Assembly (NCBI GenBank): GCA_903936705.1
Contig: CAIZWN010000044.1
Location: 1-64,000, forward strand
Reading direction: 5' to 3'
Length of the DNA: 64,000 bases
DNA from: an uncultured Myxococcales bacterium
Lineage (GTDB): Bacteria; Myxococcota_A; UBA9042; DTJE01
Positions within the stretch are counted from its first letter, which is position 1; each line of letters starts with the position of its first letter. The notes under the pieces are model-generated. The model was not told the origin of the DNA. It ran no database searches and was given only the letters and a program-made list of their open reading frames with translations. The position numbers and the translations under genes were made by a program. Below are positions 1 to 64,000 of this stretch, in pieces.

Positions 1-43
1 CATGGGAAACAGGGCGGAGCGTAGCGGAGCCCTGTTTCCCATG
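1..43. terminator. Perfect 15-bp inverted repeat downstream of the IS3 transposase
   Basis: The arms CATGGGAAACAGGGC (1-15) and its exact reverse complement (29-43) enclose a 13-base loop. The hairpin lies 20 bases past the OrfB stop codon on the minus strand, so it may terminate the transposase transcript. There is no U-tract, so an alternative is an IS-internal palindrome or a palindrome the IS targeted. Confidence 0.5.
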
Positions 44-63
44 GGCGGCCCGGAACGCGTTGG

Positions 64-855
64 TCAGCACCGCCCGACATCGTGGCCTCCGTAGTAGATC
101 TCCCTCGGCGTGCGGTAATCGAGGGCCTGATGGGGCCGCACTTCGTTGAAGAACCGCATGTACGAGCCGATTCCGTCGTGGGCGTCCCGCGCTGTCGAGT
201 AAGCCTTCAGGTACACCTCCTCGTACTTCAGGCTGCGCCACAGGCGTTCAACGAACACGTTGTCCAGGCAACGCCCCTTCCCGTCCATGCTGATCTGGAT
301 CCCGGCGCCGAGCAAGACGCCAGTGAAACCCTTGCCCGTGAACTGCGACCCCTGGTCGCTGTTGAAGATCTCCGGTCGTCCGTGCGCCAACGCCAGTTCC
401 AGGGCATCCATGCAGAAAGCGTCGTCCAGCGTGTTCGACAGGCGCCAGGAGAGCACGTACCGGCTCGCCCAGTCGATCACGGCCACCAGGTACAAGAACC
501 CTCGGGCCATCGGGATGTACGTGATGTCCGTCGCCCAGACATGGTCGGCCCGCGTGATCGTCAGCCCGCGCAGCAGGTACGGGTACACCTTGTGCCCCGC
601 GCCCGCAACGGTCGTCCTCGGTTTCGGGTAGATCGCCGCCAGGCCCATCGTCCGCATCAGCCGCTGAACACGTTTCCGGTCGATAGAGTGGCCCATCCGG
701 TCCAGCGCCACGACCATCCGACGCGAACCGTAGAACGGCGTTTCCAAATACTGCCGGTCGATGAGCCGCATCATTTCCAGGTCTTCCCCGCTCACAGGTG
801 CCGCTTCGTAGTACACCGACGAGCGGGCCACCCCGAGCAATTCGCACTGTCGCAC
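64..855 (-). CDS. IS3-family transposase OrfB (DDE catalytic domain)
   Basis: This is the catalytic half of an IS3 transposase with an rve integrase core. The acidic triad is visible as D in ATDITY, D in NSDQGSQF and E in VFVERLWRSLKYE, with the last two at the spacing expected for IS3. An HTH_21-like region, FYGSRRM, precedes the core. The listed start is a GTG, but the frame is open upstream through LIERGHPKLSLV to the slippery site at 930-936. The active protein is therefore probably the OrfAB fusion made by -1 frameshifting, with OrfB alone being minor or inactive. The C-terminus NEVRPHQALDYRTP is intact, so the element may still be mobile if its left end is complete. Confidence 0.95.
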   Translation of the reverse strand: MRQCELLGVARSSVYYEAAPVSGEDLEMMRLIDRQYLETPFYGSRRMVVALDRMGHSIDRKRVQRLMRTMGLAAIYPKPRTTVAGAGHKVYPYLLRGLTITRADHVWATDITYIPMARGFLYLVAVIDWASRYVLSWRLSNTLDDAFCMDALELALAHGRPEIFNSDQGSQFTGKGFTGVLLGAGIQISMDGKGRCLDNVFVERLWRSLKYEEVYLKAYSTARDAHDGIGSYMRFFNEVRPHQALDYRTPREIYYGGHDVGRC

Positions 856-908
856 CAGGCTCAGCTTCGGATGCCCCCGCTCGATCAGGTCCAGCCGCTG
901 CTGATGAC

Positions 909-1193
909 TCAGCGACCGGACCTGCGGGCCAAAAAATCACGTTCCACCTTTAGCCGTCCGATCTCCTCGTACAGCCCGGCCAGCAACGCATCGTCGCCAT
1001 TCTCATGGCTTCGGCGGACGCCGTCGAACAGATCCGCCGCACTCTCCACGATCTGCCGCTTCCACGCGTGGATCTGGCTCGGGTGGATCTCGAACCGGGT
1101 CGCCAGTTCCCCGACCGTCGTGTCCTCGCGCAACGCCGCCAGAGCTACCTTTGCCTTGAACGCTGCCGTGTGCTTCCTTCGTGTCTTTTCCAT
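909..1193 (-). CDS. IS3-family transposase OrfA (HTH DNA-binding subunit)
   Basis: A 94-residue IS3 OrfA with the typical N-terminus [15 protein letters not shown], followed by a helix-turn-helix ([20 protein letters not shown]) that binds the terminal repeats and a short leucine-zipper-like C-terminal helix ending in FLARRSGR. It ends with TGA at 909-911, just past the T-rich slippery heptamer. OrfB lies downstream in the -1 frame, so about half of OrfA should act as the N-terminal domain of an OrfAB fusion. Full length for the family and no internal stops. Confidence 0.94.
930..936 (-). promoter_or_regulatory. Programmed -1 frameshift heptamer of the IS3 element
   Basis: On the minus strand the OrfA codons read GAT TTT TTG GCC, giving the canonical X XXY YYZ heptamer T TTT TTG. 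A one-base backward slip continues as [19 protein letters not shown] and joins the OrfB catalytic domain in frame. This matches the known IS3 strategy for making OrfAB. Confidence 0.85.
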
Positions 1194-1274
1194 CTCCCGC
1201 TCCTCCGCCCATCAGGGCTCAAAAAGGGCAGAAGTCTCGCTTACCACACTGTCCGAAAAACCGGGTCCACTTCA

Positions 1275-1821
1275 GTCACACCTCTTTCCAGGTGGAGTCT
1301 TCGTTGTTCCACCTGGCGGATGCGTTGAGTTTCCGAAGCCAAACGGAAACATGGTCTTCCGACTTTCGGGCTTTGGGCAGTTCTCGGTGCCGAAACTTGG
1401 CGGTTTGATCAACCCTTCTGGTACATTCCAGGTCGCCGTGCTCCTGGAATACCAAGTCCTGCTCGACGGAAACTACTTCTATGTTCTTCCGGCTGCGGAA
1501 CCCCAGATTACACCGCCTCAATTGACGTCGCTAAATGCCAGCGCATCCTTCTTCGAGTGGTTCATCGGAGCGATTAGTTCGAACATCGTTCAGGGATTCA
1601 GAGAGAAGTTGGTACGAGCAACAACAGTGATTCCCTTTCTCCAAGGGCGCGTCTGCGTCGTGGATGGCTGGATTCGGCCGGGCGCGATTCCCACGAGGTG
1701 CGAGGGAGACACTCCTTACAACGCATTCTTCCCAAATGGCTTCACTGAGGAAGCACTTCCCTGGCCCCCTCCGGGATGGAATCCAGGCATGAGCGTTACA
1801 GATGCCCTACGCATGCATTGA
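1275..1821 (+). pseudogene. Unknown gene at the IS border, possibly 5'-truncated
   Basis: An open frame runs from the IS end to a TGA at 1819-1821. It encodes a proline- and aromatic-rich C-terminal segment (VFRLSGFGQFSVPKLGG, VDGWIRPGAIP, LPWPPPGWNP). I do not recognise the family. The frame is open right up to the IS junction at 1274/1275, which suggests the insertion removed its 5' end. An ATG at 1351 could still allow a 156-aa product, so it may instead be an intact small gene. Inside it is a perfect 9-bp hairpin (CCAGGTGGA at 1288-1296 and its complement at 1308-1316), unusual within coding sequence. Confidence 0.45.
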
Positions 1822-2221
1822 CCTTCTCTCGCGTCAGCGGACGGGGCAAACGCCATTCCGGTCCGATCTGTCGGGCGAGTTCTGGCTGCACGACGTCGCA
1901 TTGAGGATGTCCGCGGGTCGTGCCGTGGGGAGGCCTAACGAGCGCGTGCATCGGACAAACCCCTTCCGTCACGGTCCCTGCTTTGGCCCCGCCTGCATCA
2001 CGCTGAAGTTGGCGAAGGTCCACGGCGGGCAGGTTCGCAGGGACCGCGCCGGATGCCCGCCCCTTCGGGCCGGGCACCGGGGTTTGCCAATTGAACCAGC
2101 GTTCACCTGACACCCCTGATCAAGAAGCGCATGTCAGAAGCGCATTGTTCTAACTGCGATAACGCAATAGCATCTCGTAAGGTTTTGGGCGCAGATCCTT
2201 GGTTTCTTGCAGGGGGCGACG
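1822..2221. repeat. Gene-free stretch with a foldable attC-like element (copy 1)
   Basis: No convincing gene is present. The stretch holds GCCTAAC (1933-1939), which matches the attC R-box form RYYYAAC, followed by GAGCGCGTGCA and GGAC. It also contains nested inverted repeats: CAAACCCC (1956-1963) with GGGGTTTG (2079-2086), and GGTCCCTGC (1973-1981) with GCAGGGACC (2037-2045), plus a local hairpin at 2054-2076. Bases 1957-1981 recur exactly at 5103-5127. This resembles an integron cassette recombination site, but I cannot find a clean GTTRRRY partner box, so the identity is tentative. Confidence 0.45.
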
Positions 2222-2599
2222 ATGAGCAGCGAACCTCGGTATTGGGTCGTTGGCGCCAATTGGGGCGGCGACGACCAACGGGAGCCCTTCTTCCGCAGGG
2301 GCTACTGGACCCTGGGCTGGAGCGACAGCGACCAACCTGGAATGGCCGCCGCCCGGAAATCAATAGTTCCGGGCGACCGGATTGCGATCAAGTCCATGCT
2401 CGGGCAAGGTTTTCCGGACATCGCTATCCGGGGACTCGGGATCGTGAAGGAGGTCGGCGAGGACAAGCGCGTGTACGTCGAATGGATTCTTACCGATCTG
2501 AATCGGATAGTTCCGAGTCGAGGCTGCTACAGCGCCATTCACGGCCCATATACAATCGGAGAGGAAGCTATTTGGCTTGGACAAGTATTCCGCCTGTAA
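2222..2599 (+). CDS. Small EVE/PUA-like domain protein
   Basis: A 125-aa single-domain protein starting at an ATG with AGGGGG ten bases upstream. The N-terminus YWVVGANWGGDDQ, then GDRIAIKS and GIVKEVGEDKRVYVEW, resemble the EVE-like PUA-fold domain found at the N-terminus of modified-cytosine-targeting McrB-type restriction proteins, where it reads modified bases. Here the domain stands alone without an ATPase or nuclease. It lies between an attC-like element and an IS4 transposase, which suggests a mobile cassette-borne defence or regulatory gene. The fold assignment rests on motif resemblance; a binding target cannot be inferred. Confidence 0.7.
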   Translation: MSSEPRYWVVGANWGGDDQREPFFRRGYWTLGWSDSDQPGMAAARKSIVPGDRIAIKSMLGQGFPDIAIRGLGIVKEVGEDKRVYVEWILTDLNRIVPSRGCYSAIHGPYTIGEEAIWLGQVFRL

Positions 2600-2959
2600 T
2601 TAGAAATGGAGACAGTTCCCGAGCAGCAAATCAAGGAGCAAATCTTCCAATGCCGTCAGATCTCACGCGCAAGCCTTTGACCGTCTTGCCCAACGGCCAG
2701 GATTTGCTTCATTATGAACGTTTGAACCGGCACTATGGTGGCCCTCTTCAGTTCTCAAATCTCCTCGACGAGACTCAACACGGGTCCGCTTGCGGTGGAA
2801 ACGATTTGTGCCAATCCTGTCAATTCCTCTCCATTGATTTCCTGCGCGATTCTGCGATTCCCCTGACTGATCCCCTCAAACCCCGGAAGGGTCGTCGCAA
2901 GCCTCGATGGCACCGCGGTGCGCCTGGAATCATCACAGGAGACTGTGTAGGGAGGGTTT
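2600..2959. other. Gene-free stretch before the IS4-family transposase
   Basis: Short open frames exist on both strands, but none has a ribosome binding site or recognisable motif. The minus-strand frame ending near 2755 has some coding-like composition (LPGFEGISQGNRR, AQEINGEELTGLAQ) and could be a gene fragment interrupted by the transposon. Neither a terminal inverted repeat nor an attC-like core was found here. Confidence 0.35.
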
Positions 2960-4087
2960 TCACGGCTGACCTCCGGTGATGCTGGCGTCGTGGGCGTCAA
3001 GGAGGTCGAAGGCTAGGTTCCGGAAACGTCCGAGCCAGACGAGCGGGAGCCACCGCACCAGATTGTGGGCCTTCCATCCCATCTGGAAGGCGCTGTGGGT
3101 GCGGGTCCGGACGGTGTTGGCCTTGTAGAGTCGGTCAAGACCCTTGGCCTCGATGTGATGACCGATGAGGGAGACCAGGAAGTAGCCGGCGGCAATGACC
3201 AGGATGAGACGGTCGAGGCGGTCTGGGCGGTCCTTCAATTTGTACTCACCGAGGCTCCAGCCGTAGCGGGTGCTCTTCTTGTCGCGGAAGACTTCTTCGA
3301 TGGTGAAGCGGCGGCCGTAGAGGTGGACAATCTTGTTGGCCGGCAGTTCGAGGTCGGTGAAGAGGTACCACGCGTCCTTCTGACCGTGGTCGAAGAGTGC
3401 GACCAGGCGCAGTTCCTCGGGCTGATCGACGGTGGCGAGTACCTGGCCCAGGTCTCGGACACGTCCCCGGGGCAATGACAGGTCGCGAAGCGCGCCATTC
3501 CAGCCTGGGGACTTGACCTTGGTGTCGCTGCAGCATCGCACGACAAAGTGGAAGCGGAGTTGCTTGAGTTTGCGCGCCAGTGCGACGCGGCGGAAGCCTC
3601 GATCAAAGAGCAGCGTGGTCTCGACGTCCTTGGGGATGATCGTGCGGAGCACGGAGAGAAAGGACTCCTCGAAAGCATTCTGGCTGCGGGCCAGTTTGCG
3701 CCAATCGCACGTGGCCCAGTACACCGGGATGCCGCGGCGCTGGATCACGACGGATGCCACCAGTACCGGCCAGGGACCGATCTTGGTCCAGTCGACGGCG
3801 ATGCGGATCGACCGACGGTCCCCGATGACGGTCAGAAGTAGGGCCTTGCACCAGTCCTCGACCTCGACGTTCTCGTTGCCCAGGAAGCGGTCCACCTGCT
3901 TGATGCGGTGCTTCGGCGCCACCTTCGACCGGATGGCCCGGCCCAGCGACGCCACACCCACCCTGCCCACCGTGACCAGCGCGGCGACCAGAACCGATAG
4001 CGTCTGCTGATTCTTCCGATGAAACCCCTGGAACACCTGACCCAAGAAGGCTACAATCCGTTCCGCCGACATTCTCGATAACTCCAT
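2960..4087 (-). CDS. IS4-family transposase (DDE)
   Basis: A 375-aa transposase of the IS4 superfamily. The first catalytic Asp lies in RIAVDWTKI, the second in TTLLFDRGF, and the Glu in the YREK signature region YGRRFTIEEVFRDKKS, which shows Y, R, E and K at the expected spacing. Length and order of blocks match an intact enzyme. It is an ORFan insertion inside the cassette-like region. The terminal inverted repeats could not be defined: one end probably lies between the start codon and the GCGTTAGGC box at about 4153, the other left of 2960. Confidence 0.92.
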   Translation of the reverse strand: MELSRMSAERIVAFLGQVFQGFHRKNQQTLSVLVAALVTVGRVGVASLGRAIRSKVAPKHRIKQVDRFLGNENVEVEDWCKALLLTVIGDRRSIRIAVDWTKIGPWPVLVASVVIQRRGIPVYWATCDWRKLARSQNAFEESFLSVLRTIIPKDVETTLLFDRGFRRVALARKLKQLRFHFVVRCCSDTKVKSPGWNGALRDLSLPRGRVRDLGQVLATVDQPEELRLVALFDHGQKDAWYLFTDLELPANKIVHLYGRRFTIEEVFRDKKSTRYGWSLGEYKLKDRPDRLDRLILVIAAGYFLVSLIGHHIEAKGLDRLYKANTVRTRTHSAFQMGWKAHNLVRWLPLVWLGRFRNLAFDLLDAHDASITGGQP

Positions 4088-4150
4088 GGATTTGCAAAGG
4101 AATTATCCGATGTCGGCCCCTATTTGTCAAATACTTTATCAATCATTTTC

Positions 4151-4284
4151 ATGCGTTAGGCGCCTTCGGCGCAGCCCCCAGACACCCGGGTCACCATCCC
4201 CAACATGAGGGGATAGGTCAGGCGATTCCCTGATTGACGTCTTCTACATGCCCGCGATATCATTCCTACGATTTATGCGTTAGG
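4151..4284 (+). repeat. Pair of ATGCGTTAGG boxes, attC R-box-like
   Basis: ATGCGTTAGG occurs at 4151-4160 and again at 4275-4284. The first continues to GTTAGGC and fits the GTTRRRY crossover box of integron attC sites. The second is followed five bases later by the ATG of the next gene, which is the arrangement seen at a cassette start. The first box is followed by GCGCCTTCGGCGC, a perfect small hairpin. This supports a cassette-like origin for the neighbouring genes, but no integrase of the IntI type is in the window. Confidence 0.4.
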
Positions 4285-4288
4285 ACGG

Positions 4289-5011
4289 ATGATGAAGGGA
4301 CCTCTGTGGCTATTCGTTGGCGCGCTTGTCGCTCTGAACCTGTCTCCAGAATCCTTTGCGCGTGGCAGGAACTCACCGGAAAGGCGTGTGGTGCGGCTGT
4401 CTTGCTGGGTCGGCCCGAACCAGACGGCGCCTCTAATAGCCTGTCTTCCCGAAACAGGGCCGAAGGTGAACGGACGATACTTGCCGGTGACGATGGACTC
4501 CTACTACATGGCTACGATTGACGAGAATCAAGACTACGCCATTGACGCTAGAGTGTCTGCTAGACATTTGTTCCTGCGAATTGAAGTGCTCGATGCGGGC
4601 GGAAGCATTCTTTATGAGGATGAAGCCCAAGGTCCAGGGCGCGTTGCCTTCAGAAACAGCGACTTGCCTTCAACTCAACGGAGGAAGCCGAAGAGCACGA
4701 AAGCCTCTAGGTACGACGGGCCATTGCATGTAGTACTCAGGTGCCTACTTCACAGGCAGCCTGTCCCGCTTGGACCGTGTACTGCATATGGTCACGCGAA
4801 ACTGAACGGCAGGGTGGTTTCGCTCATCGAACTGAGTCAGAGAGCGGCGTTCGAGTTCGATATTGGTGCAAGGGAAGGTGTCGATTTTGTGGCAACCAAT
4901 TCCGATACGGATGGCTACGTCGTTCTTTCGTTGGAAGTCTTCGATGATTCGCAGAACATTCTGTTTCATGATGAGGCCACCAGATTCGGAGCCGTTCGAT
5001 TCCGCAGGTGA
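4289..5011 (+). CDS. Secreted orphan protein with two beta-rich repeats
   Basis: A 240-aa protein with an N-terminal hydrophobic signal sequence (LWLFVGALVALNLSPESFA). Two halves look homologous: the first has DENQDYAIDARVS then LFLRIEVLDAGGSILYEDEA, the second has GAREGVDFVATNSDTDGYVVLSLEVFDDSQNILFHDEA. Each half is probably a beta-sandwich exported to the periplasm. Start is ATGATG at 4289, with no strong ribosome binding site but directly after an attC-like box, as is common for cassette genes. Function unknown. Codon use is less GC-biased than in the prophage next to it. Confidence 0.75.
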   Translation: MMKGPLWLFVGALVALNLSPESFARGRNSPERRVVRLSCWVGPNQTAPLIACLPETGPKVNGRYLPVTMDSYYMATIDENQDYAIDARVSARHLFLRIEVLDAGGSILYEDEAQGPGRVAFRNSDLPSTQRRKPKSTKASRYDGPLHVVLRCLLHRQPVPLGPCTAYGHAKLNGRVVSLIELSQRAAFEFDIGAREGVDFVATNSDTDGYVVLSLEVFDDSQNILFHDEATRFGAVRFRR

Positions 5012-5313
5012 AGTTTGCCTTTCATGCTGAAAGCAGGGACCTTTGGAAGCGACGCCTGGATGCGGCCCAACCAGCGTGGCTTGGACAAACTATGGATTGG
5101 AAAAACCCCTTCCGTCACGGTCCCTGCATCGGCCTCGCTCGTCACCCCGAGGTGGACGAACAAACCCGATGGGCGGGGCCGTAGGGACACGTGCCGGATG
5201 GCAGACCAGTGACCTACCACCCACAACCCGCCCGTGACACCTCCTCGGCACCTGAATCGAGCCTGGCCGCATAACGCCTGCCTCCCCGACTCTCCGGCCA
5301 GGGAGGCAGCGGC
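5012..5313. repeat. Gene-free stretch with attC-like element (copy 2) before the prophage late genes
   Basis: GCCCAAC (5065-5071), CAGCGTGG and GGACAAAC (5083-5090) parallel the first copy. The 25 bases at 5103-5127 are identical to 1957-1981. Downstream GTAGGGACACGTGCCGG (5179-5195) parallels GCAGGGACCGCGCCGG in copy 1, so the two elements are diverged homologues of more than 100 bp. No gene is seen. The first prophage gene follows at 5314 behind GGGAGG. Confidence 0.5.
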
Positions 5314-7233
5314 ATGGCGGCTGGCACGACGCGTATCGACCGGGACTTCCGAACGGCGACGACCATCCCGGAATCCTGGGACGAGGAAACCCGCTCGATC
5401 GAGGTCGTGTTCTCGACCGGCGCCCGGGCGATGAAGTTCGACAAGCGCCGGGGCATCCCGTGGATCGAGGAGCTTCCTCTCCGCGGCATGGACTGCGCCG
5501 ACCTGAACGCTGGCGCCCACGTCCTCCGCGCCCACGGCATGGATCCGAAGACCGGCGAGGGCCTGGACGCCGTCATCGGCTCGGTTGTCCCCGGCACCGC
5601 CCGCGTCGTCAGCGACACCGAGGCCCGCGCCCGGGTCACGCTCTCCCGCGCCGCCGGCAAGGCGGACGTGGTCCAGGACATCCGCGACGGCGTGATCCGG
5701 AAGTGGTCCTACGGCTACCGGCGCGTGGGCCGCCCGTCCATCAGCACTGACCCGGAGACCGGGCTCGAAGTCCGGTCCTGGCCCCGGCACATCCCCGACG
5801 AAATCAGCGCCGTCGCCTTCCCGGCGGACAGCGGCACGACCACCCGCAGCGCGGACCAGCACCGGCAGGAGGACCAGGACATGCCCGACGTCACCGTTGA
5901 CACCCGGCAGACGACCGTCGTCCCGGACGAAGCCGCGCTCCACACGGCCCGCGAGGAGGGGCGCAGGGCCGAGGCGACCCGGGCGGACACGATCCGGAAG
6001 CTGGCCGCGAAGGTCCGCCTCGGGGACGAGGACATCCGGTCGATGCTGGCCGACCCGGCCGTGACCATCGAGGCGGCCCAGGCGCAGATGCTGGATCTGG
6101 TCGGCAAGCGCGACGCGGCGTCCGAAACCCGTGCCGGGCACGCGGCCATCACCCGGGACGAGGAACTGACGCGCCGGCAGGCGATGATCGAGGGGCTGGC
6201 CTACCGCGCCCTGGCGGTCGGCACGCCGTCCGACCTGGCCCGCCCGTTCGTGAACTACAAGCTGCGCGACATCGCCGCCGAGTGCCTGGAGCACCAGGGT
6301 GTGCGCACCCGGGGCGTGGCGGACAACGAGTTGTTCGACGGGGCGCTGTTCGGGACTCGTGCCGCCGGCCTGTCCACCAGCGACTTCCAGGCGATCCTGG
6401 CGGGCGCGGTCCACAAGAACTTCCTCGACGCGTTCAGCCAGGAGGCTCGCAACTTCGAGGGCCTGGCGCTGCGCCGGATCATCACGGACTTCAAGCCCGT
6501 CCGCGAGATCAAGCTGTCCAGCTTCTCGGTGCTGGACGCCCTGCCCGAGGGCGCCGAACTGAAGTTCGGGACGTTGTCGGAAGGCGAGGAGACTTGGGGC
6601 CTCGCGTCCTACGGCAAGGGCCTGCGGATCACCCGCCAGGCGCTGATCAACGACGACCTGGGCGCGTTCGGCACGCTGCCGAACCGCATGGGGTCGGCCG
6701 TGATCCGCCTGGAAAAGAACCTTTTCTGGGCGCTGTTCACGTCGAACCCGAAGCTGGCGGACAACAAGGAGGTCTTCCACTCCGCGCACAAGAACATCAC
6801 CGATTCGGCCGGCGCCGCCCCCGACGCGGACCAGATCGCGAAGGGGCGCCTCCTGCTCCGGCAGCAGACGGACCTCGCCGGGAACTACCTGGACCTGGTG
6901 CCGTCGCACATCGTCGCGGGCACCGCGAACGAACTCGCGCTGGACCGGCTGTTCGCGAGCTTCGTCGCGAACGAGGCGTCGAAGACCATCCCGCAGGTGA
7001 TCCGCAGCCTGACCCCGATCGTGGAGCCCCGGCTGGACGGCAGCACCGCCTGGTACCTGCTGGCGAAGGCGTGGCCGTCCCTGGTCATCGGCTACCTGGC
7101 GGGCAGCGAGCAGCCCCGGTTCATGAGCCGCGAGTCCTGGGAGACCCAGGGCGTCGAGATGAAGGTCGAGCACGACTTCGGCTGCGCGTGGTCCTGCCAC
7201 CGCGGCGTCTACCGGAACAAGGGCGCGGCCTGA
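5314..7233 (+). CDS. Prohead protease / major capsid protein fusion
   Basis: A 639-aa head protein. Residues 1 to about 190 look like a prohead protease/scaffold domain (EVVFSTGARA, GVIRKWSYGYR, EISAVAFPAD). A hydrophilic, charged linker with a scaffold-like helix follows, and from about residue 290 a Mu-type major head domain begins (ILAGAVHKNFLDAF, FKPVREIKLSSF, GEETWGLASYGKG, and ending near VEHDFGCAWSCHRGV). Such protease-capsid fusions are known in Mu-like prophages: the protease domain cleaves itself away during prohead maturation. The start is ATG at 5314 behind GGGAGG. It is the first recognisable phage gene; portal and terminase, which should precede it, are missing. Confidence 0.88.
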   Translation: MAAGTTRIDRDFRTATTIPESWDEETRSIEVVFSTGARAMKFDKRRGIPWIEELPLRGMDCADLNAGAHVLRAHGMDPKTGEGLDAVIGSVVPGTARVVSDTEARARVTLSRAAGKADVVQDIRDGVIRKWSYGYRRVGRPSISTDPETGLEVRSWPRHIPDEISAVAFPADSGTTTRSADQHRQEDQDMPDVTVDTRQTTVVPDEAALHTAREEGRRAEATRADTIRKLAAKVRLGDEDIRSMLADPAVTIEAAQAQMLDLVGKRDAASETRAGHAAITRDEELTRRQAMIEGLAYRALAVGTPSDLARPFVNYKLRDIAAECLEHQGVRTRGVADNELFDGALFGTRAAGLSTSDFQAILAGAVHKNFLDAFSQEARNFEGLALRRIITDFKPVREIKLSSFSVLDALPEGAELKFGTLSEGEETWGLASYGKGLRITRQALINDDLGAFGTLPNRMGSAVIRLEKNLFWALFTSNPKLADNKEVFHSAHKNITDSAGAAPDADQIAKGRLLLRQQTDLAGNYLDLVPSHIVAGTANELALDRLFASFVANEASKTIPQVIRSLTPIVEPRLDGSTAWYLLAKAWPSLVIGYLAGSEQPRFMSRESWETQGVEMKVEHDFGCAWSCHRGVYRNKGAA

Positions 7234-7256
7234 GGTCAGCGCGGAGGAAGGCACCG

Positions 7257-8078
7257 ATGAAGAACTTCATCCAGACCGGCGACACCCTGACGTTGATTGC
7301 CCCGGCCGGCGGCGTGCGGTCGGGCGAGTTCGTGGTGGTCGGCGGCCTGCACGGGTTCGCGATCACGGACGCGGCCGAGGGCGCTCCCGTGTCCGTCAAC
7401 CGCGTCGGCGTTTTCGGAGCCCCGAAGGCGGGCGTCGAGATCCACCAGGGCGACAAGCTGTACTTCGACGCGTTCAACAAGGTCTTCACGACTGCCGTGA
7501 TGGACGTGAATCTCGCGGTCGCCACCGAGGACGCGGCGTCCGGCGACCCGTCCTGCGCGCTGGTGCTCATCCCCGAGACCGAGGCGGCCGGCGAGGCCGG
7601 GGGCATCCCGGCGGCGCACGCGGCCTCGCACCACACTGCCGGGTCGGATGCGCTGGCGCCGTCGGACATCGGGGCGGTTTCGGCCGCCGATCTGCTTTCG
7701 CAGGAGGCCGGGAAGGGTATGGCCCTCATCGGCATGCACCTGCCGGACCCTCTGCCCGAGGGCTTCCCCGAGGCTTTCGCGAACATCCACACCGCGCAGG
7801 ACCTCTTCGACCTGGCGTTGAGCGGCGGGATCGGCGGGGGCGACGACCAGACCGACTTCCAGGTGACGATCGCACAGGGTGCCGCCACCGGCTCGTCCCC
7901 TGCCGACCCGACCCTGATCAACGGGTGGGTCGTGAACTGCTTCCCGCTTTCCGGGAACGACCAGGTTTTCACCGGGGTCCAGGTGAACCAGGACGGCTCC
8001 GTGACCGTCACCGTGGCCGGCAACGAGACCGCCCAGGCGACGTTCCGGGTGACCGTCAAGAGGTCGTCCCAGAACTGA
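7257..8078 (+). CDS. Capsid decoration / DUF2190-type head protein
   Basis: A 273-aa protein starting at ATG 7257. Residues 1-100 match the DUF2190 pattern (FIQTGDTLTLIAPAGGVRSGEFVVV), a small beta-barrel that decorates capsids and normally follows the major capsid gene in Mu-like phages. The family is usually about 110 residues. Here it carries a C-terminal extension with HAASHHTAGSDAL, a flexible Ser/Ala/Gly segment and a terminal beta-rich domain (FTGVQVNQDGSVTVTVAGN), which may project from the capsid. Separated from the capsid gene by 23 bases and part of the late operon. Confidence 0.8.
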   Translation: MKNFIQTGDTLTLIAPAGGVRSGEFVVVGGLHGFAITDAAEGAPVSVNRVGVFGAPKAGVEIHQGDKLYFDAFNKVFTTAVMDVNLAVATEDAASGDPSCALVLIPETEAAGEAGGIPAAHAASHHTAGSDALAPSDIGAVSAADLLSQEAGKGMALIGMHLPDPLPEGFPEAFANIHTAQDLFDLALSGGIGGGDDQTDFQVTIAQGAATGSSPADPTLINGWVVNCFPLSGNDQVFTGVQVNQDGSVTVTVAGNETAQATFRVTVKRSSQN

Positions 8079-8094
8079 CCTTCGGAGGAATCCA

Positions 8095-8445
8095 ATGTGG
8101 CCCGCGCTGCTCCATCGAGCGACGAAGGTGATCCGCGAGAAGTTCGCGGATTGCCGCATCGTGCTTGACCCGGACGGCGCGGCGCACACCTGCCTCGCGA
8201 TCTTCCACGCCGAGCAGAAGGACGTGGTCCCGGACGGCGAGGGGGGCGTCAGCCTCAACAGCGTTGGCCCGGTGGTCGACGTGCGGCTGGCCGACATCCC
8301 GGTGATGCCCGCGACCCGGTCGATCGTTGCAATCGAACTCCAGCGGCCGGACGGCACCTACGCCGTCGCGACACGCTACCGCATCACGGACACCCAGGAC
8401 GACGGCTACGGCGGGATGAAGCTCCTGCTGATGAAGGGGGGCTGA
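8095..8445 (+). CDS. Head-tail joining protein
   Basis: A 116-aa protein located between the capsid decoration gene and the tail-terminator-like gene, where Mu-like phages place their head-tail connector. It begins with RATKVIREKFADCRIVL and has a beta-rich core (DVRLADIPVMPATRSIVAIELQRPDG) consistent with the compact barrel of head-tail joining proteins. The next start codon follows after one base, so the genes are translationally coupled. Function is inferred mainly from position and fold-like pattern. Confidence 0.6.
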   Translation: MWPALLHRATKVIREKFADCRIVLDPDGAAHTCLAIFHAEQKDVVPDGEGGVSLNSVGPVVDVRLADIPVMPATRSIVAIELQRPDGTYAVATRYRITDTQDDGYGGMKLLLMKGG

Positions 8446-8446
8446 C

Positions 8447-9004
8447 ATGGCGCGGCCGACCCTCAGCCCGACCGGGATCCGCACAGACCTCGTCGCCCGC
8501 CTGAAGGGTCGTACCGCTGCGGGCGACCGGGTGTTCGATTCGCGGCGCGTCAACTACGAGGCCGAGGAACTCCCGGCGATCACCGTCACGACCCTTGGGG
8601 GCACGGACGACCGCTGGAGCATCGGCACGCTCCTCGTGAAGCACACCGAGCGCCTGGCCATCGTCGGGGACGTAGCCGGAGAGGACGAGGCGACGCTCGC
8701 CGCCGCGCTCGACACCATCGAGAGCCAGATCCTGGACGCCGTCGCGGGCGACCCCGAGTGGGTGGGCGCGTTCGACGCCGTCGAGAAGGTCGATTCCGCG
8801 AAGAAGCTGGACGACTCGACGGTGGACCTGCTCGGCCACGTGGCCGTGGTCGTCGAGGTCCACTACGCGGTCCAGTACGCCCCGAGCGTCGAGCCGGCGG
8901 ACCTCGATTCGGTGTGGGTCTCGACGAGCACCACGGACCCCGCCGTCGCGAACGTCTCCGACCGCCCGCTGCTCGACACCCCCGGAACGAAGACGGAGGG
9001 CTGA
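8447..9004 (+). CDS. Tail terminator / tail completion protein
   Basis: A 185-aa protein with the alpha/beta pattern of minor tail terminator proteins: an N-terminal helix (GIRTDLVARLKGRT), then AITVTTLGG, LAIVGDVAGEDEATLAAALDTIESQILDAV, and a final strand HVAVVVEVHYAVQY. In contractile-tail phages the terminator caps the tube at the head-proximal end. Position directly before the DUF2635 and sheath genes supports this. The last 35 residues are extended and Thr/Asp-rich. Confidence 0.62.
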   Translation: MARPTLSPTGIRTDLVARLKGRTAAGDRVFDSRRVNYEAEELPAITVTTLGGTDDRWSIGTLLVKHTERLAIVGDVAGEDEATLAAALDTIESQILDAVAGDPEWVGAFDAVEKVDSAKKLDDSTVDLLGHVAVVVEVHYAVQYAPSVEPADLDSVWVSTSTTDPAVANVSDRPLLDTPGTKTEG

Positions 9005-9006
9005 CG

Positions 9007-9210
9007 ATGGAGTTGCGCGTCCTCTGCATCCGTCCGGCCCTGGGCGTGCGCGTCCGTCGCCCCGATCCTCCGAACGACTTCCTTCCCGACGAGCCCACGT
9101 CGGTCGTGGAGCACCCGTACTGGTGGCGGCGCCTGGTGAAGGGCGACGTGCTCCTGTGCGACCCGACCCCGACCGAGCCCGCCGCGGAACCCACCCAGGC
9201 CGAGGAGTGA
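9007..9210 (+). CDS. DUF2635-family small phage protein (Mu gp38-like)
   Basis: A 67-aa protein starting at ATG 9007, two bases after the preceding stop. The sequence VLCIRPALGVRVRRPDPPNDFLPDE followed by VVEHPYWWRRLVKGDVLL is the DUF2635 pattern (P-G-x-R-V-x-D-P then YWxRRLxxGDV). This family sits immediately before the tail sheath gene in Mu-type operons, as here. Its role is not established. Confidence 0.82.
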   Translation: MELRVLCIRPALGVRVRRPDPPNDFLPDEPTSVVEHPYWWRRLVKGDVLLCDPTPTEPAAEPTQAEE

Positions 9211-9214
9211 TGCG

Positions 9215-10771
9215 ATGGCGGTGAGCTTCAGCTACATCCCGAACGACGTCATCCAGCCGCTCTTCTACGCCGAGGTGTCGAACGCGAAGGCGGCGGGCGG
9301 GTCGGCCTCGCGCCCGTCGCTGCTGGTCGGGCAGGGCCTGGGAAGCGCCTTCACGGCGGGCATCCCGATCCGCATCCTGTCGAGCGGCCTCGCGAACACC
9401 TTGTTCCGGCCCGGCTCGATGCTGGCCCGCATGGTGCGGTCGTACCTGGCGAACGACCCCATCTGCGAACTGTGGGTGGTGCCTTTCGCGGACCTGGTGG
9501 CGGGCGTGGCCGCGAGCGCGATCCTGCACATCACCGGTACCGCGACGGCGGCCGGCGTCCTGGCCCTGTACCTCGGCGGCCAGCGGCTCCTGGTTCCGAT
9601 CGCCTCGGGTGACACCGCCACGATCATCGGCGGGAAGATCCAGACGGCGCTCGGCGTGGACGAGACGACGGCGGCGGGCCTGGGCTCGACGTTCCCGGTG
9701 CTCGCCAGCAACGCGACCGGGACGGTGACGCTCACGGCGCGGCACAAGGGCTCGGTCGGGAACAGCATCGACGTTCGCGTCAACTACCTGGGCGCGGCGG
9801 GCTCCGAGGCGCTGCCGCCCGGAGTCGCGATCACGGAACTCCCGACGTCCGGGGGCGAGCCGTTCATCCACCTGACGAGCGGCGTGGGCGACCCGGACCT
9901 GTCCACGATCGGGGCGATCCTCGGGGACCGGCGGTACAACTTCGTCGGCAACCCCTACACCGCCTCGCCCGCCCTCGCGAGGTGGCAGGCCGAATTCGCG
10001 GACAATCCCGCCGGCCGGTGGGGATACGCGCGGCGCCTGTACGGCGGCGTCTGGTCGGCGTTGAACGACACCGCCGTGAACCTCGCGTCGTTTACGACCT
10101 CGAACGACCCGCACCACTCGATCTTCGGGATCGAGGGCTGCCCGAACCCGGCCTCCGAGATCGCGGCGGCGTACTGCGGCGCCTCGGCCGCGTCGCTCCG
10201 GGTGGACCCGGCCCGGCCCCTGAACACGCTGGTGCTGAACGGCATCCTGGCGCCGCACCCGTTCGACCAGTTCACGTACACGGACCGGGACCTGATCCTG
10301 AAGAACGGGATCACGACCCCGATGATCGACGCGGCCGGGAACGTCCGGATCCAGCGGGCGGTCACCACCTACACGAAGAACGCCTACGGCGCGGCGGACG
10401 CTTCCTTCCGGGACGTGACGACCCCGTACACGCTCGACTTCCTGCTGACCGAGCAGGAGAACCTGGTCACGAACCAGTACGGCCGGGTGAAGCTGGTCGA
10501 CGACGGGACGCCGGTCGCCCCGGGCATGCCGGTCGTGACGCCGTCCGCGATCAAGAACGCTCTGGTGGCCCAGTACAAGGGCTGGGAGCGGCTGGCCCTG
10601 GTCGAGAACTCCGAGGTCTTCAAGAAACTGCTGCGGGTCGAACGCGATGCGGCTGACCCGTCGCGGGTCAACGTCTACTTCCCGCCCGACCTGGCCAACG
10701 GCCTGATGGTCTTCGCGGCGCTCTCGGAATTCCGGCTCCAGTACTCCCCCTCGGACATGGCGGCAGCGTAG
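9215..10771 (+). CDS. Contractile tail sheath protein (Mu gpL-like)
   Basis: A 518-aa sheath subunit. It starts SFSYIPNDVIQPLFYAEV, the typical Mu-type sheath N-terminus, followed by SRPSLLVGQ and FRPGSMLARMVRSYLANDP. A central domain has DRRYNFVGNPYTASPAL, and the conserved C-terminal handshake region has TPYTLDFLLTEQENLV, RVNVYFPPDLANGL and ends in FRLQYSP. Sheath subunits polymerise round the tube and contract to drive injection. Length agrees with Mu gpL (about 495 aa). Followed after nine bases by the tube gene. Confidence 0.93.
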   Translation: MAVSFSYIPNDVIQPLFYAEVSNAKAAGGSASRPSLLVGQGLGSAFTAGIPIRILSSGLANTLFRPGSMLARMVRSYLANDPICELWVVPFADLVAGVAASAILHITGTATAAGVLALYLGGQRLLVPIASGDTATIIGGKIQTALGVDETTAAGLGSTFPVLASNATGTVTLTARHKGSVGNSIDVRVNYLGAAGSEALPPGVAITELPTSGGEPFIHLTSGVGDPDLSTIGAILGDRRYNFVGNPYTASPALARWQAEFADNPAGRWGYARRLYGGVWSALNDTAVNLASFTTSNDPHHSIFGIEGCPNPASEIAAAYCGASAASLRVDPARPLNTLVLNGILAPHPFDQFTYTDRDLILKNGITTPMIDAAGNVRIQRAVTTYTKNAYGAADASFRDVTTPYTLDFLLTEQENLVTNQYGRVKLVDDGTPVAPGMPVVTPSAIKNALVAQYKGWERLALVENSEVFKKLLRVERDAADPSRVNVYFPPDLANGLMVFAALSEFRLQYSPSDMAAA

Positions 10772-10780
10772 GAGGTCCAG

Positions 10781-11143
10781 ATGCCCACCGGAATCACCCT
10801 CGCCGGCCGCGGCAGCCTGCGGGCGGACGGCAAGGTCTACAACTGCACGAAGATCGACCCGGCCATCGGCAACGAGAAGCGCGAGAAGGTCTCGGGCCTC
10901 GGCGGCGTGGCGGGCGACAAGGTCACGCCCGTCGCCCCGAAGTGCGACGCGACGATCATCGTCACCCCCGACGTGTCGATCGCCGCGCTCGGCAACCTCC
11001 AGAACATCGTGGTCGAGGTGTCGATGGCGGACGGGCGCAACTACGTGTTCATCGGCGCGTCGGTCACCGAGCCCCCGAAGCATTCCGCGACGGACGGCAC
11101 CTGCGACGTGTCCTTCGAAGCCCTGGCAGGAATGGAGGTCTGA
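10781..11143 (+). CDS. Tail tube protein (Mu gpM-like)
   Basis: A 120-aa tube subunit with the Mu-type pattern: GRGSLRADGKVYN near the N-terminus, GGVAGDKVTPVAPKCDATI, then TPDVSIAALGNLQNIVVEVSMADGRNYVF and a final strand TCDVSFEALAGMEV. It forms the inner rigid tube on which the sheath assembles. It directly follows the sheath gene and precedes the frameshifted tail chaperone, the standard order. Confidence 0.92.
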   Translation: MPTGITLAGRGSLRADGKVYNCTKIDPAIGNEKREKVSGLGGVAGDKVTPVAPKCDATIIVTPDVSIAALGNLQNIVVEVSMADGRNYVFIGASVTEPPKHSATDGTCDVSFEALAGMEV

Positions 11144-11145
11144 CC

Positions 11146-11457
11146 ATGCCCGCTCTCGCCCCCGTGACCGTGAACCTGGAAGACCCGATCGTGGCGTTCG
11201 CGAACACGGTCGATGCGCTGGTCATCTCCCGGAAGATGAACGGCGGCGACCTGCTGGCGACCGATGGGCTCGGGAAGATCGCCACGACGCTGAAGCTGAT
11301 CGAGCGCCTCTACCGCACGCCGGACGGCAAGGAAATCGGCCCCGACGCGGTCCTGCTGCTGTCGAACGAGGACATCAAGAACCTGACGGTGGCGATGGGC
11401 CCTTTCGCGGGAATTGGCCTCTCGACTGGAGGCGCTGCTGGCTCTGGCTCGCGCTGA
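11146..11457 (+). CDS. Tail assembly chaperone, zero-frame product (Mu gp41-like)
   Basis: A 103-aa protein from ATG 11146 to TGA 11455-11457. It has the phage tail assembly pattern MPALAPVTVNLEDPIVA, LVISRKMNGGDLLATDG, and a helical end VLLLSNEDIKNLTVAMGPF. It lies between the tube and tape-measure genes, where contractile-tail phages encode chaperones that bind the tape measure before tube polymerisation. Translation passes a slippery heptamer at 11397-11403, and a -1 shift gives a longer form. The tail after the heptamer (AGIGLSTGGAAGSGSR) is low-complexity. Confidence 0.85.
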   Translation: MPALAPVTVNLEDPIVAFANTVDALVISRKMNGGDLLATDGLGKIATTLKLIERLYRTPDGKEIGPDAVLLLSNEDIKNLTVAMGPFAGIGLSTGGAAGSGSR

Positions 11458-11552
11458 ACCTCCACTGGCCCCCCTCTGAAATCCAGGCACTGGCCGCGGA
11501 CGAACTCCGCTGGTGGGTGGTCGAGGGCCAGAAGGCTTTCTCCCCCAGGTGA
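11146..11552 (+). CDS. Tail assembly chaperone, -1 frameshift product
   Basis: Slipping back one base at G GGC CCT (11397-11403) continues at TTT 11403-11405 and reads FRGNWPLDWRRCWLWLALNL, then HWPPSEIQALAADELRWWVVEG, to a TGA at 11550-11552. The segment L-HWPPSEI-x-x-L is typical of the second part of Mu/P2-type tail chaperones, so the shifted frame is genuinely coding. It ends three bases before the tape-measure ATG at 11556. As in other phages, a fixed ratio of short to long form is expected to control tape-measure loading. Confidence 0.82.
11397..11403 (+). promoter_or_regulatory. -1 frameshift slippery heptamer GGGCCCT in the tail chaperone
   Basis: In the zero frame the codons read ATG GGC CCT TTC, so the heptamer is G GGC CCT and obeys X XXY YYZ. 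It lies 18 codons before the zero-frame stop codon and at the point where coding character switches to the -1 frame. A GC-rich downstream region could form the stimulatory structure, but I did not define one. Confidence 0.75.
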
Positions 11553-11555
11553 CGC

Positions 11556-13067
11556 ATGGCCGCGCAGTTTTCCATCAGCGTCCTCATCTCCGCGATCGAC
11601 AAGATCACCTCTCCGCTCGCCCACATCGGGGAGAAGGTCGCGCGTTTCGGGCGCGAGGCCACGAGAGGCATCGGGGACCTCGGCAACAAACTGGTGTCGG
11701 CGAAGTCCCTGATCATCGGGGCCGCCGCCGCGCTCGGGGCCGAGAAGGCGTGGGAGGGGTTCCGGCAGTGGGCCGAGGGTGCGGACTCGCTCAACGAACT
11801 CGCATTCCGCCTGGGGATGACCACGCAGGCGCTGCAGGAGTACCAGTTCGCGGCGCAGTTGACGGGCGTCACGACCGAGGATTTCAACAACAGCATCGAA
11901 ATCATGTCGAAGCTGATGGGCCAGGCTCGGATGCACTCGGGCAAGCTCTACAACGACCTGTCCAAGCACGCCCCGGGCCTGATGAAGCAGGTCCTCGCCA
12001 CCCACAGCAACGCCGAGGCCCTGGACGTGATGATGAAGGCGCTCGACCAGACGAGCGACGCGTCCGAGCGCGCCGCGCTGGCGACGACGTTCTTCGGGCG
12101 TGGCGGCATGGTCATGGCGACCATGCTGAAGGACGGGTACTCGGGACTCCAGAAACTGCGAGCGGAGGCCGCGTCCTACGGCCTGGTCACGACCGAGACT
12201 GGCGAAGCTGCCGACGACTTCAACGACGGCCTGACCCGCATGAAATACGCGATCGAGGGCGTCAAGAACGCGATTGGTCGTGATCTGCTGCCGGTACTCA
12301 AGCCCTACCTGGACATGACCATCGAATGGATCAAATCCCACCGCGATCTGATCGCGCTGAAGGTCAAGGACTTCATCGAGGCGGTGCACGACAGGCTGGT
12401 TGCGATGGGCGCCTGGCTGGATGACCACGGCGACGATCTGTGGCTGGCGTTCAAGGGCGGGGTCGAGGTCATCGGGGCTGTCGCCGGGGGCGTCAAAACC
12501 CTGATCGAAACCCTCGGTGGCGTCGGCACCGCGATCACGGTCGCGGCGGGGGCCTTCGCGGTCGCGGCGTTCACGAACCCTTCCCTGGCCGCGCTGCTCG
12601 TGACGCTCACCGCCGTCATCTCGGCGCTGGCCGCGATCGACTCGTGGCAGCAGAAGCGGATGGACGAGGAGATCCAGCGGAACCACCCGGGCGTCCCGGT
12701 GCTCCGCAAGAAGTCCGAACTCGATCGGTGGGTCGATGAACACGACCCCGCGAAGGCTTCCGAGCGGGCCGCGAAGAAGGCCGGCGAAGAGGCGATGGTC
12801 CGCGGCACGTCCGATGCCCCCGTCCCCGAGAACGTGCTGACCGAAAGCCGCCTGGACGAAATCGTGAAGACGGTCGTCCACGAGCGCGAGACCCGGGGCT
12901 TCTCGTTCGAGGGGGCGTCGGGCGGGCAGTTCAGCATCCCGATCAGTCTCTCCCTCGACGATTCGAAACTGCCCGACTGGCTTCGGGCGAAGACCCAGAA
13001 GGAAGGCAACCAGGCGGCGGACGTCGGCGTGCGCCGGATGGCGCCGTCGATGGCAGGGAGGCACTGA
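11556..13067 (+). CDS. Tail length tape measure protein
   Basis: A 503-aa tape measure. The N-terminal FSISVLISAIDKITSPLAHIGEKV and the segment GMTTQALQEYQFAAQLTGV are typical of Mu/P2-type tape measures. A DDFNDGLTRMKYAIEGVKNAIGRDLLPVLKPYLDM block follows in the middle, then a hydrophobic alanine-rich region (AITVAAGAFAVAAFTNPSLAALLVTLTAVISALAA) that probably forms the membrane-active segment used at ejection. The C-terminal part is charged. Its short length predicts a short tail if the usual proportionality holds. It overlaps the next gene by one base. Confidence 0.9.
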   Translation: MAAQFSISVLISAIDKITSPLAHIGEKVARFGREATRGIGDLGNKLVSAKSLIIGAAAALGAEKAWEGFRQWAEGADSLNELAFRLGMTTQALQEYQFAAQLTGVTTEDFNNSIEIMSKLMGQARMHSGKLYNDLSKHAPGLMKQVLATHSNAEALDVMMKALDQTSDASERAALATTFFGRGGMVMATMLKDGYSGLQKLRAEAASYGLVTTETGEAADDFNDGLTRMKYAIEGVKNAIGRDLLPVLKPYLDMTIEWIKSHRDLIALKVKDFIEAVHDRLVAMGAWLDDHGDDLWLAFKGGVEVIGAVAGGVKTLIETLGGVGTAITVAAGAFAVAAFTNPSLAALLVTLTAVISALAAIDSWQQKRMDEEIQRNHPGVPVLRKKSELDRWVDEHDPAKASERAAKKAGEEAMVRGTSDAPVPENVLTESRLDEIVKTVVHERETRGFSFEGASGGQFSIPISLSLDDSKLPDWLRAKTQKEGNQAADVGVRRMAPSMAGRH

Positions 13068-14161
13068 TGGCGAGCCTCCCGACGAGCCTGCTCCCCGCGT
13101 TGTGGAGAAGCATTCCGTTCGAGGCCCGCGAGGTCGGGCGCGAGACCGGGCGCCGCCTGGTCACCCACGAGTACCCGAACCGCGACGAGCCCACCAACGA
13201 GGACATGGGCCGCAAGGCGCGCCGGTGGAAGCTGCAGGGCTTCGTGCTGGGGGAGGGCGCCCCGGCGATCCGTGATCTGATGATTCGCGCGTGCGAGGCG
13301 AAGGGCCCGGGGCCCCTGTTGCACCCGACGCTCGGTCTGGTGCAGGCGCGTTGCGATTCGCTGTCCGTCAAGGAATCGGTGGACGGCGGCGTCAACGTCG
13401 TCGAGTTCACGTTCGACTTCGTCGAGGCCGGCAGCGTCTTCAGCGTCGGGACGATCCTGTCGGTGGTCGCGCTCGCGAAGGCGGCGGCGGTCACCCTCGC
13501 GTGCGCGATCATTTACTCGACGCACGGGTCGTCCGCTCGCGACCAGACAGACCGGGCCGCGACGCTGTCCGGGGTCGCGGGAAAGTTCGTGGACCGTGCC
13601 GGCGCGGACGCGTTCCATGCCTCGATGGATCGGGTCGGGAGGGACGCTGCCTCTCTTGCCAGTGACGCTCCCGCTGCCGCGACCGCCTGGCAGGCCGCCT
13701 TCGTGACGATCACGAACGCGGCCGACCTGCGCGCCGTCGCGGCGGCCCTGCAGCCGGTGTTCATCGCGGCGCAGGCGGCGCCCCTCGACGCGCTAATCTA
13801 CCTCTCGGCCCTGTCCGCGGCGGCTGCGGCTGCCGGGAACGACACCTACACGACCTGGGACGACGCCATCGCGGTGCGGGACGACCTGGCGGCACAATTC
13901 GACGGCGCGGCCCTTCTGATCACCGATGCGGACGCGTATGCCGCGCTGCTCGACCTGAAGGGAGCCGTGGTGGCTGCCATCAGCGACGAGGCCGTGACGC
14001 TCCCGCGCCTGCGACCCCTGTTCGTGATGCGGTCCATCCCGGCGCTGGCACTCGCCTTCGACCTGTACGGCGACGCGGATCGCGCCGTCGAAATCGTGAC
14101 CCGGAACAACCAGTCCGATCCGTCCGCGGTGGCGGGCGACCTGAGGGTGCTGACGGCATGA
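13067..14161 (+). CDS. DNA circularisation / baseplate-associated protein (Mu gpN-like)
   Basis: A 364-aa protein. Residues 10-130 carry the DNA circularisation N-terminal domain pattern: WRSIPFEAREVGRETGRRLVTHEYPNRDEP and RRWKLQGFVLG, then ACEAKGPGPLLHPTLG and VEFTFDFVEAG. This domain is found in Mu gpN, a baseplate-associated tail protein. The remaining two-thirds is alanine-rich and helical (ADAFHASMDRVGRDAASLA, LIYLSALSAAAAAAG). It overlaps the preceding and following genes by 1 and 4 bases, indicating coupled translation. Confidence 0.87.
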   Translation: MASLPTSLLPALWRSIPFEAREVGRETGRRLVTHEYPNRDEPTNEDMGRKARRWKLQGFVLGEGAPAIRDLMIRACEAKGPGPLLHPTLGLVQARCDSLSVKESVDGGVNVVEFTFDFVEAGSVFSVGTILSVVALAKAAAVTLACAIIYSTHGSSARDQTDRAATLSGVAGKFVDRAGADAFHASMDRVGRDAASLASDAPAAATAWQAAFVTITNAADLRAVAAALQPVFIAAQAAPLDALIYLSALSAAAAAAGNDTYTTWDDAIAVRDDLAAQFDGAALLITDADAYAALLDLKGAVVAAISDEAVTLPRLRPLFVMRSIPALALAFDLYGDADRAVEIVTRNNQSDPSAVAGDLRVLTA

Positions 14162-15252
14162 CGCGCGATGCGAACAGGGCCTACCTCGAGGTGGGCGACG
14201 TCAGGCATGAGGGGTGGCTGTCTGTCTCCGTCCAGCGGTCCATCGAGCAGGCCGCCGCGCAGTTCCAGGTTTCCCTCACCGAGACCTGGCCGGGGCAGGC
14301 CAACCCCATCAAGGTCCACCCGGGCGATCCCTGCCGCGTGCTGATTGGGGATGACCTGATCGTCACCGGGTACGCCGACGCAGTGCAACTGGCGCACTCC
14401 GGGTCGGACCACACGGTCTCCATTTCGGGGCGGTCGAAGACGGAGGACGTGGTCGACTGCTCATGCGAGGCGTCGAAGAGCAAGCCCGCGCAGTGGAAGG
14501 GGCGCACCGTCCTCCAGATCGCGCAGGCCGTCTGCAAGCCGTACGGCGTCGAAGTCGTCTGCGACGTGCCGGACCTGCCGTCGATCAAGAGCTACGTCGC
14601 GAAGGTGGGCGACCGGGCGTTCGACGCGATCGAACAGGTCTGCCGCGAGCAGCGCCTGCTGGTGACGGACACGCGCGAGGGCAAGCTCCTGCTGACGCGC
14701 GTCGGAAGCCAGACGGGCCCGGCGTTCATCCACCCCGGCAACATCCTGTCCTCGTCGCTGCGCGCGGACGTTTCCCGCCGCTTCTCGAAGTACGTCGTGA
14801 AGGGCCAGGCCCAGGGCGACGACGACAACTTTGGCGAGGGGGTCGCGGGCGTCGAGGATTCTGTCGAGGACCTCCAGGATCTGGCCCGCTACCGGCTCCT
14901 CGTGATCAAGGGCGAGAAGGCCATGGGCAAGGCCCAGGCCGGCGCCCGGGCGAACTGGGAGGCGGTCACCCGTGCCGGGCGTTCCGCGGCGGTCGAGATC
15001 ACCGTCGCGGGCTGGCGGGATGAACACGGGCGCGTCTACGACGTGAACCGCCTGTGCAAGGTCCAGGACCCCGTCATCGGCGTGGACGCGACGCTCCTGT
15101 CCGTCTCCGTCCGCTTCCTGCTGGACGATCGCCAGGGCCAGGTGACGCAGATCGAACTCGCCCCGGCCGGCGCCTACGAACCGGAACTCCCGAAGAAGCA
15201 GAAGGTCACCGGCGGGATCCACCTGTACCAGGTCCACGCGGGGGTGCACTGA
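14158..15252 (+). CDS. Baseplate hub protein (Mu gpP-like)
   Basis: A 364-aa baseplate hub. The fold is that of the gpP/gp27-like hub: EVGDVRHEGWLSVSVQRSIEQAAAQF at the start, VTGYADAVQLAHSGSDHTVSISGRSKTEDVVDCS, then the conserved QWKGRTVLQIAQAVCKPYGV, FDAIEQVCREQRLLVT, and a C-terminal GRVYDVNRLCKVQDP. It connects the tube to the central spike encoded next. Length matches Mu gpP (about 380). Confidence 0.92.
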   Translation: MTRDANRAYLEVGDVRHEGWLSVSVQRSIEQAAAQFQVSLTETWPGQANPIKVHPGDPCRVLIGDDLIVTGYADAVQLAHSGSDHTVSISGRSKTEDVVDCSCEASKSKPAQWKGRTVLQIAQAVCKPYGVEVVCDVPDLPSIKSYVAKVGDRAFDAIEQVCREQRLLVTDTREGKLLLTRVGSQTGPAFIHPGNILSSSLRADVSRRFSKYVVKGQAQGDDDNFGEGVAGVEDSVEDLQDLARYRLLVIKGEKAMGKAQAGARANWEAVTRAGRSAAVEITVAGWRDEHGRVYDVNRLCKVQDPVIGVDATLLSVSVRFLLDDRQGQVTQIELAPAGAYEPELPKKQKVTGGIHLYQVHAGVH

Positions 15253-15806
15253 TGGACGGCGACGCGAACCGGGCGTCGGTCGTCAGGGCCGACCCGACCC
15301 CGAAGATGCAGGTCCTCCAGGTGGTGGTCTACGCGGGCGACGTGCGCGACGGCGTCGAGCACTTCGAGCCGTACGGTTTCACGTCCTGCCCGGCTGACGC
15401 CCCCTCGGACGGGCGCGGCGCCGAGGCAATCGTCGTGGACCTTGGCGGCTGTTCGGATCATCCCGTCGCGATCGTGGTGGGCGACCGGCGGTTCCGGGTG
15501 TCGGGCCTCGCGAAGGGAGAGGTCTGCATCCACGACGACCAGGGCCAGCGGATCACGCTGAAGCGCGACCGCATCCTCGTCGAGGCCCCCATCGTCGAGG
15601 TGAAGTCCCCGGACGTCCGCCTGGGCGAGACCGCCGATTCGGCGCTGGCCAAGTGGCCTGCCGTCAAGTCGTTCCTGACCAGCCTGAAGACCGCGCTGAC
15701 GGCGGCCACGTCCTCGCCCACCGGGGGCGTCCTGACGTTTCCGACACCGCTCCCGACCGTTCCGGGGGACGCAACCGGGGGCACGACCAAGGTCACGGCG
15801 AAGTGA
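15252..15806 (+). CDS. Baseplate spike / assembly protein (Mu gp45-like)
   Basis: A 184-aa protein beginning one base inside the hub stop codon. It has an OB-like N-terminal region (LQVVVYAGDVRDGVEHFEPYGFTSCP), AIVVDLGGCSDHPVAIVVGDRRFRVSGLAKGEVCIHDDQG, and an RITLKRDRILVEAPIVEVKSPDVRLG repeat-like beta-helix that should trimerise into the membrane-piercing spike. The Mu homologue binds an ion at its tip through HxH; no such motif is evident at this C-terminus, which is Thr/Pro-rich. Confidence 0.88.
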   Translation: MDGDANRASVVRADPTPKMQVLQVVVYAGDVRDGVEHFEPYGFTSCPADAPSDGRGAEAIVVDLGGCSDHPVAIVVGDRRFRVSGLAKGEVCIHDDQGQRITLKRDRILVEAPIVEVKSPDVRLGETADSALAKWPAVKSFLTSLKTALTAATSSPTGGVLTFPTPLPTVPGDATGGTTKVTAK

Positions 15807-15813
15807 GGTAGCG

Positions 15814-16803
15814 ATGGATTTCAACGCCTGGGTCAACATCCCCCTGGACGGCGGAAGCTACACCTATCTGTCCGGGCCGGTCTACCGCATCTGGAAGGCC
15901 GTCACGTCGATGCTCAACGGCGCGATGGTTGGCAAGGTGACGATTGTTGACTGCTCTGCCGGAACGGCTGGAGCGAGCCCGCCCTTTTCGGATGCGGGAT
16001 GGACCTCGGACGCCTCGCCTCCGAATGGCGCCTGGCTCGTTCTGGAGTTCCAGAACACGTGGTCGACGGGCGAGAAGATGCAGGTGTTCGTCGGCTACCG
16101 CTCGACGACCGGCAACCTCGCCGGGTTCGGTTCGGTCGGAACGAATGGGTACTTCGCAATCTCCCCCACGGGCGGGTGGACCCATGCCAACCTGTTCTTC
16201 GGCGCGTCGGGTGGCTATTGGGCCAACCGTCTGAACGGCACTTGTGACGGCGCCTCGTCGTCCACGTTGGTCTTCAGCCTGTTCTTCACTCCCGGCATCA
16301 ACGGCACGCGGCCTGGGGCGGTGTGCTTTGCGGCCCGGAACGGTGGAGTGTCCGAGCAGTACACGTCCATGTACGCAGGGGCCTTGGTCGCGCCTGCTGG
16401 CTGCGCGGACGCGAAGTATCGGGTGGCGGCGTTTTGCAGGCGGGCGTCCTGCTCTTCCGAGGGCCAGTACTTCTGGTACAACGCGAACGGCGGCAGTTCA
16501 TCCGTCTGCGCCAAGACGACGCTCGACGGCTGGTACGTCGCGACCATCTACCCCATCGGCCCCGGTCATACCGCAATCGACGGAAGCCGAACCGGCGGGT
16601 ACGTGCAGGACATTTCCGGGGCCTGGATCACCCTGCCGATTCCCGCTTTCTGCCTCACCGTTTCCCGAACGATGGGCTACCTCCAAGGGATGGCGATGAG
16701 TTCGCGCCTCGGGGACTCCACGGTATCCACGGATGGCAAGTGGTTCTGGTGGTACGGCATCGGCTGGCCGCGGGAAGCGGCGCGTGACGGGGCCTGGGTC
16801 TGA
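15814..16803 (+). CDS. Unrecognised phage structural protein
   Basis: A 329-aa protein inserted between gp45-like and gp46-like genes, where Mu has no equivalent. It is rich in aromatic residues, Gly, Ser and Cys (NIPLDGGSYTYLSGPVYRIWKAV, VLEFQNTWSTGEKMQVFVGYRST, EGQYFWYNANGGSSS, GKWFWWYGIGW), suggesting a beta-sandwich or carbohydrate-contacting virion protein. GAGGTA lies before the start. I do not recognise a family. Location in the baseplate cluster suggests a baseplate-associated receptor or adhesin component. Confidence 0.7.
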   Translation: MDFNAWVNIPLDGGSYTYLSGPVYRIWKAVTSMLNGAMVGKVTIVDCSAGTAGASPPFSDAGWTSDASPPNGAWLVLEFQNTWSTGEKMQVFVGYRSTTGNLAGFGSVGTNGYFAISPTGGWTHANLFFGASGGYWANRLNGTCDGASSSTLVFSLFFTPGINGTRPGAVCFAARNGGVSEQYTSMYAGALVAPAGCADAKYRVAAFCRRASCSSEGQYFWYNANGGSSSVCAKTTLDGWYVATIYPIGPGHTAIDGSRTGGYVQDISGAWITLPIPAFCLTVSRTMGYLQGMAMSSRLGDSTVSTDGKWFWWYGIGWPREAARDGAWV

Positions 16804-16814
16804 CGGGGGGTACG

Positions 16815-18056
16815 GTGGCGATCGTCGACATCACTTTCGATGACGCCGGGATGGCCTTTGCGATGGGCGACGACATAACGTTTGATGACGCCGGTTTTGC
16901 CTTTGCGGTGGGCGCCGACATCACCGTACAGGGCGATACCGAACCGCCTCTGACGATCGATCTGATTTCCGTCACCTCCGATGGGCCTTTGGCCCTCGTC
17001 CTCACCTTCGACGTGCCGCCCGCGGGCGCGGTGCTCGATCCTGCGTCCTACGTCCTGACCGCCCTCGACGGCGGCGTCCCCCTGGTGGTCGCGTCCGTCG
17101 CCCTCGGCACCCCGGGCCCCGGCGAGGTCTTCCCGAAAACCGCGCGCCTGGCGCTGGCCCACCAGGGCACGAATGGCAAGACCTACAGCGTCATCGTGAC
17201 GGGAGTCACCGGCCCGGAAGGCGAGGCGCTGGCATCCAACCAGATGCCCTTCGTCGCGGTCGCGACCCGGCCCGCACTGGTCTCCGCGTCCGGGGCAGGG
17301 CAGGGCGTGACGGTCGCGTTCAACGAGCCGATCGCCCCGGCGACGCTGGGGGCCCCGGCCATCTGGGCGGTCGCACCCCTGGCTGCCGGCGCCCACGTCA
17401 CCGTCACGAACGTCGCCCTGCTTGCCGGCAACCAGGTCGCGGTTCTGACCACGCTCCCCGACCTGACGACGGTCGAGAGCTACCGCGTCACGGCCCCCGC
17501 AACGCTCGCGGATCCGATGGGCAACACGATCGCCGGCCGAAACGCGGACTTCCTCGCCCCCCGCAACGTCGAGCCCGAGAGTGCTGCCGCCTGGGCCGCG
17601 ACCGGAGACGGCGGCCTGTTGGACGTCGGCGCCGGGTGGTTCGAACTGGTCCCCTGGAGCCCGACCCGCCTTCCGGTGGCCCTCGACCAGCTCGTGTGGA
17701 TCTCGCTCTTCTCGGACCGCCGCGCCGACCCCGACGACGAACTGCCCGACCACGGCGGCGACCCGGTCTACCGCGGCGGCTGGTGGGCGGACACGTACTC
17801 GGGTGGATCGTTCGGGTCGAAGCTCTGGCTCCTCGCCCGCTCGCCCGTTAACGCGACCACGCTCCTGAAGGTCCGGCAGTACGCCGCGGAGGCGCTCGCC
17901 TGGATGGTCGACGCGGGGCTCGCTGCCCGCGTGGACGCGACGGCCGAGCGCCAGGACCTCGGGCGGGTCGCCCTCCGTGTCGTGATCACGAAGCGCGACG
18001 GCATGAACGAGGCCGTGGCGTACCCGGACCTCTGGTCGTTCCTCCAGGCAGCGTGA
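16815..18056 (+). CDS. Gp46-family baseplate wedge protein with an added N-terminal Ig-like region
   Basis: A 413-aa protein starting at GTG 16815. The C-terminal 140 residues match Mu gp46: GDPVYRGGWWADTYSGGSFGSKLWLLARS, AEALAWMVDAGLAARVDATAERQD, RVALRVVITKRDG. The family is normally about 140-150 aa. The N-terminal 270 residues are unusual: a 15-residue tandem repeat (ITFDDAG-x-AFA-x-G) and two Ig/Big-like domains (TIDLISVTSDGPLALVLTF, PALVSASGAGQGVTVAFNEPI). The result is a baseplate wedge subunit that probably displays adhesive domains at the tail tip. Confidence 0.85.
   Translation: MAIVDITFDDAGMAFAMGDDITFDDAGFAFAVGADITVQGDTEPPLTIDLISVTSDGPLALVLTFDVPPAGAVLDPASYVLTALDGGVPLVVASVALGTPGPGEVFPKTARLALAHQGTNGKTYSVIVTGVTGPEGEALASNQMPFVAVATRPALVSASGAGQGVTVAFNEPIAPATLGAPAIWAVAPLAAGAHVTVTNVALLAGNQVAVLTTLPDLTTVESYRVTAPATLADPMGNTIAGRNADFLAPRNVEPESAAAWAATGDGGLLDVGAGWFELVPWSPTRLPVALDQLVWISLFSDRRADPDDELPDHGGDPVYRGGWWADTYSGGSFGSKLWLLARSPVNATTLLKVRQYAAEALAWMVDAGLAARVDATAERQDLGRVALRVVITKRDGMNEAVAYPDLWSFLQAA
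16830..16919 (+). repeat. 45-bp tandem duplication inside the gp46-like gene
   Basis: Bases 16830-16874 and 16875-16919 are two in-frame 45-bp units encoding ITFDDAGMAFAMGDD and ITFDDAGFAFAVGAD. Several silent differences show that the copies are not recent. A shortened third copy (ITVQGD) may follow. Confidence 0.85.
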
Positions 18057-18065
18057 GGTAGCGCG

Positions 18066-19199
18066 ATGTTCACGATCCCGACCCTCCCCGCGCTGATCGA
18101 CCGCATCAAGGGCGATCTGAACGCCCGGATGGGGAACACCAACGCGCTGATTCCGCGCTCGCTTTCCTACGTCCTGGCCTACGTCCTCGCCGGGGCGACC
18201 TGGGGGCTGTATCTGTACCAGCAGTGGATCGCGCGCCAGGTGATCCCGGATACCGCCGAGGGAGCGCAACTCGAACGGTGGGCCCGGCTCTTCGGACTGT
18301 CCCGCAATCCGGCCGTTGGTGCCTCCGGGACGGTGGGCGTCCAGGGCGCGGCGGGCTCCGACCTCCTGGACGGCTCCATCCTCCAGCGCGCGGACAGCGT
18401 CGAGTACGCGGTCGCGGGCGACTACCACTGGACCTCGAATGCCACGACGCCCGTCGCCGTCGAGGCGGTCGAGCCCGGCACGACCGGCAACTTCGAGTAC
18501 GCGACCGACGCGACGCTCGACCTCGTGTCGCCGCCGGCCGGGATCGTGTCGACGTGCCCCCTCGAGGCGCCCGGCCTGACCGGTGGCCAGGACGCCGAGA
18601 AGGACGCGTCGCTCCTCGACCGCCTGCTGACCCGCCTCGCGAATCCGCCCCAGGGGGGCGCCGCCGCTGACTACGTCCTGTGGGCGCAGTCCACGCCGAC
18701 CGTCTCCGTGGACCTGGTCTGGCCCATGGCATTCGATGACGGTCAGCCGCTGGGGGAGGTCCTGGTGCTGTTCACCGTCGAGGACAGCGACGACGAGGGC
18801 GCCGTGCTTCCGACCTGGCAGGAGGTCATCGCGGTGTACGACACGATCGCTCCCAAGGCCCCCGTCACGGCGATCGTCGGGACGTTCACGCCGCTCGAAA
18901 ACGTCGTGACGCTCGCGATGACTGCGGGTCTCCTCCCCGGCTACACGCTGGCCCAGGTGAAGGGAAACGTCCGCCGCGAGGTCCAGGCGACCTTTCGGGA
19001 GCGCGCCGAACTCGACTTCTCGTCGTCTGCCTGGACCGTCCGGAATTCCCGGCTCCTCGAGGCCATCGGTCGCGCGGCAGGAATCGACTGGTTCGAACTC
19101 ACCGATGTTTCGGGCGCCGGTCCCACGGCGGACGTGGACCTGGCCGCCTACGAGTACCCGACGATCGTGGACACGGCGGTCGTCGTGAACGGGGTCTGA
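18066..19199 (+). CDS. Baseplate J-like protein (Mu gp47-like)
   Basis: A 377-aa baseplate wedge protein. Diagnostic blocks are the N-terminal IPTLPALIDRIKGDLNAR and the central GAQLERWARLFGLSRNPAV, followed by GTVGVQGAAGSDLLDGSILQRAD, AVEPGTTGNFEYATDATLDLVSPPAGI and GQDAEKDASLLDRLLTRLANPPQGGAAADYVLWAQS. These match the baseplate J/gp47 family at full length. With the gp46- and gp48-like products it should build the wedge that triggers sheath contraction. Confidence 0.94.
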   Translation: MFTIPTLPALIDRIKGDLNARMGNTNALIPRSLSYVLAYVLAGATWGLYLYQQWIARQVIPDTAEGAQLERWARLFGLSRNPAVGASGTVGVQGAAGSDLLDGSILQRADSVEYAVAGDYHWTSNATTPVAVEAVEPGTTGNFEYATDATLDLVSPPAGIVSTCPLEAPGLTGGQDAEKDASLLDRLLTRLANPPQGGAAADYVLWAQSTPTVSVDLVWPMAFDDGQPLGEVLVLFTVEDSDDEGAVLPTWQEVIAVYDTIAPKAPVTAIVGTFTPLENVVTLAMTAGLLPGYTLAQVKGNVRREVQATFRERAELDFSSSAWTVRNSRLLEAIGRAAGIDWFELTDVSGAGPTADVDLAAYEYPTIVDTAVVVNGV

Positions 19200-19201
19200 C
19201 C

Positions 19202-19753
19202 ATGGGCACGATCTGGATCGCCACCGGCGACGACTACATCCGGATCCTCCAGGGGCTCCTGCCCCGCGGCCTGGTCTGGACCCGCGACCCCGCCCGCCGC
19301 CTGACGCGCCTTCTCGCCGGCCTGGCCGACGAATACGTGCGCGTCCAGAAACGCGCCGGGTCCTTGATGGAGGAGGCGGACCCCCGGACCACGACCGCCG
19401 CGGGCCTGCTGCCCGACTGGGAGCGGGTCACGGGACTTCCGGAGTTCGGGTACTACCCGACGACGGAAAGCGACCGCCGCTCCGTGCTCGCCGGGAAGCT
19501 CGCCGCCCAGGGGGGCCAGTCGGCCGCCTACTTCGAGAGCCTCGCGCTCGCGATGGGCGCGGTGGCCGATGTCGAGAACACCCTCTGGCCCTACGTCTGG
19601 TCCGTGTCCATCCCGGAAAACGTCACGCGGTTCCGGGCCGGCGACCCGGCCGGGGCCCCGCTGATCACGTTCGACGAGGTTGCCGTCCGCGTCCGCCTGG
19701 CGTTCGAGAAGTACAAGCCCGCCCACACCTTCATCTGGTGGACGGGAGCGTAA
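19202..19753 (+). CDS. DUF2313 / Mu gp48-like baseplate protein
   Basis: A 183-aa protein with the DUF2313 pattern: LQGLLPRGLVWTRDPARRLTRLLAGLADEYVRV, ADPRTTTAAGLLPDWERVTGLPE, then RRSVLAGKLAAQGGQSAAYFESLA. Gp48 homologues are the third wedge component, encoded between gp47 and the fibre gene as here. It begins two bases after the preceding stop. Confidence 0.92.
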   Translation: MGTIWIATGDDYIRILQGLLPRGLVWTRDPARRLTRLLAGLADEYVRVQKRAGSLMEEADPRTTTAAGLLPDWERVTGLPEFGYYPTTESDRRSVLAGKLAAQGGQSAAYFESLALAMGAVADVENTLWPYVWSVSIPENVTRFRAGDPAGAPLITFDEVAVRVRLAFEKYKPAHTFIWWTGA

Positions 19754-19765
19754 GGAGGTAGAGCC

Positions 19766-21013
19766 ATGTTCCGGATCGACACCCCCCACAAGGCCCCGAC
19801 GAAGCCCGTCCCGCTGCCCTCGGGCACCGGCGGCTACTTCCAGGACACCAACCCTGCCGGCGGGACCGAGGTGTCGGCCGACTGGTTGAACCACGTCCAG
19901 GAGGAGATTGCCGCCGTCATCGAGGCGTGCGGCATGACGCTGGACAAGACCGACGACACGCTGCTCGCCCAGGCCGTCGCGGGCGCAGCGGCCCTGAAGG
20001 CGCACACGACCGACACCGGGACCGTCACGACGCGCTACCTCCGGGCGGTGCTCGCGGCGGATGCGTCGCGGGCGACGGGACTCAACTCCCTCGTGGCCGC
20101 CTCCGAGGGCAGCACGGCGACGGGACGCGACTCGGCCGTCATCGCGGGATCCGGCGACGCGACCGGGGCCCGGGCCGCGGTCCTGGGCGCGGGCGGGAAC
20201 TCCCAGGCGACGGGCGATGACGCCGTCGTGCTCGCTTCCTTCGGCGCCTTGGCCACCGGGGACCAGGCGGCGGCCATCGCGTCCGCCGGGGGCGCGGCCA
20301 GCGGGGCGCATTCGGCCGTCATCGCCACATCGAACACTGCGGAGTTCACCGAGGCCACGGGTGCTGATTCGGCTGCAATCGCCGTTGCGGGGGCTGTTGC
20401 ATCGGGGGCACAGGCCGTAGTGCTCGCCGCAATGAACTCCGAGGCGGCTGGCGAGCAGTCCCTCGCCAGCGCGGGGAAGGGGAATGTCGTCACCGGGGCC
20501 CGGTCCGCGGTGCTCGGCGGGAAGAATTCTGAACTGCACGACGACGACACGATCGGTGGCGGCGCCGGCACCAGCGGGATCACGAAGGCGAACGCGAACC
20601 AGAACCTCACGTGGAAGATCAAGAACTCCACCGGCAACGCCCATTTCAAGAACAACCTGCGGGTCGGCGGCGACCCGTGCAACGACGTGACGGGGACGTT
20701 CGAGGTCAACTACCTGGGCCAGTTCACGACCGGCATCAACCTCCCGACCGGCGCGAATGCCGTGGCCGAGCGGCACGTGCTGACGGGCATCAACATTCTG
20801 CCCGGTACCGGGCACATCTACGCGATCGGCAACTCCCGAATCGGCGCCAACTCGCTGGTGCTGTGGTCCTTCGAAAGTGCTGCGACGGTCCTGTTGCAGG
20901 GATTCGCGCGGGTCACCGCGGGCCAGGTCGAGGTCGTGTTCCACAATCCGGCCTCGGGCGCGGTGACGGACGACATCACGGTCAACTACATCATCGTCAA
21001 CCCGGTGGCGTGA
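19766..21013 (+). CDS. Tail fibre with YadA-head-like repeats
   Basis: A 415-aa fibre. The N-terminal 55 residues (GYFQDTNPAGGTEVSADWLNHVQEEI) match the phage-fibre anchor that docks on gp48-like proteins. Residues about 95-245 form a repeat with a period near 14: units such as SQATGDDAVVLASFGALATGDQAAAIASAGGAASGAHSAVI echo the left-handed beta-roll of trimeric autotransporter (YadA) heads. The C-terminal 140 residues are a separate beta-rich tip (TWKIKNSTGNAHFKNNL, VEVVFHNPASGAVTDDITV). No fibre chaperone gene follows. AAGGAGG stands before the start. Confidence 0.85.
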   Translation: MFRIDTPHKAPTKPVPLPSGTGGYFQDTNPAGGTEVSADWLNHVQEEIAAVIEACGMTLDKTDDTLLAQAVAGAAALKAHTTDTGTVTTRYLRAVLAADASRATGLNSLVAASEGSTATGRDSAVIAGSGDATGARAAVLGAGGNSQATGDDAVVLASFGALATGDQAAAIASAGGAASGAHSAVIATSNTAEFTEATGADSAAIAVAGAVASGAQAVVLAAMNSEAAGEQSLASAGKGNVVTGARSAVLGGKNSELHDDDTIGGGAGTSGITKANANQNLTWKIKNSTGNAHFKNNLRVGGDPCNDVTGTFEVNYLGQFTTGINLPTGANAVAERHVLTGINILPGTGHIYAIGNSRIGANSLVLWSFESAATVLLQGFARVTAGQVEVVFHNPASGAVTDDITVNYIIVNPVA

Positions 21014-21017
21014 CGCG

Positions 21018-21692
21018 ATGGCGAGGGATTTCAACATCGCGGTGGACGTTCGCCCCGTCGAGCGGGGGCTGCGGGAGTTTGCGCGGCAGATCCCGTTCGC
21101 CGTCTCCTACGCCATGAACCTCACCGCCCGGAACGCCGTCGAATACATGCGTTCGGACATCCAGCGCATCTTCACGATCCGCAACAACTGGGAGGCCCTC
21201 GGGATCACCTTCAAGCCGGCGTCGAAGCGTGACCTGACGCTCGAAATCGGCTCGCGGCACCACTACATGGCGGCCCAGGTCCTCGGGGGCACGAAGGAAG
21301 GGAAGGGCGGCGGGACGGTCGGGATCCCGAAGGTCGGGCGCGGCGATCCGCGCACCACGCTTCAGTCGAAGACGCCTCCGTCGAAGTGGCCGAAGGCCCT
21401 GGTCGCCAAGTCCGTGGGGACCTTCATCGGGACGGTGCAGACGAAGCGCGGCCCCCTGTACGGCGTCTGGCGGCGGGTCAACCGCAGCGGCGAGACCGGG
21501 AAGATCACCCGCGGCAAGGGCAAGAACACCCGCCTGGGCCTCCGGCTCCTCTACGAACTGGCCGAGAAGGTCAACATCAAGGCCCGCTGGCCCATGGACC
21601 GCCAGGTCGAAGCCATCTGGGCCGGGCGCTGGCCCACCAATGCCGCCGAGGCGGTCGCCTACGCCATTCGCACCGCGAGGGAGAAGACATGA
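21018..21692 (+). CDS. Phage minor virion protein, HK97 gp10 / virion-morphogenesis type
   Basis: A 224-aa basic protein (DFNIAVDVRPVERGLREFARQIPFAVSYAMN then LTARNAVEYMRSDIQRIFTIRNNW). The pattern resembles tail-completion or virion morphogenesis proteins, which attach at the head-tail junction. Position after the fibre and before the endolysin is unusual for those families, so assignment is tentative. The stop codon overlaps the endolysin start. Confidence 0.5.
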   Translation: MARDFNIAVDVRPVERGLREFARQIPFAVSYAMNLTARNAVEYMRSDIQRIFTIRNNWEALGITFKPASKRDLTLEIGSRHHYMAAQVLGGTKEGKGGGTVGIPKVGRGDPRTTLQSKTPPSKWPKALVAKSVGTFIGTVQTKRGPLYGVWRRVNRSGETGKITRGKGKNTRLGLRLLYELAEKVNIKARWPMDRQVEAIWAGRWPTNAAEAVAYAIRTAREKT

Positions 21693-22138
21693 GCACGACC
21701 CCTGGCGATTTGACCGAGCACTTCCACTGGTGGGAGTTCGACTGCCGTGACGGAACGCCCGTCCCCGAGAACCTGCGGGACAACGTCCGGGCGTTGGCCC
21801 GGGCCCTGGAGGTGATCCGGCATGCCGCCGGGGACCGGGCCGTGACGGTCATGTCCGGGTACCGGACGCCGGCCTACAACAAGGTCTGCAACGCGGCCGG
21901 GCACTCCCAGCACATGGAGGGCCGTGCAGCGGACATCCGGATCGCCGGCCTCACGCCCCGGCAGGTCCGCGCGATCGTGCTCGCCTGCATCGCCCGGCGC
22001 GAGATCCCGCAGGGGGGCGTCGGCATCTACCTCCCGCCCAAGCACGACCCGGGGTGGGTGCACTACGACATTCGCGGCACGGCGGCTCGGTGGACGGACC
22101 CGCTGCCCGGCCCGGTGGCGGCGGCCGAGGGGGCGTGA
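21689..22138 (+). CDS. M15-family peptidase endolysin
   Basis: A 149-aa peptidoglycan peptidase of the M15A (D-Ala-D-Ala carboxypeptidase / endopeptidase) type. Zinc ligands are visible as H75 and D82 in SQHMEGRAAD and H125 in GWVHYDIR; the family signature SGYRTPAYN lies at 56-64. It lacks a signal peptide, so export should need a holin from the next genes. The start ATG overlaps the preceding stop (ATGA). Confidence 0.92.
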   Translation: MSTTPGDLTEHFHWWEFDCRDGTPVPENLRDNVRALARALEVIRHAAGDRAVTVMSGYRTPAYNKVCNAAGHSQHMEGRAADIRIAGLTPRQVRAIVLACIARREIPQGGVGIYLPPKHDPGWVHYDIRGTAARWTDPLPGPVAAAEGA

Positions 22139-22140
22139 CC

Positions 22141-22362
22141 ATGGCGGGCGATGCCTTCGAGAAGCGGTTCGAAGACTGCCGGGAAGAGGACCGCGAAGCG
22201 CATCGCGCGATCTGGTCCCGGATCGGAAAGTTGGAGGGCAAGGTGGACCACTTGAACACGACGGTCGAGCGCACGCGGGGCGCGATGCTGGTCATGCACG
22301 GGGCGATCACGCTCCTGTGCTCGGCGGCCGGCGTCCTGCTCGTGAAGGCGCTTTTCCCGTGA
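22141..22362 (+). CDS. Small coiled-coil membrane protein of the lysis block
   Basis: A 73-aa protein starting at ATG 22141. Residues 1-45 form a charged coiled coil (FEDCREEDREAHRAIWSRIGKLEGKVDHLNTTVERTRG) and the C-terminus is a single membrane helix (AMLVMHGAITLLCSAAGVLLVKALF). Its location directly after the endolysin suggests a holin or antiholin/accessory lysis role. The tail-anchored topology differs from typical class II holins. No family recognised. Confidence 0.7.
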   Translation: MAGDAFEKRFEDCREEDREAHRAIWSRIGKLEGKVDHLNTTVERTRGAMLVMHGAITLLCSAAGVLLVKALFP

Positions 22363-22363
22363 T

Positions 22364-22380
22364 CCGGGCCGCGAGCCCGG
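22364..22380 (+). promoter_or_regulatory. Hairpin before the holin/lipoprotein gene
   Basis: CCGGGC (22364-22369) and GCCCGG (22375-22380) enclose five bases, immediately before GGAGG and the ATG at 22393. It could modulate translation or terminate part of the transcripts. Confidence 0.4.
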
Positions 22381-22392
22381 GAGGAGGCTCCC

Positions 22393-23121
22393 ATGGACAA
22401 GATTCGTGCGATGGGCTGGCTCGGATGGCTGGCTCTGGTGGCGGCGGTCGGACAGACCGTCGTGGGATGGGCGACCGGACAGTCGCTCGCGGTGCCCGCG
22501 GCCGTGACCGCTTTGGTCGGGATCGCCGGGCGCCTGGTTGCGTGGGCCTACACGCACCCCGACAACATCAACCCCACCGGGATCGTCGTGGCGCTCGCGA
22601 TGATCGTCGGGACCATGGCGCCGGCCTTGTCCGGGCCGGCGGCTCCCGTGCCCGCCGCGGAGGTCCCGGCGGTGCAGCCGGCGCCCGCGCCGGTGTTCCC
22701 CTACGTGCCGACCGACCCGGACTCCGGGCCCGTCTCGATGATCGGCCAGGTCGGGTGGGGGGCCCTCGCCGTCGCGGCGGCCATTCTCCCGGTCGGCTGC
22801 AGCGCCCTTTCGACCCAGACCAAGGCCGACCTGGCGAAGACGGGCCTGGACATCGGCGCGTGCCTTGCCGAGTGCGGATTGCATGCCGCGGTGGACGCCG
22901 GCCTCCAGCAGATCAACGTCGGCAGCGTGAATGGCCCGGGCCTGCGGCAGGAAGGGGTCGACTGCGCGATGCTCTGTGCCTCCAAGGTGGGCCTGAACGC
23001 GATCGTGGAAATCGCCCGCGACCTGATGGGCCCGCGGGTGACGTGGTTCGGGACGGCCTCGTCCGACTCGCCCCCGAACCTCTATCGGGTGCGCCTCGTG
23101 CCCCGCGCGCCTGGACCCTGA
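22393..23121 (+). CDS. Holin-like protein fused to a lipoprotein (possible spanin) segment
   Basis: A 242-aa protein with two distinct halves. Residues 1-85 have several membrane segments (GWLGWLALVAAVGQTVVGWATG, AVTALVGIAGRLVAWAY, GIVVALAMIVGTMAPALSG) like a holin. After a Pro/Ala-rich linker, an internal Met116 starts a classical lipoprotein signal, VGWGALAVAAAILPVGCSA, with lipobox cysteine C136. The rest holds Cys-rich helices (DIGACLAECGLHAAVDAGLQQI). The second half may be made from its own start at 22738 as an outer-membrane spanin-like lipoprotein. No strong internal ribosome binding site was seen. Confidence 0.65.
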   Translation: MDKIRAMGWLGWLALVAAVGQTVVGWATGQSLAVPAAVTALVGIAGRLVAWAYTHPDNINPTGIVVALAMIVGTMAPALSGPAAPVPAAEVPAVQPAPAPVFPYVPTDPDSGPVSMIGQVGWGALAVAAAILPVGCSALSTQTKADLAKTGLDIGACLAECGLHAAVDAGLQQINVGSVNGPGLRQEGVDCAMLCASKVGLNAIVEIARDLMGPRVTWFGTASSDSPPNLYRVRLVPRAPGP

Positions 23122-23259
23122 TCGCCCGCGCTCGTCCTGCCGGAAAGAATGAGCGAACCCATGGAAATAAAGCGGTGATTTCCCTTGCCTCGTTCCGCAC
23201 GCAGAGCAAACATGGGGCTACCAGGACGAACCAACGCCTGGGATTTACAGGAGGATCCG

Positions 23260-23580
23260 ATGAACAGCGCAACGCAGAACCTGATCGGAACGGAAATTCG
23301 GAAGAGCGAGACCGGCGGGCACCTGGACCTGTGCCTGACCTGGAACGAGAAGGGAACCCACTACCGCCAGATCCAGGCCGCGACCTTCCGGATCGCCGCC
23401 AGCCTCTGCGAGTGCAGCGAGAGCTTCCGGTGGTGCATCGACCCGCACGCCGACGCCGGGAGCCTCGGACGCGGTGTGCTCGGGACCTTCATCCGGATCG
23501 AATTCTGTGAAGGCAACGCGGCCGAAATGACGCTGGCCGAGATTCTGGTCCGCCAGGTCATCGCGGGCATCAAGGGTTGA
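23260..23580 (+). CDS. Unrecognised small phage protein
   Basis: A 106-aa protein from ATG 23260 behind a clear AGGAGG. The sequence (EIRKSETGGHLDLCLTWNEKG, FRIAASLCECSESFRWCIDP, GTFIRIEFCEGNAAEMTLAEI) looks like a compact alpha/beta protein with five cysteines. It follows a 138-base gap after the lysis block that includes a small inverted repeat (GGAAAT/ATTTCC at about 23163-23183), so it may head a separate transcript. No function can be assigned. Confidence 0.65.
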   Translation: MNSATQNLIGTEIRKSETGGHLDLCLTWNEKGTHYRQIQAATFRIAASLCECSESFRWCIDPHADAGSLGRGVLGTFIRIEFCEGNAAEMTLAEILVRQVIAGIKG

Positions 23581-23594
23581 AGCGCGGACGGGCA

Positions 23595-23615
23595 GGCCGG
23601 GGATGGTCCCCGGCC
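23595..23615 (+). promoter_or_regulatory. Perfect hairpin between two small phage genes
   Basis: GGCCGGGGA (23595-23603) and TCCCCGGCC (23607-23615) pair perfectly over nine bases with a TGG loop. It lies 27 bases before the ATG at 23643 and just upstream of GGAGG. It may be an attenuator or a processing site; a U-tract is absent. Confidence 0.5.
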
Positions 23616-23642
23616 GCACCCACCGCTGGATTGGAGGATCAC

Positions 23643-24242
23643 ATGAACACGAAGCACGGAGCGAAGGCCACGACGAAGAACACGGGCAAGGGCAAGGCGG
23701 CAGGGAAGGGCAAGCGGGTCGCGAAGGCGGTCCCGGCCCCCGAGGCGGTTGTCGAGGACGTGGCGGAAGAGGCGATCGTGGACGACGCCCCGGTCACCGA
23801 GGCCGAGGCCCCGGCGATCGACGAGACCCCCGCCGACGCGGACGTCCCGGTTGAGGAGGCGGGCGCCACGGGCGAGGCCGCCCCGAAGCGGAAGCGGGAC
23901 ATGAGCATCGACGATCTGCGGGCCGAGTACCTGCGGGTGATCGGGCGCGAGACGGGCTCGACGGACCGCCGCTACCTGCTGTGGAAGATCAGCGAGGCCG
24001 GCAAGGGCAAGATCACCGTGGGCCCGGTCGAAAAGCGCGCCCCCCGCGCAAAGGAGGACATCCAGGTTCTCCCGATCGGGATGCTCCGGACGACGGTGGC
24101 CGCGCTGGACGCCGCGGTCGCGAACCTCGAATACAAGAACCGGTCGATGCTGATCCGCGACGCGCTGGTCGCGTTCCTCCGCGCCGAAGAATCAGACGTC
24201 GCCAAGGTCGCGGCGGACCGAATCGAGGCCGAGGGGTTCTGA
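23643..24242 (+). CDS. Lys/Ala/Glu-rich protein with C-terminal ribbon-helix-helix-like region
   Basis: A 199-aa protein from ATG 23643 behind GGAGG. Residues 1-25 are Lys/Gly-rich (histone-tail-like), residues 26-85 are acidic and Ala/Pro-rich. Then comes a small conserved module (LRAEYLRVIGRETGSTDRRYLLWKI) and a C-terminal strand-helix-helix (IQVLPIGML, then LDAAVANLEYKNRSMLIRDALVAFL), which resembles a CopG/Arc-type DNA-binding ribbon-helix-helix. This suggests a nucleoid- or operator-binding regulator. It is the last gene before the defence cargo. Confidence 0.65.
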   Translation: MNTKHGAKATTKNTGKGKAAGKGKRVAKAVPAPEAVVEDVAEEAIVDDAPVTEAEAPAIDETPADADVPVEEAGATGEAAPKRKRDMSIDDLRAEYLRVIGRETGSTDRRYLLWKISEAGKGKITVGPVEKRAPRAKEDIQVLPIGMLRTTVAALDAAVANLEYKNRSMLIRDALVAFLRAEESDVAKVAADRIEAEGF

Positions 24243-24358
24243 CCACCGGCCCGATCCTGCCCCCGCACTCTCCACTACCTGTAAGTCTGACCGCCCCGTT
24301 CACCTTGTTCCGGTGTAGTATTCCCGCATCGAGAAGCCCGCCGTAGGAGATTCTTGGG

Positions 24359-25456
24359 ATGAAGTACTGGCTGGACCTGTTCACCGGCTCGACGTGGAAG
24401 GAGTTTCTCGACGCGGGGGCGGACGTGACGGGGTTTCGGGAGCGCCACCGAAAGCTTGTCGGCAAGGTCCAGCCCGGGGACATCCTGCTCTGCTACATGA
24501 CGGGGGTGATGCGCTGGGTAGGGGCCCTTGAAGTGAAGGGGCCGAGTACGGATACCAGAGCGATCTGGCACGACGACGAATTTCCTCAGCGTCTGGCGGT
24601 GAAACCGCTGATCCGGCTTTCAGCGGAATGCGGCGTACCAATGGACGACTTCCTGGGCAAGGTTTCGTTCTTCACCGACGAGTCGATGCGCGGGAAATAC
24701 AGGGGATTCCTTCGGGGCTCACTGGCGAGGTTCGCTCCTGATGATGCAAAGGCGGTTGTGACCGCCCTCGAAAACGCGAACACCAATCCCGTGTCGCGCG
24801 AGGTGGATCCCAAGAAACTTGCAAGGCGCCCTCTGTTCAAGGTCGAGATTCAGCAGGGCAAAAAGAAGATCGAAACGATTGTGTCTGTCCCGGAACCCGA
24901 GGAGCCACCGGCAAGTGGCTCCCAGGTCACTCGCCACTCAGAAATCCAGTACAGTCTGCTGACGCTCGGCGCGGAAATGGGGCTCGATGTCTGGGTGGCC
25001 AGGAACGACCTCTCGCGGACGTGGGCCGGCAAGAAACTCGGGGAATTGCCCCGGATGATTTACGAGTTACCAACGCAATTCAACGAGGCCACCACGAGGA
25101 CGATCGAGTTGATCGATGTTCTCTGGTTGAAGGGCAACTCCATCGTCGCCGCGTTTGAGGTCGAATGCACGACGTCGATCTATTCGGGGCTGCTGCGGAT
25201 GTCCGACCTGCTGGCGCTCCAGCCGAACCTTGACATCCGCCTGTTCCTCGTCGCGCCCGAGGAGCGCAGGGAGAAGGTGAGCCAAGAGATTCGAAGGCCG
25301 ACGTTCTCGCGCCTGGAACGTCCGCTGCCGAAGGTCTGCGGGTTCCTGCCGTTCAACAAACTTCAAGAGACAGTGGATGGCATCAGGAAATTGCAGATAG
25401 CGTCCGCGCTTCAACCTGCGTTCTTGGACAAGGTTGCGGAGTATTTCGAAGGGTAG
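24359..25456 (+). CDS. EVE-domain protein with C-terminal PD-(D/E)XK-like nuclease region
   Basis: A 365-aa protein starting at ATG 24359 behind AGGAGA. Residues 1-110 look like an EVE (PUA-fold) domain: KYWLDLFTGSTWKEFLDAG, VQPGDILLCYMTGVMRWVGALEV. A linker follows, and residues 195-330 resemble a restriction-nuclease fold: HSEIQYSLLTLGAEMGLDVWVARND, then IELIDVLWLKGNSIVAAFEVECTTS with acidic residues at the expected positions, and LRLFLVAPEE-like strand DIRLFLVAPEE. EVE domains bind modified bases, so this may be a modification-dependent restriction factor. It converges with the MmeI-like gene. Confidence 0.72.
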   Translation: MKYWLDLFTGSTWKEFLDAGADVTGFRERHRKLVGKVQPGDILLCYMTGVMRWVGALEVKGPSTDTRAIWHDDEFPQRLAVKPLIRLSAECGVPMDDFLGKVSFFTDESMRGKYRGFLRGSLARFAPDDAKAVVTALENANTNPVSREVDPKKLARRPLFKVEIQQGKKKIETIVSVPEPEEPPASGSQVTRHSEIQYSLLTLGAEMGLDVWVARNDLSRTWAGKKLGELPRMIYELPTQFNEATTRTIELIDVLWLKGNSIVAAFEVECTTSIYSGLLRMSDLLALQPNLDIRLFLVAPEERREKVSQEIRRPTFSRLERPLPKVCGFLPFNKLQETVDGIRKLQIASALQPAFLDKVAEYFEG

Positions 25457-25512
25457 CGGGTGTCATGTGCACGCTGGGCGGGCGTCCCCCTTGAACCCAC
25501 CAGGGACATTCG

Positions 25513-28350
25513 TTACTTGCTGCGCTTTCGGCGTTTCGTCGGCACTCGCGGCGGCGGTTCCAATTCCAATCGGCCGGCACCTTCGAGAACAATGTAACGG
25601 GCAAGCAGCACGTTCAGGCGATCGGAGTCGCTGGCGAAGCGCTTTCGTGGGACGTAAGAGGCGTCAACCGCACGATCGAGTTTCTCATGGGCACGAACCA
25701 GAGCGGGTGGCATGGAGTTTTCCCCATACAGGTCGTCAAGGGTTGATGTGGCCTGTGACGCTCGGACATCGAGAATCTCTTGGGCAGCGATTTCGATCTT
25801 GTCGATCAATGTCGCGTTGATATCAGCGAAGGGGAATGCGTTGTACGCGAGGTCTGGCGCCAACGAGTATCGCGTTTCAAGGCGACCAACGATCGTTCGC
25901 ACCCAGGCCATGAACATTGACGACTGCAGTACGCCGAATAGCCAGAGAGGCGCGTTCTCGATCGTGATGAGTTTGTTTCCCGCAATAACTTCGGCGTCGT
26001 AGTAGCAAGCTGGGATGAACTCGCGGTTCTCGCTACTCACCTCGGGTAGCGCCAAATAGCGACTTGTTGGTTGTCTCATTTGCGAGAACAGCGACGGTGT
26101 TGATGCCTGGCGCTTTACAGCGGGCGTGTCGCAGGCTTCGCGGGTCTTGCGGACGAGATCCAACCGGTCGGCAAGGATCCGGGACTGTCGCAAGTCGTGC
26201 GCTGAAGCACCTTCAAGCCACAGGCACCAACGCTCCTTTCCGTAGAGCATTTCAGTTGTCTGGCGGAACGGCCGCAGGAATTTTGCGGCGATTGGATCGA
26301 GTTTCACCGTTGGGTAGTCGTCCGGGCCCACGATCAGGCCGCCGCCATCCCAGGGTTTGCTCCCTTGCGTGGCCTTCGGCAGACCGGGAATCAGAGGAGT
26401 TTGACGTTTCCCGGGATAGATGGAAGGGCCGTCTGCAAGGTACCAATTAATGTTCGTGGGAATCGTTTCAACCGGCTCACCGCGGAGATCTGGATAATGG
26501 AACAAGCGCTTGCGGACGGCCTTCCCTCCTTCCGAAAATCCGATGATGACAACCGTGACCTGTGCGCGACCTCTGGCCTCGCTCTTCCACTTGAAACTGC
26601 TATGGGCGAAGTCGATGCTGAAACCGTACCGATCGAGAAGGGGCCCGAGCGATCTCGCCTGCTCCCCCTGCGTGATCGAGTTAGTTGAAACAAAGGCGCA
26701 TCGCACCTTACGACCCTTGGCGTAAGCAAAAGCCTTTGCGTACCAGCACGCAACGTAGTCCAAACGGCCCGTTCGAAGCCCGCTGGCATCAATGGCCGAA
26801 AAGACAGCCCTGTTGTCGGCCTGCTGCGCCTCCGACATCCATGCCATCCCGACGAACGGTGGATTGCCAAACAGATAGTCGCACCGATCTGGTGGCAACA
26901 AGGCTGTCCAGTCGAGAGACAAGGCGTTGTCCCGTGCGATGTTTGGCGCGACCGGGATTGGGAAACGAATGAAGTGCTTTCCGAACTCTGTCGATGCCTG
27001 ACGGTTGGCCAGATGATCGGCCAGGTAGAGTGCTACCCTAGCGATCTTCGTAGGGAACTCCTCAATCTCGATGCCGTAAAACTGATTGACACGAACTTTG
27101 AACTCAAGCGTGATGTCCAGTTCAGGTTGATCCGTTCTTCGCTCTCGCACCCTGAGGCGCCGAACCGCCTCAGCCTCAAGCCGGCGTATCTCTCGATAAG
27201 CGACGACAAGAAAGTTCCCGCATCCACATGCCGGGTCAAAGAATGTCAAAGAAGCGAGTCTCTGCTGGAACGCGCGCAGTTTGGGCCTACTGTCCGCGGC
27301 TGCAAGTTGCGCCTCAAGTTCGTCCACGAAAAGCGGACCAATCGTCCTCAAGATGTTCTGCTCTGTAGTGTAGTGCGCGCCGATCTTCCTTCGCTCGGCA
27401 GGTGTCATCACGTTCTGAAACATCGAACCGAAGATCGCGGGCGAGATGATCGCCCAGTTGAACGTGCAGGCGTGCAGGAGTGCCTCACGCATAGCCAGGT
27501 CGCAAAAGGGAACAGGAAGAAGTTCGGCGAAAAGATCGCCATTGATATAGGTGAAGGCGGCAAGTTCCTCCCCAAGGGAACGGGGCCGCCTTTCAGGCGG
27601 GGTATTGAGAACCTGAAAGATCGTTCCGACCTTCGCCCCGAGGTCGGAGCCATCTGGGTTGGTGTGAACTGCAATGTAGGCGTGGAAGGCCGCCCTCTCC
27701 CAAATCCCCGTGTCGTCCGCAAACAGACAGAAAAGAACTCGCGTCAACCATTCCCGCGTTTCGTGTACGCCATACCCGTTCTCGGCCAGTAGGTCGTGGA
27801 GTTGCGCCAGAAGCTCGGTCGCCTCGAAATTCGCGTCTTCGTCACTTTCAAAGCGTTGGTGGGGGTTGTTATATCCAGCGATCCACCAGAAGAGGTCCAG
27901 ATTGTCGGGCAACTCGGCCAGCAGGAACTCACCCGGCTTGTTGGACTTCAAGTCGAACCACTTAAAGCGCTGGAAATCGCATGCGACCAGCAGCCAAGGC
28001 CGTTGCGACGGAGTCAGGCTCGTGTAGTAGTCGAGCAATTGGCCCATCGCGTCATCGAGATCCTCACCTGCACTCTTGTGCTCGACTCCCATCTGTCCCG
28101 GGTAGAGCAGGTCGACCCACCCATGCCTACCCGTGGTGGCCCTTTCCGCGATTTGCTCGAACGCGGACACCTGTTCTGCCGCGACGCCGAAGATCTCGAA
28201 GAAGCGAATCCAGAAAGTTTGACGTTGTGACTTTTCGCTTGTGGCAAAACGAAAGGCATGAGCAAACGCAACCGCGTTGGCGCGAATTGTAGATTTCGAG
28301 AGGATCGCACTCGGGTTCGATGTTGGCACCTTGACCCCTCGTGCTGGCAT
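25513..28350 (-). CDS. MmeI-like type IIL restriction-modification enzyme
   Basis: A 945-aa single-chain nuclease-methyltransferase. The nuclease motif is D80-X9-E90-X-K92 (WVDLLYPGQMGVEHKS), as in MmeI. A helical spacer leads to the methyltransferase with SAM motif I DPACGCGNF (372-380) and catalytic motif NPPF (496-499). A target-recognition region follows (KFLRPFRQTTEMLYGKERWCLWL), then a C-terminal helical part rich in basic residues. MmeI enzymes cut about 20 bp from an asymmetric site and protect by hemi-methylation. All catalytic residues are present, so it is probably active. It is the only minus-strand gene in the prophage and looks like acquired defence cargo. Confidence 0.92.
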   Translation of the reverse strand: MPARGVKVPTSNPSAILSKSTIRANAVAFAHAFRFATSEKSQRQTFWIRFFEIFGVAAEQVSAFEQIAERATTGRHGWVDLLYPGQMGVEHKSAGEDLDDAMGQLLDYYTSLTPSQRPWLLVACDFQRFKWFDLKSNKPGEFLLAELPDNLDLFWWIAGYNNPHQRFESDEDANFEATELLAQLHDLLAENGYGVHETREWLTRVLFCLFADDTGIWERAAFHAYIAVHTNPDGSDLGAKVGTIFQVLNTPPERRPRSLGEELAAFTYINGDLFAELLPVPFCDLAMREALLHACTFNWAIISPAIFGSMFQNVMTPAERRKIGAHYTTEQNILRTIGPLFVDELEAQLAAADSRPKLRAFQQRLASLTFFDPACGCGNFLVVAYREIRRLEAEAVRRLRVRERRTDQPELDITLEFKVRVNQFYGIEIEEFPTKIARVALYLADHLANRQASTEFGKHFIRFPIPVAPNIARDNALSLDWTALLPPDRCDYLFGNPPFVGMAWMSEAQQADNRAVFSAIDASGLRTGRLDYVACWYAKAFAYAKGRKVRCAFVSTNSITQGEQARSLGPLLDRYGFSIDFAHSSFKWKSEARGRAQVTVVIIGFSEGGKAVRKRLFHYPDLRGEPVETIPTNINWYLADGPSIYPGKRQTPLIPGLPKATQGSKPWDGGGLIVGPDDYPTVKLDPIAAKFLRPFRQTTEMLYGKERWCLWLEGASAHDLRQSRILADRLDLVRKTREACDTPAVKRQASTPSLFSQMRQPTSRYLALPEVSSENREFIPACYYDAEVIAGNKLITIENAPLWLFGVLQSSMFMAWVRTIVGRLETRYSLAPDLAYNAFPFADINATLIDKIEIAAQEILDVRASQATSTLDDLYGENSMPPALVRAHEKLDRAVDASYVPRKRFASDSDRLNVLLARYIVLEGAGRLELEPPPRVPTKRRKRSK

Positions 28351-28622
28351 CGGTTGACCAGCGGTTGTCAGAAGACGAGAGTAGCGGGCGCAGTATCGCG
28401 ACTCGGTGAGGGAGCGTCAAGGGTGCGGCATGGGGCGCGATACGACGCGCGATATGTCATCAAGAGCGCGCGGGTTCACCATCGGGGTCGAGTCTGCCTG
28501 GGCGACGCCCCGAATCCGCCTGGCCATCTGCGTCGCGGAGTTGGGGGTGACTTCGACAGGCGGCTTGACAGTCGTGACGGTCTGGTCCTAAGGAACATGA
28601 GCCTACCTTGTGGGAGGGAACC

Positions 28623-29405
28623 ATGTTCCGCCACGTCAAGTTGCCGCCATCCGTGACTCTCCTGGCCCTGGTGTCGCTCGTCTGCGCAGCCGGCATCTCG
28701 TGCAAGGGCCAGACACCACCCGTGCCACCGGCGCCAGCCGCATCGGTCAAGCTCGTTCGAGTCGTGACTGAGAAGGGACTCGCGGCCCCCTACATCAAGC
28801 TCAACGACAAGATGCTCAGCCTCGACGAAGAGGTTCCGGTCAAGGGCACCGCGACGATCGCTATAGGTGTGCCCGCGTGCGCGGGGCCGGAGGGAGGCAC
28901 CGTGGACTGCCCGAAGACGGTGGGCCCAGTGCTAGGATTGGCCGGTCAAATCTACGTGTTCCGAGCCACGTCCCGCAAGGACGCCGAGGCCAAGGCGCGT
29001 CAGTCGGGCGTGCCTGAGAGCGAAACGTCCAAGGTGTTCCCCAGTTCTGACCGTGACCCCGTCGTTGAGGTTGAAGTGCCTCCGGCGCCCGAGGGCTGCG
29101 GTCGTCTCGCCGCGATCGAAGTCGCCATCGATGCCGGGCTCAATGCGGTCACCGCGAAAACTCCCCCTGCTCTGGTCGTCGGCTTCGAAGGCGCCAGCTC
29201 GCGCACAGAACTGCCAACCGGCGAGCTCACTGCCAAGAGGAACCCCGAGGACCCGGAAGCCTTCCACCGGCTCACTGTGCACTTCGACATTCCAGCCGGC
29301 TCCCTGAAACAACCGATGCCGAAGCTGGGACTATACGTGCCGGCGGCGGGCGATTTCGCGGTCTACGTCCGCCGCTTCGAGGTCAAGGCTGTCTACGCGA
29401 GGTGA
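28623..29405 (+). CDS. Putative lipoprotein, cargo gene
   Basis: A 260-aa exported protein from ATG 28623 (GGGAGG upstream). The signal sequence (SVTLLALVSLVCAAGISCKG) ends in a plausible lipobox cysteine. The mature part is beta-rich (VRVVTEKGLAAPYIKLNDKML, PEGCGRLAAIEVAIDAGLN, DFAVYVRRFEVKAVY) with no recognised family. It is followed after three bases by a second lipoprotein-like gene, so the two form an operon. In a lysogen they may alter the host envelope. Confidence 0.72.
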   Translation: MFRHVKLPPSVTLLALVSLVCAAGISCKGQTPPVPPAPAASVKLVRVVTEKGLAAPYIKLNDKMLSLDEEVPVKGTATIAIGVPACAGPEGGTVDCPKTVGPVLGLAGQIYVFRATSRKDAEAKARQSGVPESETSKVFPSSDRDPVVEVEVPPAPEGCGRLAAIEVAIDAGLNAVTAKTPPALVVGFEGASSRTELPTGELTAKRNPEDPEAFHRLTVHFDIPAGSLKQPMPKLGLYVPAAGDFAVYVRRFEVKAVYAR

Positions 29406-29408
29406 GTC

Positions 29409-30614
29409 GTGGAGACAATGCTGACGGCCGGCAATGGCGGGCCTCGAGTGTTTTTGCGCCTGGTCGGAGTGGCGCTCGTGAGCGTCGCCGTTTCGGCAGC
29501 ATGCCTCGTGACTGCCTGCGCACCGCGATCTACGGACATCCAGCCGCTTCTGGCCGACACCGTTTGCGTGTGCCAGGAAGGGGTCATTTGCCCTTCGGCC
29601 CCGTGTTTGTCGTCTGATCGGCCGCATGGGAGCGAGTCGGACCTGTTTGCCAGCGGCGAACTGTCCGGCGTTAGCGGCACTGGAACCGTGTTCATGGTCG
29701 AACTTGTCGCAGCGCCGTCGGATCCGGAGCTTGGTCTCGTCGTGAGAGCGTATCTGGCCGATGGGGGTGTGAAACCACTTGCAACAACGTCGGAATCACG
29801 TCCTGACGGCCACGTTGTGCTGACGGCCTCGACCGACGAGCTAGACATCCGTTCCATCGCTGTCTACCTGAGAGCGACGCCAACGTCGCCGACGCGGTTT
29901 CGCCCGGTACGCATCCAGGCGATTGCCGGATGGCCCTCGACCACCCTTATCGCGCCGGCCATCCTGGTCGTCGCCGTTCTGGTGATCGGGGCCGTCGTCA
30001 TGTTGAATCGCCGCCGTCGGACTACAAGCCGGAAAGAAGGGGTCGGCCCCGGGTCAGACGCCCAGCCCGCCATCGAACAGGCACCTTCCAGGACCGACCC
30101 GAACGCCGGGACCACGCTTGCGCCCGCGCCCGCGGTTCAGGACGACACCGCGCATGCGAACGCCGGTCCAGCGATCGTCGAAGCCGACGGCGCTGGATGC
30201 GCGGCGCCCAAGAGCGTGGAGTTCTTGGGAGGGGTTGATGTAGGAACGTATGCCGTTGTCGCCAACGGCCAGCGAACCCTTCTGGGCAAGAGGCACTACT
30301 TCCTGCTGCTCGAAATGGGTCTGCGTCGCAAGATTCGCGGGGACGAACTTCCCGGTAAGGCAGACGCCCACGATACCGGCTCATGGGTGGATATTGATGG
30401 CGACCGTTACCTCGTTTCGCAGCTCGATGCCAAGTTCCGGGACCAGTGTCATTGCAAGATCATCGAGGAGGTCGGAAGGAAGAAGGCTGGGCTTCGGCGC
30501 ATCAACTGCGCTCCGGCCGAAGTGGCAATCGACGAACAGGCGCATCAGACCCGTGAATTCACTAACGACAAGAAGATCGGTCCCTTGATCGAGGAGCTGT
30601 TCGGCACTCGGTAA
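29409..30614 (+). CDS. Lipoprotein / membrane-spanning protein with C-terminal cytoplasmic-type domain
   Basis: A 401-aa protein starting at GTG 29409 behind GAGGTG. The N-terminus has a lipoprotein-like signal (LVSVAVSAACLVTACAP). A second membrane segment lies at about 178-198 (TLIAPAILVVAVLVIGAVVML) followed by basic RRRR, a Pro/Ala-rich linker, and a C-terminal domain (LLGKRHYFLLLEMGLRRKIRG, VDIDGDRYLVSQLDAKF, CHCKIIEEVGRKKAG) with winged-helix-like composition. If the second segment spans the inner membrane, the C-terminal domain is cytoplasmic, which suggests an envelope sensor rather than a simple lipoprotein. No family recognised. Confidence 0.68.
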   Translation: METMLTAGNGGPRVFLRLVGVALVSVAVSAACLVTACAPRSTDIQPLLADTVCVCQEGVICPSAPCLSSDRPHGSESDLFASGELSGVSGTGTVFMVELVAAPSDPELGLVVRAYLADGGVKPLATTSESRPDGHVVLTASTDELDIRSIAVYLRATPTSPTRFRPVRIQAIAGWPSTTLIAPAILVVAVLVIGAVVMLNRRRRTTSRKEGVGPGSDAQPAIEQAPSRTDPNAGTTLAPAPAVQDDTAHANAGPAIVEADGAGCAAPKSVEFLGGVDVGTYAVVANGQRTLLGKRHYFLLLEMGLRRKIRGDELPGKADAHDTGSWVDIDGDRYLVSQLDAKFRDQCHCKIIEEVGRKKAGLRRINCAPAEVAIDEQAHQTREFTNDKKIGPLIEELFGTR

Positions 30615-30663
30615 GACTCGGTCTGGCTTCCCTTCATTTGTGCCTTCCGAACTCTCCGTGGTG

Positions 30664-30734
30664 CCTACGTTGCGCCAACGTTGCCGCAACGTAGGCTGCG
30701 ACAGCCACCCTCAGCGCCCTACGTTGCGCCAACG
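30664..30734 (+). repeat. Direct and inverted repeats upstream of the early block (possible operators)
   Basis: CCTACGTTGCGCCAACG occurs at 30664-30680 and at 30718-30734, 54 bases apart. The first copy also forms an inverted repeat with CGCAACGTAGG at 30685-30695 (11-bp arms, 10-base loop). Position in a 193-base intergenic gap ahead of the early genes fits an operator for a phage or cargo regulator. No repressor gene is recognised nearby. Confidence 0.55.
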
Positions 30735-30765
30735 CTAACCCTACGGAGTTGCACTTTAGTCGGTC

Positions 30766-30806
30766 GGATACCCCTTCCAGAATCGGGGCTGGAGGGCGCG
30801 GTATCC
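30766..30806 (+). promoter_or_regulatory. Long hairpin directly before the start of the 30808 gene
   Basis: GGATACC (30766-30772) pairs with GGTATCC (30800-30806). Inside, CTTCCAG and CTGGAGG pair around AATCGGGG. The combined stem ends one base before the ATG at 30808, so it would sequester the start codon region. Confidence 0.5.
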
Positions 30807-30807
30807 C

Positions 30808-31326
30808 ATGTCCAACCGCCGACCAGCCGAGGCGCCGAAAGCGAGCACGCCCGAAGTGCGCTCGGTCCTGGCCTGGCTCCGCGTCGCTGCGAATCAGCGG
30901 CTGGTCCGTGAGGCCGCAGTCTGGGCCGTCTGGCTGGTGCTCCGCGAGAAGGATCCTGCGACGGCACTTGAGGTCATTGTTCGAGCGCTACGCGGTCCCT
31001 GCGAAAGCGTGTCGGGGCGGAAGCTCCCAAACCCCGACCGGTTCGAGGTAATCGCCATACTCGCGTACCTGCGCGGCGTCCTCGACCTGCCGGGCCTGGT
31101 GCCGGTCGCGAGCCCTTGGACCTGGGGCGAACTCACCGCGCTCGCCAAGGAACTCGCTGATCGCGGTGGGCGCCTCTCCCCGTTCTGGCACGACCAGGTC
31201 GGGACGAATCGGGTCGCGCGATCGGTGTCTCGTGTCCGCGGGATAGTCCGCGGTAGACATCTCGTTCAGCGTCCGGAAAACCTAACGAGTTGGGCACGTT
31301 CCGCGCTGGCGGCTGTAGGTAAATGA
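30808..31326 (+). CDS. Unrecognised phage early protein
   Basis: A 172-aa basic, helical protein from ATG 30808 (STPEVRSVLAWLRVAANQRLVREAAVWAVWLVL, NPDRFEVIAILAYLRGVLDLP, SPFWHDQVGTNRVARSVSRVRGI). It has no recognised motif. Its location at the head of the exonuclease block and its strongly basic C-terminus suggest a nucleic-acid-binding early protein. The start is embedded at the foot of a long hairpin, so translation may be controlled. Confidence 0.65.
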   Translation: MSNRRPAEAPKASTPEVRSVLAWLRVAANQRLVREAAVWAVWLVLREKDPATALEVIVRALRGPCESVSGRKLPNPDRFEVIAILAYLRGVLDLPGLVPVASPWTWGELTALAKELADRGGRLSPFWHDQVGTNRVARSVSRVRGIVRGRHLVQRPENLTSWARSALAAVGK

Positions 31327-31395
31327 TGGGGTGCAATTCGCCTAATTTTCAGGGACCACGCGGAGCATGACACTCCGATCGACGGAGGCGCTGCG

Positions 31396-32361
31396 ATGAC
31401 CCGAGTGCTGGACCTGCTACTGAACCGCGACCACCTGGAGGCCCACGACCTGACCGACCGATCCCTGTGGCTGGCCGCGCGGCGCACCGGCCTGGGCGGT
31501 TCCGACCTGGTCCGCGTCATCCACAAGCCCCGCGAGTTGTGGCGCGAGAAGACCGGCCGCGCCGACGGCTTCACCGGCAACCCCCTGACCCGGATGGGCC
31601 TCGCGCTCGAATCCCACATCCTGGCGGAATGGGCCGTTGTGGAGAAGGCCGAACTGATCCGCCCCATGCCGTTCCTGCGGGATCGGGAGCGACCCTGGCG
31701 ATGCGCCTCGCTGGACGCGCTGGCCCGGATGCCGGGCGGCCGGATCGTCATCGTGGACGCGAAGTACAGCACGCTCGACTGGCAGGGGCAGATCCCGGAG
31801 TCCGCGTTCCTCCAGATGGTCTGGTACATGGCCGTGACCGGGATCCACGAGGCGCACATCGCCCGGATGGACTTCCGCGGCGAAATCGTCTCGCTCGATC
31901 CCATCTCCTTCGACCCGGCCGAGGCGGACGCGTACCTCGAGGCCGCGGACGACCTGTGGCAGCACGTGGTGGACGACCGGGAGCCTGACGCGGGCGACGG
32001 CGAGGCCGGCGTGGAGGCGCTGTCGGACCTGCGCCGCAAGTCGCTCGTCCCGAGGATGGACGCCAGCGAACTGATGCTGGCCGTCGAATCGGAACTGGCG
32101 GCCCTGGAACGGGAGGCGAAGGCGGCCGAGGCGCGGGCCAAGGCGCTGAAAGACAGCATCGCAGAGCAGATGAACATGCACGGCGTCCAGCGGATCGAGT
32201 TCCCGGACGGGGCACGGTGGACGTTCAAGGAGAAGCGCGGCAGCCCGTCGTGGAAGGAGTACGCGCTGTCGATCGGGGGGACCGAGAAGGGAGCGGAGGC
32301 GTTCCGGGGCAAGGGCTCCGCGTACGTCGAAACCAAGCACGCGCAGGCAGAGGAGGCATAG
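31396..32361 (+). CDS. YqaJ-family (lambda exonuclease-like) recombination nuclease
   Basis: A 321-aa protein. The N-terminal 200 residues show YqaJ motifs: WLAARRTGLGGSD (27-37), MGLALESHIL with E72, D107 in CASLDAL, the D121-A-K123 catalytic pair in IVIVDAKYS, and a QMVWYMAVTG helix. This 5'-3' exonuclease makes single-strand ends for annealing. The C-terminal 110 residues add a coiled coil (ALEREAKAAEARAKALKDSIAEQMN) and a strand region common in phage YqaJ proteins. GGAGG lies upstream. The next gene probably encodes the partner annealing protein. Confidence 0.9.
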   Translation: MTRVLDLLLNRDHLEAHDLTDRSLWLAARRTGLGGSDLVRVIHKPRELWREKTGRADGFTGNPLTRMGLALESHILAEWAVVEKAELIRPMPFLRDRERPWRCASLDALARMPGGRIVIVDAKYSTLDWQGQIPESAFLQMVWYMAVTGIHEAHIARMDFRGEIVSLDPISFDPAEADAYLEAADDLWQHVVDDREPDAGDGEAGVEALSDLRRKSLVPRMDASELMLAVESELAALEREAKAAEARAKALKDSIAEQMNMHGVQRIEFPDGARWTFKEKRGSPSWKEYALSIGGTEKGAEAFRGKGSAYVETKHAQAEEA

Positions 32362-32366
32362 GCACC

Positions 32367-33443
32367 ATGGAGCAGCAGAACCCACAGAACCAGGCACTCG
32401 CCGTCCGCCCGACGATGGCGATGGCCATCGCGACCGCGGACAAGCACGGGTACGTTGAGGCGGTCATCCGGTCGGAGGTCCAGGCGCGAACGGCGGTGGC
32501 GCTCGCGCGGCCCCGGTCCTTCGACGCGGTCCGGGATTCGCTGCTGCGCGACTGCGCGCGGCCGGGATTCGCGGAGGACGCGGAATGGCACCAGGAGCGG
32601 TGGGACGCCCGGAAGCAGGAGATGGTCGAGATCACCGGCCCGTCCATCCGGCTGGCGGAGGCGGCGAAGCGGGCCATGACCAACATGGTGTCCCAGGTGT
32701 TCGTGATCCACGAGGACGACGCCTACCGCATGGGCCGCGTGTCGGTCGCGGATCTGGAAACGAACGAGGCGGATTCGGCGGACATCATCGTCCCGAAGGT
32801 GATGGAGCGGCGCCGGGCCCCGAAGAACCGGGACGAGGTCCGGGGCACCCGGATCGGTTCCGGCGGCGACGTCATCTACATCTGCGACGCGCCCGAGTCC
32901 GAGATCCTGATGAAGTTCAACTCGCAGGCATCCCGGGCGCTCCGCAACCTGATCCTGCGGTTCGTGCCCGGGGACATCGTGGACGAGGCCCGCACCGCGT
33001 GCGCCGAGACGCGGGCGAAACGGGACGCGCAGGACCCCGACAGCGCCCGGAAGAAGCTGGCGGACGCCTTCTCGTTCAAGCTCCAGGTGCGCCCGTCCGA
33101 CCTGGAGAAGTACCTCCAGCACCCCCTCGCGCAGACGACGCCCGTGGAACTGGACCAGCTCCGGGCGCTCTATCGCGCGCTCTCGGACGGGCAGACGACC
33201 TGGCCGGAAGTCATGGCGCAGCGCGACGGCGAAGACGAGAAGGCCGCGGATTCCTCTTCCGGTGCGCGTGCGAAGGCGCAGGAGGCCCTGGCGAAGCGGA
33301 AGGCGAAGGGCGCGGGCGCTGACCAGGCGGCACCCGCCGCGTCGACCATCCCGCCCGTCGTGCTGAAGGAGGGCGAGACCCCGGTCGATCCGCCGGAGCC
33401 GGTCGTCGCCCGCATGCGCGAGCCCGGCGAGGTTGGCGAGTGA
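32367..33443 (+). CDS. Putative phage single-strand annealing protein
   Basis: A 358-aa protein five bases after the exonuclease gene. It has no clear RecT motif, but contains the phage block GPSIRLAEAAKRAMTNM and a following strand pair (SQVFVIHEDDAYRMGRVSVADLETN), then RALRNLILRFVPGDIVDEA. Such proteins are repeatedly found beside YqaJ exonucleases and are thought to anneal single strands. The C-terminal 80 residues are charged and disordered. The gene overlaps the next by four bases. Assignment is from context plus a short motif, so a search is needed to separate RecT, Erf and Rad52-like classes. Confidence 0.62.
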   Translation: MEQQNPQNQALAVRPTMAMAIATADKHGYVEAVIRSEVQARTAVALARPRSFDAVRDSLLRDCARPGFAEDAEWHQERWDARKQEMVEITGPSIRLAEAAKRAMTNMVSQVFVIHEDDAYRMGRVSVADLETNEADSADIIVPKVMERRRAPKNRDEVRGTRIGSGGDVIYICDAPESEILMKFNSQASRALRNLILRFVPGDIVDEARTACAETRAKRDAQDPDSARKKLADAFSFKLQVRPSDLEKYLQHPLAQTTPVELDQLRALYRALSDGQTTWPEVMAQRDGEDEKAADSSSGARAKAQEALAKRKAKGAGADQAAPAASTIPPVVLKEGETPVDPPEPVVARMREPGEVGE

Positions 33444-33757
33444 AGGCGATGACGGCCAGCGACGGGTCCGGAAAGGCCGTGGAGCTTCTCTGGACCCGTC
33501 TCGAAAACTCCGAGGCGGCGGTTCGAGGCGTCGAGCAGGCGATGGCGCGTCTCCTGAAGCGTATCGAAGAGTTGGATGCGAACCTCGCTATCGCCTCCCA
33601 GGCGCTCGCGCACGCCGCAGCCCGCAACGAAGAGCGGTTCGGGGACCTGGCAGCCGAACTCGCCGGCAAGAGCGACCTGACCGCGAACGACGTCCGGAAG
33701 ATCGTGGCCGAGGAACTGAAGGCACGGAAAGTCACCCTGTTGGTCTCCCTCGAATAG
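33440..33757 (+). CDS. Small coiled-coil phage protein
   Basis: A 105-aa protein with GTG start overlapping the previous stop; an ATG at 33449 is an alternative. It is almost entirely helical (ELLWTRLENSEAAVRGVEQAMARLLKRIEELDANLAIASQAL then DLTANDVRKIVAEELKARK) and likely forms a coiled coil. No function recognised. It is coupled to the putative annealing protein. Confidence 0.55.
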   Translation: MKAMTASDGSGKAVELLWTRLENSEAAVRGVEQAMARLLKRIEELDANLAIASQALAHAAARNEERFGDLAAELAGKSDLTANDVRKIVAEELKARKVTLLVSLE

Positions 33758-33781
33758 TTCGGGGGTGGCAGCCTGATGTGG

Positions 33782-33808
33782 GCGCCCCGGGAGACCGGCC
33801 CGGGGCGC
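33782..33808 (+). promoter_or_regulatory. Perfect 10-bp hairpin upstream of the 33823 gene
   Basis: GCGCCCCGGG (33782-33791) pairs exactly with CCCGGGGCGC (33799-33808) around a seven-base loop. It is followed by GAGGAGAG and the ATG at 33823. Similar hairpins precede other prophage genes. Confidence 0.55.
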
Positions 33809-33822
33809 GAGGAGAGTGGGAA

Positions 33823-34635
33823 ATGGTCCAGACGAAAGCACAGAAGGACGTGGAACTCGATGTGAAGCCACTGGACGAGGGAATGATCGCCTGCGCGATC
33901 CTCGGCACCAGCCCGATTATCCTCTATCGGATGTCCGAGAAGGGCGCGCGGGAACTTCTCTTCCCCGCGGGAAGGAAGACGGTTGCCGATCGTGCCGCAA
34001 CCATGAAGCACGACCCCATTGCAGAGTTCAAATCGTCTCCCTACACCCGCGATTTCGGGGAGACCTACCTCACGCACCTCGGGACCGCATTCAAGGGGGC
34101 AATCAGCGGTGCGGCGATCGACATGCCCGGCGCGAACAAGGCGCAGATCGGGCGTCTTCTCCAGGTCGAGGACGAGTTCGTGCCGATCTACGGGATCCCG
34201 AAGCTCCACATGGCGATCGTTCGGTCTGCGGACATCAACCACACCCCGGACGTCCGGACGCGGTGCGTGGTCCCGGAATGGGCCAGCTACATCACGATTT
34301 CGTTCGTGCGCCCGCTTCTGAACGAACAGACGGTCGCGACCCTCCTGCACGCGGCGGGCATCATCCAGGGCGTCGGCGACTTCCGCCCTGGCAAGGGAAA
34401 GGGCACCTACGGCAGGTTCCGGATCGTCCGGACCAACGATCCTGATTGGGTGCGGATCACGAAGGGCAGCAGCCCCGAAATGCAGCGGCAGGCGATGAAG
34501 GACGCCGTGCCCTACAACGCTGAGGCGGCAGAACTTCTCGCGTGGTTCAAGGAAGCGAAGATCCGCCGGAACAAGGCGCCGTCCGCCGCCGAGGTCGTGG
34601 AGCAGGCGGAAGCCAGCGGCATCGAAAGCACCTAG
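33823..34635 (+). CDS. Conserved phage early protein of unknown function
   Basis: A 270-aa protein from ATG 33823. The sequence looks well structured (ACAILGTSPIILYRMSEKGARELLFPAGRK, TYLTHLGTAFKGAISGAAIDMPG, LLQVEDEFVPIYGIPKLHMAIVRSADINHTPDVRTRCVVPEW, GAGKGKGTYGRFRIV-like GKGKGTYGRFRIV). It is beta-rich with a short basic Gly/Lys loop. Homologues usually accompany YqaJ and annealing proteins in phages as far as I can recall, which suggests a role in recombination or replication. It is followed directly by the pentanucleotide array. Confidence 0.65.
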   Translation: MVQTKAQKDVELDVKPLDEGMIACAILGTSPIILYRMSEKGARELLFPAGRKTVADRAATMKHDPIAEFKSSPYTRDFGETYLTHLGTAFKGAISGAAIDMPGANKAQIGRLLQVEDEFVPIYGIPKLHMAIVRSADINHTPDVRTRCVVPEWASYITISFVRPLLNEQTVATLLHAAGIIQGVGDFRPGKGKGTYGRFRIVRTNDPDWVRITKGSSPEMQRQAMKDAVPYNAEAAELLAWFKEAKIRRNKAPSAAEVVEQAEASGIEST

Positions 34636-34925
34636 CGCGGCTGGCGCGGCAGGCTTGAACTGGCCGGGCGAGGCGCGGTTGGGCCAGGAATGGCAGGCGT
34701 GACCGGGAATGGTCTGGCCGGGCGAGGCGGGCACGGACAGGCGCGGACGGGCGTGGAAGGGCCAGGCGTGGAATGTCGAGGCAGGCATGGATAGGCCGGG
34801 CGACGCGAGACCTGGTGCGGCGAGGCGGGCGAGGCTGGGATCGGAAAGGCGAGGCAAGGCCTGTTGAGGCAGGCATGGCCGGGAATGGCGAGGCCTGGCG
34901 CGGCGAGGCGGGGCACGGCAGGCGA
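34636..34925 (+). repeat. Degenerate GGC pentanucleotide array with about 44-bp superperiod
   Basis: From just after the stop at 34635 to the ribosome binding site of the next gene, GG starts fall every 5 bases for about 59 units. About 40 units are GGC, 10 are GGA and 3 are GGT; the two following bases vary. The phase slips to a 4-base step at about 34652, 34696, 34730, 34784, 34828, 34872 and 34921, always at GGCAGGC or GGCGGGC, most often 44 bases apart. A further slip occurs at the very start (34639-34643, GGCTGGC). The plus strand is very G-rich. No reading frame or hairpin explains it. See findings. Confidence 0.9.
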
Positions 34926-34936
34926 GGGGGTTGCAA

Positions 34937-35410
34937 GTGAAAGATCGTGACGCGGTACAGGAAGCGCTCGAATCGATCCGGAAGGCGCACGCCGGAATCC
35001 TTCGGGCCGAGGACGTGGTCGATGCGGCGGCGGACCGGGAGAGCCCGCTGCATCAGCAGTTCTTGTGGGACGACACCGAGGCCGCCCGCCAGTTCCGACT
35101 GGTGCAGGCGCGGAACCTGATCACGGTGTTCGTCCAGGTCCTTCCTGGCCCGTCGAAGGACCCGGTCCAGGTCTACGTGAGCCTGACGGCCGACCGCCGG
35201 GAAGCCGGCGGCGGCTACCGGCTAATCCACGACGTGCTCGCGGACCCGGAAATGCGGGCGCGGTTCCTGGACGAGGCGCTGGCCGACTTCAACCGGGCGG
35301 AAGCCAAGTACGGGCGGCTTGTCGAACTTGTCCCGGTGTTCGTTGCGGTTCGGAAGGTCCGGGTGAAGCGTGGGGCCAGGACCAGGGCTCATGATCGGGT
35401 GGCAGGATGA
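34937..35410 (+). CDS. Unrecognised phage early protein
   Basis: A 157-aa protein. I prefer the GTG at 34937, six bases after AGGGGG, over a TTG at 34931. The N-terminal part is helical (DAVQEALESIRKAHAGILRAEDVVDAAADRE), then a strand-rich part (LITVFVQVLPGPSKDPVQVYVSLTADRREAGGGYRLIHDV) and basic C-terminus. It immediately follows the array. Its stop overlaps the next small frame. No family identified. Confidence 0.65.
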   Translation: MKDRDAVQEALESIRKAHAGILRAEDVVDAAADRESPLHQQFLWDDTEAARQFRLVQARNLITVFVQVLPGPSKDPVQVYVSLTADRREAGGGYRLIHDVLADPEMRARFLDEALADFNRAEAKYGRLVELVPVFVAVRKVRVKRGARTRAHDRVAG

Positions 35411-35754
35411 TGGTCGATCGGGGAGCTTCGAAACGGCGCCAGGAAGAGACGGAAATCGACCTGGGCGAAGTGCGGCTCCCCCTTGCTGGTGGCGGGTTTG
35501 CGCTCTATTCCGTTCGGATTCGAGGTAGGGTGTCTCTGGTGGACGCGGAGAACTCGGAATGGCCTGTAAAAACAACGGAAATCGGATTATCGGCCCCTAC
35601 TTCGACCGGCGGCGAGGGAACTGGTATTTCACCGAGATTATCGACGGCGCGAGAACGTGGGTTCCTATCCCAGGATGCGAGAATGAGAACGAAGCGCGCG
35701 AGCACGTCGAAGGAGCCAGGGACCGGCTCGCAGCGCCGACCGTCGATACCTTGA
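35407..35754 (+). CDS. Possible short gene overlapping the integrase start (doubtful)
   Basis: An ATG at 35407 overlaps the preceding stop and opens a 115-codon frame. Only the first 50 codons (EIDLGEVRLPLAGGGFALYSVRIRG) look protein-like and lie outside the integrase. The remaining 65 codons overlap the integrase and have shadow-like composition. A real short protein may be read here with a fortuitous C-terminus; translational coupling to the integrase is an alternative explanation for the overlap. Confidence 0.35.
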   Translation: MMVDRGASKRRQEETEIDLGEVRLPLAGGGFALYSVRIRGRVSLVDAENSEWPVKTTEIGLSAPTSTGGEGTGISPRLSTARERGFLSQDARMRTKRASTSKEPGTGSQRRPSIP

Positions 35755-36797
35755 ACGATGCGGTGGGTGCGTTCGTGAAGCACATTGCGAGCGATGGCGG
35801 CAACGCCTCGTCGGTGTCCTTCGCCAAGGCGGCGCTGGCCCCGCTGGTGAAGGCCCATGGCGACGCGACCCTGAAGCGGTTCTGCGGGGCATGGCTGGAC
35901 GAGTACCTGACGAACACGGCAGATCGCTCGATGGCCAGTCGGCGGTCCTACTGGAAGGCGCTGGTCCGCTTCGCGACCTGGATCCGGAAGCGGGGGATGA
36001 TCACCCGGGACGTCGTGGCGGAAGCCCTCCGGGAAAGGGAACGCCAGGACAAGATGCTTCCCTGGCGAACCCGCGACGGCGCCCGGGAGGTCGGGCGCGG
36101 GAAGGTCCAGCTGCGGAACCAGAGCGAGGTCGTAGCGTACCTCGAAACGGCGCTGGCCCTGGGCCCGCACCAGAGGGCCGCGAAGAAGGACCGCCAGCGG
36201 GTGGCGGACGAACGCCGGGTCGCGTCCTGCCTGCCGCTCCTTTGCGGGCTGGCGTCGGGCGAGGTCCTGCACCTGAAAGTGGGTGATGTGGACTTGGCCT
36301 CGTCCGTTGGGTATGTTCGTGATGCTGGAGCCGCCGAGGTCGACGGCTGGCACGTGAAGCGGGACTCGCGGACTGGCGAGTGGGAAGTCCCGGAGGCGCT
36401 GCGAGAGAGCCTGGGACGGCTGACGGCCGACCGCGCTTTCGACGCGTACCTCCTGCACGATGGCAGCGGTAGGCCGCACCAGCGCGCCTGGCTTCGGGAT
36501 CTTGTAGTCGAGGTCTGCCAGGCTTCGAAGGTTGACGGGCAGCCGATTCGGACGGTCCCGCCGCACGGCTTGCGCGGAACCTGCGCGACGCTGCAGCGGG
36601 TGCTGGCGAAGCGGTCGATCGGTGATATTGCGGCGATACTGCGGCACGGGGATAATGGTCGGGTCGCGGCGAGCCACTACGTCGGGGTGCCGGAACGCCG
36701 GCAGGCCCTGAAAGTGATCGTAGGTGGCAAGAAGATCGGCGCCCGGACGGGCCAGAATTCTGTCCAGGGTGGTTTGAAAGCGGTGGTTGATCGTTAG
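35559..36797 (+). CDS. Tyrosine recombinase (phage integrase) lacking the first catalytic arginine
   Basis: A 412-aa integrase. An arm-binding-like N-terminus (GPYFDRRRGNWYFTEIIDG) is followed by a SAM-like core-binding domain and a catalytic domain with HGLR (H336, R339), RHGDNGRVAASHYV (H363, nucleophile Y374). In the box where the family has GLR-x-x-E, the sequence is GLASGEVLHLKVGDVD, so Arg I is replaced by Ala at 232. This should impair cleavage, or the arginine is supplied elsewhere. The gene ends 82 bases from the 3' end of a tRNA-Pro gene, the presumed attachment site. Confidence 0.9.
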   Translation: MACKNNGNRIIGPYFDRRRGNWYFTEIIDGARTWVPIPGCENENEAREHVEGARDRLAAPTVDTLNDAVGAFVKHIASDGGNASSVSFAKAALAPLVKAHGDATLKRFCGAWLDEYLTNTADRSMASRRSYWKALVRFATWIRKRGMITRDVVAEALRERERQDKMLPWRTRDGAREVGRGKVQLRNQSEVVAYLETALALGPHQRAAKKDRQRVADERRVASCLPLLCGLASGEVLHLKVGDVDLASSVGYVRDAGAAEVDGWHVKRDSRTGEWEVPEALRESLGRLTADRAFDAYLLHDGSGRPHQRAWLRDLVVEVCQASKVDGQPIRTVPPHGLRGTCATLQRVLAKRSIGDIAAILRHGDNGRVAASHYVGVPERRQALKVIVGGKKIGARTGQNSVQGGLKAVVDR

Positions 36798-36801
36798 GCC
36801 G

Positions 36802-36836
36802 ATCGTTAGGCGGGCCTGGGGGGCCCGCCTAACGAT
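36802..36836 (+). terminator. Strong inverted repeat after the integrase
   Basis: ATCGTTAGGCGGGCC (36802-36816) pairs perfectly over 15 bases with 36822-36836 around TGGGG. A third copy of the motif GATCGTTAGGC lies just upstream at 36789-36799, overlapping the integrase stop. It may terminate the early operon, though no U-run follows, or be arm-type integrase sites. Confidence 0.6.
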
Positions 36837-36856
36837 GGCCAACCGTGCTTGGAACT

Positions 36857-36872
36857 CCGCGTAATTACGCGG
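36857..36872. other. Perfect 16-bp palindrome beside the tRNA, candidate att core or integrase site
   Basis: CCGCGTAATTACGCGG is a perfect palindrome eight bases from the tRNA 3' end, between integrase and tRNA. Such AT-centred palindromes suit a tyrosine recombinase or a directionality factor. The matching attL copy was not found in the window. Confidence 0.5.
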
Positions 36873-36879
36873 TAACCCG

Positions 36880-36954
36880 TCGGGGCGGTCAGATTCGAAC
36901 TGACGACCCCTTGACCCCCAGTCAAGTGCGCTAACCAGGCTGCGCTACGCCCCG
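36880..36954 (-). tRNA. tRNA-Pro (anticodon GGG)
   Basis: The minus strand folds into a full cloverleaf: acceptor CGGGGCG with CGCCCCG, D-arm GCGC/GCGC, anticodon stem CTTGA/TCAAG with loop CTGGGGG (anticodon GGG), and T-arm GTCAG/CTGAC with TTCGAAT. The discriminator is A and CCA is not encoded. Its 3' end faces the integrase, so this gene is the likely integration site, regenerated by the prophage end. Confidence 0.96.
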
Positions 36955-36973
36955 GGCCGAAAAAGCGGCGAAA

Positions 36974-37001
36974 CCTTAACATGCGGACATGGGGAAGGCA
37001 A
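36974..37001 (-). promoter_or_regulatory. Possible promoter of tRNA-Pro
   Basis: On the minus strand TTGCCT (36996-37001) and TTAAGG (36974-36979) are separated by 16 bases, 20 bases upstream of the tRNA. The -10 match is weak. Confidence 0.35.
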
Positions 37002-37218
37002 GCGCAGTTTTGCCTGCCGCACAAGTCTCGCGGCCCGTTGGCCAAGTCGGGCAAGACCCTTGACCGCAGTCAGGTGCGGTCTGATACTTGCGGCCGAATT
37101 GTCTGGGCCGCGCCTGGGACTTCTTTGGTCATTTGTGGGACCGATTGGCTTGGGCGCGATTGTTGATTTTCGGACCGCACCAGTTGGCCGTTACACCGGC
37201 CCGGGAGAAACCATCGGC

Positions 37219-39477
37219 ATGCGTTTTCACTTTCCAGTCATCATCATCGACGAGGACTTCCGTTCAGAAAACGCCTCCGGCCTGGGCATCCGCGCCCTGG
37301 CTCAGGCCATTGAGGCCGAGGGTTTCGACATCCTTGGCGTCACCAGCTATGGTGACCTGACTTCCTTTGCCCAGCAGCAAAGTCGCGGTTCCGCCTTCAT
37401 CCTGTCCATCGATGACGAGGAACTGGTCAACAAGGCCGATCAGACCATCGCCGAACTGCGCGCGTTCGTCGAGGAGATCCGCTTTCGCAATACCGACATC
37501 CCGATCTTCCTGTACGGCGAGACGCGCACGGCCCGCCACATTCCCAACGACGTCTTGAAGGAACTGCACGGTTTCATTCACATGTTCGAGGATACCCCCG
37601 AGTTCATCGCCCGCTATGTCGTGCGCGAGGCGCGGTCCTACCTGGACGGGTTGCCGCCTCCGTTTTTTCGCGCACTGGTTCACTATGCAGCCGACAGTTC
37701 CTACTCGTGGCACTGCCCTGGACACTAGGGCGGCGTCGCGTTTCTGAAGTCGCCCGTCGGCCAGATGTTCCATCAGTTCTTCGGTGAAAACCTTCTGCGC
37801 GCCGACGTCTGCAATGCCGTCGAGGAACTGGGGCAATTGCTGGACCACACCGGTCCAGTCGCCGCGTCGGAACGCAATGCAGCACGAATTTTCAACGTCG
37901 ATCACCTGCTGTTCGTCACGAACGGCACGTCCACCTCAAACAAGATCGTCTGGCATTCGACCGTGGCGCCAGGCGACATCGTAGTAGTCGATCGCAACTG
38001 CCACAAGTCGATCCTGCACGCCATCATCATGTGCGGCGCGGTCCCGGTGTTCCTGATGCCCACGCGCAACAACTTCGGAATCATCGGGCCGATCCCGCGC
38101 CAGGAATTCGAGTGGGAAAACATCAAGCGAAAGATCCTGGCAAACCCGTTCGCCCGCGAAGTGCTGGAAAAGAACCCGGATGCCAAGCCGCGAGTCCTTA
38201 CGATCACGCAGAGCACCTACGACGGCGTCCTTTACAACGTCGAGGACATCAAGGAGATGCTGGACGGGCACATCGACACGCTGCACTTTGACGAAGCGTG
38301 GCTGCCGCATGCCACTTTCCACAAGTTCTACAAGGGATTCCACGCGATCGGCAAAAGCAGCCAGCGCTGCAAGACGTCGATGGTGTTTTCCACCCAGTCC
38401 ACCCACAAGCTTCTGGCGGGGCTGTCGCAGGCCTCGCAGATCCTGGTGCAGGACTCGGAATCGAGGAAGCTGGACCGGGACGTGTTCAACGAGGCGTTCC
38501 TGATGCACACGTCGACGTCGCCGCAGTACGCCATTATCGCTTCATGCGACGTGGCCGCAGCCATGATGGAAGCCCCCGGCGGCAAGTCCCTGGTCGAGGA
38601 GTCCATCAACGAAGCCCTGGATTTCCGTCGCGCGATGCGCAAGGTCGACGAGGAGTGGGGCGCCGACTGGTGGTTCAAGGTCTGGGGACCCGAGGAACTT
38701 GCGGACGAGGGCGTTGGCGACCGCGAGGATTGGGTGCTTAGAGCAGGCGAGCGCTGGCATGGTTTCGGCGATCTGGCCAAGGGCTTCAACATGCTGGACC
38801 CCATCAAGGGGACGGTAGTGACGCCCGGGCTGGACGTTGACGGCGACTTTGCCGACTGGGGCATCCCGGCCGCGATCGTCACGAAATATCTGGCCGAACA
38901 CGGCGTCATCGTCGAGAAGACGGGGCTTTACAGCTTCTTCATCATGTTCACCATCGGCATCACGAAAGGCCGATGGAACACGCTGATGTCGGAACTGCAG
39001 CAGTTCAAGGACCACTACGATCGGAATCAGCCGCTGTGGAAGGTGATGCCCGACTTCATCGTCAAGCATCCCAAGTACGAAAGGACCGGCCTGCGCGACC
39101 TGTGCACGCAGATCCACGAGGTTTACAAGGCCAACGACGTGGCCAGGCTGACGACCGAGATGTACCTGTCGGAAATGGTGCCGATCATGAAGCCTGCCGA
39201 CGCCTTCGCGATGATGGCCCATCGAGAGATTGATCGCGTGCCCATCGACGTGCTTGAGGGCCGCGTTACCGCGGTGCTGCTGACGCCGTATCCACCAGGT
39301 ATCCCTTTGCTGATCCCTGGCGAGCAGTTCAACGCGACCATCGTCAGGTATCTGCAGTTTGCACGCGAATTCAATTCCCGCTTTCCCGGCTTCGAGACCG
39401 ACATCCACGGCCTGGTCAAGGAAGACGGGCTGACATACTACGTTGACTGCGTGAAATATACGGCCGGCCTCAAGTAG
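37219..39477 (+). pseudogene. Orn/Lys/Arg decarboxylase (biodegradative arginine decarboxylase type) split by an amber codon
   Basis: The frame 37219-39477 encodes a 752-codon fold-type I PLP decarboxylase. Residues 1-130 are the receiver-like wing domain (VIIIDEDFRSENASGLG), then YSWHCPGH. A TAG at 37726-37728 (codon 170) interrupts the conserved PGHSGG motif, and the same frame resumes GGVAFLKSPVGQMFHQFFGEN. Downstream are TNGTSTSNKIV, FDEAW, and the PLP lysine K397 in STQSTHK. The C-terminal domain is complete. A single C-to-A change of TCG (Ser) to TAG explains the break. TAG is used as a normal stop by this same gene (39475-39477). Recent mutation or sequence error is most likely. Confidence 0.88.
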
Positions 39478-39480
39478 CGA

Positions 39481-40659
39481 TTACCTGGCCTGGCGGAATG
39501 CCTCATCGACCTGCTTGGCAAGACGTTCGTAGACCTGCTCGCGCGAACCGGTGCCTTCGACTATCTGCAAACGCCTGGTTTTTTCATAATAGCTGTCGAT
39601 CTCGCTGGCATAACGCTCGTGATCCTCCAGGCGCCGGACGATTGTTTCGGTGCTGCGGTCGTACTGCAAAGCGCGCTCGGTCGATCCCCTGAACGACAGA
39701 CGGCGGAACAATTCGAGAGTGGGCACCCGCAGGTCAAGAATCGTGGAGACGCGTTGCCCGATCTTGCGAAGCATGCCGTCAAGAATGTAGGCCTGGACCA
39801 ACGTCCGCGGAAACCCCTTGAAAATAAGGCCGTTCTTACCAGGGTGCGACCGGATATAACCTTCGACCACACGGATGACGATCTCGTCCGGAACCAGGGC
39901 TCCCTGAGCCATCAATTCCGAGATCTGGGTCGCCAGAGGCCCACCCTTGGCCGCAGCCTCCCGAAGCAGATCGGTCGTCGAAATGTAGTGCAGGTTGTAC
40001 TGCTCGGCCAGCAGGCGCGCCTGCGTGCTGCGGCCTGATCCAGGCGCCCCAAGCACGACGACGTTAAGCTGGACCAGGCGCAACGACTTGTCCACGGCAG
40101 TGGTGATCTGGTCGAAGACGCCATCAACGCTGGTCGTACCGTCAACCGAAACCAGGATCCCTTTCTCCTCGTAGAAGCCCAGCACTGGCGCCGTCTTTTC
40201 GCCGTACTCGCGCAGCCTGAATTGAATTACATCGCGCTGATCGTCGGCTCGTCCGGATGTACCGGCCCGCTCAAGAAGGCGTTCAATGCAGGCCTCAACC
40301 GGGACCTGGATGTTGATCAGGTTCATGAGCGATGTGTGCATCTTCAGCAGCAGGCCCTCCAGGATGTAGGCCTGGACCGATGTTCGAGGAAAGCCATCGA
40401 ACAGAAAGCCGCGAGCGTGCGATTGCTCGCGGATCTTTCGAATGGTCTTTTCCAGCAGCTTGACGATCAATTCGTCCGATGCCAGACCGCCCTTCTCGAT
40501 GACCGACTTGACCGCATGACCGATGTCGGTGCCATCGCGGATCTCGTCTCGCAGCAACTCACCGGAGGAAATGTAGTGCAGCTTGTAGCGCTCGACCAAC
40601 CGGGCGGCCTGGGTCCCCTTTCCAGCACCGGGGGGTCCGAAAAGTGCGATATTGAGCAT
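39481..40659 (-). CDS. Tandem (fused) adenylate kinase-like protein
   Basis: A 392-aa protein starting at ATG 40659. Domain 1 (1-195) is a complete short-lid, AK1-like adenylate kinase: GPPGAGKGTQ (8-17), SSGELLRDEI, DGFPRT (88-93), and AGTSGRADDQ. Domain 2 (198-392) repeats the layout (GAPGSGRSTQ 204-213, STTDLLREA, KGFPRT 281-286) but the P-loop Lys is Arg210, and the DG of the AMP box is changed to KG. Domain 2 is therefore probably a pseudo-kinase or has different specificity. It is convergent with the decarboxylase, three bases apart. Confidence 0.88.
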   Translation of the reverse strand: MLNIALFGPPGAGKGTQAARLVERYKLHYISSGELLRDEIRDGTDIGHAVKSVIEKGGLASDELIVKLLEKTIRKIREQSHARGFLFDGFPRTSVQAYILEGLLLKMHTSLMNLINIQVPVEACIERLLERAGTSGRADDQRDVIQFRLREYGEKTAPVLGFYEEKGILVSVDGTTSVDGVFDQITTAVDKSLRLVQLNVVVLGAPGSGRSTQARLLAEQYNLHYISTTDLLREAAAKGGPLATQISELMAQGALVPDEIVIRVVEGYIRSHPGKNGLIFKGFPRTLVQAYILDGMLRKIGQRVSTILDLRVPTLELFRRLSFRGSTERALQYDRSTETIVRRLEDHERYASEIDSYYEKTRRLQIVEGTGSREQVYERLAKQVDEAFRQAR

Positions 40660-40772
40660 GATGTTACCTCGCAGCGCAGGCCGCATTGTAGACTTAAACT
40701 CCTGCCGCCAGTGTGCAAGAGTGGCAAGTCCCTGTCGCCTCAGCGATTGGACGTCTGGGCGCACTGGTCCGA

Positions 40773-42707
40773 CTAGCAACCGAATCGTTTTCTTTGGCCA
40801 TCAGGCAACCGGATTGTCACGTGCTTCGAGTCGAACCATTCAGCCAGCGGAATCGCCGTCCGGCGCGTCGTCGCCAGAAGGTCCTTCAACTGGGCCGTGG
40901 TGATACGGCCATTACTGGCCAGGAAATCCAGAAGGCGCCGTTGAACATCCTCCAGAACGAGGGCATCGAAATGCAAGTCACCCGAGACTCTCACAACGAT
41001 GCCGCTGCCAACCAATTCCTGAAGGGCATCCTTCGCTGCCTGCGCCGCAAGACCGGCACCGACGGCAACCTCCTGAATCGGTGGCGCCGACAAGCCCGCT
41101 GCCCTGATGAACGCGGACACACGTTCAAGCGCCATGGAACCAAGACGCACCCCGCTAGTCGAATGGGCCGGCAATCTCCAGGTCGTGCCTTCGGCAACAA
41201 CCTGTTGCGACGCAGCCAGGAATCGCAATGCAACCTCGAGTGCCTCGCATGGTGGTCGCGACGGCAGAAGCCCTCGCAGCAATTCGACCGTCGCACCCGA
41301 GCGCTCCGGATGATGTTCATGAGCCTTGGCAAGAGCCGAAAGCAACGAGGCCGCCAAACCGGCCAGGACCTCCGGGCCGATGTATCTGGTCCTGCCATCC
41401 AGAAGAAACGGCGATATTCTGCCCGTCCCGTTCAGGGTGGAAACCGCCCGAACAAGCTGGCTGCGGCCCACCGGACCAATTGCAAGCAACTCATCGACGG
41501 TCGCTCCCGACGAGCCCGACAATTCAATGCACGCCAGAACCTTGTGCAGGGTGTCGCCATTCGTCATTTCGCGCAGCCACGAAATGGCCTGCACGTCGGA
41601 TTTACGTCGTACCGGGGCGTCCGGCCGCAGAACCACGCCGCCTCCAAGGGTCCTCCCGAAGCCCTCCAGAACATCGAATCCCCTGATCACGAAACTCTCG
41701 CCAGCAAGGGCAGCAACTGGCTCGGACAAGCGCAACTGTCCGATGGCCTGCGCGCCGGGTTCAAGTGAGTCCGAATCCAGCAGCACGACATGCCCGGATA
41801 TCATCCTGGTGCCAAGGTGAACGGTACATGCGGTCCGGCGCTTGAACGGCTTCCGGATTCTCGCAAGCAAAGTGACCGATACGTCGAGCACGCGCCCCGT
41901 CCGCATTCCTTCCGGCGACGTGACGACCTCGCCACGTGGAATCGTTTGGGCATTCAGGCCCTGCAGATTCAGCGCAACACGCATGCCAGCCGACGCCGAA
42001 TCCACTTGCTGCCCGTGCTGCTGGATTGATCTGATCCTCGCCGTGCTGCCCGAGGGCAGCAAAACAACCTGATCTCCCGTTCGCAAACTTCCCGCGGTCA
42101 CCGTACCCGTGGCAACCGCCCCGAAACCGGCAGCAACGAACACCCGGTCGATACCCATGCGGAAGGGGCGGTCCGAAGGCCGCTGGGGCAGGCATGGAAC
42201 CAGCGATTTGACCGTCTCGATGAATTTCAGGCGAAAGCCTGCCAGTTCCTGAAGTCGCGGCGCGGCAAACTCCAGCATCGGCGCCCCGGCCATGAAAGTC
42301 CCCTGAAGGGCCGAGGCCACGTCTTCCCTGGCCAGAACCACGTCCTCGGCAGGAATCAGGTCGCAGCGAGTCAACACGACAAACCCGGACTGGACGCCGA
42401 CCAGCCCCAGAATGTCCAGATGCTCGCGAGTCTGCGGCATCACGCCTTCGTCAGCCGCAACCACCAGCACGGCCAGGTCGATGCCGCCGGCACCGGCGAT
42501 CATGTGCCTGACGAAACGTTCATGTCCCGGCACGTCGATGATTGCAGCTGTTGTACCGTCCAGAAGGTCAAGATGCGCAAACCCAAGTTCGGTGGTTATG
42601 CCTCGTTCCTTCTCGATCGGAAGGCGATCCGTGTCGATGCCAGTCAGACAGCGCACCAGTGTAGTCTTGCCATGGTCGATGTGACCGGCGGTCCCCAGGA
42701 CGATCAA
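40773..42707 (-). CDS. selB: Selenocysteine-specific elongation factor SelB
   Basis: A 644-aa SelB. The GTPase domain has G1 [12 protein letters not shown], the SelB-diagnostic [37 protein letters not shown] and a modified G4 (LTRCDL). EF-Tu-like domains 2 and 3 follow, and C-terminal winged helices ([43 protein letters not shown]) bind the SECIS hairpin. I choose the TTG at 42707, which overlaps the upstream stop as TTGA and places the first residue just before the P-loop; longer starts are implausible. No selA, selC, selD or selenoprotein gene was seen in the window. Confidence 0.93.
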
Positions 42708-43987
42708 TTGCGCTTGCCCTGCTCGCGATTCATCAGGATCTGCTTGGCCTGTCGGGCCACATAACCGGGAACGTCCCGGCTTCCCGATATGTTCTTGATG
42801 TCCTTCGTATTCATGATGCGAAGGAAGTTGACTGCCGTATTGGGAGGACACTTGGGATTCGTAACCAGCGACAACTTGACCACGTAGCTCTTGGTCCAGT
42901 CACGATCACCGGCAATCAGTCGAATGACTTCTTCGCTGAGATTCCGGCTTTTGGCGAAACCGGCAATCTCCTTGTCGGTCAACCTGGGACTCTTCAAAAC
43001 CGACAGGTACACCATTCGTCGGGTGTCCCGAATCAGCAGGGCGCGAACCGACTCGTCCCCAAGCAGCGCATAGCGAACCTTCTGGGCAACGCTCATCTTT
43101 GCAATCTTCGCCCACAGGGCGGCAGACTCCTTCTCGTTTTCTTCCGGTCTTTCCCTTTCCAATCCATCAGTGTCGGAGACAGCTTCCTGCAGGATCAAGA
43201 AGAACGAATCCTCGTCCAGAACAGCCCCGGGCTGGTCCAGCAATGCTGCGCTCTCGGCCAGTTCCGCCAGCACCTCGGGCGAATCCAGCAGGCTTGCCAA
43301 ATCAAGTTGAGGACCCGGCTCGACATCCGAACCATCCGCCGGCTTCGAAGCCGGGACCGCTGTGGCCGGTACGGCGGCCGCCTTGGAACCGGTAACCTTG
43401 GCTATAGCCTGCGGCCCTACAATAGATGCAACTATCTCCTGATACCCGGGGATTTGAGACAGGTCCAAACCCAGGCGGACTGCATTCTCCAAAACCGTGC
43501 TTACGGTACCCATGCGAGCTTCGACGTTGTAGTACAACGCCTCGACAATCGAAGGAAAACGCTGGAACCTCATCTGGTTCGAGGCAATCTGCTCGAGGAC
43601 GGGCCCGCTGCCCTTTGACGCGATATAACAAACAGTGCTGTCGGCCGAATTGCGATTGCCGGCAACCATGCTCCACAGATTGGCGTGGCTGCGACCATGC
43701 CGGCGTGCAAGATGATCCAGAACACCGGCATGAGTCAGTCCGGGAATCGTCGTCGACAAAACGCCGGCCGGCAAACCGTCAATGGTCTCGCCTGCCGTCC
43801 TTGACACCGCATCGGCCTTGTCTCCGGCCAGAAACGCCAATGCAAGAATAAGGTCGTCCGGTGGCAAGGGCACTGCGGCGCGGGCCATCTGCATCCGAAG
43901 TTCCAAGGATGCGTCGGGAGATACGATTGCCCGAACACTTTCCGGCAGGTCTTCAAGTTGGATTGGAATGATATCCAGGCGCAGCAC
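42704..43987 (-). CDS. Conserved helical protein of unknown function, coupled to selB
   Basis: A 427-aa protein overlapping selB by four bases. It has two helical repeat regions, residues 15-200 (PDDLILALAFLAGDKADAVSRTAGETIDGLP, NLWSMVAGNRNSADSTVCYIASKG) and 285-427 (KIAKMSVAQKVRYALLGDESVRALLIRDTRRMVYLSVLKSP, NPKCPPNTAVNFLRIMNTKDIKNISGSRDVPGYV), joined by an Ala/Pro linker and an acidic stretch. The repeats resemble HEAT or leucine-rich-variant helices. I believe this layout is common in myxobacteria and usually uncharacterised. No signal peptide. Coupling with selB and the EF-G-like gene suggests a translation-related operon. Confidence 0.75.
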   Translation of the reverse strand: MLRLDIIPIQLEDLPESVRAIVSPDASLELRMQMARAAVPLPPDDLILALAFLAGDKADAVSRTAGETIDGLPAGVLSTTIPGLTHAGVLDHLARRHGRSHANLWSMVAGNRNSADSTVCYIASKGSGPVLEQIASNQMRFQRFPSIVEALYYNVEARMGTVSTVLENAVRLGLDLSQIPGYQEIVASIVGPQAIAKVTGSKAAAVPATAVPASKPADGSDVEPGPQLDLASLLDSPEVLAELAESAALLDQPGAVLDEDSFFLILQEAVSDTDGLERERPEENEKESAALWAKIAKMSVAQKVRYALLGDESVRALLIRDTRRMVYLSVLKSPRLTDKEIAGFAKSRNLSEEVIRLIAGDRDWTKSYVVKLSLVTNPKCPPNTAVNFLRIMNTKDIKNISGSRDVPGYVARQAKQILMNREQGKRN

Positions 43988-44044
43988 GTATTCCTCCCGG
44001 CATCCAGGATGGGCAAGGCAGCAGCCTGATGACGAACGGGAGGA

Positions 44045-46120
44045 CTATTCCTCCTCCTCCTCCAGCTTGGCTTCCTGGATAAGCTTGTCTGCAAGATTCT
44101 GGGGAAGTTCCTCGTAGTGGGACACTTCCATCGTGAAATTGCCTCGATCCGAGGTCATCGAGCGCAAATCGGACGCATAAGTCAGGACTTCCGACATCGG
44201 GACCGATACCTTGACTACCTGGTTGCGCCCCTTGGCGTCGGTGCCGAGAATGCGGCCACGTCTGGACGATGCGTCGCCCATGATGTCGCCCAGGCACTCG
44301 TCGGGAATGACGATGGTAACGGTCATCACGGGTTCAAGGATTGTTGGCCGGCACTGCTTGAACGCCGCCTTGAATCCGCGTGAACCAGCCATTTCGAACG
44401 AGCGTGAGTCCGAATCGACGTCGTGGTACTTGCCGTCAACCAGCCGAACCTTGAAGTCCACAACCGGGTATCCGGCAACGACGCCCTTGTGAAGGCATTC
44501 GCGGATCCCCTTCTCGACCGCGGGGATGAACTGACGTGGAATTGATCCGCCGAAGATCGCATCCTCGAACACAAAGCCTGTCCCGCGGGGCAGGGGCTCC
44601 ATGTCGATATAGCAGACGCCGAACTGGCCACGCCCGCCGGACTGCTTCTTGTGTTTGCCTTCGACGAACTTGACGCTGCCGCGAATCGTCTCGCGGTAAG
44701 GAATGCGGGGCAGCTTCATTTCGACATCGACGCCGAACTTACGCTTCAGCTTGTCGACCGCAGTCTGGATATGCGCCTGACCAAGGCCGTGCAGCAGGAA
44801 CTCCTTTGATTCCTCGTCGCGGGACAAGGTCAGGCCGACGTCCTCCTCGACCAGCTTCTGGACGGCCGAAGATACCTTGTCTTCGTCGCCCTGGCTGCGC
44901 GGCTTGACCGCATAGGAAATGCAGGGCAGCGGCAGGGCCATCGTGACCATCTCGCCCAGCGAGTTGTCGGTCGCCAGGGTCTGGCCGGTGCGCGTCTCCT
45001 TCAGCTTCACCACGGCGACGATGTCGCCGCATACCGCGGTCGTGATGCTCTCGAACTTCCTTCCAAGCAGCTTTCCAATGCCCCCGAAACGCTCGCGAAC
45101 TCCGGTATTTACGTTCAGGAAGCCATCGGCAGGAACCGAGCCGGAAACAACGCGGAAAATCGTGATCTTGCCGGTCTGGATGTCAACCGTGGTCTTGAAA
45201 ACGTAACCCAGAAAAGTGCCGGTCGGCGAGACAACGACCGGCGTCTCGACTTCGTCCTTCTTCGTCTTGAAGGTCTTCCGGTCAAGAGGACTGGGCCCAA
45301 ATGTGGTGACCAGGTCCATCAGAATGTCGATACCGGCGCCTGTAGAGGCGTTGCAAGGAATCACGGGAACCACGCCACAGTTCCTTAGCCCCTTGGTCAG
45401 GCAGACCCGCACGTCATCGATGGACAGCTCGCCGCCGTCCAGGTACTTCATCATCAGCTCGTCGTCCTGCTCGGCGAGCTTCTCGACCATGACTTCGCGG
45501 GCCGAGGCGACTGCATCAGCAAGACTGTCCGGAACCGAGCCCTTCGTCCCGTTCGGACCGGCCGCGTAGCTGCGGGACTCGCGAGACACCAGATCAACGA
45601 CGCCGTTGAAGGCGGCCTCGGTTCCGATGGGCAGAGCCACGGGAACCACGGCCCCGCCAAAAGCCTCCTGGACCTGTGCCAGCGTTTTCGCGAAGTCCGA
45701 GCGCTCCTTGTCCACCTTCGTAATCAGGATGACGGTAGGAAGCCCGGCCTCCTGAAGCAACTGGAACGCCTTGTCGGTGCCGACCTGAAAACCGTCCACG
45801 GCGCTGACCACGATGACGCCAAGATCCGAAGCAATCAGGGACATCACGGACTCGGCCGCGAAATTCGTGTCGCCCGGATTATCAATGATATTGACCAGAT
45901 TCTTTCCCCACTCGGCCCAGCCTACCGCAGTTGACATTGACGACTTGCGACGGATTTCCTCGCCGTCGAAATCGAAATTCGAATTGCCTTCGACCACGCT
46001 GCACAGCCGGGTCGTGGCCTTGCCCAGAAACGCCATCGCCTCGGCTACGGTCGTCTTGCCGGTACCCTGGTGGCCATACAGTCCGACATTGCGAATCTGA
46101 CCCGGTTCGTACGTCTTCAT
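44045..46120 (-). CDS. Elongation factor G-like GTPase (EF-G paralogue)
   Basis: A 691-aa EF-G-family GTPase starting at ATG 46120. G1 is GHQGTGKTT rather than AHIDAGKTT. Switch I reads RRKSSMSTAVGW instead of the classical RGITI, G3 is IDNPGDTNF, and G4 is TKVD. Domains II to V are complete and contain GRGQFGVCYIDMEP-like RGQFGVCYIDMEP, GSIPRQFIPAVEKGI and RGRILGTD. These traits fit the EF-G-like (FusA2/EF-G-II) class rather than housekeeping EF-G. It is followed by the helical protein gene and selB on the same strand and is divergent from the GNAT gene. Confidence 0.88.
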   Translation of the reverse strand: MKTYEPGQIRNVGLYGHQGTGKTTVAEAMAFLGKATTRLCSVVEGNSNFDFDGEEIRRKSSMSTAVGWAEWGKNLVNIIDNPGDTNFAAESVMSLIASDLGVIVVSAVDGFQVGTDKAFQLLQEAGLPTVILITKVDKERSDFAKTLAQVQEAFGGAVVPVALPIGTEAAFNGVVDLVSRESRSYAAGPNGTKGSVPDSLADAVASAREVMVEKLAEQDDELMMKYLDGGELSIDDVRVCLTKGLRNCGVVPVIPCNASTGAGIDILMDLVTTFGPSPLDRKTFKTKKDEVETPVVVSPTGTFLGYVFKTTVDIQTGKITIFRVVSGSVPADGFLNVNTGVRERFGGIGKLLGRKFESITTAVCGDIVAVVKLKETRTGQTLATDNSLGEMVTMALPLPCISYAVKPRSQGDEDKVSSAVQKLVEEDVGLTLSRDEESKEFLLHGLGQAHIQTAVDKLKRKFGVDVEMKLPRIPYRETIRGSVKFVEGKHKKQSGGRGQFGVCYIDMEPLPRGTGFVFEDAIFGGSIPRQFIPAVEKGIRECLHKGVVAGYPVVDFKVRLVDGKYHDVDSDSRSFEMAGSRGFKAAFKQCRPTILEPVMTVTIVIPDECLGDIMGDASSRRGRILGTDAKGRNQVVKVSVPMSEVLTYASDLRSMTSDRGNFTMEVSHYEELPQNLADKLIQEAKLEEEEE

Positions 46121-46254
46121 TAAGTACCTTCCCGTCAAAATCCCTGGTCGAAGGGCCATCGGCGCGGACGTCTGCAATCCAAGGACGCGCCGCCAACCGA
46201 GCGTCATCGTTTAACTTGAATCACCATCCAAAGTCAACGGAAAGACGGCCTGCC

Positions 46255-46282
46255 TTGACTCCCGGTCCATCGGTCCTATCAT
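46255..46282 (+). promoter_or_regulatory. Sigma70-type promoter for the GNAT/DUF2156 pair
   Basis: TTGACT (46255-46260), a 16-base spacer and TATCAT (46277-46282) form a good housekeeping promoter 42 bases before the ATG at 46325. Confidence 0.6.
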
Positions 46283-46324
46283 CCGCCATGTGTATGAAGG
46301 GTTTTTCGTCCCCGGGGGACTGCA

Positions 46325-46765
46325 ATGCAGGCACAATCAGACGTCAGAATCGAGACCGACTGCAGCCTGCCGGTGGACTCAGTTGTCAGGCTGTATCGTG
46401 ATGGCGGGTGGTGGAAGGACTCTGACGACCCGGCTGCGATCCCCCTGCTGCTGAAGGGGTCCTTCATGGTGGCCTCGGCTTGGGCAGGTCGGGATCTGGT
46501 TGGAATGGGCCGCGTCCTCAGCGACGGTTTTTCGGACGCCTATATCCAGGACGTCGTGGTGCTGCGCAATTTCCGAGGAAAGGGCATAGGAGGCCGGCTT
46601 GTGGCGCACCTGCGCGACCGGTGCATCGACCTTGGCATCCTGTGGGTTGGCCTGATAGCCGAGCCCGGCACGACGAGCTTCTACGAACGACTGGGGTTCA
46701 ACGCGATGCCAGGAAACGTTCCAATGGTGCTGCGGCCTGCGCGCCATGCCGGGGAGTCCATATGA
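46325..46765 (+). CDS. GNAT-family N-acetyltransferase
   Basis: A 146-aa GNAT enzyme. The acetyl-CoA pyrophosphate loop is RGKGIGGRLV (around residue 83), after strand AYIQDVVVLRNF; the C-terminal GTTSFYERLGF is the usual beta6-7 hairpin. The N-terminal VVRLYRDGGWW resembles the small-substrate GNAT class. Substrate unknown. Its stop overlaps the next start as ATGA, so the two acyltransferase genes are coupled. Confidence 0.9.
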   Translation: MQAQSDVRIETDCSLPVDSVVRLYRDGGWWKDSDDPAAIPLLLKGSFMVASAWAGRDLVGMGRVLSDGFSDAYIQDVVVLRNFRGKGIGGRLVAHLRDRCIDLGILWVGLIAEPGTTSFYERLGFNAMPGNVPMVLRPARHAGESI

Positions 46766-47661
46766 TTCTGCCTGTTGCCCACGAGTCCTTCCGTCATTTT
46801 GAATTGGAGGACCGTCCATTGCTGGAGACCGCCTTCCGGAAGGCGGCGTTTCGCCTGTGTGAATACTCATTCGCCACGCAGTTCTGCTGGAGGTCCTGGA
46901 ACGAGAGTCGCTGGGCCCCTTTTGAGGACTGGATTCTTGTGCGATATCGGGAACATGGTCAGGACAGATTTCTCTGCCCAATCGGCCCTTCAGGATCTGC
47001 AGAAGTCATCGAGGCCTGCTTTCGCCGTCTGGACGACCTTGGGTCCGAGCCTCGCGTGGATTTTGTCCCTGAAGCAGTTCGCGTCATGCTGGACAAGGAT
47101 TCGCGTTTCCGGTTTGAACCTGATCAATCGAATGACGACTACGTCTACCGCAGGGAGGACCTGGCTGAGTTTCCAGGCAAGAAATTTGCGCGCAAGCGCA
47201 ACCATGTAGCCAGGTTCCTGCGCAATGCATCGTGGTCGTTCGACAAGGTTGATTCGGCGAACATGTCCGAGTGCCTGGGATTTCTGGACGACTGGTGCGT
47301 GTCACATGGCTGCGAGGAGGACCCGCGCCTGGACTACGAGGTCGAGGCGCTGCGCACCTGCCTCGGCCACATGGATGCACTGGGCCAGTCCTCATTCGTC
47401 CTGCGAGCCCAGGGTGGAATTGTTGGCATGACACTTGGGGAATTGATGTCCGACGACACCCTGGTCGTGCACTACGAAAAGGCTTATCCCGAACACGATG
47501 GCGCTTACCAGATGCTGTCCAGGGAGTTCGCCCGTACCGCCCCGACGTCGGTCGTCTGGATCGACCGCGAACAGGACATGGGCGTGGAAGGTTTACGGCA
47601 ATCGAAATTGTCCTTCTTCCCCGACCACATGCAGCGCTGCTGGATCGTGCGTCCTTCCTGA
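46762..47661 (+). CDS. DUF2156 / phosphatidylglycerol lysyltransferase-like protein
   Basis: A 299-aa protein of the DUF2156 class, related to the C-terminal dual-GNAT domain of MprF. Typical blocks are YSFATQFCWRSWNESRW, PDQSNDDYVYRREDLAEFPGKKFARKRNHVARF (the KxxxKRN box), EVEALRTCLGHMDALG, and VWIDREQDMGVEGLRQSKLSFFPDH. The MprF membrane domain is absent, so it is a soluble aminoacyl- or acyl-transferase. It is encoded with a GNAT protein. The substrate is unknown. Convergent with the metalloprotease gene four bases away. Confidence 0.85.
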   Translation: MILPVAHESFRHFELEDRPLLETAFRKAAFRLCEYSFATQFCWRSWNESRWAPFEDWILVRYREHGQDRFLCPIGPSGSAEVIEACFRRLDDLGSEPRVDFVPEAVRVMLDKDSRFRFEPDQSNDDYVYRREDLAEFPGKKFARKRNHVARFLRNASWSFDKVDSANMSECLGFLDDWCVSHGCEEDPRLDYEVEALRTCLGHMDALGQSSFVLRAQGGIVGMTLGELMSDDTLVVHYEKAYPEHDGAYQMLSREFARTAPTSVVWIDREQDMGVEGLRQSKLSFFPDHMQRCWIVRPS

Positions 47662-47665
47662 CGGA

Positions 47666-49564
47666 CTACGGATCCAGCGAGACAGCGGTGTCGATTGAAA
47701 CACCTGAAAGGGTGGTACGCGGAATCGGTATCCATTTTGGGGCTGCGGGAGCCTGGGAAGCGGATACGGGCCAGGATGCCTGGGCAGCGGCACCCCAGCC
47801 GTGACCTCTGGATGAGGCTCGGGCAGTTATCAAGCCGGCATCCGGCGGCAGGGTCAACGTCGTTTCAGGCGGACCGTCAACTGTAATCGATGTAATTGAC
47901 TGGGCGAGAATCGAATCGGCCTCCAGTTGCCCGCCATGCCATTCAACGACCAGTTTCACCGGCCCTGGCATTGGGCCGCGCTCTACTGCCCTGGCATGAA
48001 CGCGCAAACCGGCAGGCTGTCGATCAACCTGCAGTTCGATCCCCAGGGGCGGAAGCGGCCGCCCCCGCGCCTGACCTGCTGCAGCAAGGATCGGCTGTCT
48101 GGCAATTTCATCAGCGGCGCATATCGGATCCCCATCCCACGGGAAGCGCAGATCATCTGTACTGCGACCTTGTAACAGCGCTGCGCGCGAAGGATCCAGG
48201 CATGCGGCGGAATCCAGAAAATCCACCAGGTCCGAACCTGCGACAAAGCCACGGTCGTTGTAACGGAACCGTTTGGAGGAGACAGCCTTCATGATCGAGT
48301 CCGCCGAAAGCCCGGAACCGTCGTCCAGTTCGACCCCGCTTCGTCCCTCCCACAGGTTCCACAACGCCATGGTGACAAAGCTTTCGTCCAGGTCCTGCTT
48401 GGGGCCGGCGCCAAGGCTGGGCATGCCGATCGATGTGCCGTTCCAGCGCATACCGGAATCGAAATCAATCCAGAACGACTCGCCACCCTGGATATCCCAG
48501 TACACGGGTTCGGGCCTTGCGAACCACTGGGTCGCCGTCATTGCCCCAAAGAATGACGCCCAGCCTTCGGACCACGCGAACGGCGGCGAAAGCTTCTGTC
48601 CAACGTAGTGAGGCCCCCCGGGGGAATCGTCGCGCGAGTAGTTCAGTGCGACGTAGTGCCCGAACTCGTGCAGCAACACGGGAAATCCCCAGGCACCCGA
48701 ACCGCCGAAACCATCATCGATAAAGATCGACTGTCTCATTTGCACCGTCGGCAGGTCCAGTTGAACGGTTTCATCGTGCTTGATGATTGGAGAGGTGTCC
48801 TGCGAGAAGCAGGCCCCGCAAATGCCGGATGCTCCTGGCGCCCACAGGATAGCCAGGTGTATCAAATTCGCATCACTGCTGGCGAGCACGGATTCCAGAA
48901 CCGAATCCTGCGCCCTGCGGTTGATCAGATACAGGAACATCGCGCCGGACCCATCACTTTCGCCCACCGTGATGCTACCCACATCCCCTCCGGCTGGTAC
49001 CTGACTTGTCCAGGCCCAGACCGGCAGCGGGTCGAGCGGATTGAAGGTCGGATTACGGCGCAGGACCGCAAGACGAATCTCGTTCTCGCGAGACCATAGT
49101 GCCGAAAAGACGAGGCGCTCGCTGCCAGTCAGCGCCCTGGCAACCGGTACCGCGAACGATCCGTCGTCCCCCAGAACCTCGCGGGCGCCCAGAACTTCAC
49201 CTGTGGCATCAGTGACCATCGCCCACATGTTCCTGGCCGGCAGCACTTCCGGATCTCCAAGAACGACGCCTCCATCTGGCTGGATGATGCCCGGTCGATA
49301 CTCGAATTCAATCCGCCCTGTCACCAGGTCCTCGTCGCCGCCCACGCAGCGGCCGACCATTACGTTGCAGGTCCTGCCCTCGGGACATTCTCCGCACCAG
49401 CCCATGCAACCGTCATCGCCGCAATCGCGATCAAAGCACGCCGGTGTGCACGAAACCGGCGGAGGAGTGCCTCGGCCAAGGCCACGATTGCAGCCAGCGG
49501 TCAAGGACAGCCCTAACATCAGCATCGGCAGCAGGATGCCGATCTGCAGGGATACAATAGGCAT
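47666..49564 (-). CDS. Secreted HExxH metalloprotease-like lipoprotein with Cys-rich module
   Basis: A 632-aa lipoprotein from ATG 49564. Signal MLMLGLSLTAGC ends at lipobox C25. Residues 38-74 are a Cys-rich module (CTPACFDRDCGDDGCMGWCG), characteristic of secreted proteins in Myxococcota. After a beta-sandwich region (residues 80-280) comes HEFGH at 299-303 in LLHEFGHYVALNY, with a possible third ligand E in WSEGWASFFG. The C-terminal 130 residues are another beta domain. It is probably an outer-membrane-attached zinc peptidase. Substrate unknown. Confidence 0.83.
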   Translation of the reverse strand: MPIVSLQIGILLPMLMLGLSLTAGCNRGLGRGTPPPVSCTPACFDRDCGDDGCMGWCGECPEGRTCNVMVGRCVGGDEDLVTGRIEFEYRPGIIQPDGGVVLGDPEVLPARNMWAMVTDATGEVLGAREVLGDDGSFAVPVARALTGSERLVFSALWSRENEIRLAVLRRNPTFNPLDPLPVWAWTSQVPAGGDVGSITVGESDGSGAMFLYLINRRAQDSVLESVLASSDANLIHLAILWAPGASGICGACFSQDTSPIIKHDETVQLDLPTVQMRQSIFIDDGFGGSGAWGFPVLLHEFGHYVALNYSRDDSPGGPHYVGQKLSPPFAWSEGWASFFGAMTATQWFARPEPVYWDIQGGESFWIDFDSGMRWNGTSIGMPSLGAGPKQDLDESFVTMALWNLWEGRSGVELDDGSGLSADSIMKAVSSKRFRYNDRGFVAGSDLVDFLDSAACLDPSRAALLQGRSTDDLRFPWDGDPICAADEIARQPILAAAGQARGRPLPPLGIELQVDRQPAGLRVHARAVERGPMPGPVKLVVEWHGGQLEADSILAQSITSITVDGPPETTLTLPPDAGLITARASSRGHGWGAAAQASWPVSASQAPAAPKWIPIPRTTLSGVSIDTAVSLDP

Positions 49565-49736
49565 CACCCCCCCCTCGAAAACGGCACACGCAGATCGCAG
49601 GTCCGATAGGCACTGGCTCACGCAAAGACATTTTCGTGCAGCGCCGGCAACGCGTCAACGCACCGGCCATGTCCGTGAATGCACCCGTACGTTTCGAATG
49701 ATATAGACTCGCAGTCGTCTGAGTGGGGTTTTCAAC

Positions 49737-52700
49737 TTGCCATCGAAGGAACGTGGATACGTGCGCGTGAAGGCCTCCGTCGAGCGAACCCGTACTGGCG
49801 ACGGCCCTCTAGTCGAGGCGACGCTTGGTCGTGCCCTTGGTTCGGACACGATCTACGCCGATGATGCATTCGCTCCATTCAGAATGCCAGAAGTCGCACG
49901 ACTGCTGTTGCGGGACGTCGATGCACGCCTTGTCCATGAAGGATTCGCCAGATTGACGGTTCTTCTTTCGTGCAATACCCACACATTTCCGTTAGCCGAT
50001 GGCGCCGGTTTCAACGTCGTTGTCGCCCCGCATACCCGCGCCGACATGCGCGTCGCTTTCGGAAAACCCGACAGCGGAGACTGGTCCGATGGACCAATCA
50101 TACGGTCGCTGCATATCGACTTCAGGCCATCGATCGTTCTGCCTAACGTGCTTCAGGCACTGGTTGGCCTGCGCCAGCTTTTCGAGGACAGGACCTTTAT
50201 TGCCGCGCGGCGTGCGTGGGAATCACCACTGGCTCTGTCGCTGCGAAAAGTCGGGGCGGCAGCGCTGCAGGCCTCCGGAGTGTCCGATGCCATCGGAACG
50301 TCCCTTGGTAATCCGGGTGGCCTGGCTCCGTTGCTTGTCAGACTTGCACGCACCAAGATTGATGCGGTCGGAAAGGCTCTTTCTGACGGAGCGCTGGAAC
50401 CCGGAGAAGTGCATCTATCGAGGATCGTCGGAAAGCCAAGGTGGAATTCCTCGGAATCCCGATGGGAGCTGGAACTTGCCTTCACGGGCCAGGTCAGGCT
50501 GATGGACCGGGTCACCTGGCCCTTCGAGGATGTGGTCCTGCCTTCAACGGTTCTTCCAATCCTTCACGCATCGCTTGATGGATTGTTTTCTGGTGAACCG
50601 CTTGCCACCGGGGTGCTTCATTCCGAGCGCATCAAGCGTCTTGCTTTCCTGAAGGTCGCGTGGGGCGCCCTGGAATCTGCCGAGGGCGAGCTGAAAGGGG
50701 AGGGTGCTCTACCCGAGCTTGGACTTCGGGCGAGCCTCGTGGATCGCACGGAACTGGAACTGCGTGGCGTCCTTCCCGAAGTCTGTCGGATCGGCGCGTG
50801 CTTCACTTGCCGGAAGGAAGAGGACAGTTTGCACGTCGATATCCCGGACCTAGCCATCGATTTCCAGGATGGCTGTGTCAAGGCCCGCAGCAGGATGCGG
50901 CTTGATGCCGACTTTGACGTGGTTGACGCTGTCTGGCCGCGCATGGCGTCGGGTTCGTTGGGAATCGATGTTCTGCCTGGATCGTCGCTGCCGTTCTTCG
51001 AAGGGAGTTCGTGTTCGACGCATCCGCTTGTGCATGGATCCTCGGCAGTAAGAATGCGTGTGGAGGACGTGGCGCCGTCGGGTGGAATCGACTTTGAATG
51101 GGGCCGGGGCGGGCTGGACGTACAGCTGCGACGGGACGGCGTAGGGTTCGAGGCTCGCGTCTCCATGCCGCGCCAGGATGAACTCAGGCTGGGCAATGCG
51201 GGCCTTGGCATCGAGCTGCGCGACGGCATCGTTAACGCTCGCTTGAAACCTTTCAAGGCCGGGCTGTGGCGGGCGATCGTCCGAGGCGGATTCATTGTAA
51301 GACACCAGGCTCGCGTCGATATTGCGCCGGTTCCGGAGCTGCATATCGATGATCCGGCGTTGATCAGCGTCATTGATGCCAGTGCCAGTTTTGATCTTTC
51401 GGCTGGCGTGTACATTCCTGCCGCCGGTGCATCGGAGTTTCGTGTCGAGCCCAAGGGGCGGCTGGACCTGGTCCTGCAGCGAGCCTCGGTCATGCTGGAC
51501 GGGCGTCGGCTTGACATCCCGGAGGGTGCTTCGCTGTCGGCCTTGTGGCGCAAGGGCCAGATATCGTCAGAGGGCCTGGGTGCATTCACTGTCGACCTCG
51601 GATGGGATCTGCATGATCGACCGATTCAGGTGTCCTCCAAGGATGGGCGGTTGGTGACGCTGGATTCGCCCCCCTTGAGGCGCGGACGACTGGCTGTCAA
51701 TGTCAGCCCTGGCGGCCGAACTACCATTGTTGATGCTGGCAACACCGGCGCTACCGGGATCGACTGGATGACCCTTCTCGTCGAGGGCCATGCCCCGTCA
51801 ACCCTGGGTGAACTGGCTGTGTCTGGCGAGGGCCTGGATATTCTGGCAAGCGTGCTGGAACTGTTCGACAATGACCTGTCCCGGCTTGTGGTCAAAGCCC
51901 GTGATGCATTGCGCACGGGACATAACCATTTCCAGAAGGAAGGAATTCGCGTCGCAGGGGACGCAATTCCTCGCGTAAAGATTGCGAACCTGATTTCGCG
52001 CTTCATGGTGAACGACACGTCCCTTGCGACACGGCTGGAACCCATGATTCGCGACGTCACGGAAGGTCGCGGCATCAATCTTCGCAAGGCGAAGGCCCTT
52101 GTTGCAGACGCCTTGCCCGATCTGGATGCCGACTATGAGGTTGATCGGGTACTGCGCTTTGCAGATCTTGTGGTGCGCCCTGGAAAGCCCCATTCGAGGA
52201 CTGCACCTGTGGAAGAACCGCCGATCGACCTTGATCCGCGTTTTTTCGATGCTGTGGCTGGCCTGCCTTCCGCGTCCGAGATTTACAGCGCAGCCGAACG
52301 CCTGAATTGCTCGGAGTCTCTCCAGATTCAGATTACCGGCCTGGCCCCCGAGTTGAGTCTGGCTCAGCTTGATTGGGTTCTACAGCGCATATCCGGGCGC
52401 TGGGAGGATTCGCTGGTCCGACGCCTGAAGTACGTCAGGATGGCCAAGCGCGCCGTGGCACGCATTGATGCCGAACTGGGAGCGCTGGCCATGGCGGCCC
52501 AATCTGCCACGGTAGGCGGATTCCTGGGATCGGTCATCGGGCCGCTTCCAGATTTGGAGCAGTCATCTGGGATTGATCAGCCTGCATGTGCGCTGGGACC
52601 GGTGGACGTGGCCGTGCTTTTTCAGGCAGGCCTGTCGGACCAGGCATTGGGGCTTCAGTCCCAGTTGAACAACCGTCTGCTGCTGGAGTTGGTTTGTTCG

Positions 52701-54398
52701 CGCCCCGGTGATTTCCTTCGAGCCGTGCTGGTCGAGATGAGCCAGCAGACGCCTCGCATTTTGGCTGGCGTTTTGATGGCGTTCCTGAACCAGGGTCAGC
52801 GTCGAATGAAGGAGCCTCTGGACATTCCAGCCCTGGTTTCAGACAAGCTGGGATTGCACGTTCCACGTCTTGCGGACTACATGGCCGGGGGACGCCACGT
52901 GCGGGCCTCGTATTACGAGGCGTTGTCTCAACTGGCCGATCAGATCATCGCAGGGGCCAGCCCTTACCTGGTCCGGCGCGCGCATCTTCGCGAAGTGCAC
53001 CACGTCGTCGCCCCGCCGTTGCGCATTTCGGCCGGCCCGGCAAAGCAACTGGAATCCGATGCCCTCGCCGCCGTCGCTGCTTCTGACCGTCTTGCGCGTC
53101 GGTTGCGCTTTGATAAACACGAGACGCATGGGGCATCCCAGGAACAGGCCCGCTTGGCCTACCGGGACTCGTTTGCGGCGTGCGCCGCGTTCCTGAATCA
53201 GGTTCCCACAGGATTCATGCGCCCATGGATGAAGGATTTCTGGCGGCGAAACGAGGAGGCTCTGAAGGTCCTGTCGGTGGTGCGTAACGTTCAGCAGGAC
53301 GTTGACGACGTTCGCGGATGGATGGAGATCGTCTCGGGAGCACCCATACCGAAGACCGAGGCTGAACTTGTCGACGCGGTCATCGATACCATTTACGCAG
53401 TGCCCGAGGATCGGGCAGTACTGAAGGCCGATCCGCTGGTCAGGCTGCTTGTGGAACAGCCTGAGGGTCGATATGACCTGACCATCGTAAGTGCGATGGG
53501 GGTGATAACCGACGGAGCCAAGGGTCGCGAACTGGAGGACGCCTACCGTCGTCTTGGAAAGCAACGCGGCGTGCAGGTCGTTCGAGCGAATACCGGCTTG
53601 TTCAAGAGTTTGGAATTCAATGCCTCGGCGATCCTGCGGGCGATCTCTGCTGTCGACGGTCCATGGGCGTGGATTGGATATTCGCAGGGCTGCGCGAACG
53701 GCCTGCTGGCGGAATCCTTCCTTCGTGGCGGGACGCCTGACCAGCAGAAGATCCTGGGACGTTTTGTCGGGAGAAACCTGCTGTTTTCAGCCTCAAACGG
53801 ATCTGTTCATGGCACCTGCGGTACCGAAAAGATGCTGCGAGCCATGGTGGAAGGCGAGCGTTTCCTGAAGACATACCAGGCCAGCTATTCCAGGCAAATC
53901 GTCGACCTGTTCCTCAGGTCGCTGCAGGTCTTCCTTGATTCCCGGCTGTTTGTCGAGGCCCTTGGAGGGGCTCACTCGCTGACGCTTGAACGCGCGATTG
54001 CGCTGCACCGGGACGGCCAGTTCGTGCCGTGGGTACCAACTTCTTCCATCAGGGGACAGGTCTCGCATGATCGCGTTCCCGAGTTGTTGGAATGGCTGTA
54101 TTTCATGCACGAACACCAGGTTCCCGGCTTGACCCATGACACCCAGGTTCCGATAGACGAGGCCGTGGGCCATGCCACCAGGGTTCGCAACAAGCGTACC
54201 GACGAGTTCGCCCGCTGCGACATAGGTTCATTCGTCCAGGCCACACACCACTGGTCGCCGCTGACTGCGGAGATCGAGACTTTCACCACACCCCGAGATC
54301 GCGCGTTGGCCATCTATCAAGGGCCCAAGGACTTCCATGTGTTCCCGTGGATTGAAACCCTGGCGCGCTTCGGGCGAATACGTCAGAAGGATGCGTAA
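49737..54398 (+). CDS. 1,553-aa protein with C-terminal alpha/beta-hydrolase-like domain
   Basis: A very large protein with no signal peptide. Start is a TTG at 49737, with GTGGGG upstream; the true start is uncertain. Residues 1-720 are repetitive beta-rich sequence (LHIDFRPSIVLPN, LELAFTGQVRLMDRVTWPFEDVVLP, FEWGRGGLDVQLRRDGVGFEARV) reminiscent of AsmA/translocation-type beta scaffolds. Residues 720-1250 are helical. Residues 1250-1553 contain DLTIVSAMGVITDGAKG, then WIGYSQGCANGLLAESFLRGG with the nucleophile elbow G-Y-S1316-Q-G, which is typical of lipases and esterases. Full function unknown. Confidence 0.8.
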   Translation: MPSKERGYVRVKASVERTRTGDGPLVEATLGRALGSDTIYADDAFAPFRMPEVARLLLRDVDARLVHEGFARLTVLLSCNTHTFPLADGAGFNVVVAPHTRADMRVAFGKPDSGDWSDGPIIRSLHIDFRPSIVLPNVLQALVGLRQLFEDRTFIAARRAWESPLALSLRKVGAAALQASGVSDAIGTSLGNPGGLAPLLVRLARTKIDAVGKALSDGALEPGEVHLSRIVGKPRWNSSESRWELELAFTGQVRLMDRVTWPFEDVVLPSTVLPILHASLDGLFSGEPLATGVLHSERIKRLAFLKVAWGALESAEGELKGEGALPELGLRASLVDRTELELRGVLPEVCRIGACFTCRKEEDSLHVDIPDLAIDFQDGCVKARSRMRLDADFDVVDAVWPRMASGSLGIDVLPGSSLPFFEGSSCSTHPLVHGSSAVRMRVEDVAPSGGIDFEWGRGGLDVQLRRDGVGFEARVSMPRQDELRLGNAGLGIELRDGIVNARLKPFKAGLWRAIVRGGFIVRHQARVDIAPVPELHIDDPALISVIDASASFDLSAGVYIPAAGASEFRVEPKGRLDLVLQRASVMLDGRRLDIPEGASLSALWRKGQISSEGLGAFTVDLGWDLHDRPIQVSSKDGRLVTLDSPPLRRGRLAVNVSPGGRTTIVDAGNTGATGIDWMTLLVEGHAPSTLGELAVSGEGLDILASVLELFDNDLSRLVVKARDALRTGHNHFQKEGIRVAGDAIPRVKIANLISRFMVNDTSLATRLEPMIRDVTEGRGINLRKAKALVADALPDLDADYEVDRVLRFADLVVRPGKPHSRTAPVEEPPIDLDPRFFDAVAGLPSASEIYSAAERLNCSESLQIQITGLAPELSLAQLDWVLQRISGRWEDSLVRRLKYVRMAKRAVARIDAELGALAMAAQSATVGGFLGSVIGPLPDLEQSSGIDQPACALGPVDVAVLFQAGLSDQALGLQSQLNNRLLLELVCSRPGDFLRAVLVEMSQQTPRILAGVLMAFLNQGQRRMKEPLDIPALVSDKLGLHVPRLADYMAGGRHVRASYYEALSQLADQIIAGASPYLVRRAHLREVHHVVAPPLRISAGPAKQLESDALAAVAASDRLARRLRFDKHETHGASQEQARLAYRDSFAACAAFLNQVPTGFMRPWMKDFWRRNEEALKVLSVVRNVQQDVDDVRGWMEIVSGAPIPKTEAELVDAVIDTIYAVPEDRAVLKADPLVRLLVEQPEGRYDLTIVSAMGVITDGAKGRELEDAYRRLGKQRGVQVVRANTGLFKSLEFNASAILRAISAVDGPWAWIGYSQGCANGLLAESFLRGGTPDQQKILGRFVGRNLLFSASNGSVHGTCGTEKMLRAMVEGERFLKTYQASYSRQIVDLFLRSLQVFLDSRLFVEALGGAHSLTLERAIALHRDGQFVPWVPTSSIRGQVSHDRVPELLEWLYFMHEHQVPGLTHDTQVPIDEAVGHATRVRNKRTDEFARCDIGSFVQATHHWSPLTAEIETFTTPRDRALAIYQGPKDFHVFPWIETLARFGRIRQKDA

Positions 54399-54402
54399 TG
54401 CC

Positions 54403-55647
54403 CTACATCGTCAGCCCATGCGGACCGTGGGGATAGTCGTACAGACGGCGGTGAATCCTGTCGAAATAGTCCGGCAGATACGTCCCTCGCATCACGATTG
54501 GCAGTTCGTCGAACGTTGTACTGGGGGACAGCGCAAAGGCGAACAGCCAGTTCATAAGGGCCTCGACGTTCGACGCCAGACGCCCCTTGTAGACCTGATT
54601 CTCTCGCTGCTCCAGGACGTGAGCCTCGTGCATGCTGCGACCGATCTCTGATTCCAGCAGGTGTTCGTAGTCGATCAGCAGGACCTCGAATCTGACGTGG
54701 CCCTCGGACCGATTCAGGAACTCCAGGTACATCGACTGGAGTTCCGGCACGCTGGATGCCACACCGCGCGAAATCATCCGTTCGGCGGCATCACCGGACG
54801 GTACGACACCTCGCAACCGATCCAGCGGCAGACGGTACGCAACAACCATGTTCCGCCCCTGGAACTTCCCCGAAAAATGCTTCTCGTCAACGATCGAAAG
54901 GTCCCGCCTGTCTGCGAGCCATGTCTGGAACCTGTCGGCAAGACCCGGGTCTGCCAGCACCCTGACACCCACCACGTCATCAATGTGAAAATGGGGCATC
55001 GCGGCGACGAACAGATGTTCGCGAATGGACTTCAGAACGCGCCTTTCGGCGTGTGAAAACTCGGCGTCCATCTCCTCGAGGGAGGTAATCAACTGGTCCT
55101 TCGGAATACCCAGCCGATCAGCGCGTTCGGTAGCCAGTTCGTCAGCGCGCTGGCGAATCTGATCGTACATATAGTCAACCAGACGCCGGGCCGATTTCTC
55201 GGCGATACGCCTGACCCTCTTGATGCGCCTGGATCCGGCATAACATGGGGGCTCACCGACCGTGAATATCGTGCCGTCGTAAGGGGTGTCGCGATAGAAG
55301 TCCTCGGGGAACTGCTGGTACCTGGCCAGCAACTCCTCGATACGCGGATTCATGACAGGTGGATTTGACGCGATTAGGTCCTTCAGGGTTCCCTTCCACG
55401 AGGCCTGTCGGGAAGGCAACTGGATTGCGTACAAGTCGCGAAACAACTCGGCCGCAAAGAGCTCCGACCAGGTCCGCGCAGCAAAGGCATTGAAGTTCAC
55501 CAATGCCTTCAGACGCAAGGCGTCTTCGCTAGTAAAACGATCCTCCAGAGCGCGACCCAGGAGTTCCGCCAACTCCTCGCGGCGCAGAAATGAACCAAGA
55601 ACGATCATACCCCCCCCGAAACGGACGGACTGCTTTCGCCGATTCAT
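54403..55647 (-). CDS. Conserved protein of unknown function
   Basis: A 414-aa soluble protein convergent with the large hydrolase gene (4-base gap). An alternative ATG at 55608 has a poly-G stretch just upstream. It has a helical N-terminal part (FLRREELAELLGRALEDRFTSEDALRLKALVNFNAFAART), a central segment RIKRVRRIAEKSARRLVDYMYDQIRQRADELATERADRLG and a beta-alpha core (AMPHFHIDDVVGVRVLADPGLADRFQTWLADR, NMVVAYRLPLDRL, RFEVLLIDYEHLLESEIG). The DDVVGVRV segment echoes RelA/SpoT-type nucleotidyltransferase folds, but the catalytic residues were not found. A function is not assigned. Confidence 0.72.
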   Translation of the reverse strand: MNRRKQSVRFGGGMIVLGSFLRREELAELLGRALEDRFTSEDALRLKALVNFNAFAARTWSELFAAELFRDLYAIQLPSRQASWKGTLKDLIASNPPVMNPRIEELLARYQQFPEDFYRDTPYDGTIFTVGEPPCYAGSRRIKRVRRIAEKSARRLVDYMYDQIRQRADELATERADRLGIPKDQLITSLEEMDAEFSHAERRVLKSIREHLFVAAMPHFHIDDVVGVRVLADPGLADRFQTWLADRRDLSIVDEKHFSGKFQGRNMVVAYRLPLDRLRGVVPSGDAAERMISRGVASSVPELQSMYLEFLNRSEGHVRFEVLLIDYEHLLESEIGRSMHEAHVLEQRENQVYKGRLASNVEALMNWLFAFALSPSTTFDELPIVMRGTYLPDYFDRIHRRLYDYPHGPHGLTM

Positions 55648-55783
55648 GTTGCTTTACTTGGACCGATCGGTCAAGACCCGCCTGGATCTGGCGATAGGGA
55701 ACGTCACTTTTTGCGTCGTCGTCTTCCATGGCGCCAATGACACTAATGAGGGCTGCGACCATGAGTACCGACGATCCCGGCTC

Positions 55784-55811
55784 TTGCCTTGGCGTGCCAT
55801 TCGGCTACGAT
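55784..55811 (+). promoter_or_regulatory. Promoter upstream of serC
   Basis: TTGCCT (55784-55789), a 16-base spacer and TACGAT (55806-55811), 41 bases before the serC ATG. GGAGGG (55839-55844) is the ribosome binding site. Confidence 0.5.
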
Positions 55812-55851
55812 GTTGGACACGGGAATTCGGGCCAACTCGGAGGGTTGAACG

Positions 55852-56949
55852 ATGTCGAAGCGCGTAATCAATTTCTACGCTGGGCCTGCAGGCCTGCCGC
55901 TGCCCCCCCTTGAAAGGGCGCGCGACGAGATGCTGGACTTTGCAGGAACCGGCATGTCCGTCATGGAAATCTCGCACCGTTCAAAGGAATACGAGGCCGT
56001 CCATAACGAGGCCATCGGCCTGGTGAAGGAACTGCTGAAGGTGCCTGATAACTACAAGATATTATTGCTGCAGGGCGGAGGTAACCTGCAGTTTTGCATG
56101 CTGCCGATGAACCTGCTGTGGGGCGGGCGCAAGGCCGACTACATCGTCACTGGTTCGTGGGCAAAGAAGGCGTTCAAGGAAGCTCAGATTGTCAACAAGG
56201 ACGCGGCCCGTTGCATTGCCTCGACCGAGGCCGACGGCTTCCGGCGGCTGCCTTTTGCAAACGAGATCGTGGTGAACCCCGATTCCACGTACGTTCACTT
56301 CACCAGCAACAACACCATCTACGGGACCCAGTTCAGGGAATTCCCTGATACCGGCGACATTCCGCTTGCTTGCGACATGTCTTCCGACTTCATGTGGCGG
56401 CCGTTCGACGTCAAGCCATTCGGATTCATCTACGCCGGGGCCCAGAAGAACCTGGGACCATCGGGCCTTGTCGTCGCGATCATCCGGGACGACCTGCTTG
56501 CGTCGTGCAACCCGTCCCTGCCCACGATGCTGAAGTACGGCACCCACTCCGACAACAACAGTTTGTTCAACACGCCGCCAACATGGTCGATCTATGTCCT
56601 GCGCAACATCCTGGCCTACAACCGAGAGATCGGCGGCCTGGACGCGATCGAGGCCACCAATCTTTGCAAGGGCGAAATGCTGTACGGCTGCATCGACCGA
56701 CACGCCGGATTCTACAAGGGCTACGTTTCCGAGCCACTGCACCGCTCGGTTATGAACGTGGATTTTCACCTGCCATCGAGCGATCTCGACGACCGGTTCG
56801 TCAAGGAAGCCAAATCGGCAGGGATGGTCGGCCTGAAGGGCTACCGCGATCTCGGCGGCATCCGTGTTTCCATGTACAATGCCGTAACTGTTGACCAAGT
56901 AACCGTGCTGACCGAGTTCATGGAGGAATTTGCTCGAAAGAACGGCTAG
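55852..56949 (+). CDS. serC: Phosphoserine aminotransferase
   Basis: A 365-aa class V aminotransferase that converts 3-phosphohydroxypyruvate to phosphoserine in serine synthesis. Family motifs are INFYAGPAGLP, SVMEISHRSKEYE, LLQGGGNLQF, GSWAKKAFKEA, HFTSNNTIYGTQF, CDMSSDFM, and the PLP lysine in YAGAQKNLGPSG. GLKGYRDLGGIRVSMYNA is the typical C-terminal block. Full length and intact. Transcribed alone with its own promoter. Confidence 0.96.
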   Translation: MSKRVINFYAGPAGLPLPPLERARDEMLDFAGTGMSVMEISHRSKEYEAVHNEAIGLVKELLKVPDNYKILLLQGGGNLQFCMLPMNLLWGGRKADYIVTGSWAKKAFKEAQIVNKDAARCIASTEADGFRRLPFANEIVVNPDSTYVHFTSNNTIYGTQFREFPDTGDIPLACDMSSDFMWRPFDVKPFGFIYAGAQKNLGPSGLVVAIIRDDLLASCNPSLPTMLKYGTHSDNNSLFNTPPTWSIYVLRNILAYNREIGGLDAIEATNLCKGEMLYGCIDRHAGFYKGYVSEPLHRSVMNVDFHLPSSDLDDRFVKEAKSAGMVGLKGYRDLGGIRVSMYNAVTVDQVTVLTEFMEEFARKNG

Positions 56950-56952
56950 ATA

Positions 56953-56966
56953 CCGACTTTGGTCGG
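56953..56966 (+). terminator. Short hairpin after serC
   Basis: CCGAC (56953-56957) pairs with GTCGG (56962-56966) four bases after the serC stop. It is short and not followed by a U-run, so it is at best a weak attenuator. Confidence 0.3.
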
Positions 56967-56991
56967 AACCCGTGCAGTGGGAGGTCCGAGC

Positions 56992-58242
56992 ATGCGCGCA
57001 CTTATGACCACCCTGGTGCTTGTCAGCATGCTGCCCTGCGCGGCCTTGCTGGCCGCCGAGAAGTCCGATGAGGAAAAGGCGGCGATGTCCCTTTACAAGA
57101 AGGGAAAGGATCATTTCGACGCCGGGGACTGGACTGCCGCTAGTGAACTTTTTGCAAAATCGATCACCGTGTACACGACCCCATACGCCAAAATCTACCG
57201 CGCGGTCAGCCTGGCGAACCTGTCCAGATGCACCGAGGCCCGCATCGAGATTGACCGTTTTCCGATGGAGATGGTTGCGGAAAAGGCGCGCGACAAGGCC
57301 TTGGACATGATCGGTCGGGTCAAGGACAAATGCCCGTTGGTGCTTTCATCCAGCAGGGGAGCTGCGGCGCCTGTTGCGCCTGTTCCAGTTGCGCCAGTCC
57401 AGGCCGCCCCGGTTCAGTCGGCTCCATCTACTGCCAGGATCGAGGCTGCGCCGGCAACGCCCAGGGTGCAGCAATCCGAGCCGTCGTCCGTTGACAAGTC
57501 CAGAAGGAAGCCGAATGGCGATACGCGCGCCATAGTGGTCTCGCCTGACGGCAAGGGTGATTTCACAAGCCTTCATGATGCGGTGGCTCGTGCCAAGCCT
57601 GGCTCGGTGATTCATCTGGCCGACGGCATGCACCGCCTTGTGAAGCCGCTGGACATTACGATAGCCATAAATCTCATGGGTGACGGCAAGGGTTCAACCT
57701 CGATCGTCGGCGATTCGGAAGACTATGTGATTCGCTTTGTCGGCAAGGGCCCATTCCTTCTTCACGACCTGTCGGTCGAGCACCAGGGAGGACGGTGGGC
57801 GCGTGTCATCCTGGTCGATGGAGGCGAGATCGACTTCCGGGGGCTGAGGGTTTCCGGAGGATTCAGGGACGACGCCTCTAAGCGGGGTGGCGAGGGCCTG
57901 TCGATGCAGGGGGACACATCGGGCACCGTGACCGGATGTGAGTTCGTTGGAAACGCGTTGCACGGGGTCAAGTTGGCTGGCACGGCACGTCCCACGCTGG
58001 ATGGAAACGTCAGCAATTCAAATGGCAAAGGTGGGATTGTCTGGCTGGAGGAATCGGGTGGCGCGGCGCGTGCAAACACATGCGCGTCCAACGGCCAGTA
58101 CGGAATGGCCGTTCTGAACAACGCCAAGCCTGGTCTGTCCGGAAATATCTGTTCGGGAAACCGGCGCGGAGGCCTGTTTCTGGACAATCAGGATCTGGAA
58201 GGCATCTCGAACAATCGCTGCGATATATATCGAGTCAGATAG
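56992..58242 (+). CDS. Secreted protein with TPR-like start and right-handed beta-helix
   Basis: A 416-aa exported protein from ATG 56992 (GGGAGG upstream). Signal peptide MRALMTTLVLVSMLPCAALLAA. Residues 26-110 form TPR-like helices (AMSLYKKGKDHFDAGDWTAASELFAKSITVY, KIYRAVSLANLSRCTEARIEIDRF). A Pro/Ala/Val linker (120-165) leads to a right-handed parallel beta-helix (IVVSPDGKGDFTSLHDAVARAKPGSVIHLADG, then SGTVTGCEFVGNALHGVKLAG repeats) as in pectate lyase/NosD-like domains. No catalytic residues are evident. Possibly a surface or periplasmic polysaccharide-binding protein. Confidence 0.82.
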   Translation: MRALMTTLVLVSMLPCAALLAAEKSDEEKAAMSLYKKGKDHFDAGDWTAASELFAKSITVYTTPYAKIYRAVSLANLSRCTEARIEIDRFPMEMVAEKARDKALDMIGRVKDKCPLVLSSSRGAAAPVAPVPVAPVQAAPVQSAPSTARIEAAPATPRVQQSEPSSVDKSRRKPNGDTRAIVVSPDGKGDFTSLHDAVARAKPGSVIHLADGMHRLVKPLDITIAINLMGDGKGSTSIVGDSEDYVIRFVGKGPFLLHDLSVEHQGGRWARVILVDGGEIDFRGLRVSGGFRDDASKRGGEGLSMQGDTSGTVTGCEFVGNALHGVKLAGTARPTLDGNVSNSNGKGGIVWLEESGGAARANTCASNGQYGMAVLNNAKPGLSGNICSGNRRGGLFLDNQDLEGISNNRCDIYRVR

Positions 58243-58282
58243 GCGCCACCGGTCGCAGGCATGACCCGCCAAATCAAGTTTG

Positions 58283-60022
<1,740 letters not shown>

Positions 60023-60154
60023 CGGCACACCAGGGAGGGTACGATGGGCGGGATTCTACCACAGACTGTATGACCGCTTTACCCATTATCCCTTCCCGGC
60101 TATCCTGCGCACGCAAGCCAGGCAGCAGTCCGCCTTTATGGGACCAGGGACGGC

Positions 60155-62605
60155 ATGAGACAGGGACAGCTTCAATACCCAGGCAAGCAACTTCTGGCTG
60201 AAGTCGTTGCCGCAACCCAGTCCATGGAGATGGGTCCCTCCTCGTCCGAGTTTGCCCGCTTGAGTAACCGGCTGCGAGAGTCGGCCGAACTGGGGCTTCC
60301 GTTCGAGGGCTGGCAGGAGGCCGCCAGGACCTTCTTTCTGCTGCTGCAGGATGCGATCGACCGCGCGGGCAACCTGCTGGAACTGCCCGAGGAGCTTGTC
60401 AACCCGGCACTCGATGCCGCCACCCACGTCTGGTTGCCCCTGATTTCGCTGCTGTATCCAGACGCGCGAATCCAGGCGTGGCGGCTTGTCGATCTGCTGC
60501 ACGCAAACAGGGTCCGCCGGCACTTTCTGGAGTCGTCCATTCGTGAGACCGAGGCCTTCGTCAAATCGGCTCCGGTCCCGCCAGTAAGGTCTGCCATGGG
60601 CCTGGCAAGACAGATTCTCGAGATGGGCCCTCGTGACGAGCGTTTGCCAGTTCTGCTGGACCTTCTGGAACGCTGGTGCGACAGCGACCTGGATCTTGCA
60701 TTCGTCCATGAAGTACGTTCGGGGCTGGAAGTGCGCTATCTCGACGCACTTTACGGAGCTTCCAGCCTGTTGACCGACGACCTGAAGCGCCTGTGGAGCC
60801 TTCACGAGGAGATCACGGATGTTCTGGGTGGCGAACTGGTTGCCAGGGACCAGCCGGCATCCGCCTCAAGGGAACTTTCCCAGACCGCCGAGGTCGCACG
60901 CGTCCTTACTGCCCGAGCCGTAGCCGTCCAGGCCGACATCCTCTCCAAGGATTCAATGATCGACGACTGGGTTGAGTTCGAGATGGCCCGTATCGAGGCC
61001 GGGACCGGCTCGTTCCAGGCGGCGATCCGGATCCTTGACAGGCTGCTGGGCCGCGGGGTCTTTCCGGTTGAATCTGCCACTCTGCGAGCGCGTCTTGCCC
61101 TGGTAAAGAGATATCCGGAGGATGCAAGGGCCGCGATCGAGCGTGCCGCGGCGGTTCTTCCCCTGGTCAGGCTGGGCGATCCTTTCCAGGAGCCGCTGTT
61201 CGCACTTTATCGCGAGGCAGGCGGGAACCCGGATTCACTGGGTCTGGTCGAGCCACCACAGTCGCTGGTCGAAAGGGCCCAGGCCAACCGGGACGACCTT
61301 GCGGTTCGCGCGCTGGCAGGAGTCGATGCCAAGGCGGAAGAATCGGCTGCTGCATTCTGGTCGCAGCGGCGGCAGAAGCTTGATGTAATCCTGTCGGGTC
61401 TGCTGCTGGGCTCGGACTTTGACGCCGCAATATACGGAAACGCCCCGGCGCGTGACGTACGTCTGTCCAATGCCGATGCTGCGGCGGTTGCACTGGACCA
61501 GTTGCCGGGGATTCCGGAGGATCTTCGCAACTGCCTCCTTGATGCCGTCACGAGGCCTGTTCCGTCCAGGGATATCGCGGCTGCTTTCCTTAATTGGCTG
61601 AAGTCTCGTGAGGCAACTGGCCGGACGTTCGAGGAACTGGCGATGTCGTTTCCCGGCTATGGGCAGTCGATTGCGGTGGCACTTGGTCGGATTGAGGCGG
61701 CCTTGGCATCGGGCAACTCGGGTGCCGTCGTTGCGATGCTTGATCAGTACGAATCCCGGCAGGGCGTCCCGGATCGCCTGCTGCTGGAGGTATGGGAGCG
61801 AACCCGCGACATCGTGGCAACGGGACCCAGGTGGCTGGAGAACGTTCGTCGCGGTCGTCGCATCTGGACCCGTCTTCGAGGCGAAGCTGGCCGTCGATGC
61901 GGAGAGCTTGTCAGACGCGATGCCCTGGAAAAGCTGGACGACGATTCTGCCCAGGGAGCCTGGGAGGAATTGTGCGCCGCGATTCTTGATACGATGCCGG
62001 ACGACGCGACCCGCGAGAAAGTCTGGAGGTGGTTCGAAGGCCGTTTCAAGAGGGCCGAGCCAGGGACCGCGATGCTGAGGCTGGGTTCAATGCTGGCACG
62101 GCGCATCGGCCCTCCATTTGATGCCGAACTTCGGGCGCTGGTCCGCGAAGTCGTGACGCCGGCAGTCGGTCGGCTGGTCGATGCCGACCGGCACGAGGAT
62201 ATTCGTGAAAACATCGATCGCCTGCTGGAAGTCACTGGAAGTGACATCGGAATCCAGAAGGCCGTCGCGGACTGGTTTCTTGAATGGCGCCCGTCCAACG
62301 TCGATTGGATGGCAGCACAGGCGACGGTGGGTGAGTGGCTTTCTTCGCGCCTGACGGGTGATGCATCCCAGCGTGTTCGGCACAAGACGGGACAGCATCT
62401 TGTCGGGATGCTGCAGGCATCGACTGCCGCAAGTTCGCAGGTTTCCGTGATGGAAAGGTTGTCGGCGTTGCAACCCGACGATCCCAATCTTTCGAAAATG
62501 CTTTTGGACATACGATCGACGGTAGCCAGTCAGCGGCGCATATCGCTGTATATTGCCGCAGGCTTTGGCCTGGCCGTCATCCTGCTGTGGTTCCTGTTGC
62601 GCTGA
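60155..62605 (+). CDS. Large helical tail-anchored protein of unknown function
   Basis: An 816-aa protein without a signal peptide, almost entirely helical (PFEGWQEAARTFFLLLQDAIDRAGNLLEL, DERLPVLLDLLERWCDSDLDLAFVHEV, AAIERAAAVLPLVRLGDPFQEPLFALYREAG). It ends with one hydrophobic segment (ISLYIAAGFGLAVILLWFLL) at the extreme C-terminus, so it is probably anchored to the inner membrane facing the cytoplasm. Repeat-like spacing suggests a TPR or HEAT scaffold. Divergently transcribed from the kinase gene, sharing a 132-base promoter region. Confidence 0.78.
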   Translation: MRQGQLQYPGKQLLAEVVAATQSMEMGPSSSEFARLSNRLRESAELGLPFEGWQEAARTFFLLLQDAIDRAGNLLELPEELVNPALDAATHVWLPLISLLYPDARIQAWRLVDLLHANRVRRHFLESSIRETEAFVKSAPVPPVRSAMGLARQILEMGPRDERLPVLLDLLERWCDSDLDLAFVHEVRSGLEVRYLDALYGASSLLTDDLKRLWSLHEEITDVLGGELVARDQPASASRELSQTAEVARVLTARAVAVQADILSKDSMIDDWVEFEMARIEAGTGSFQAAIRILDRLLGRGVFPVESATLRARLALVKRYPEDARAAIERAAAVLPLVRLGDPFQEPLFALYREAGGNPDSLGLVEPPQSLVERAQANRDDLAVRALAGVDAKAEESAAAFWSQRRQKLDVILSGLLLGSDFDAAIYGNAPARDVRLSNADAAAVALDQLPGIPEDLRNCLLDAVTRPVPSRDIAAAFLNWLKSREATGRTFEELAMSFPGYGQSIAVALGRIEAALASGNSGAVVAMLDQYESRQGVPDRLLLEVWERTRDIVATGPRWLENVRRGRRIWTRLRGEAGRRCGELVRRDALEKLDDDSAQGAWEELCAAILDTMPDDATREKVWRWFEGRFKRAEPGTAMLRLGSMLARRIGPPFDAELRALVREVVTPAVGRLVDADRHEDIRENIDRLLEVTGSDIGIQKAVADWFLEWRPSNVDWMAAQATVGEWLSSRLTGDASQRVRHKTGQHLVGMLQASTAASSQVSVMERLSALQPDDPNLSKMLLDIRSTVASQRRISLYIAAGFGLAVILLWFLLR

Positions 62606-62670
62606 TCAGGCCGTGGAATGAATGGGCATCGGTTGTGTTCATGGGCTCTGCCATGGTTTGGGGGTGTGAG

Positions 62671-64000
62671 ATGCGTTCGGGCGTTGTAATATTCGCGGCG
62701 GTTTTGCTGGTCGCAGGTGTATCGACAACATCCAAGGCGTCAGCCAGGAAAGCGATCCAATCAAGAGGGAGCCCGAGAATGGAAAACCCGATCCGCGATT
62801 TGAAGCCGGAAGTCATACGCCTGAAGAACGGACTGACCGTTTTTCTGGTCGAGGACCATCGAGTGCCTCTGGTGGCGGTAGATATCAACTACCAGGTTGG
62901 TTCCAAGAACGAAAAGCCTGGCCGCACCGGTTTTGCCCATCTGTTCGAGCACCTGATGTTCCAAGGTTCCAAGCACTACGATGACGACTACTTCAAGCCG
63001 CTGCAGGATATCGGTGGCCTGGTCAACGGCGCCACCAGTACCGATCGGACCCGCTACTGGGAGGTGGTCCCGGCCGGATACCTCGAACGCGTTCTGTGGC
63101 TGGAAGCCGATCGTATGGGCTTTCTGCCTGATGCGATGACGCAAAAGCGGCTTGATAATCAGCGATCGGTGGTGCAGAACGAACGCCGCCAGAACTACGA
63201 TAACCGTCCGTACGGCACCGTCTGGGAAAAGACCCTGGCCGTCCTCTACCCCCCGAATCATCCGTACAACTGGCCAACCATAGGCTCGATGGAGGACTTG
63301 TCGGCTGCGAGCATGGATGACGTCAAGGAATTCTTCCGCACCTACTACGCACCGGATAACGCCAGTCTGGCAATTGTCGGCGACTTCGATTCGAAGGTCG
63401 CGAAAGCCCTCGTGGAAAAATTTTTCGGGGCGATACCGCCAGGACCTCCTGTGTCGCGGGTTGACCAGTGGGTCCCACGGCTGTCGGGCGACATCAACCT
63501 TGTCGTGCAGGACCGGGTGCAGTTGCCCAGAACGTACAAGACGTGGAACACCGTACCGCTGTTCCATGACGACGACGCCGCGCTGGACGCCTTTGCCCAG
63601 GTGCTGGGCGGAGGCAAGACGTCGCGCCTGTACCAGGAACTGGTCTACAAGCGCCAGATTGCCCAGGAAGCCGTTGCATTCCACATGTCGTCCCAGGTGG
63701 CTGGAGTCATGCAGATGATGCTGACACCACGCCCGGGGCATACAACGGAGGATGTCGAGAAGGCTGCCGATGAGGTACTTTCCGAACTTCTTGCCAATGG
63801 CATCACCCAGGAGGAACTGGAGCGTGTACGTACATCAACCATGGCCGATTTTGTTCGCGCCATGCAGAACATCGGTGGATTCGGCGGAATAGCAGACAGG
63901 CTGAACGCCTACTACCACTCGCTGGGCAGCCCGGACAACTTCCGCTTCGACCTTCAGCGCTATCTCGACCTTGACGTGGTTAAGGTGAACGCGGCGGGAC
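62671..64000 (+). CDS. M16-family zinc peptidase, C-terminus outside window
   Basis: The first 443 codons of an insulinase-type peptidase. I choose ATG 62671 because it gives a clean Sec signal (MRSGVVIFAAVLLVAGVSTTSKASA); in-frame ATGs at 62641 and 62653 lie upstream. The inverted zinc motif is HLFEH (H90, E93, H94) in FAHLFEHLMFQGSKHY, and a downstream acidic ligand is in VVQNERRQNYDNRPYG. A second, non-catalytic M16 half starts after about residue 230 (PRTYKTWNTVPLFHDDDAALDAF). Probably periplasmic processing or degradation of peptides. Confidence 0.9.
   Translation, partial: MRSGVVIFAAVLLVAGVSTTSKASARKAIQSRGSPRMENPIRDLKPEVIRLKNGLTVFLVEDHRVPLVAVDINYQVGSKNEKPGRTGFAHLFEHLMFQGSKHYDDDYFKPLQDIGGLVNGATSTDRTRYWEVVPAGYLERVLWLEADRMGFLPDAMTQKRLDNQRSVVQNERRQNYDNRPYGTVWEKTLAVLYPPNHPYNWPTIGSMEDLSAASMDDVKEFFRTYYAPDNASLAIVGDFDSKVAKALVEKFFGAIPPGPPVSRVDQWVPRLSGDINLVVQDRVQLPRTYKTWNTVPLFHDDDAALDAFAQVLGGGKTSRLYQELVYKRQIAQEAVAFHMSSQVAGVMQMMLTPRPGHTTEDVEKAADEVLSELLANGITQEELERVRTSTMADFVRAMQNIGGFGGIADRLNAYYHSLGSPDNFRFDLQRYLDLDVVKVNAAG

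Follow-up and report, generated by a model that had tools for sequence, protein, structure and literature searches.

A probable VIPR system with a continuous, tetramer-divided guide array in a prophage of an uncultured Myxococcales bacterium, and its predicted targets in rival mobile elements

Introduction

The closest counterpart of the locus reported here is VIPR, which was described in 2026 in a preprint (PMC13142463). In that account the protein Vipr binds vrRNAs of 9–16 YNNGG repeats, whose NN dinucleotides pair with double-stranded DNA while one base is skipped per unit. Repression by VIPR was demonstrated in E. coli and the natural targets are mostly competing phages; in the targets of the Escherichia phage SUSP1, guides match the sense strand so that NN falls on the first two bases of each codon and the skip on the wobble base (PMC13142463). 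Vipr is defined as a single-RRM RAMP homologue of about 20 kD, and the systems occur mainly in phages and prophages. In type II (SUSP1, P. fulva) each repeat tract is followed by an invariable, structured 3′ tail, and types III and V have nucleases as vipr-accessory proteins (vaps) (PMC13142463). Staggered arrays with overlapping vrRNAs are also named in the preprint.

Here we analyse a stretch of 64,000 nucleotides, called the window throughout, from an uncultured Myxococcales bacterium (GCA_903936705.1, contig CAIZWN010000044.1, positions 1–64,000; source genome 4.85 Mb in 84 contigs). A prophage in the window very probably carries a VIPR system consisting of Vipr, a six-block guide array and a probable accessory protein, with targets in rival elements. 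The locus resembles that of SUSP1 in its homologous Vipr, in the GGY/NN pentamer array adjoining vipr, and in a reading of targets with a 1-nt skip that leads to competing mobile elements, in the window by sequence match. It differs in that in SUSP1 most units are GGT, the vrRNAs are discrete and bear structured tails, and long sequences separate the arrays, whereas the window array is GGC-based, tail-less, continuous and divided by GGCR tetramers; the SUSP1 accessory protein (ALH47068) also differs from the phrog_15946 partner found here. The type II tail is absent, there being no sequence between the blocks and only 5 bp up to the next open reading frame (ORF), and we do not assign the locus to VIPR type II. 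A more distant analogy is offered by the RAMP proteins of Class 1 CRISPR systems (Csm3/Cas7), which share the predicted fold and, it would seem, the logic of a filament built on a guide RNA, although repeats, spacers and cas genes are absent from the window system and its guide is non-contiguous.

Results and discussion

The array and its divisions

The array occupies positions 34636–34925 on the forward strand, starting directly 3′ of the stop codon (34633–34635) of the gene at 33823–34635 and ending 5 bp before an ORF at 34931. It comprises 58 GGY/NN units, with seven GGCR tetramers. A dynamic-programming parse places the 58 units over 34643–34925 and assigns them to GGC (39), GGA (10), GGT (3) and degenerate forms (6), GGY units making up 42 of 58; this agrees with the roughly 40 GGC, 10 GGA and 3 GGT counted in the preliminary description. 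The five-base GG periodicity on which that description rested is present in clear excess, with 19 GG pairs at lag 5 against 4.5±2.1 in 1000 dinucleotide-preserving shuffles (maximum 12) and 21 at lag 10 against 4.6±2.1 (maximum 11), and a scan of the whole window found nothing close to it elsewhere.

The tetramers (GGCA or GGCG) start at 34648, 34692, 34726, 34780, 34824, 34868 and 34917. They are the seven one-base phase slips recognised earlier, each of which had been placed at the first base of the following unit. Successive intervals are 44, 34, 54, 44, 44 and 49 bases. The 44-base interval first emphasised does not amount to a constant super-period, since arrays of other phages differ in how many pentamers separate their tetramers, 7–12 being commonest. 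The window array consists of one unit before the first tetramer, six blocks between tetramers (8, 6, 10, 8, 8 and 9 pentamers, numbered 2 to 7 here) and one unit after the last. Across many arrays GGC is dominant and NN diverse, and the degeneracy of the pentamers, formerly taken as such, is better read as information carried by the variable dinucleotides.

The element is intergenic and strand-asymmetric, as had been proposed. The earlier view that it is not a hairpin needs some correction: its RNA folds somewhat better than shuffles do (z = −3.6), though no single defined hairpin stands out. A scan limited to sigma-70-like promoters and terminators found none near the array, and the sole Rfam match in the window was a tRNA.

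The adjoining genes

The gene that ends where the array starts (33823–34635, forward strand, 270 aa) belongs to the phrog_4652 family and, on a profile match and a structure model, encodes a predicted Vipr, a RAMP (Cas7-like) protein. The preliminary description had placed a putative annealing protein next to the array, but the partner indicated by these results is a RAMP protein. A profile of 77 family proteins, all of which matched phrog_4652, found SUSP1 Vipr (PDB 36pp, 36pp_D) at E = 7e-40 as its only clear match among solved proteins. The model is confident (pLDDT 92.9), and Foldseek searches with it led to Csm and other CRISPR RAMP subunits. The protein exceeds the single-RRM norm of about 20 kD because of a C-terminal helical extension in the model. 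No PADLOC model matched Vipr, and our searches among named bacterial genomes revealed no vipr. In a same-genus genome there is a homologue 27% identical to the window protein (G002:C126:47072-47680, L159), but our search detected no GGC array near it; this homologue may be served by another repeat unit or be a relic.

On the other side of the array, the ORF at 34931–35410 (forward strand, 159 aa; start codon uncertain, TTG at 34931 or GTG at 34937) belongs to phrog_15946. Members of this family adjoin vipr or the array in 27 loci, which makes the product a probable vipr-accessory protein. It did not match SUSP1 vap1 (ALH47068), the only vap compared, and has no Pfam or PADLOC match. Its model (pLDDT 94) matches no known structure significantly, winged-helix proteins being among the weak matches.

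Arrays of the same design in other phages

When phage records were searched sensitively at the DNA level, matching tracts turned up in the early regions of Cheoctovirus mycobacteriophage genomes and of the cyanophage Cy-LDV1, bearing out the impression in the preliminary description that similar tracts occur in other tailed phages. The gene 5′ of the window array shares phrog_4652 with Saal gp51, and the gene 3′ of it shares phrog_15946 with Cy-LDV1 g33. Cheoctovirus phages (Saal, Donkeykong, Brocalys and others) have GGCNN/GGCA arrays, a Vipr homologue 32–34% identical to that of the window and a vap homologue, but their array lies upstream of vipr, their blocks often hold 11 pentamers (a 59-nt period) and the flanking genes are annotated as hypothetical. 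Cy-LDV1 likewise has Vipr and vap homologues, but carries an array on each side of vap, infects another host and has other neighbours, with bet and an exonuclease downstream.

Arrays of the window design are widespread. Scanning viral contigs with the DNA pattern (GGCNN)x7 returned at least 120 stretches. A strong array was present in 100 of the contigs, and 78 of these encode a vipr homologue of the phrog_4652 family, separated from the array by a median of 15 bp and sharing its strand in 76 cases. By comparison, only one to three loci each yielded close relatives of the window exonuclease, of the window's phrog_3657 protein and of Cy-LDV1 Bet. Some of the other array-bearing contigs also carry simple repeats such as ACACAC dinucleotides.

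Several further features of these arrays were observed. Some loci (L123, L062, L047, L026, L105) hold two or three arrays on one strand, split by vipr or vap genes. In four Cheoctovirus arrays (L001, L002, L005, L006) some blocks are near-identical and others different, a pattern that, judged by sequence, appears to document how closely related phages have naturally gained and lost guides. One array (L078:1956-3536, reverse strand) is broken by a recurring non-pentamer element, approximately GGCACGGGAGCAGCAGCATCCG...AAGGATGGAC, and is perhaps an instance of the ribozyme-interspersed type that the VIPR preprint names (PMC13142463).

Targets decoded with a one-base skip

To decode the array we applied the published 1-nt skip (PMC13142463) to its variable dinucleotides and searched 14 genomes of the order and 379 genomes of the phylum. 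Four of the six guide blocks thereby match candidate targets in genomes of the same family. All four guides match the sense strand in the codon register described for SUSP1, in which NN covers positions 1 and 2 and the wobble base is skipped. Their targets lie in relatives (of the family and, for block 5, also of the genus), not in the host genome itself.

Block 4 (34730–34779, forward strand; ten units, AC CA GC CG GT AG CA GT AT GA) gives the pattern ACxCAxGCxCGxGTxAGxCAxGTxATxGA. Among the 14 order genomes it matched at 19/20 in four places within two same-family genomes, three in G004 and one in G010, and all four lie in one gene type, encoding a small recombinase-associated HTH protein (TRARVSQVMD; phrog_14161). 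No match at one mismatch or fewer was found elsewhere among the 379 phylum genomes, and the reversed control gave none. The target encodes an HTH motif, which is common in general and counts against this assignment. Block 7 (34872–34916, forward strand; nine units, AT CG AT GA CT GC GA GG AC) matched at 16/18 in the same gene in G004, 160 bp from the block-4 site (RRIDLAEGT), units 2–9 being perfect and unit 1 wholly mismatched. Block 6 (34828–34867, forward strand; eight units, GA TG TC AA GA AA CT GA) matched exactly (16/16) in a large terminase (GpA) gene (DWSKDNLD) on a 15.9-kb contig of G004, with no second match in the 14 order genomes. Blocks 4, 6 and 7 converge on this one contig, whose genes include those for a serine integrase, a DUF2924 protein, the small and large terminase and an excisionase-like protein, and which is therefore a prophage or a piece of one.

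Block 5 (34784–34823, forward strand; eight units, AT TA CG GA GA CT GC GA) matched exactly (16/16) in two homologous large serine recombinases (integrases), in G002 and G004, which differ from each other at wobble bases. In G002 the target lies near ordinary chromosomal genes, as an integrated element would. In the genome search the true block-5 pattern had four matches at one mismatch or fewer, two of them exact, and the reversed pattern had one. By sequence, the putative natural targets thus lie in prophage contig genes and serine integrases, as the published preference for competitors predicts.

The scores of blocks 4, 6 and 7 on the target contig were compared with those of 3000 shuffles of the units and 3000 of the letters for each block and with decoys, namely 170–237 real tetramer-delimited blocks from other arrays. 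The scores of block 4 (19/20) and block 6 (16/16) were reached by no shuffle, and that of block 7 (16/18) by one unit shuffle and no letter shuffle. Decoy maxima were 16/20, 14/16 and 15/18 for blocks 4, 6 and 7, respectively. Skips of 0, 2 and 3 bases gave background scores only.

No credible target was found for block 2 (34652–34691, forward strand; eight units, TT CT CG GA GC TG CA AT) in the 14 genomes, where its one-mismatch match contains an in-frame stop and the reversed control also had one match. None was found either for block 3 (34696–34725, forward strand; six units, GT CG AT CT CG GA), which is too short for assignment. Several other matches were set aside: one of block 4 in the window's own genome with three mismatches (chance level), further block-7 matches with two mismatches (scattered) and further one-mismatch matches of block 5 in genes unlike integrases. 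In the viral contigs block 4 had no match and block 7 one exact match (L136); the 18 block-5 matches there are about chance level for 16 bases, and two exact partial matches of Saal block 2, whose flanks showed no extension, were judged to be chance. A comparison of 1652 ten-unit guides with the first-fetched loci gave no skip-1 excess, as expected for unrelated contigs.

What the tetramers may delimit

For blocks 4, 6 and 7, a small set of three, the target match continues beyond the block on neither side, which suggests that the GGCR tetramers probably delimit guides. We extend this tentatively, at somewhat less than even confidence, to a general rule in which GGCR punctuates continuous tail-less VIPR arrays into independent guides of mostly 7–12 units with one target each. 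If so, a single transcript would supply multiple guides, in the manner of a CRISPR array, and the splitting rule would let many phage arrays be decoded.

The frame shifts may instead represent the staggered design named in the preprint (PMC13142463), in which case vrRNAs would overlap across the tetramers and these would mark no guide boundary. The window blocks, at 6–10 units, are indeed shorter than the 9–16 reported, but the arrest of three matches at both block ends speaks for separate guides, and we regard overlap as the less likely arrangement, though one with a real share of the probability.

Proposed mechanism and alternatives

The identification of the locus as VIPR is directly supported by the array itself, the homology and fold of Vipr, the association of arrays with vipr, and the guide–target matches under a 1-nt skip. 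From these we infer transcription, processing, binding and repression, as follows. The array would be transcribed (with vipr) and yield vrRNAs, on which GGY triplets would seat Vipr protomers every 5 nt, one per pentamer, and GGCR tetramers would form the guide ends. The NN dinucleotides would pair with double-stranded target DNA, one target base being skipped per unit. Complexes would bind the serine integrase, recombinase-associated regulator and large terminase genes of competing prophages and mobile elements, and so block transcription of the genes with which rival temperate phages integrate and package their DNA. The multi-protomer binding track suggested in the preliminary description thus very probably survives, each subunit covering 5 nt and the predicted binder being the product of 33823–34635 in place of an annealing protein; the CsrA sponge, packaging signal and origin also suggested there give way to a guide RNA as the molecule that would matter.

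Some features count against a VIPR reading. Ten GGA and six degenerate units stand where GGY is expected, the blocks are short relative to published vrRNAs, block 4 has one mismatch and block 7 a first unit that fails to match at all, blocks 2 and 3 are without a target, and there is no SUSP1-like 3′ tail. The lack of a sigma-70-like promoter or terminator near the array in the scan for those types, and the position of the targets in relatives of the host, also weigh on this side.

Repression is the most likely outcome for the target genes, since no nuclease was recognised beside vipr. Destruction of the target by a nuclease acting with Vipr has a precedent in the nuclease vaps of types III and V (PMC13142463), but the product of 34931–35410, with neither a Pfam nor a PADLOC match and a confident model that resembles no known fold significantly, makes this unlikely. 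Far less probable still is a binding track for phage recombination or annealing proteins, nucleating on the 5-nt periodic sequence by the YqaJ exonuclease gene. A YqaJ/RecE-type exonuclease does lie at 31396 in the window, and bet and an exonuclease lie a few genes from the Cy-LDV1 array; the constant neighbour of the arrays, however, is vipr, not the exonuclease, phrog_3657 or Bet relatives, and such a track does not predict variable dinucleotides that match genes of other phages, so that the target matches strongly disfavour it. Equally improbable is a functionless tract, either a pentanucleotide microsatellite in decay or a low-complexity sequence that arose by chance, with coincidental target matches: the degenerate units and the ACACAC-type repeats of some array-bearing contigs would suit it, but the periodicity lies far above shuffles, the same design recurs in many unrelated phages beside one protein family, and neither shuffles nor decoys reproduce the matches.

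The preferred reading, a VIPR system, would constitute an independent case that was recognised from raw DNA without the published method and in a bacterial lineage remote from E. coli. Applied to this array, the 1-nt skip code yields predicted natural targets, with strong statistics, for four of the six blocks, namely terminase, integrase and recombinase-associated genes of rival prophages.

Prophage setting

The window contains genes for a head protease, tail sheath, tape measure and baseplate, and has an integrase beside a tRNA-Pro gene, consistent with the occurrence of VIPR mainly in phages and prophages; within the best explanation, the element that hosts the locus is a temperate myovirus-like prophage. 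The phage integrase gene (35559–36797) adjoins the tRNA-Pro gene (36879–36954), which probably provides the site of attachment. Window base 1 is also the first base of the contig, so the sequence may not include the opposite end of the prophage. A search with a decarboxylase gave mostly betaproteobacterial matches, at 79–88%, which did not identify the host because this gene may have been acquired by transfer.

Two further genes of the window were observed. A type IIG restriction enzyme-methyltransferase (25513–28350, reverse strand; PADLOC REase_MTase_IIG, E = 1e-292) adjoins phage genes and is possibly a second anti-competitor system. At 39481–40779, on the reverse strand, a single ORF holds two adenylate-kinase-like halves in tandem, the DNA repeat being 71–76% identical.
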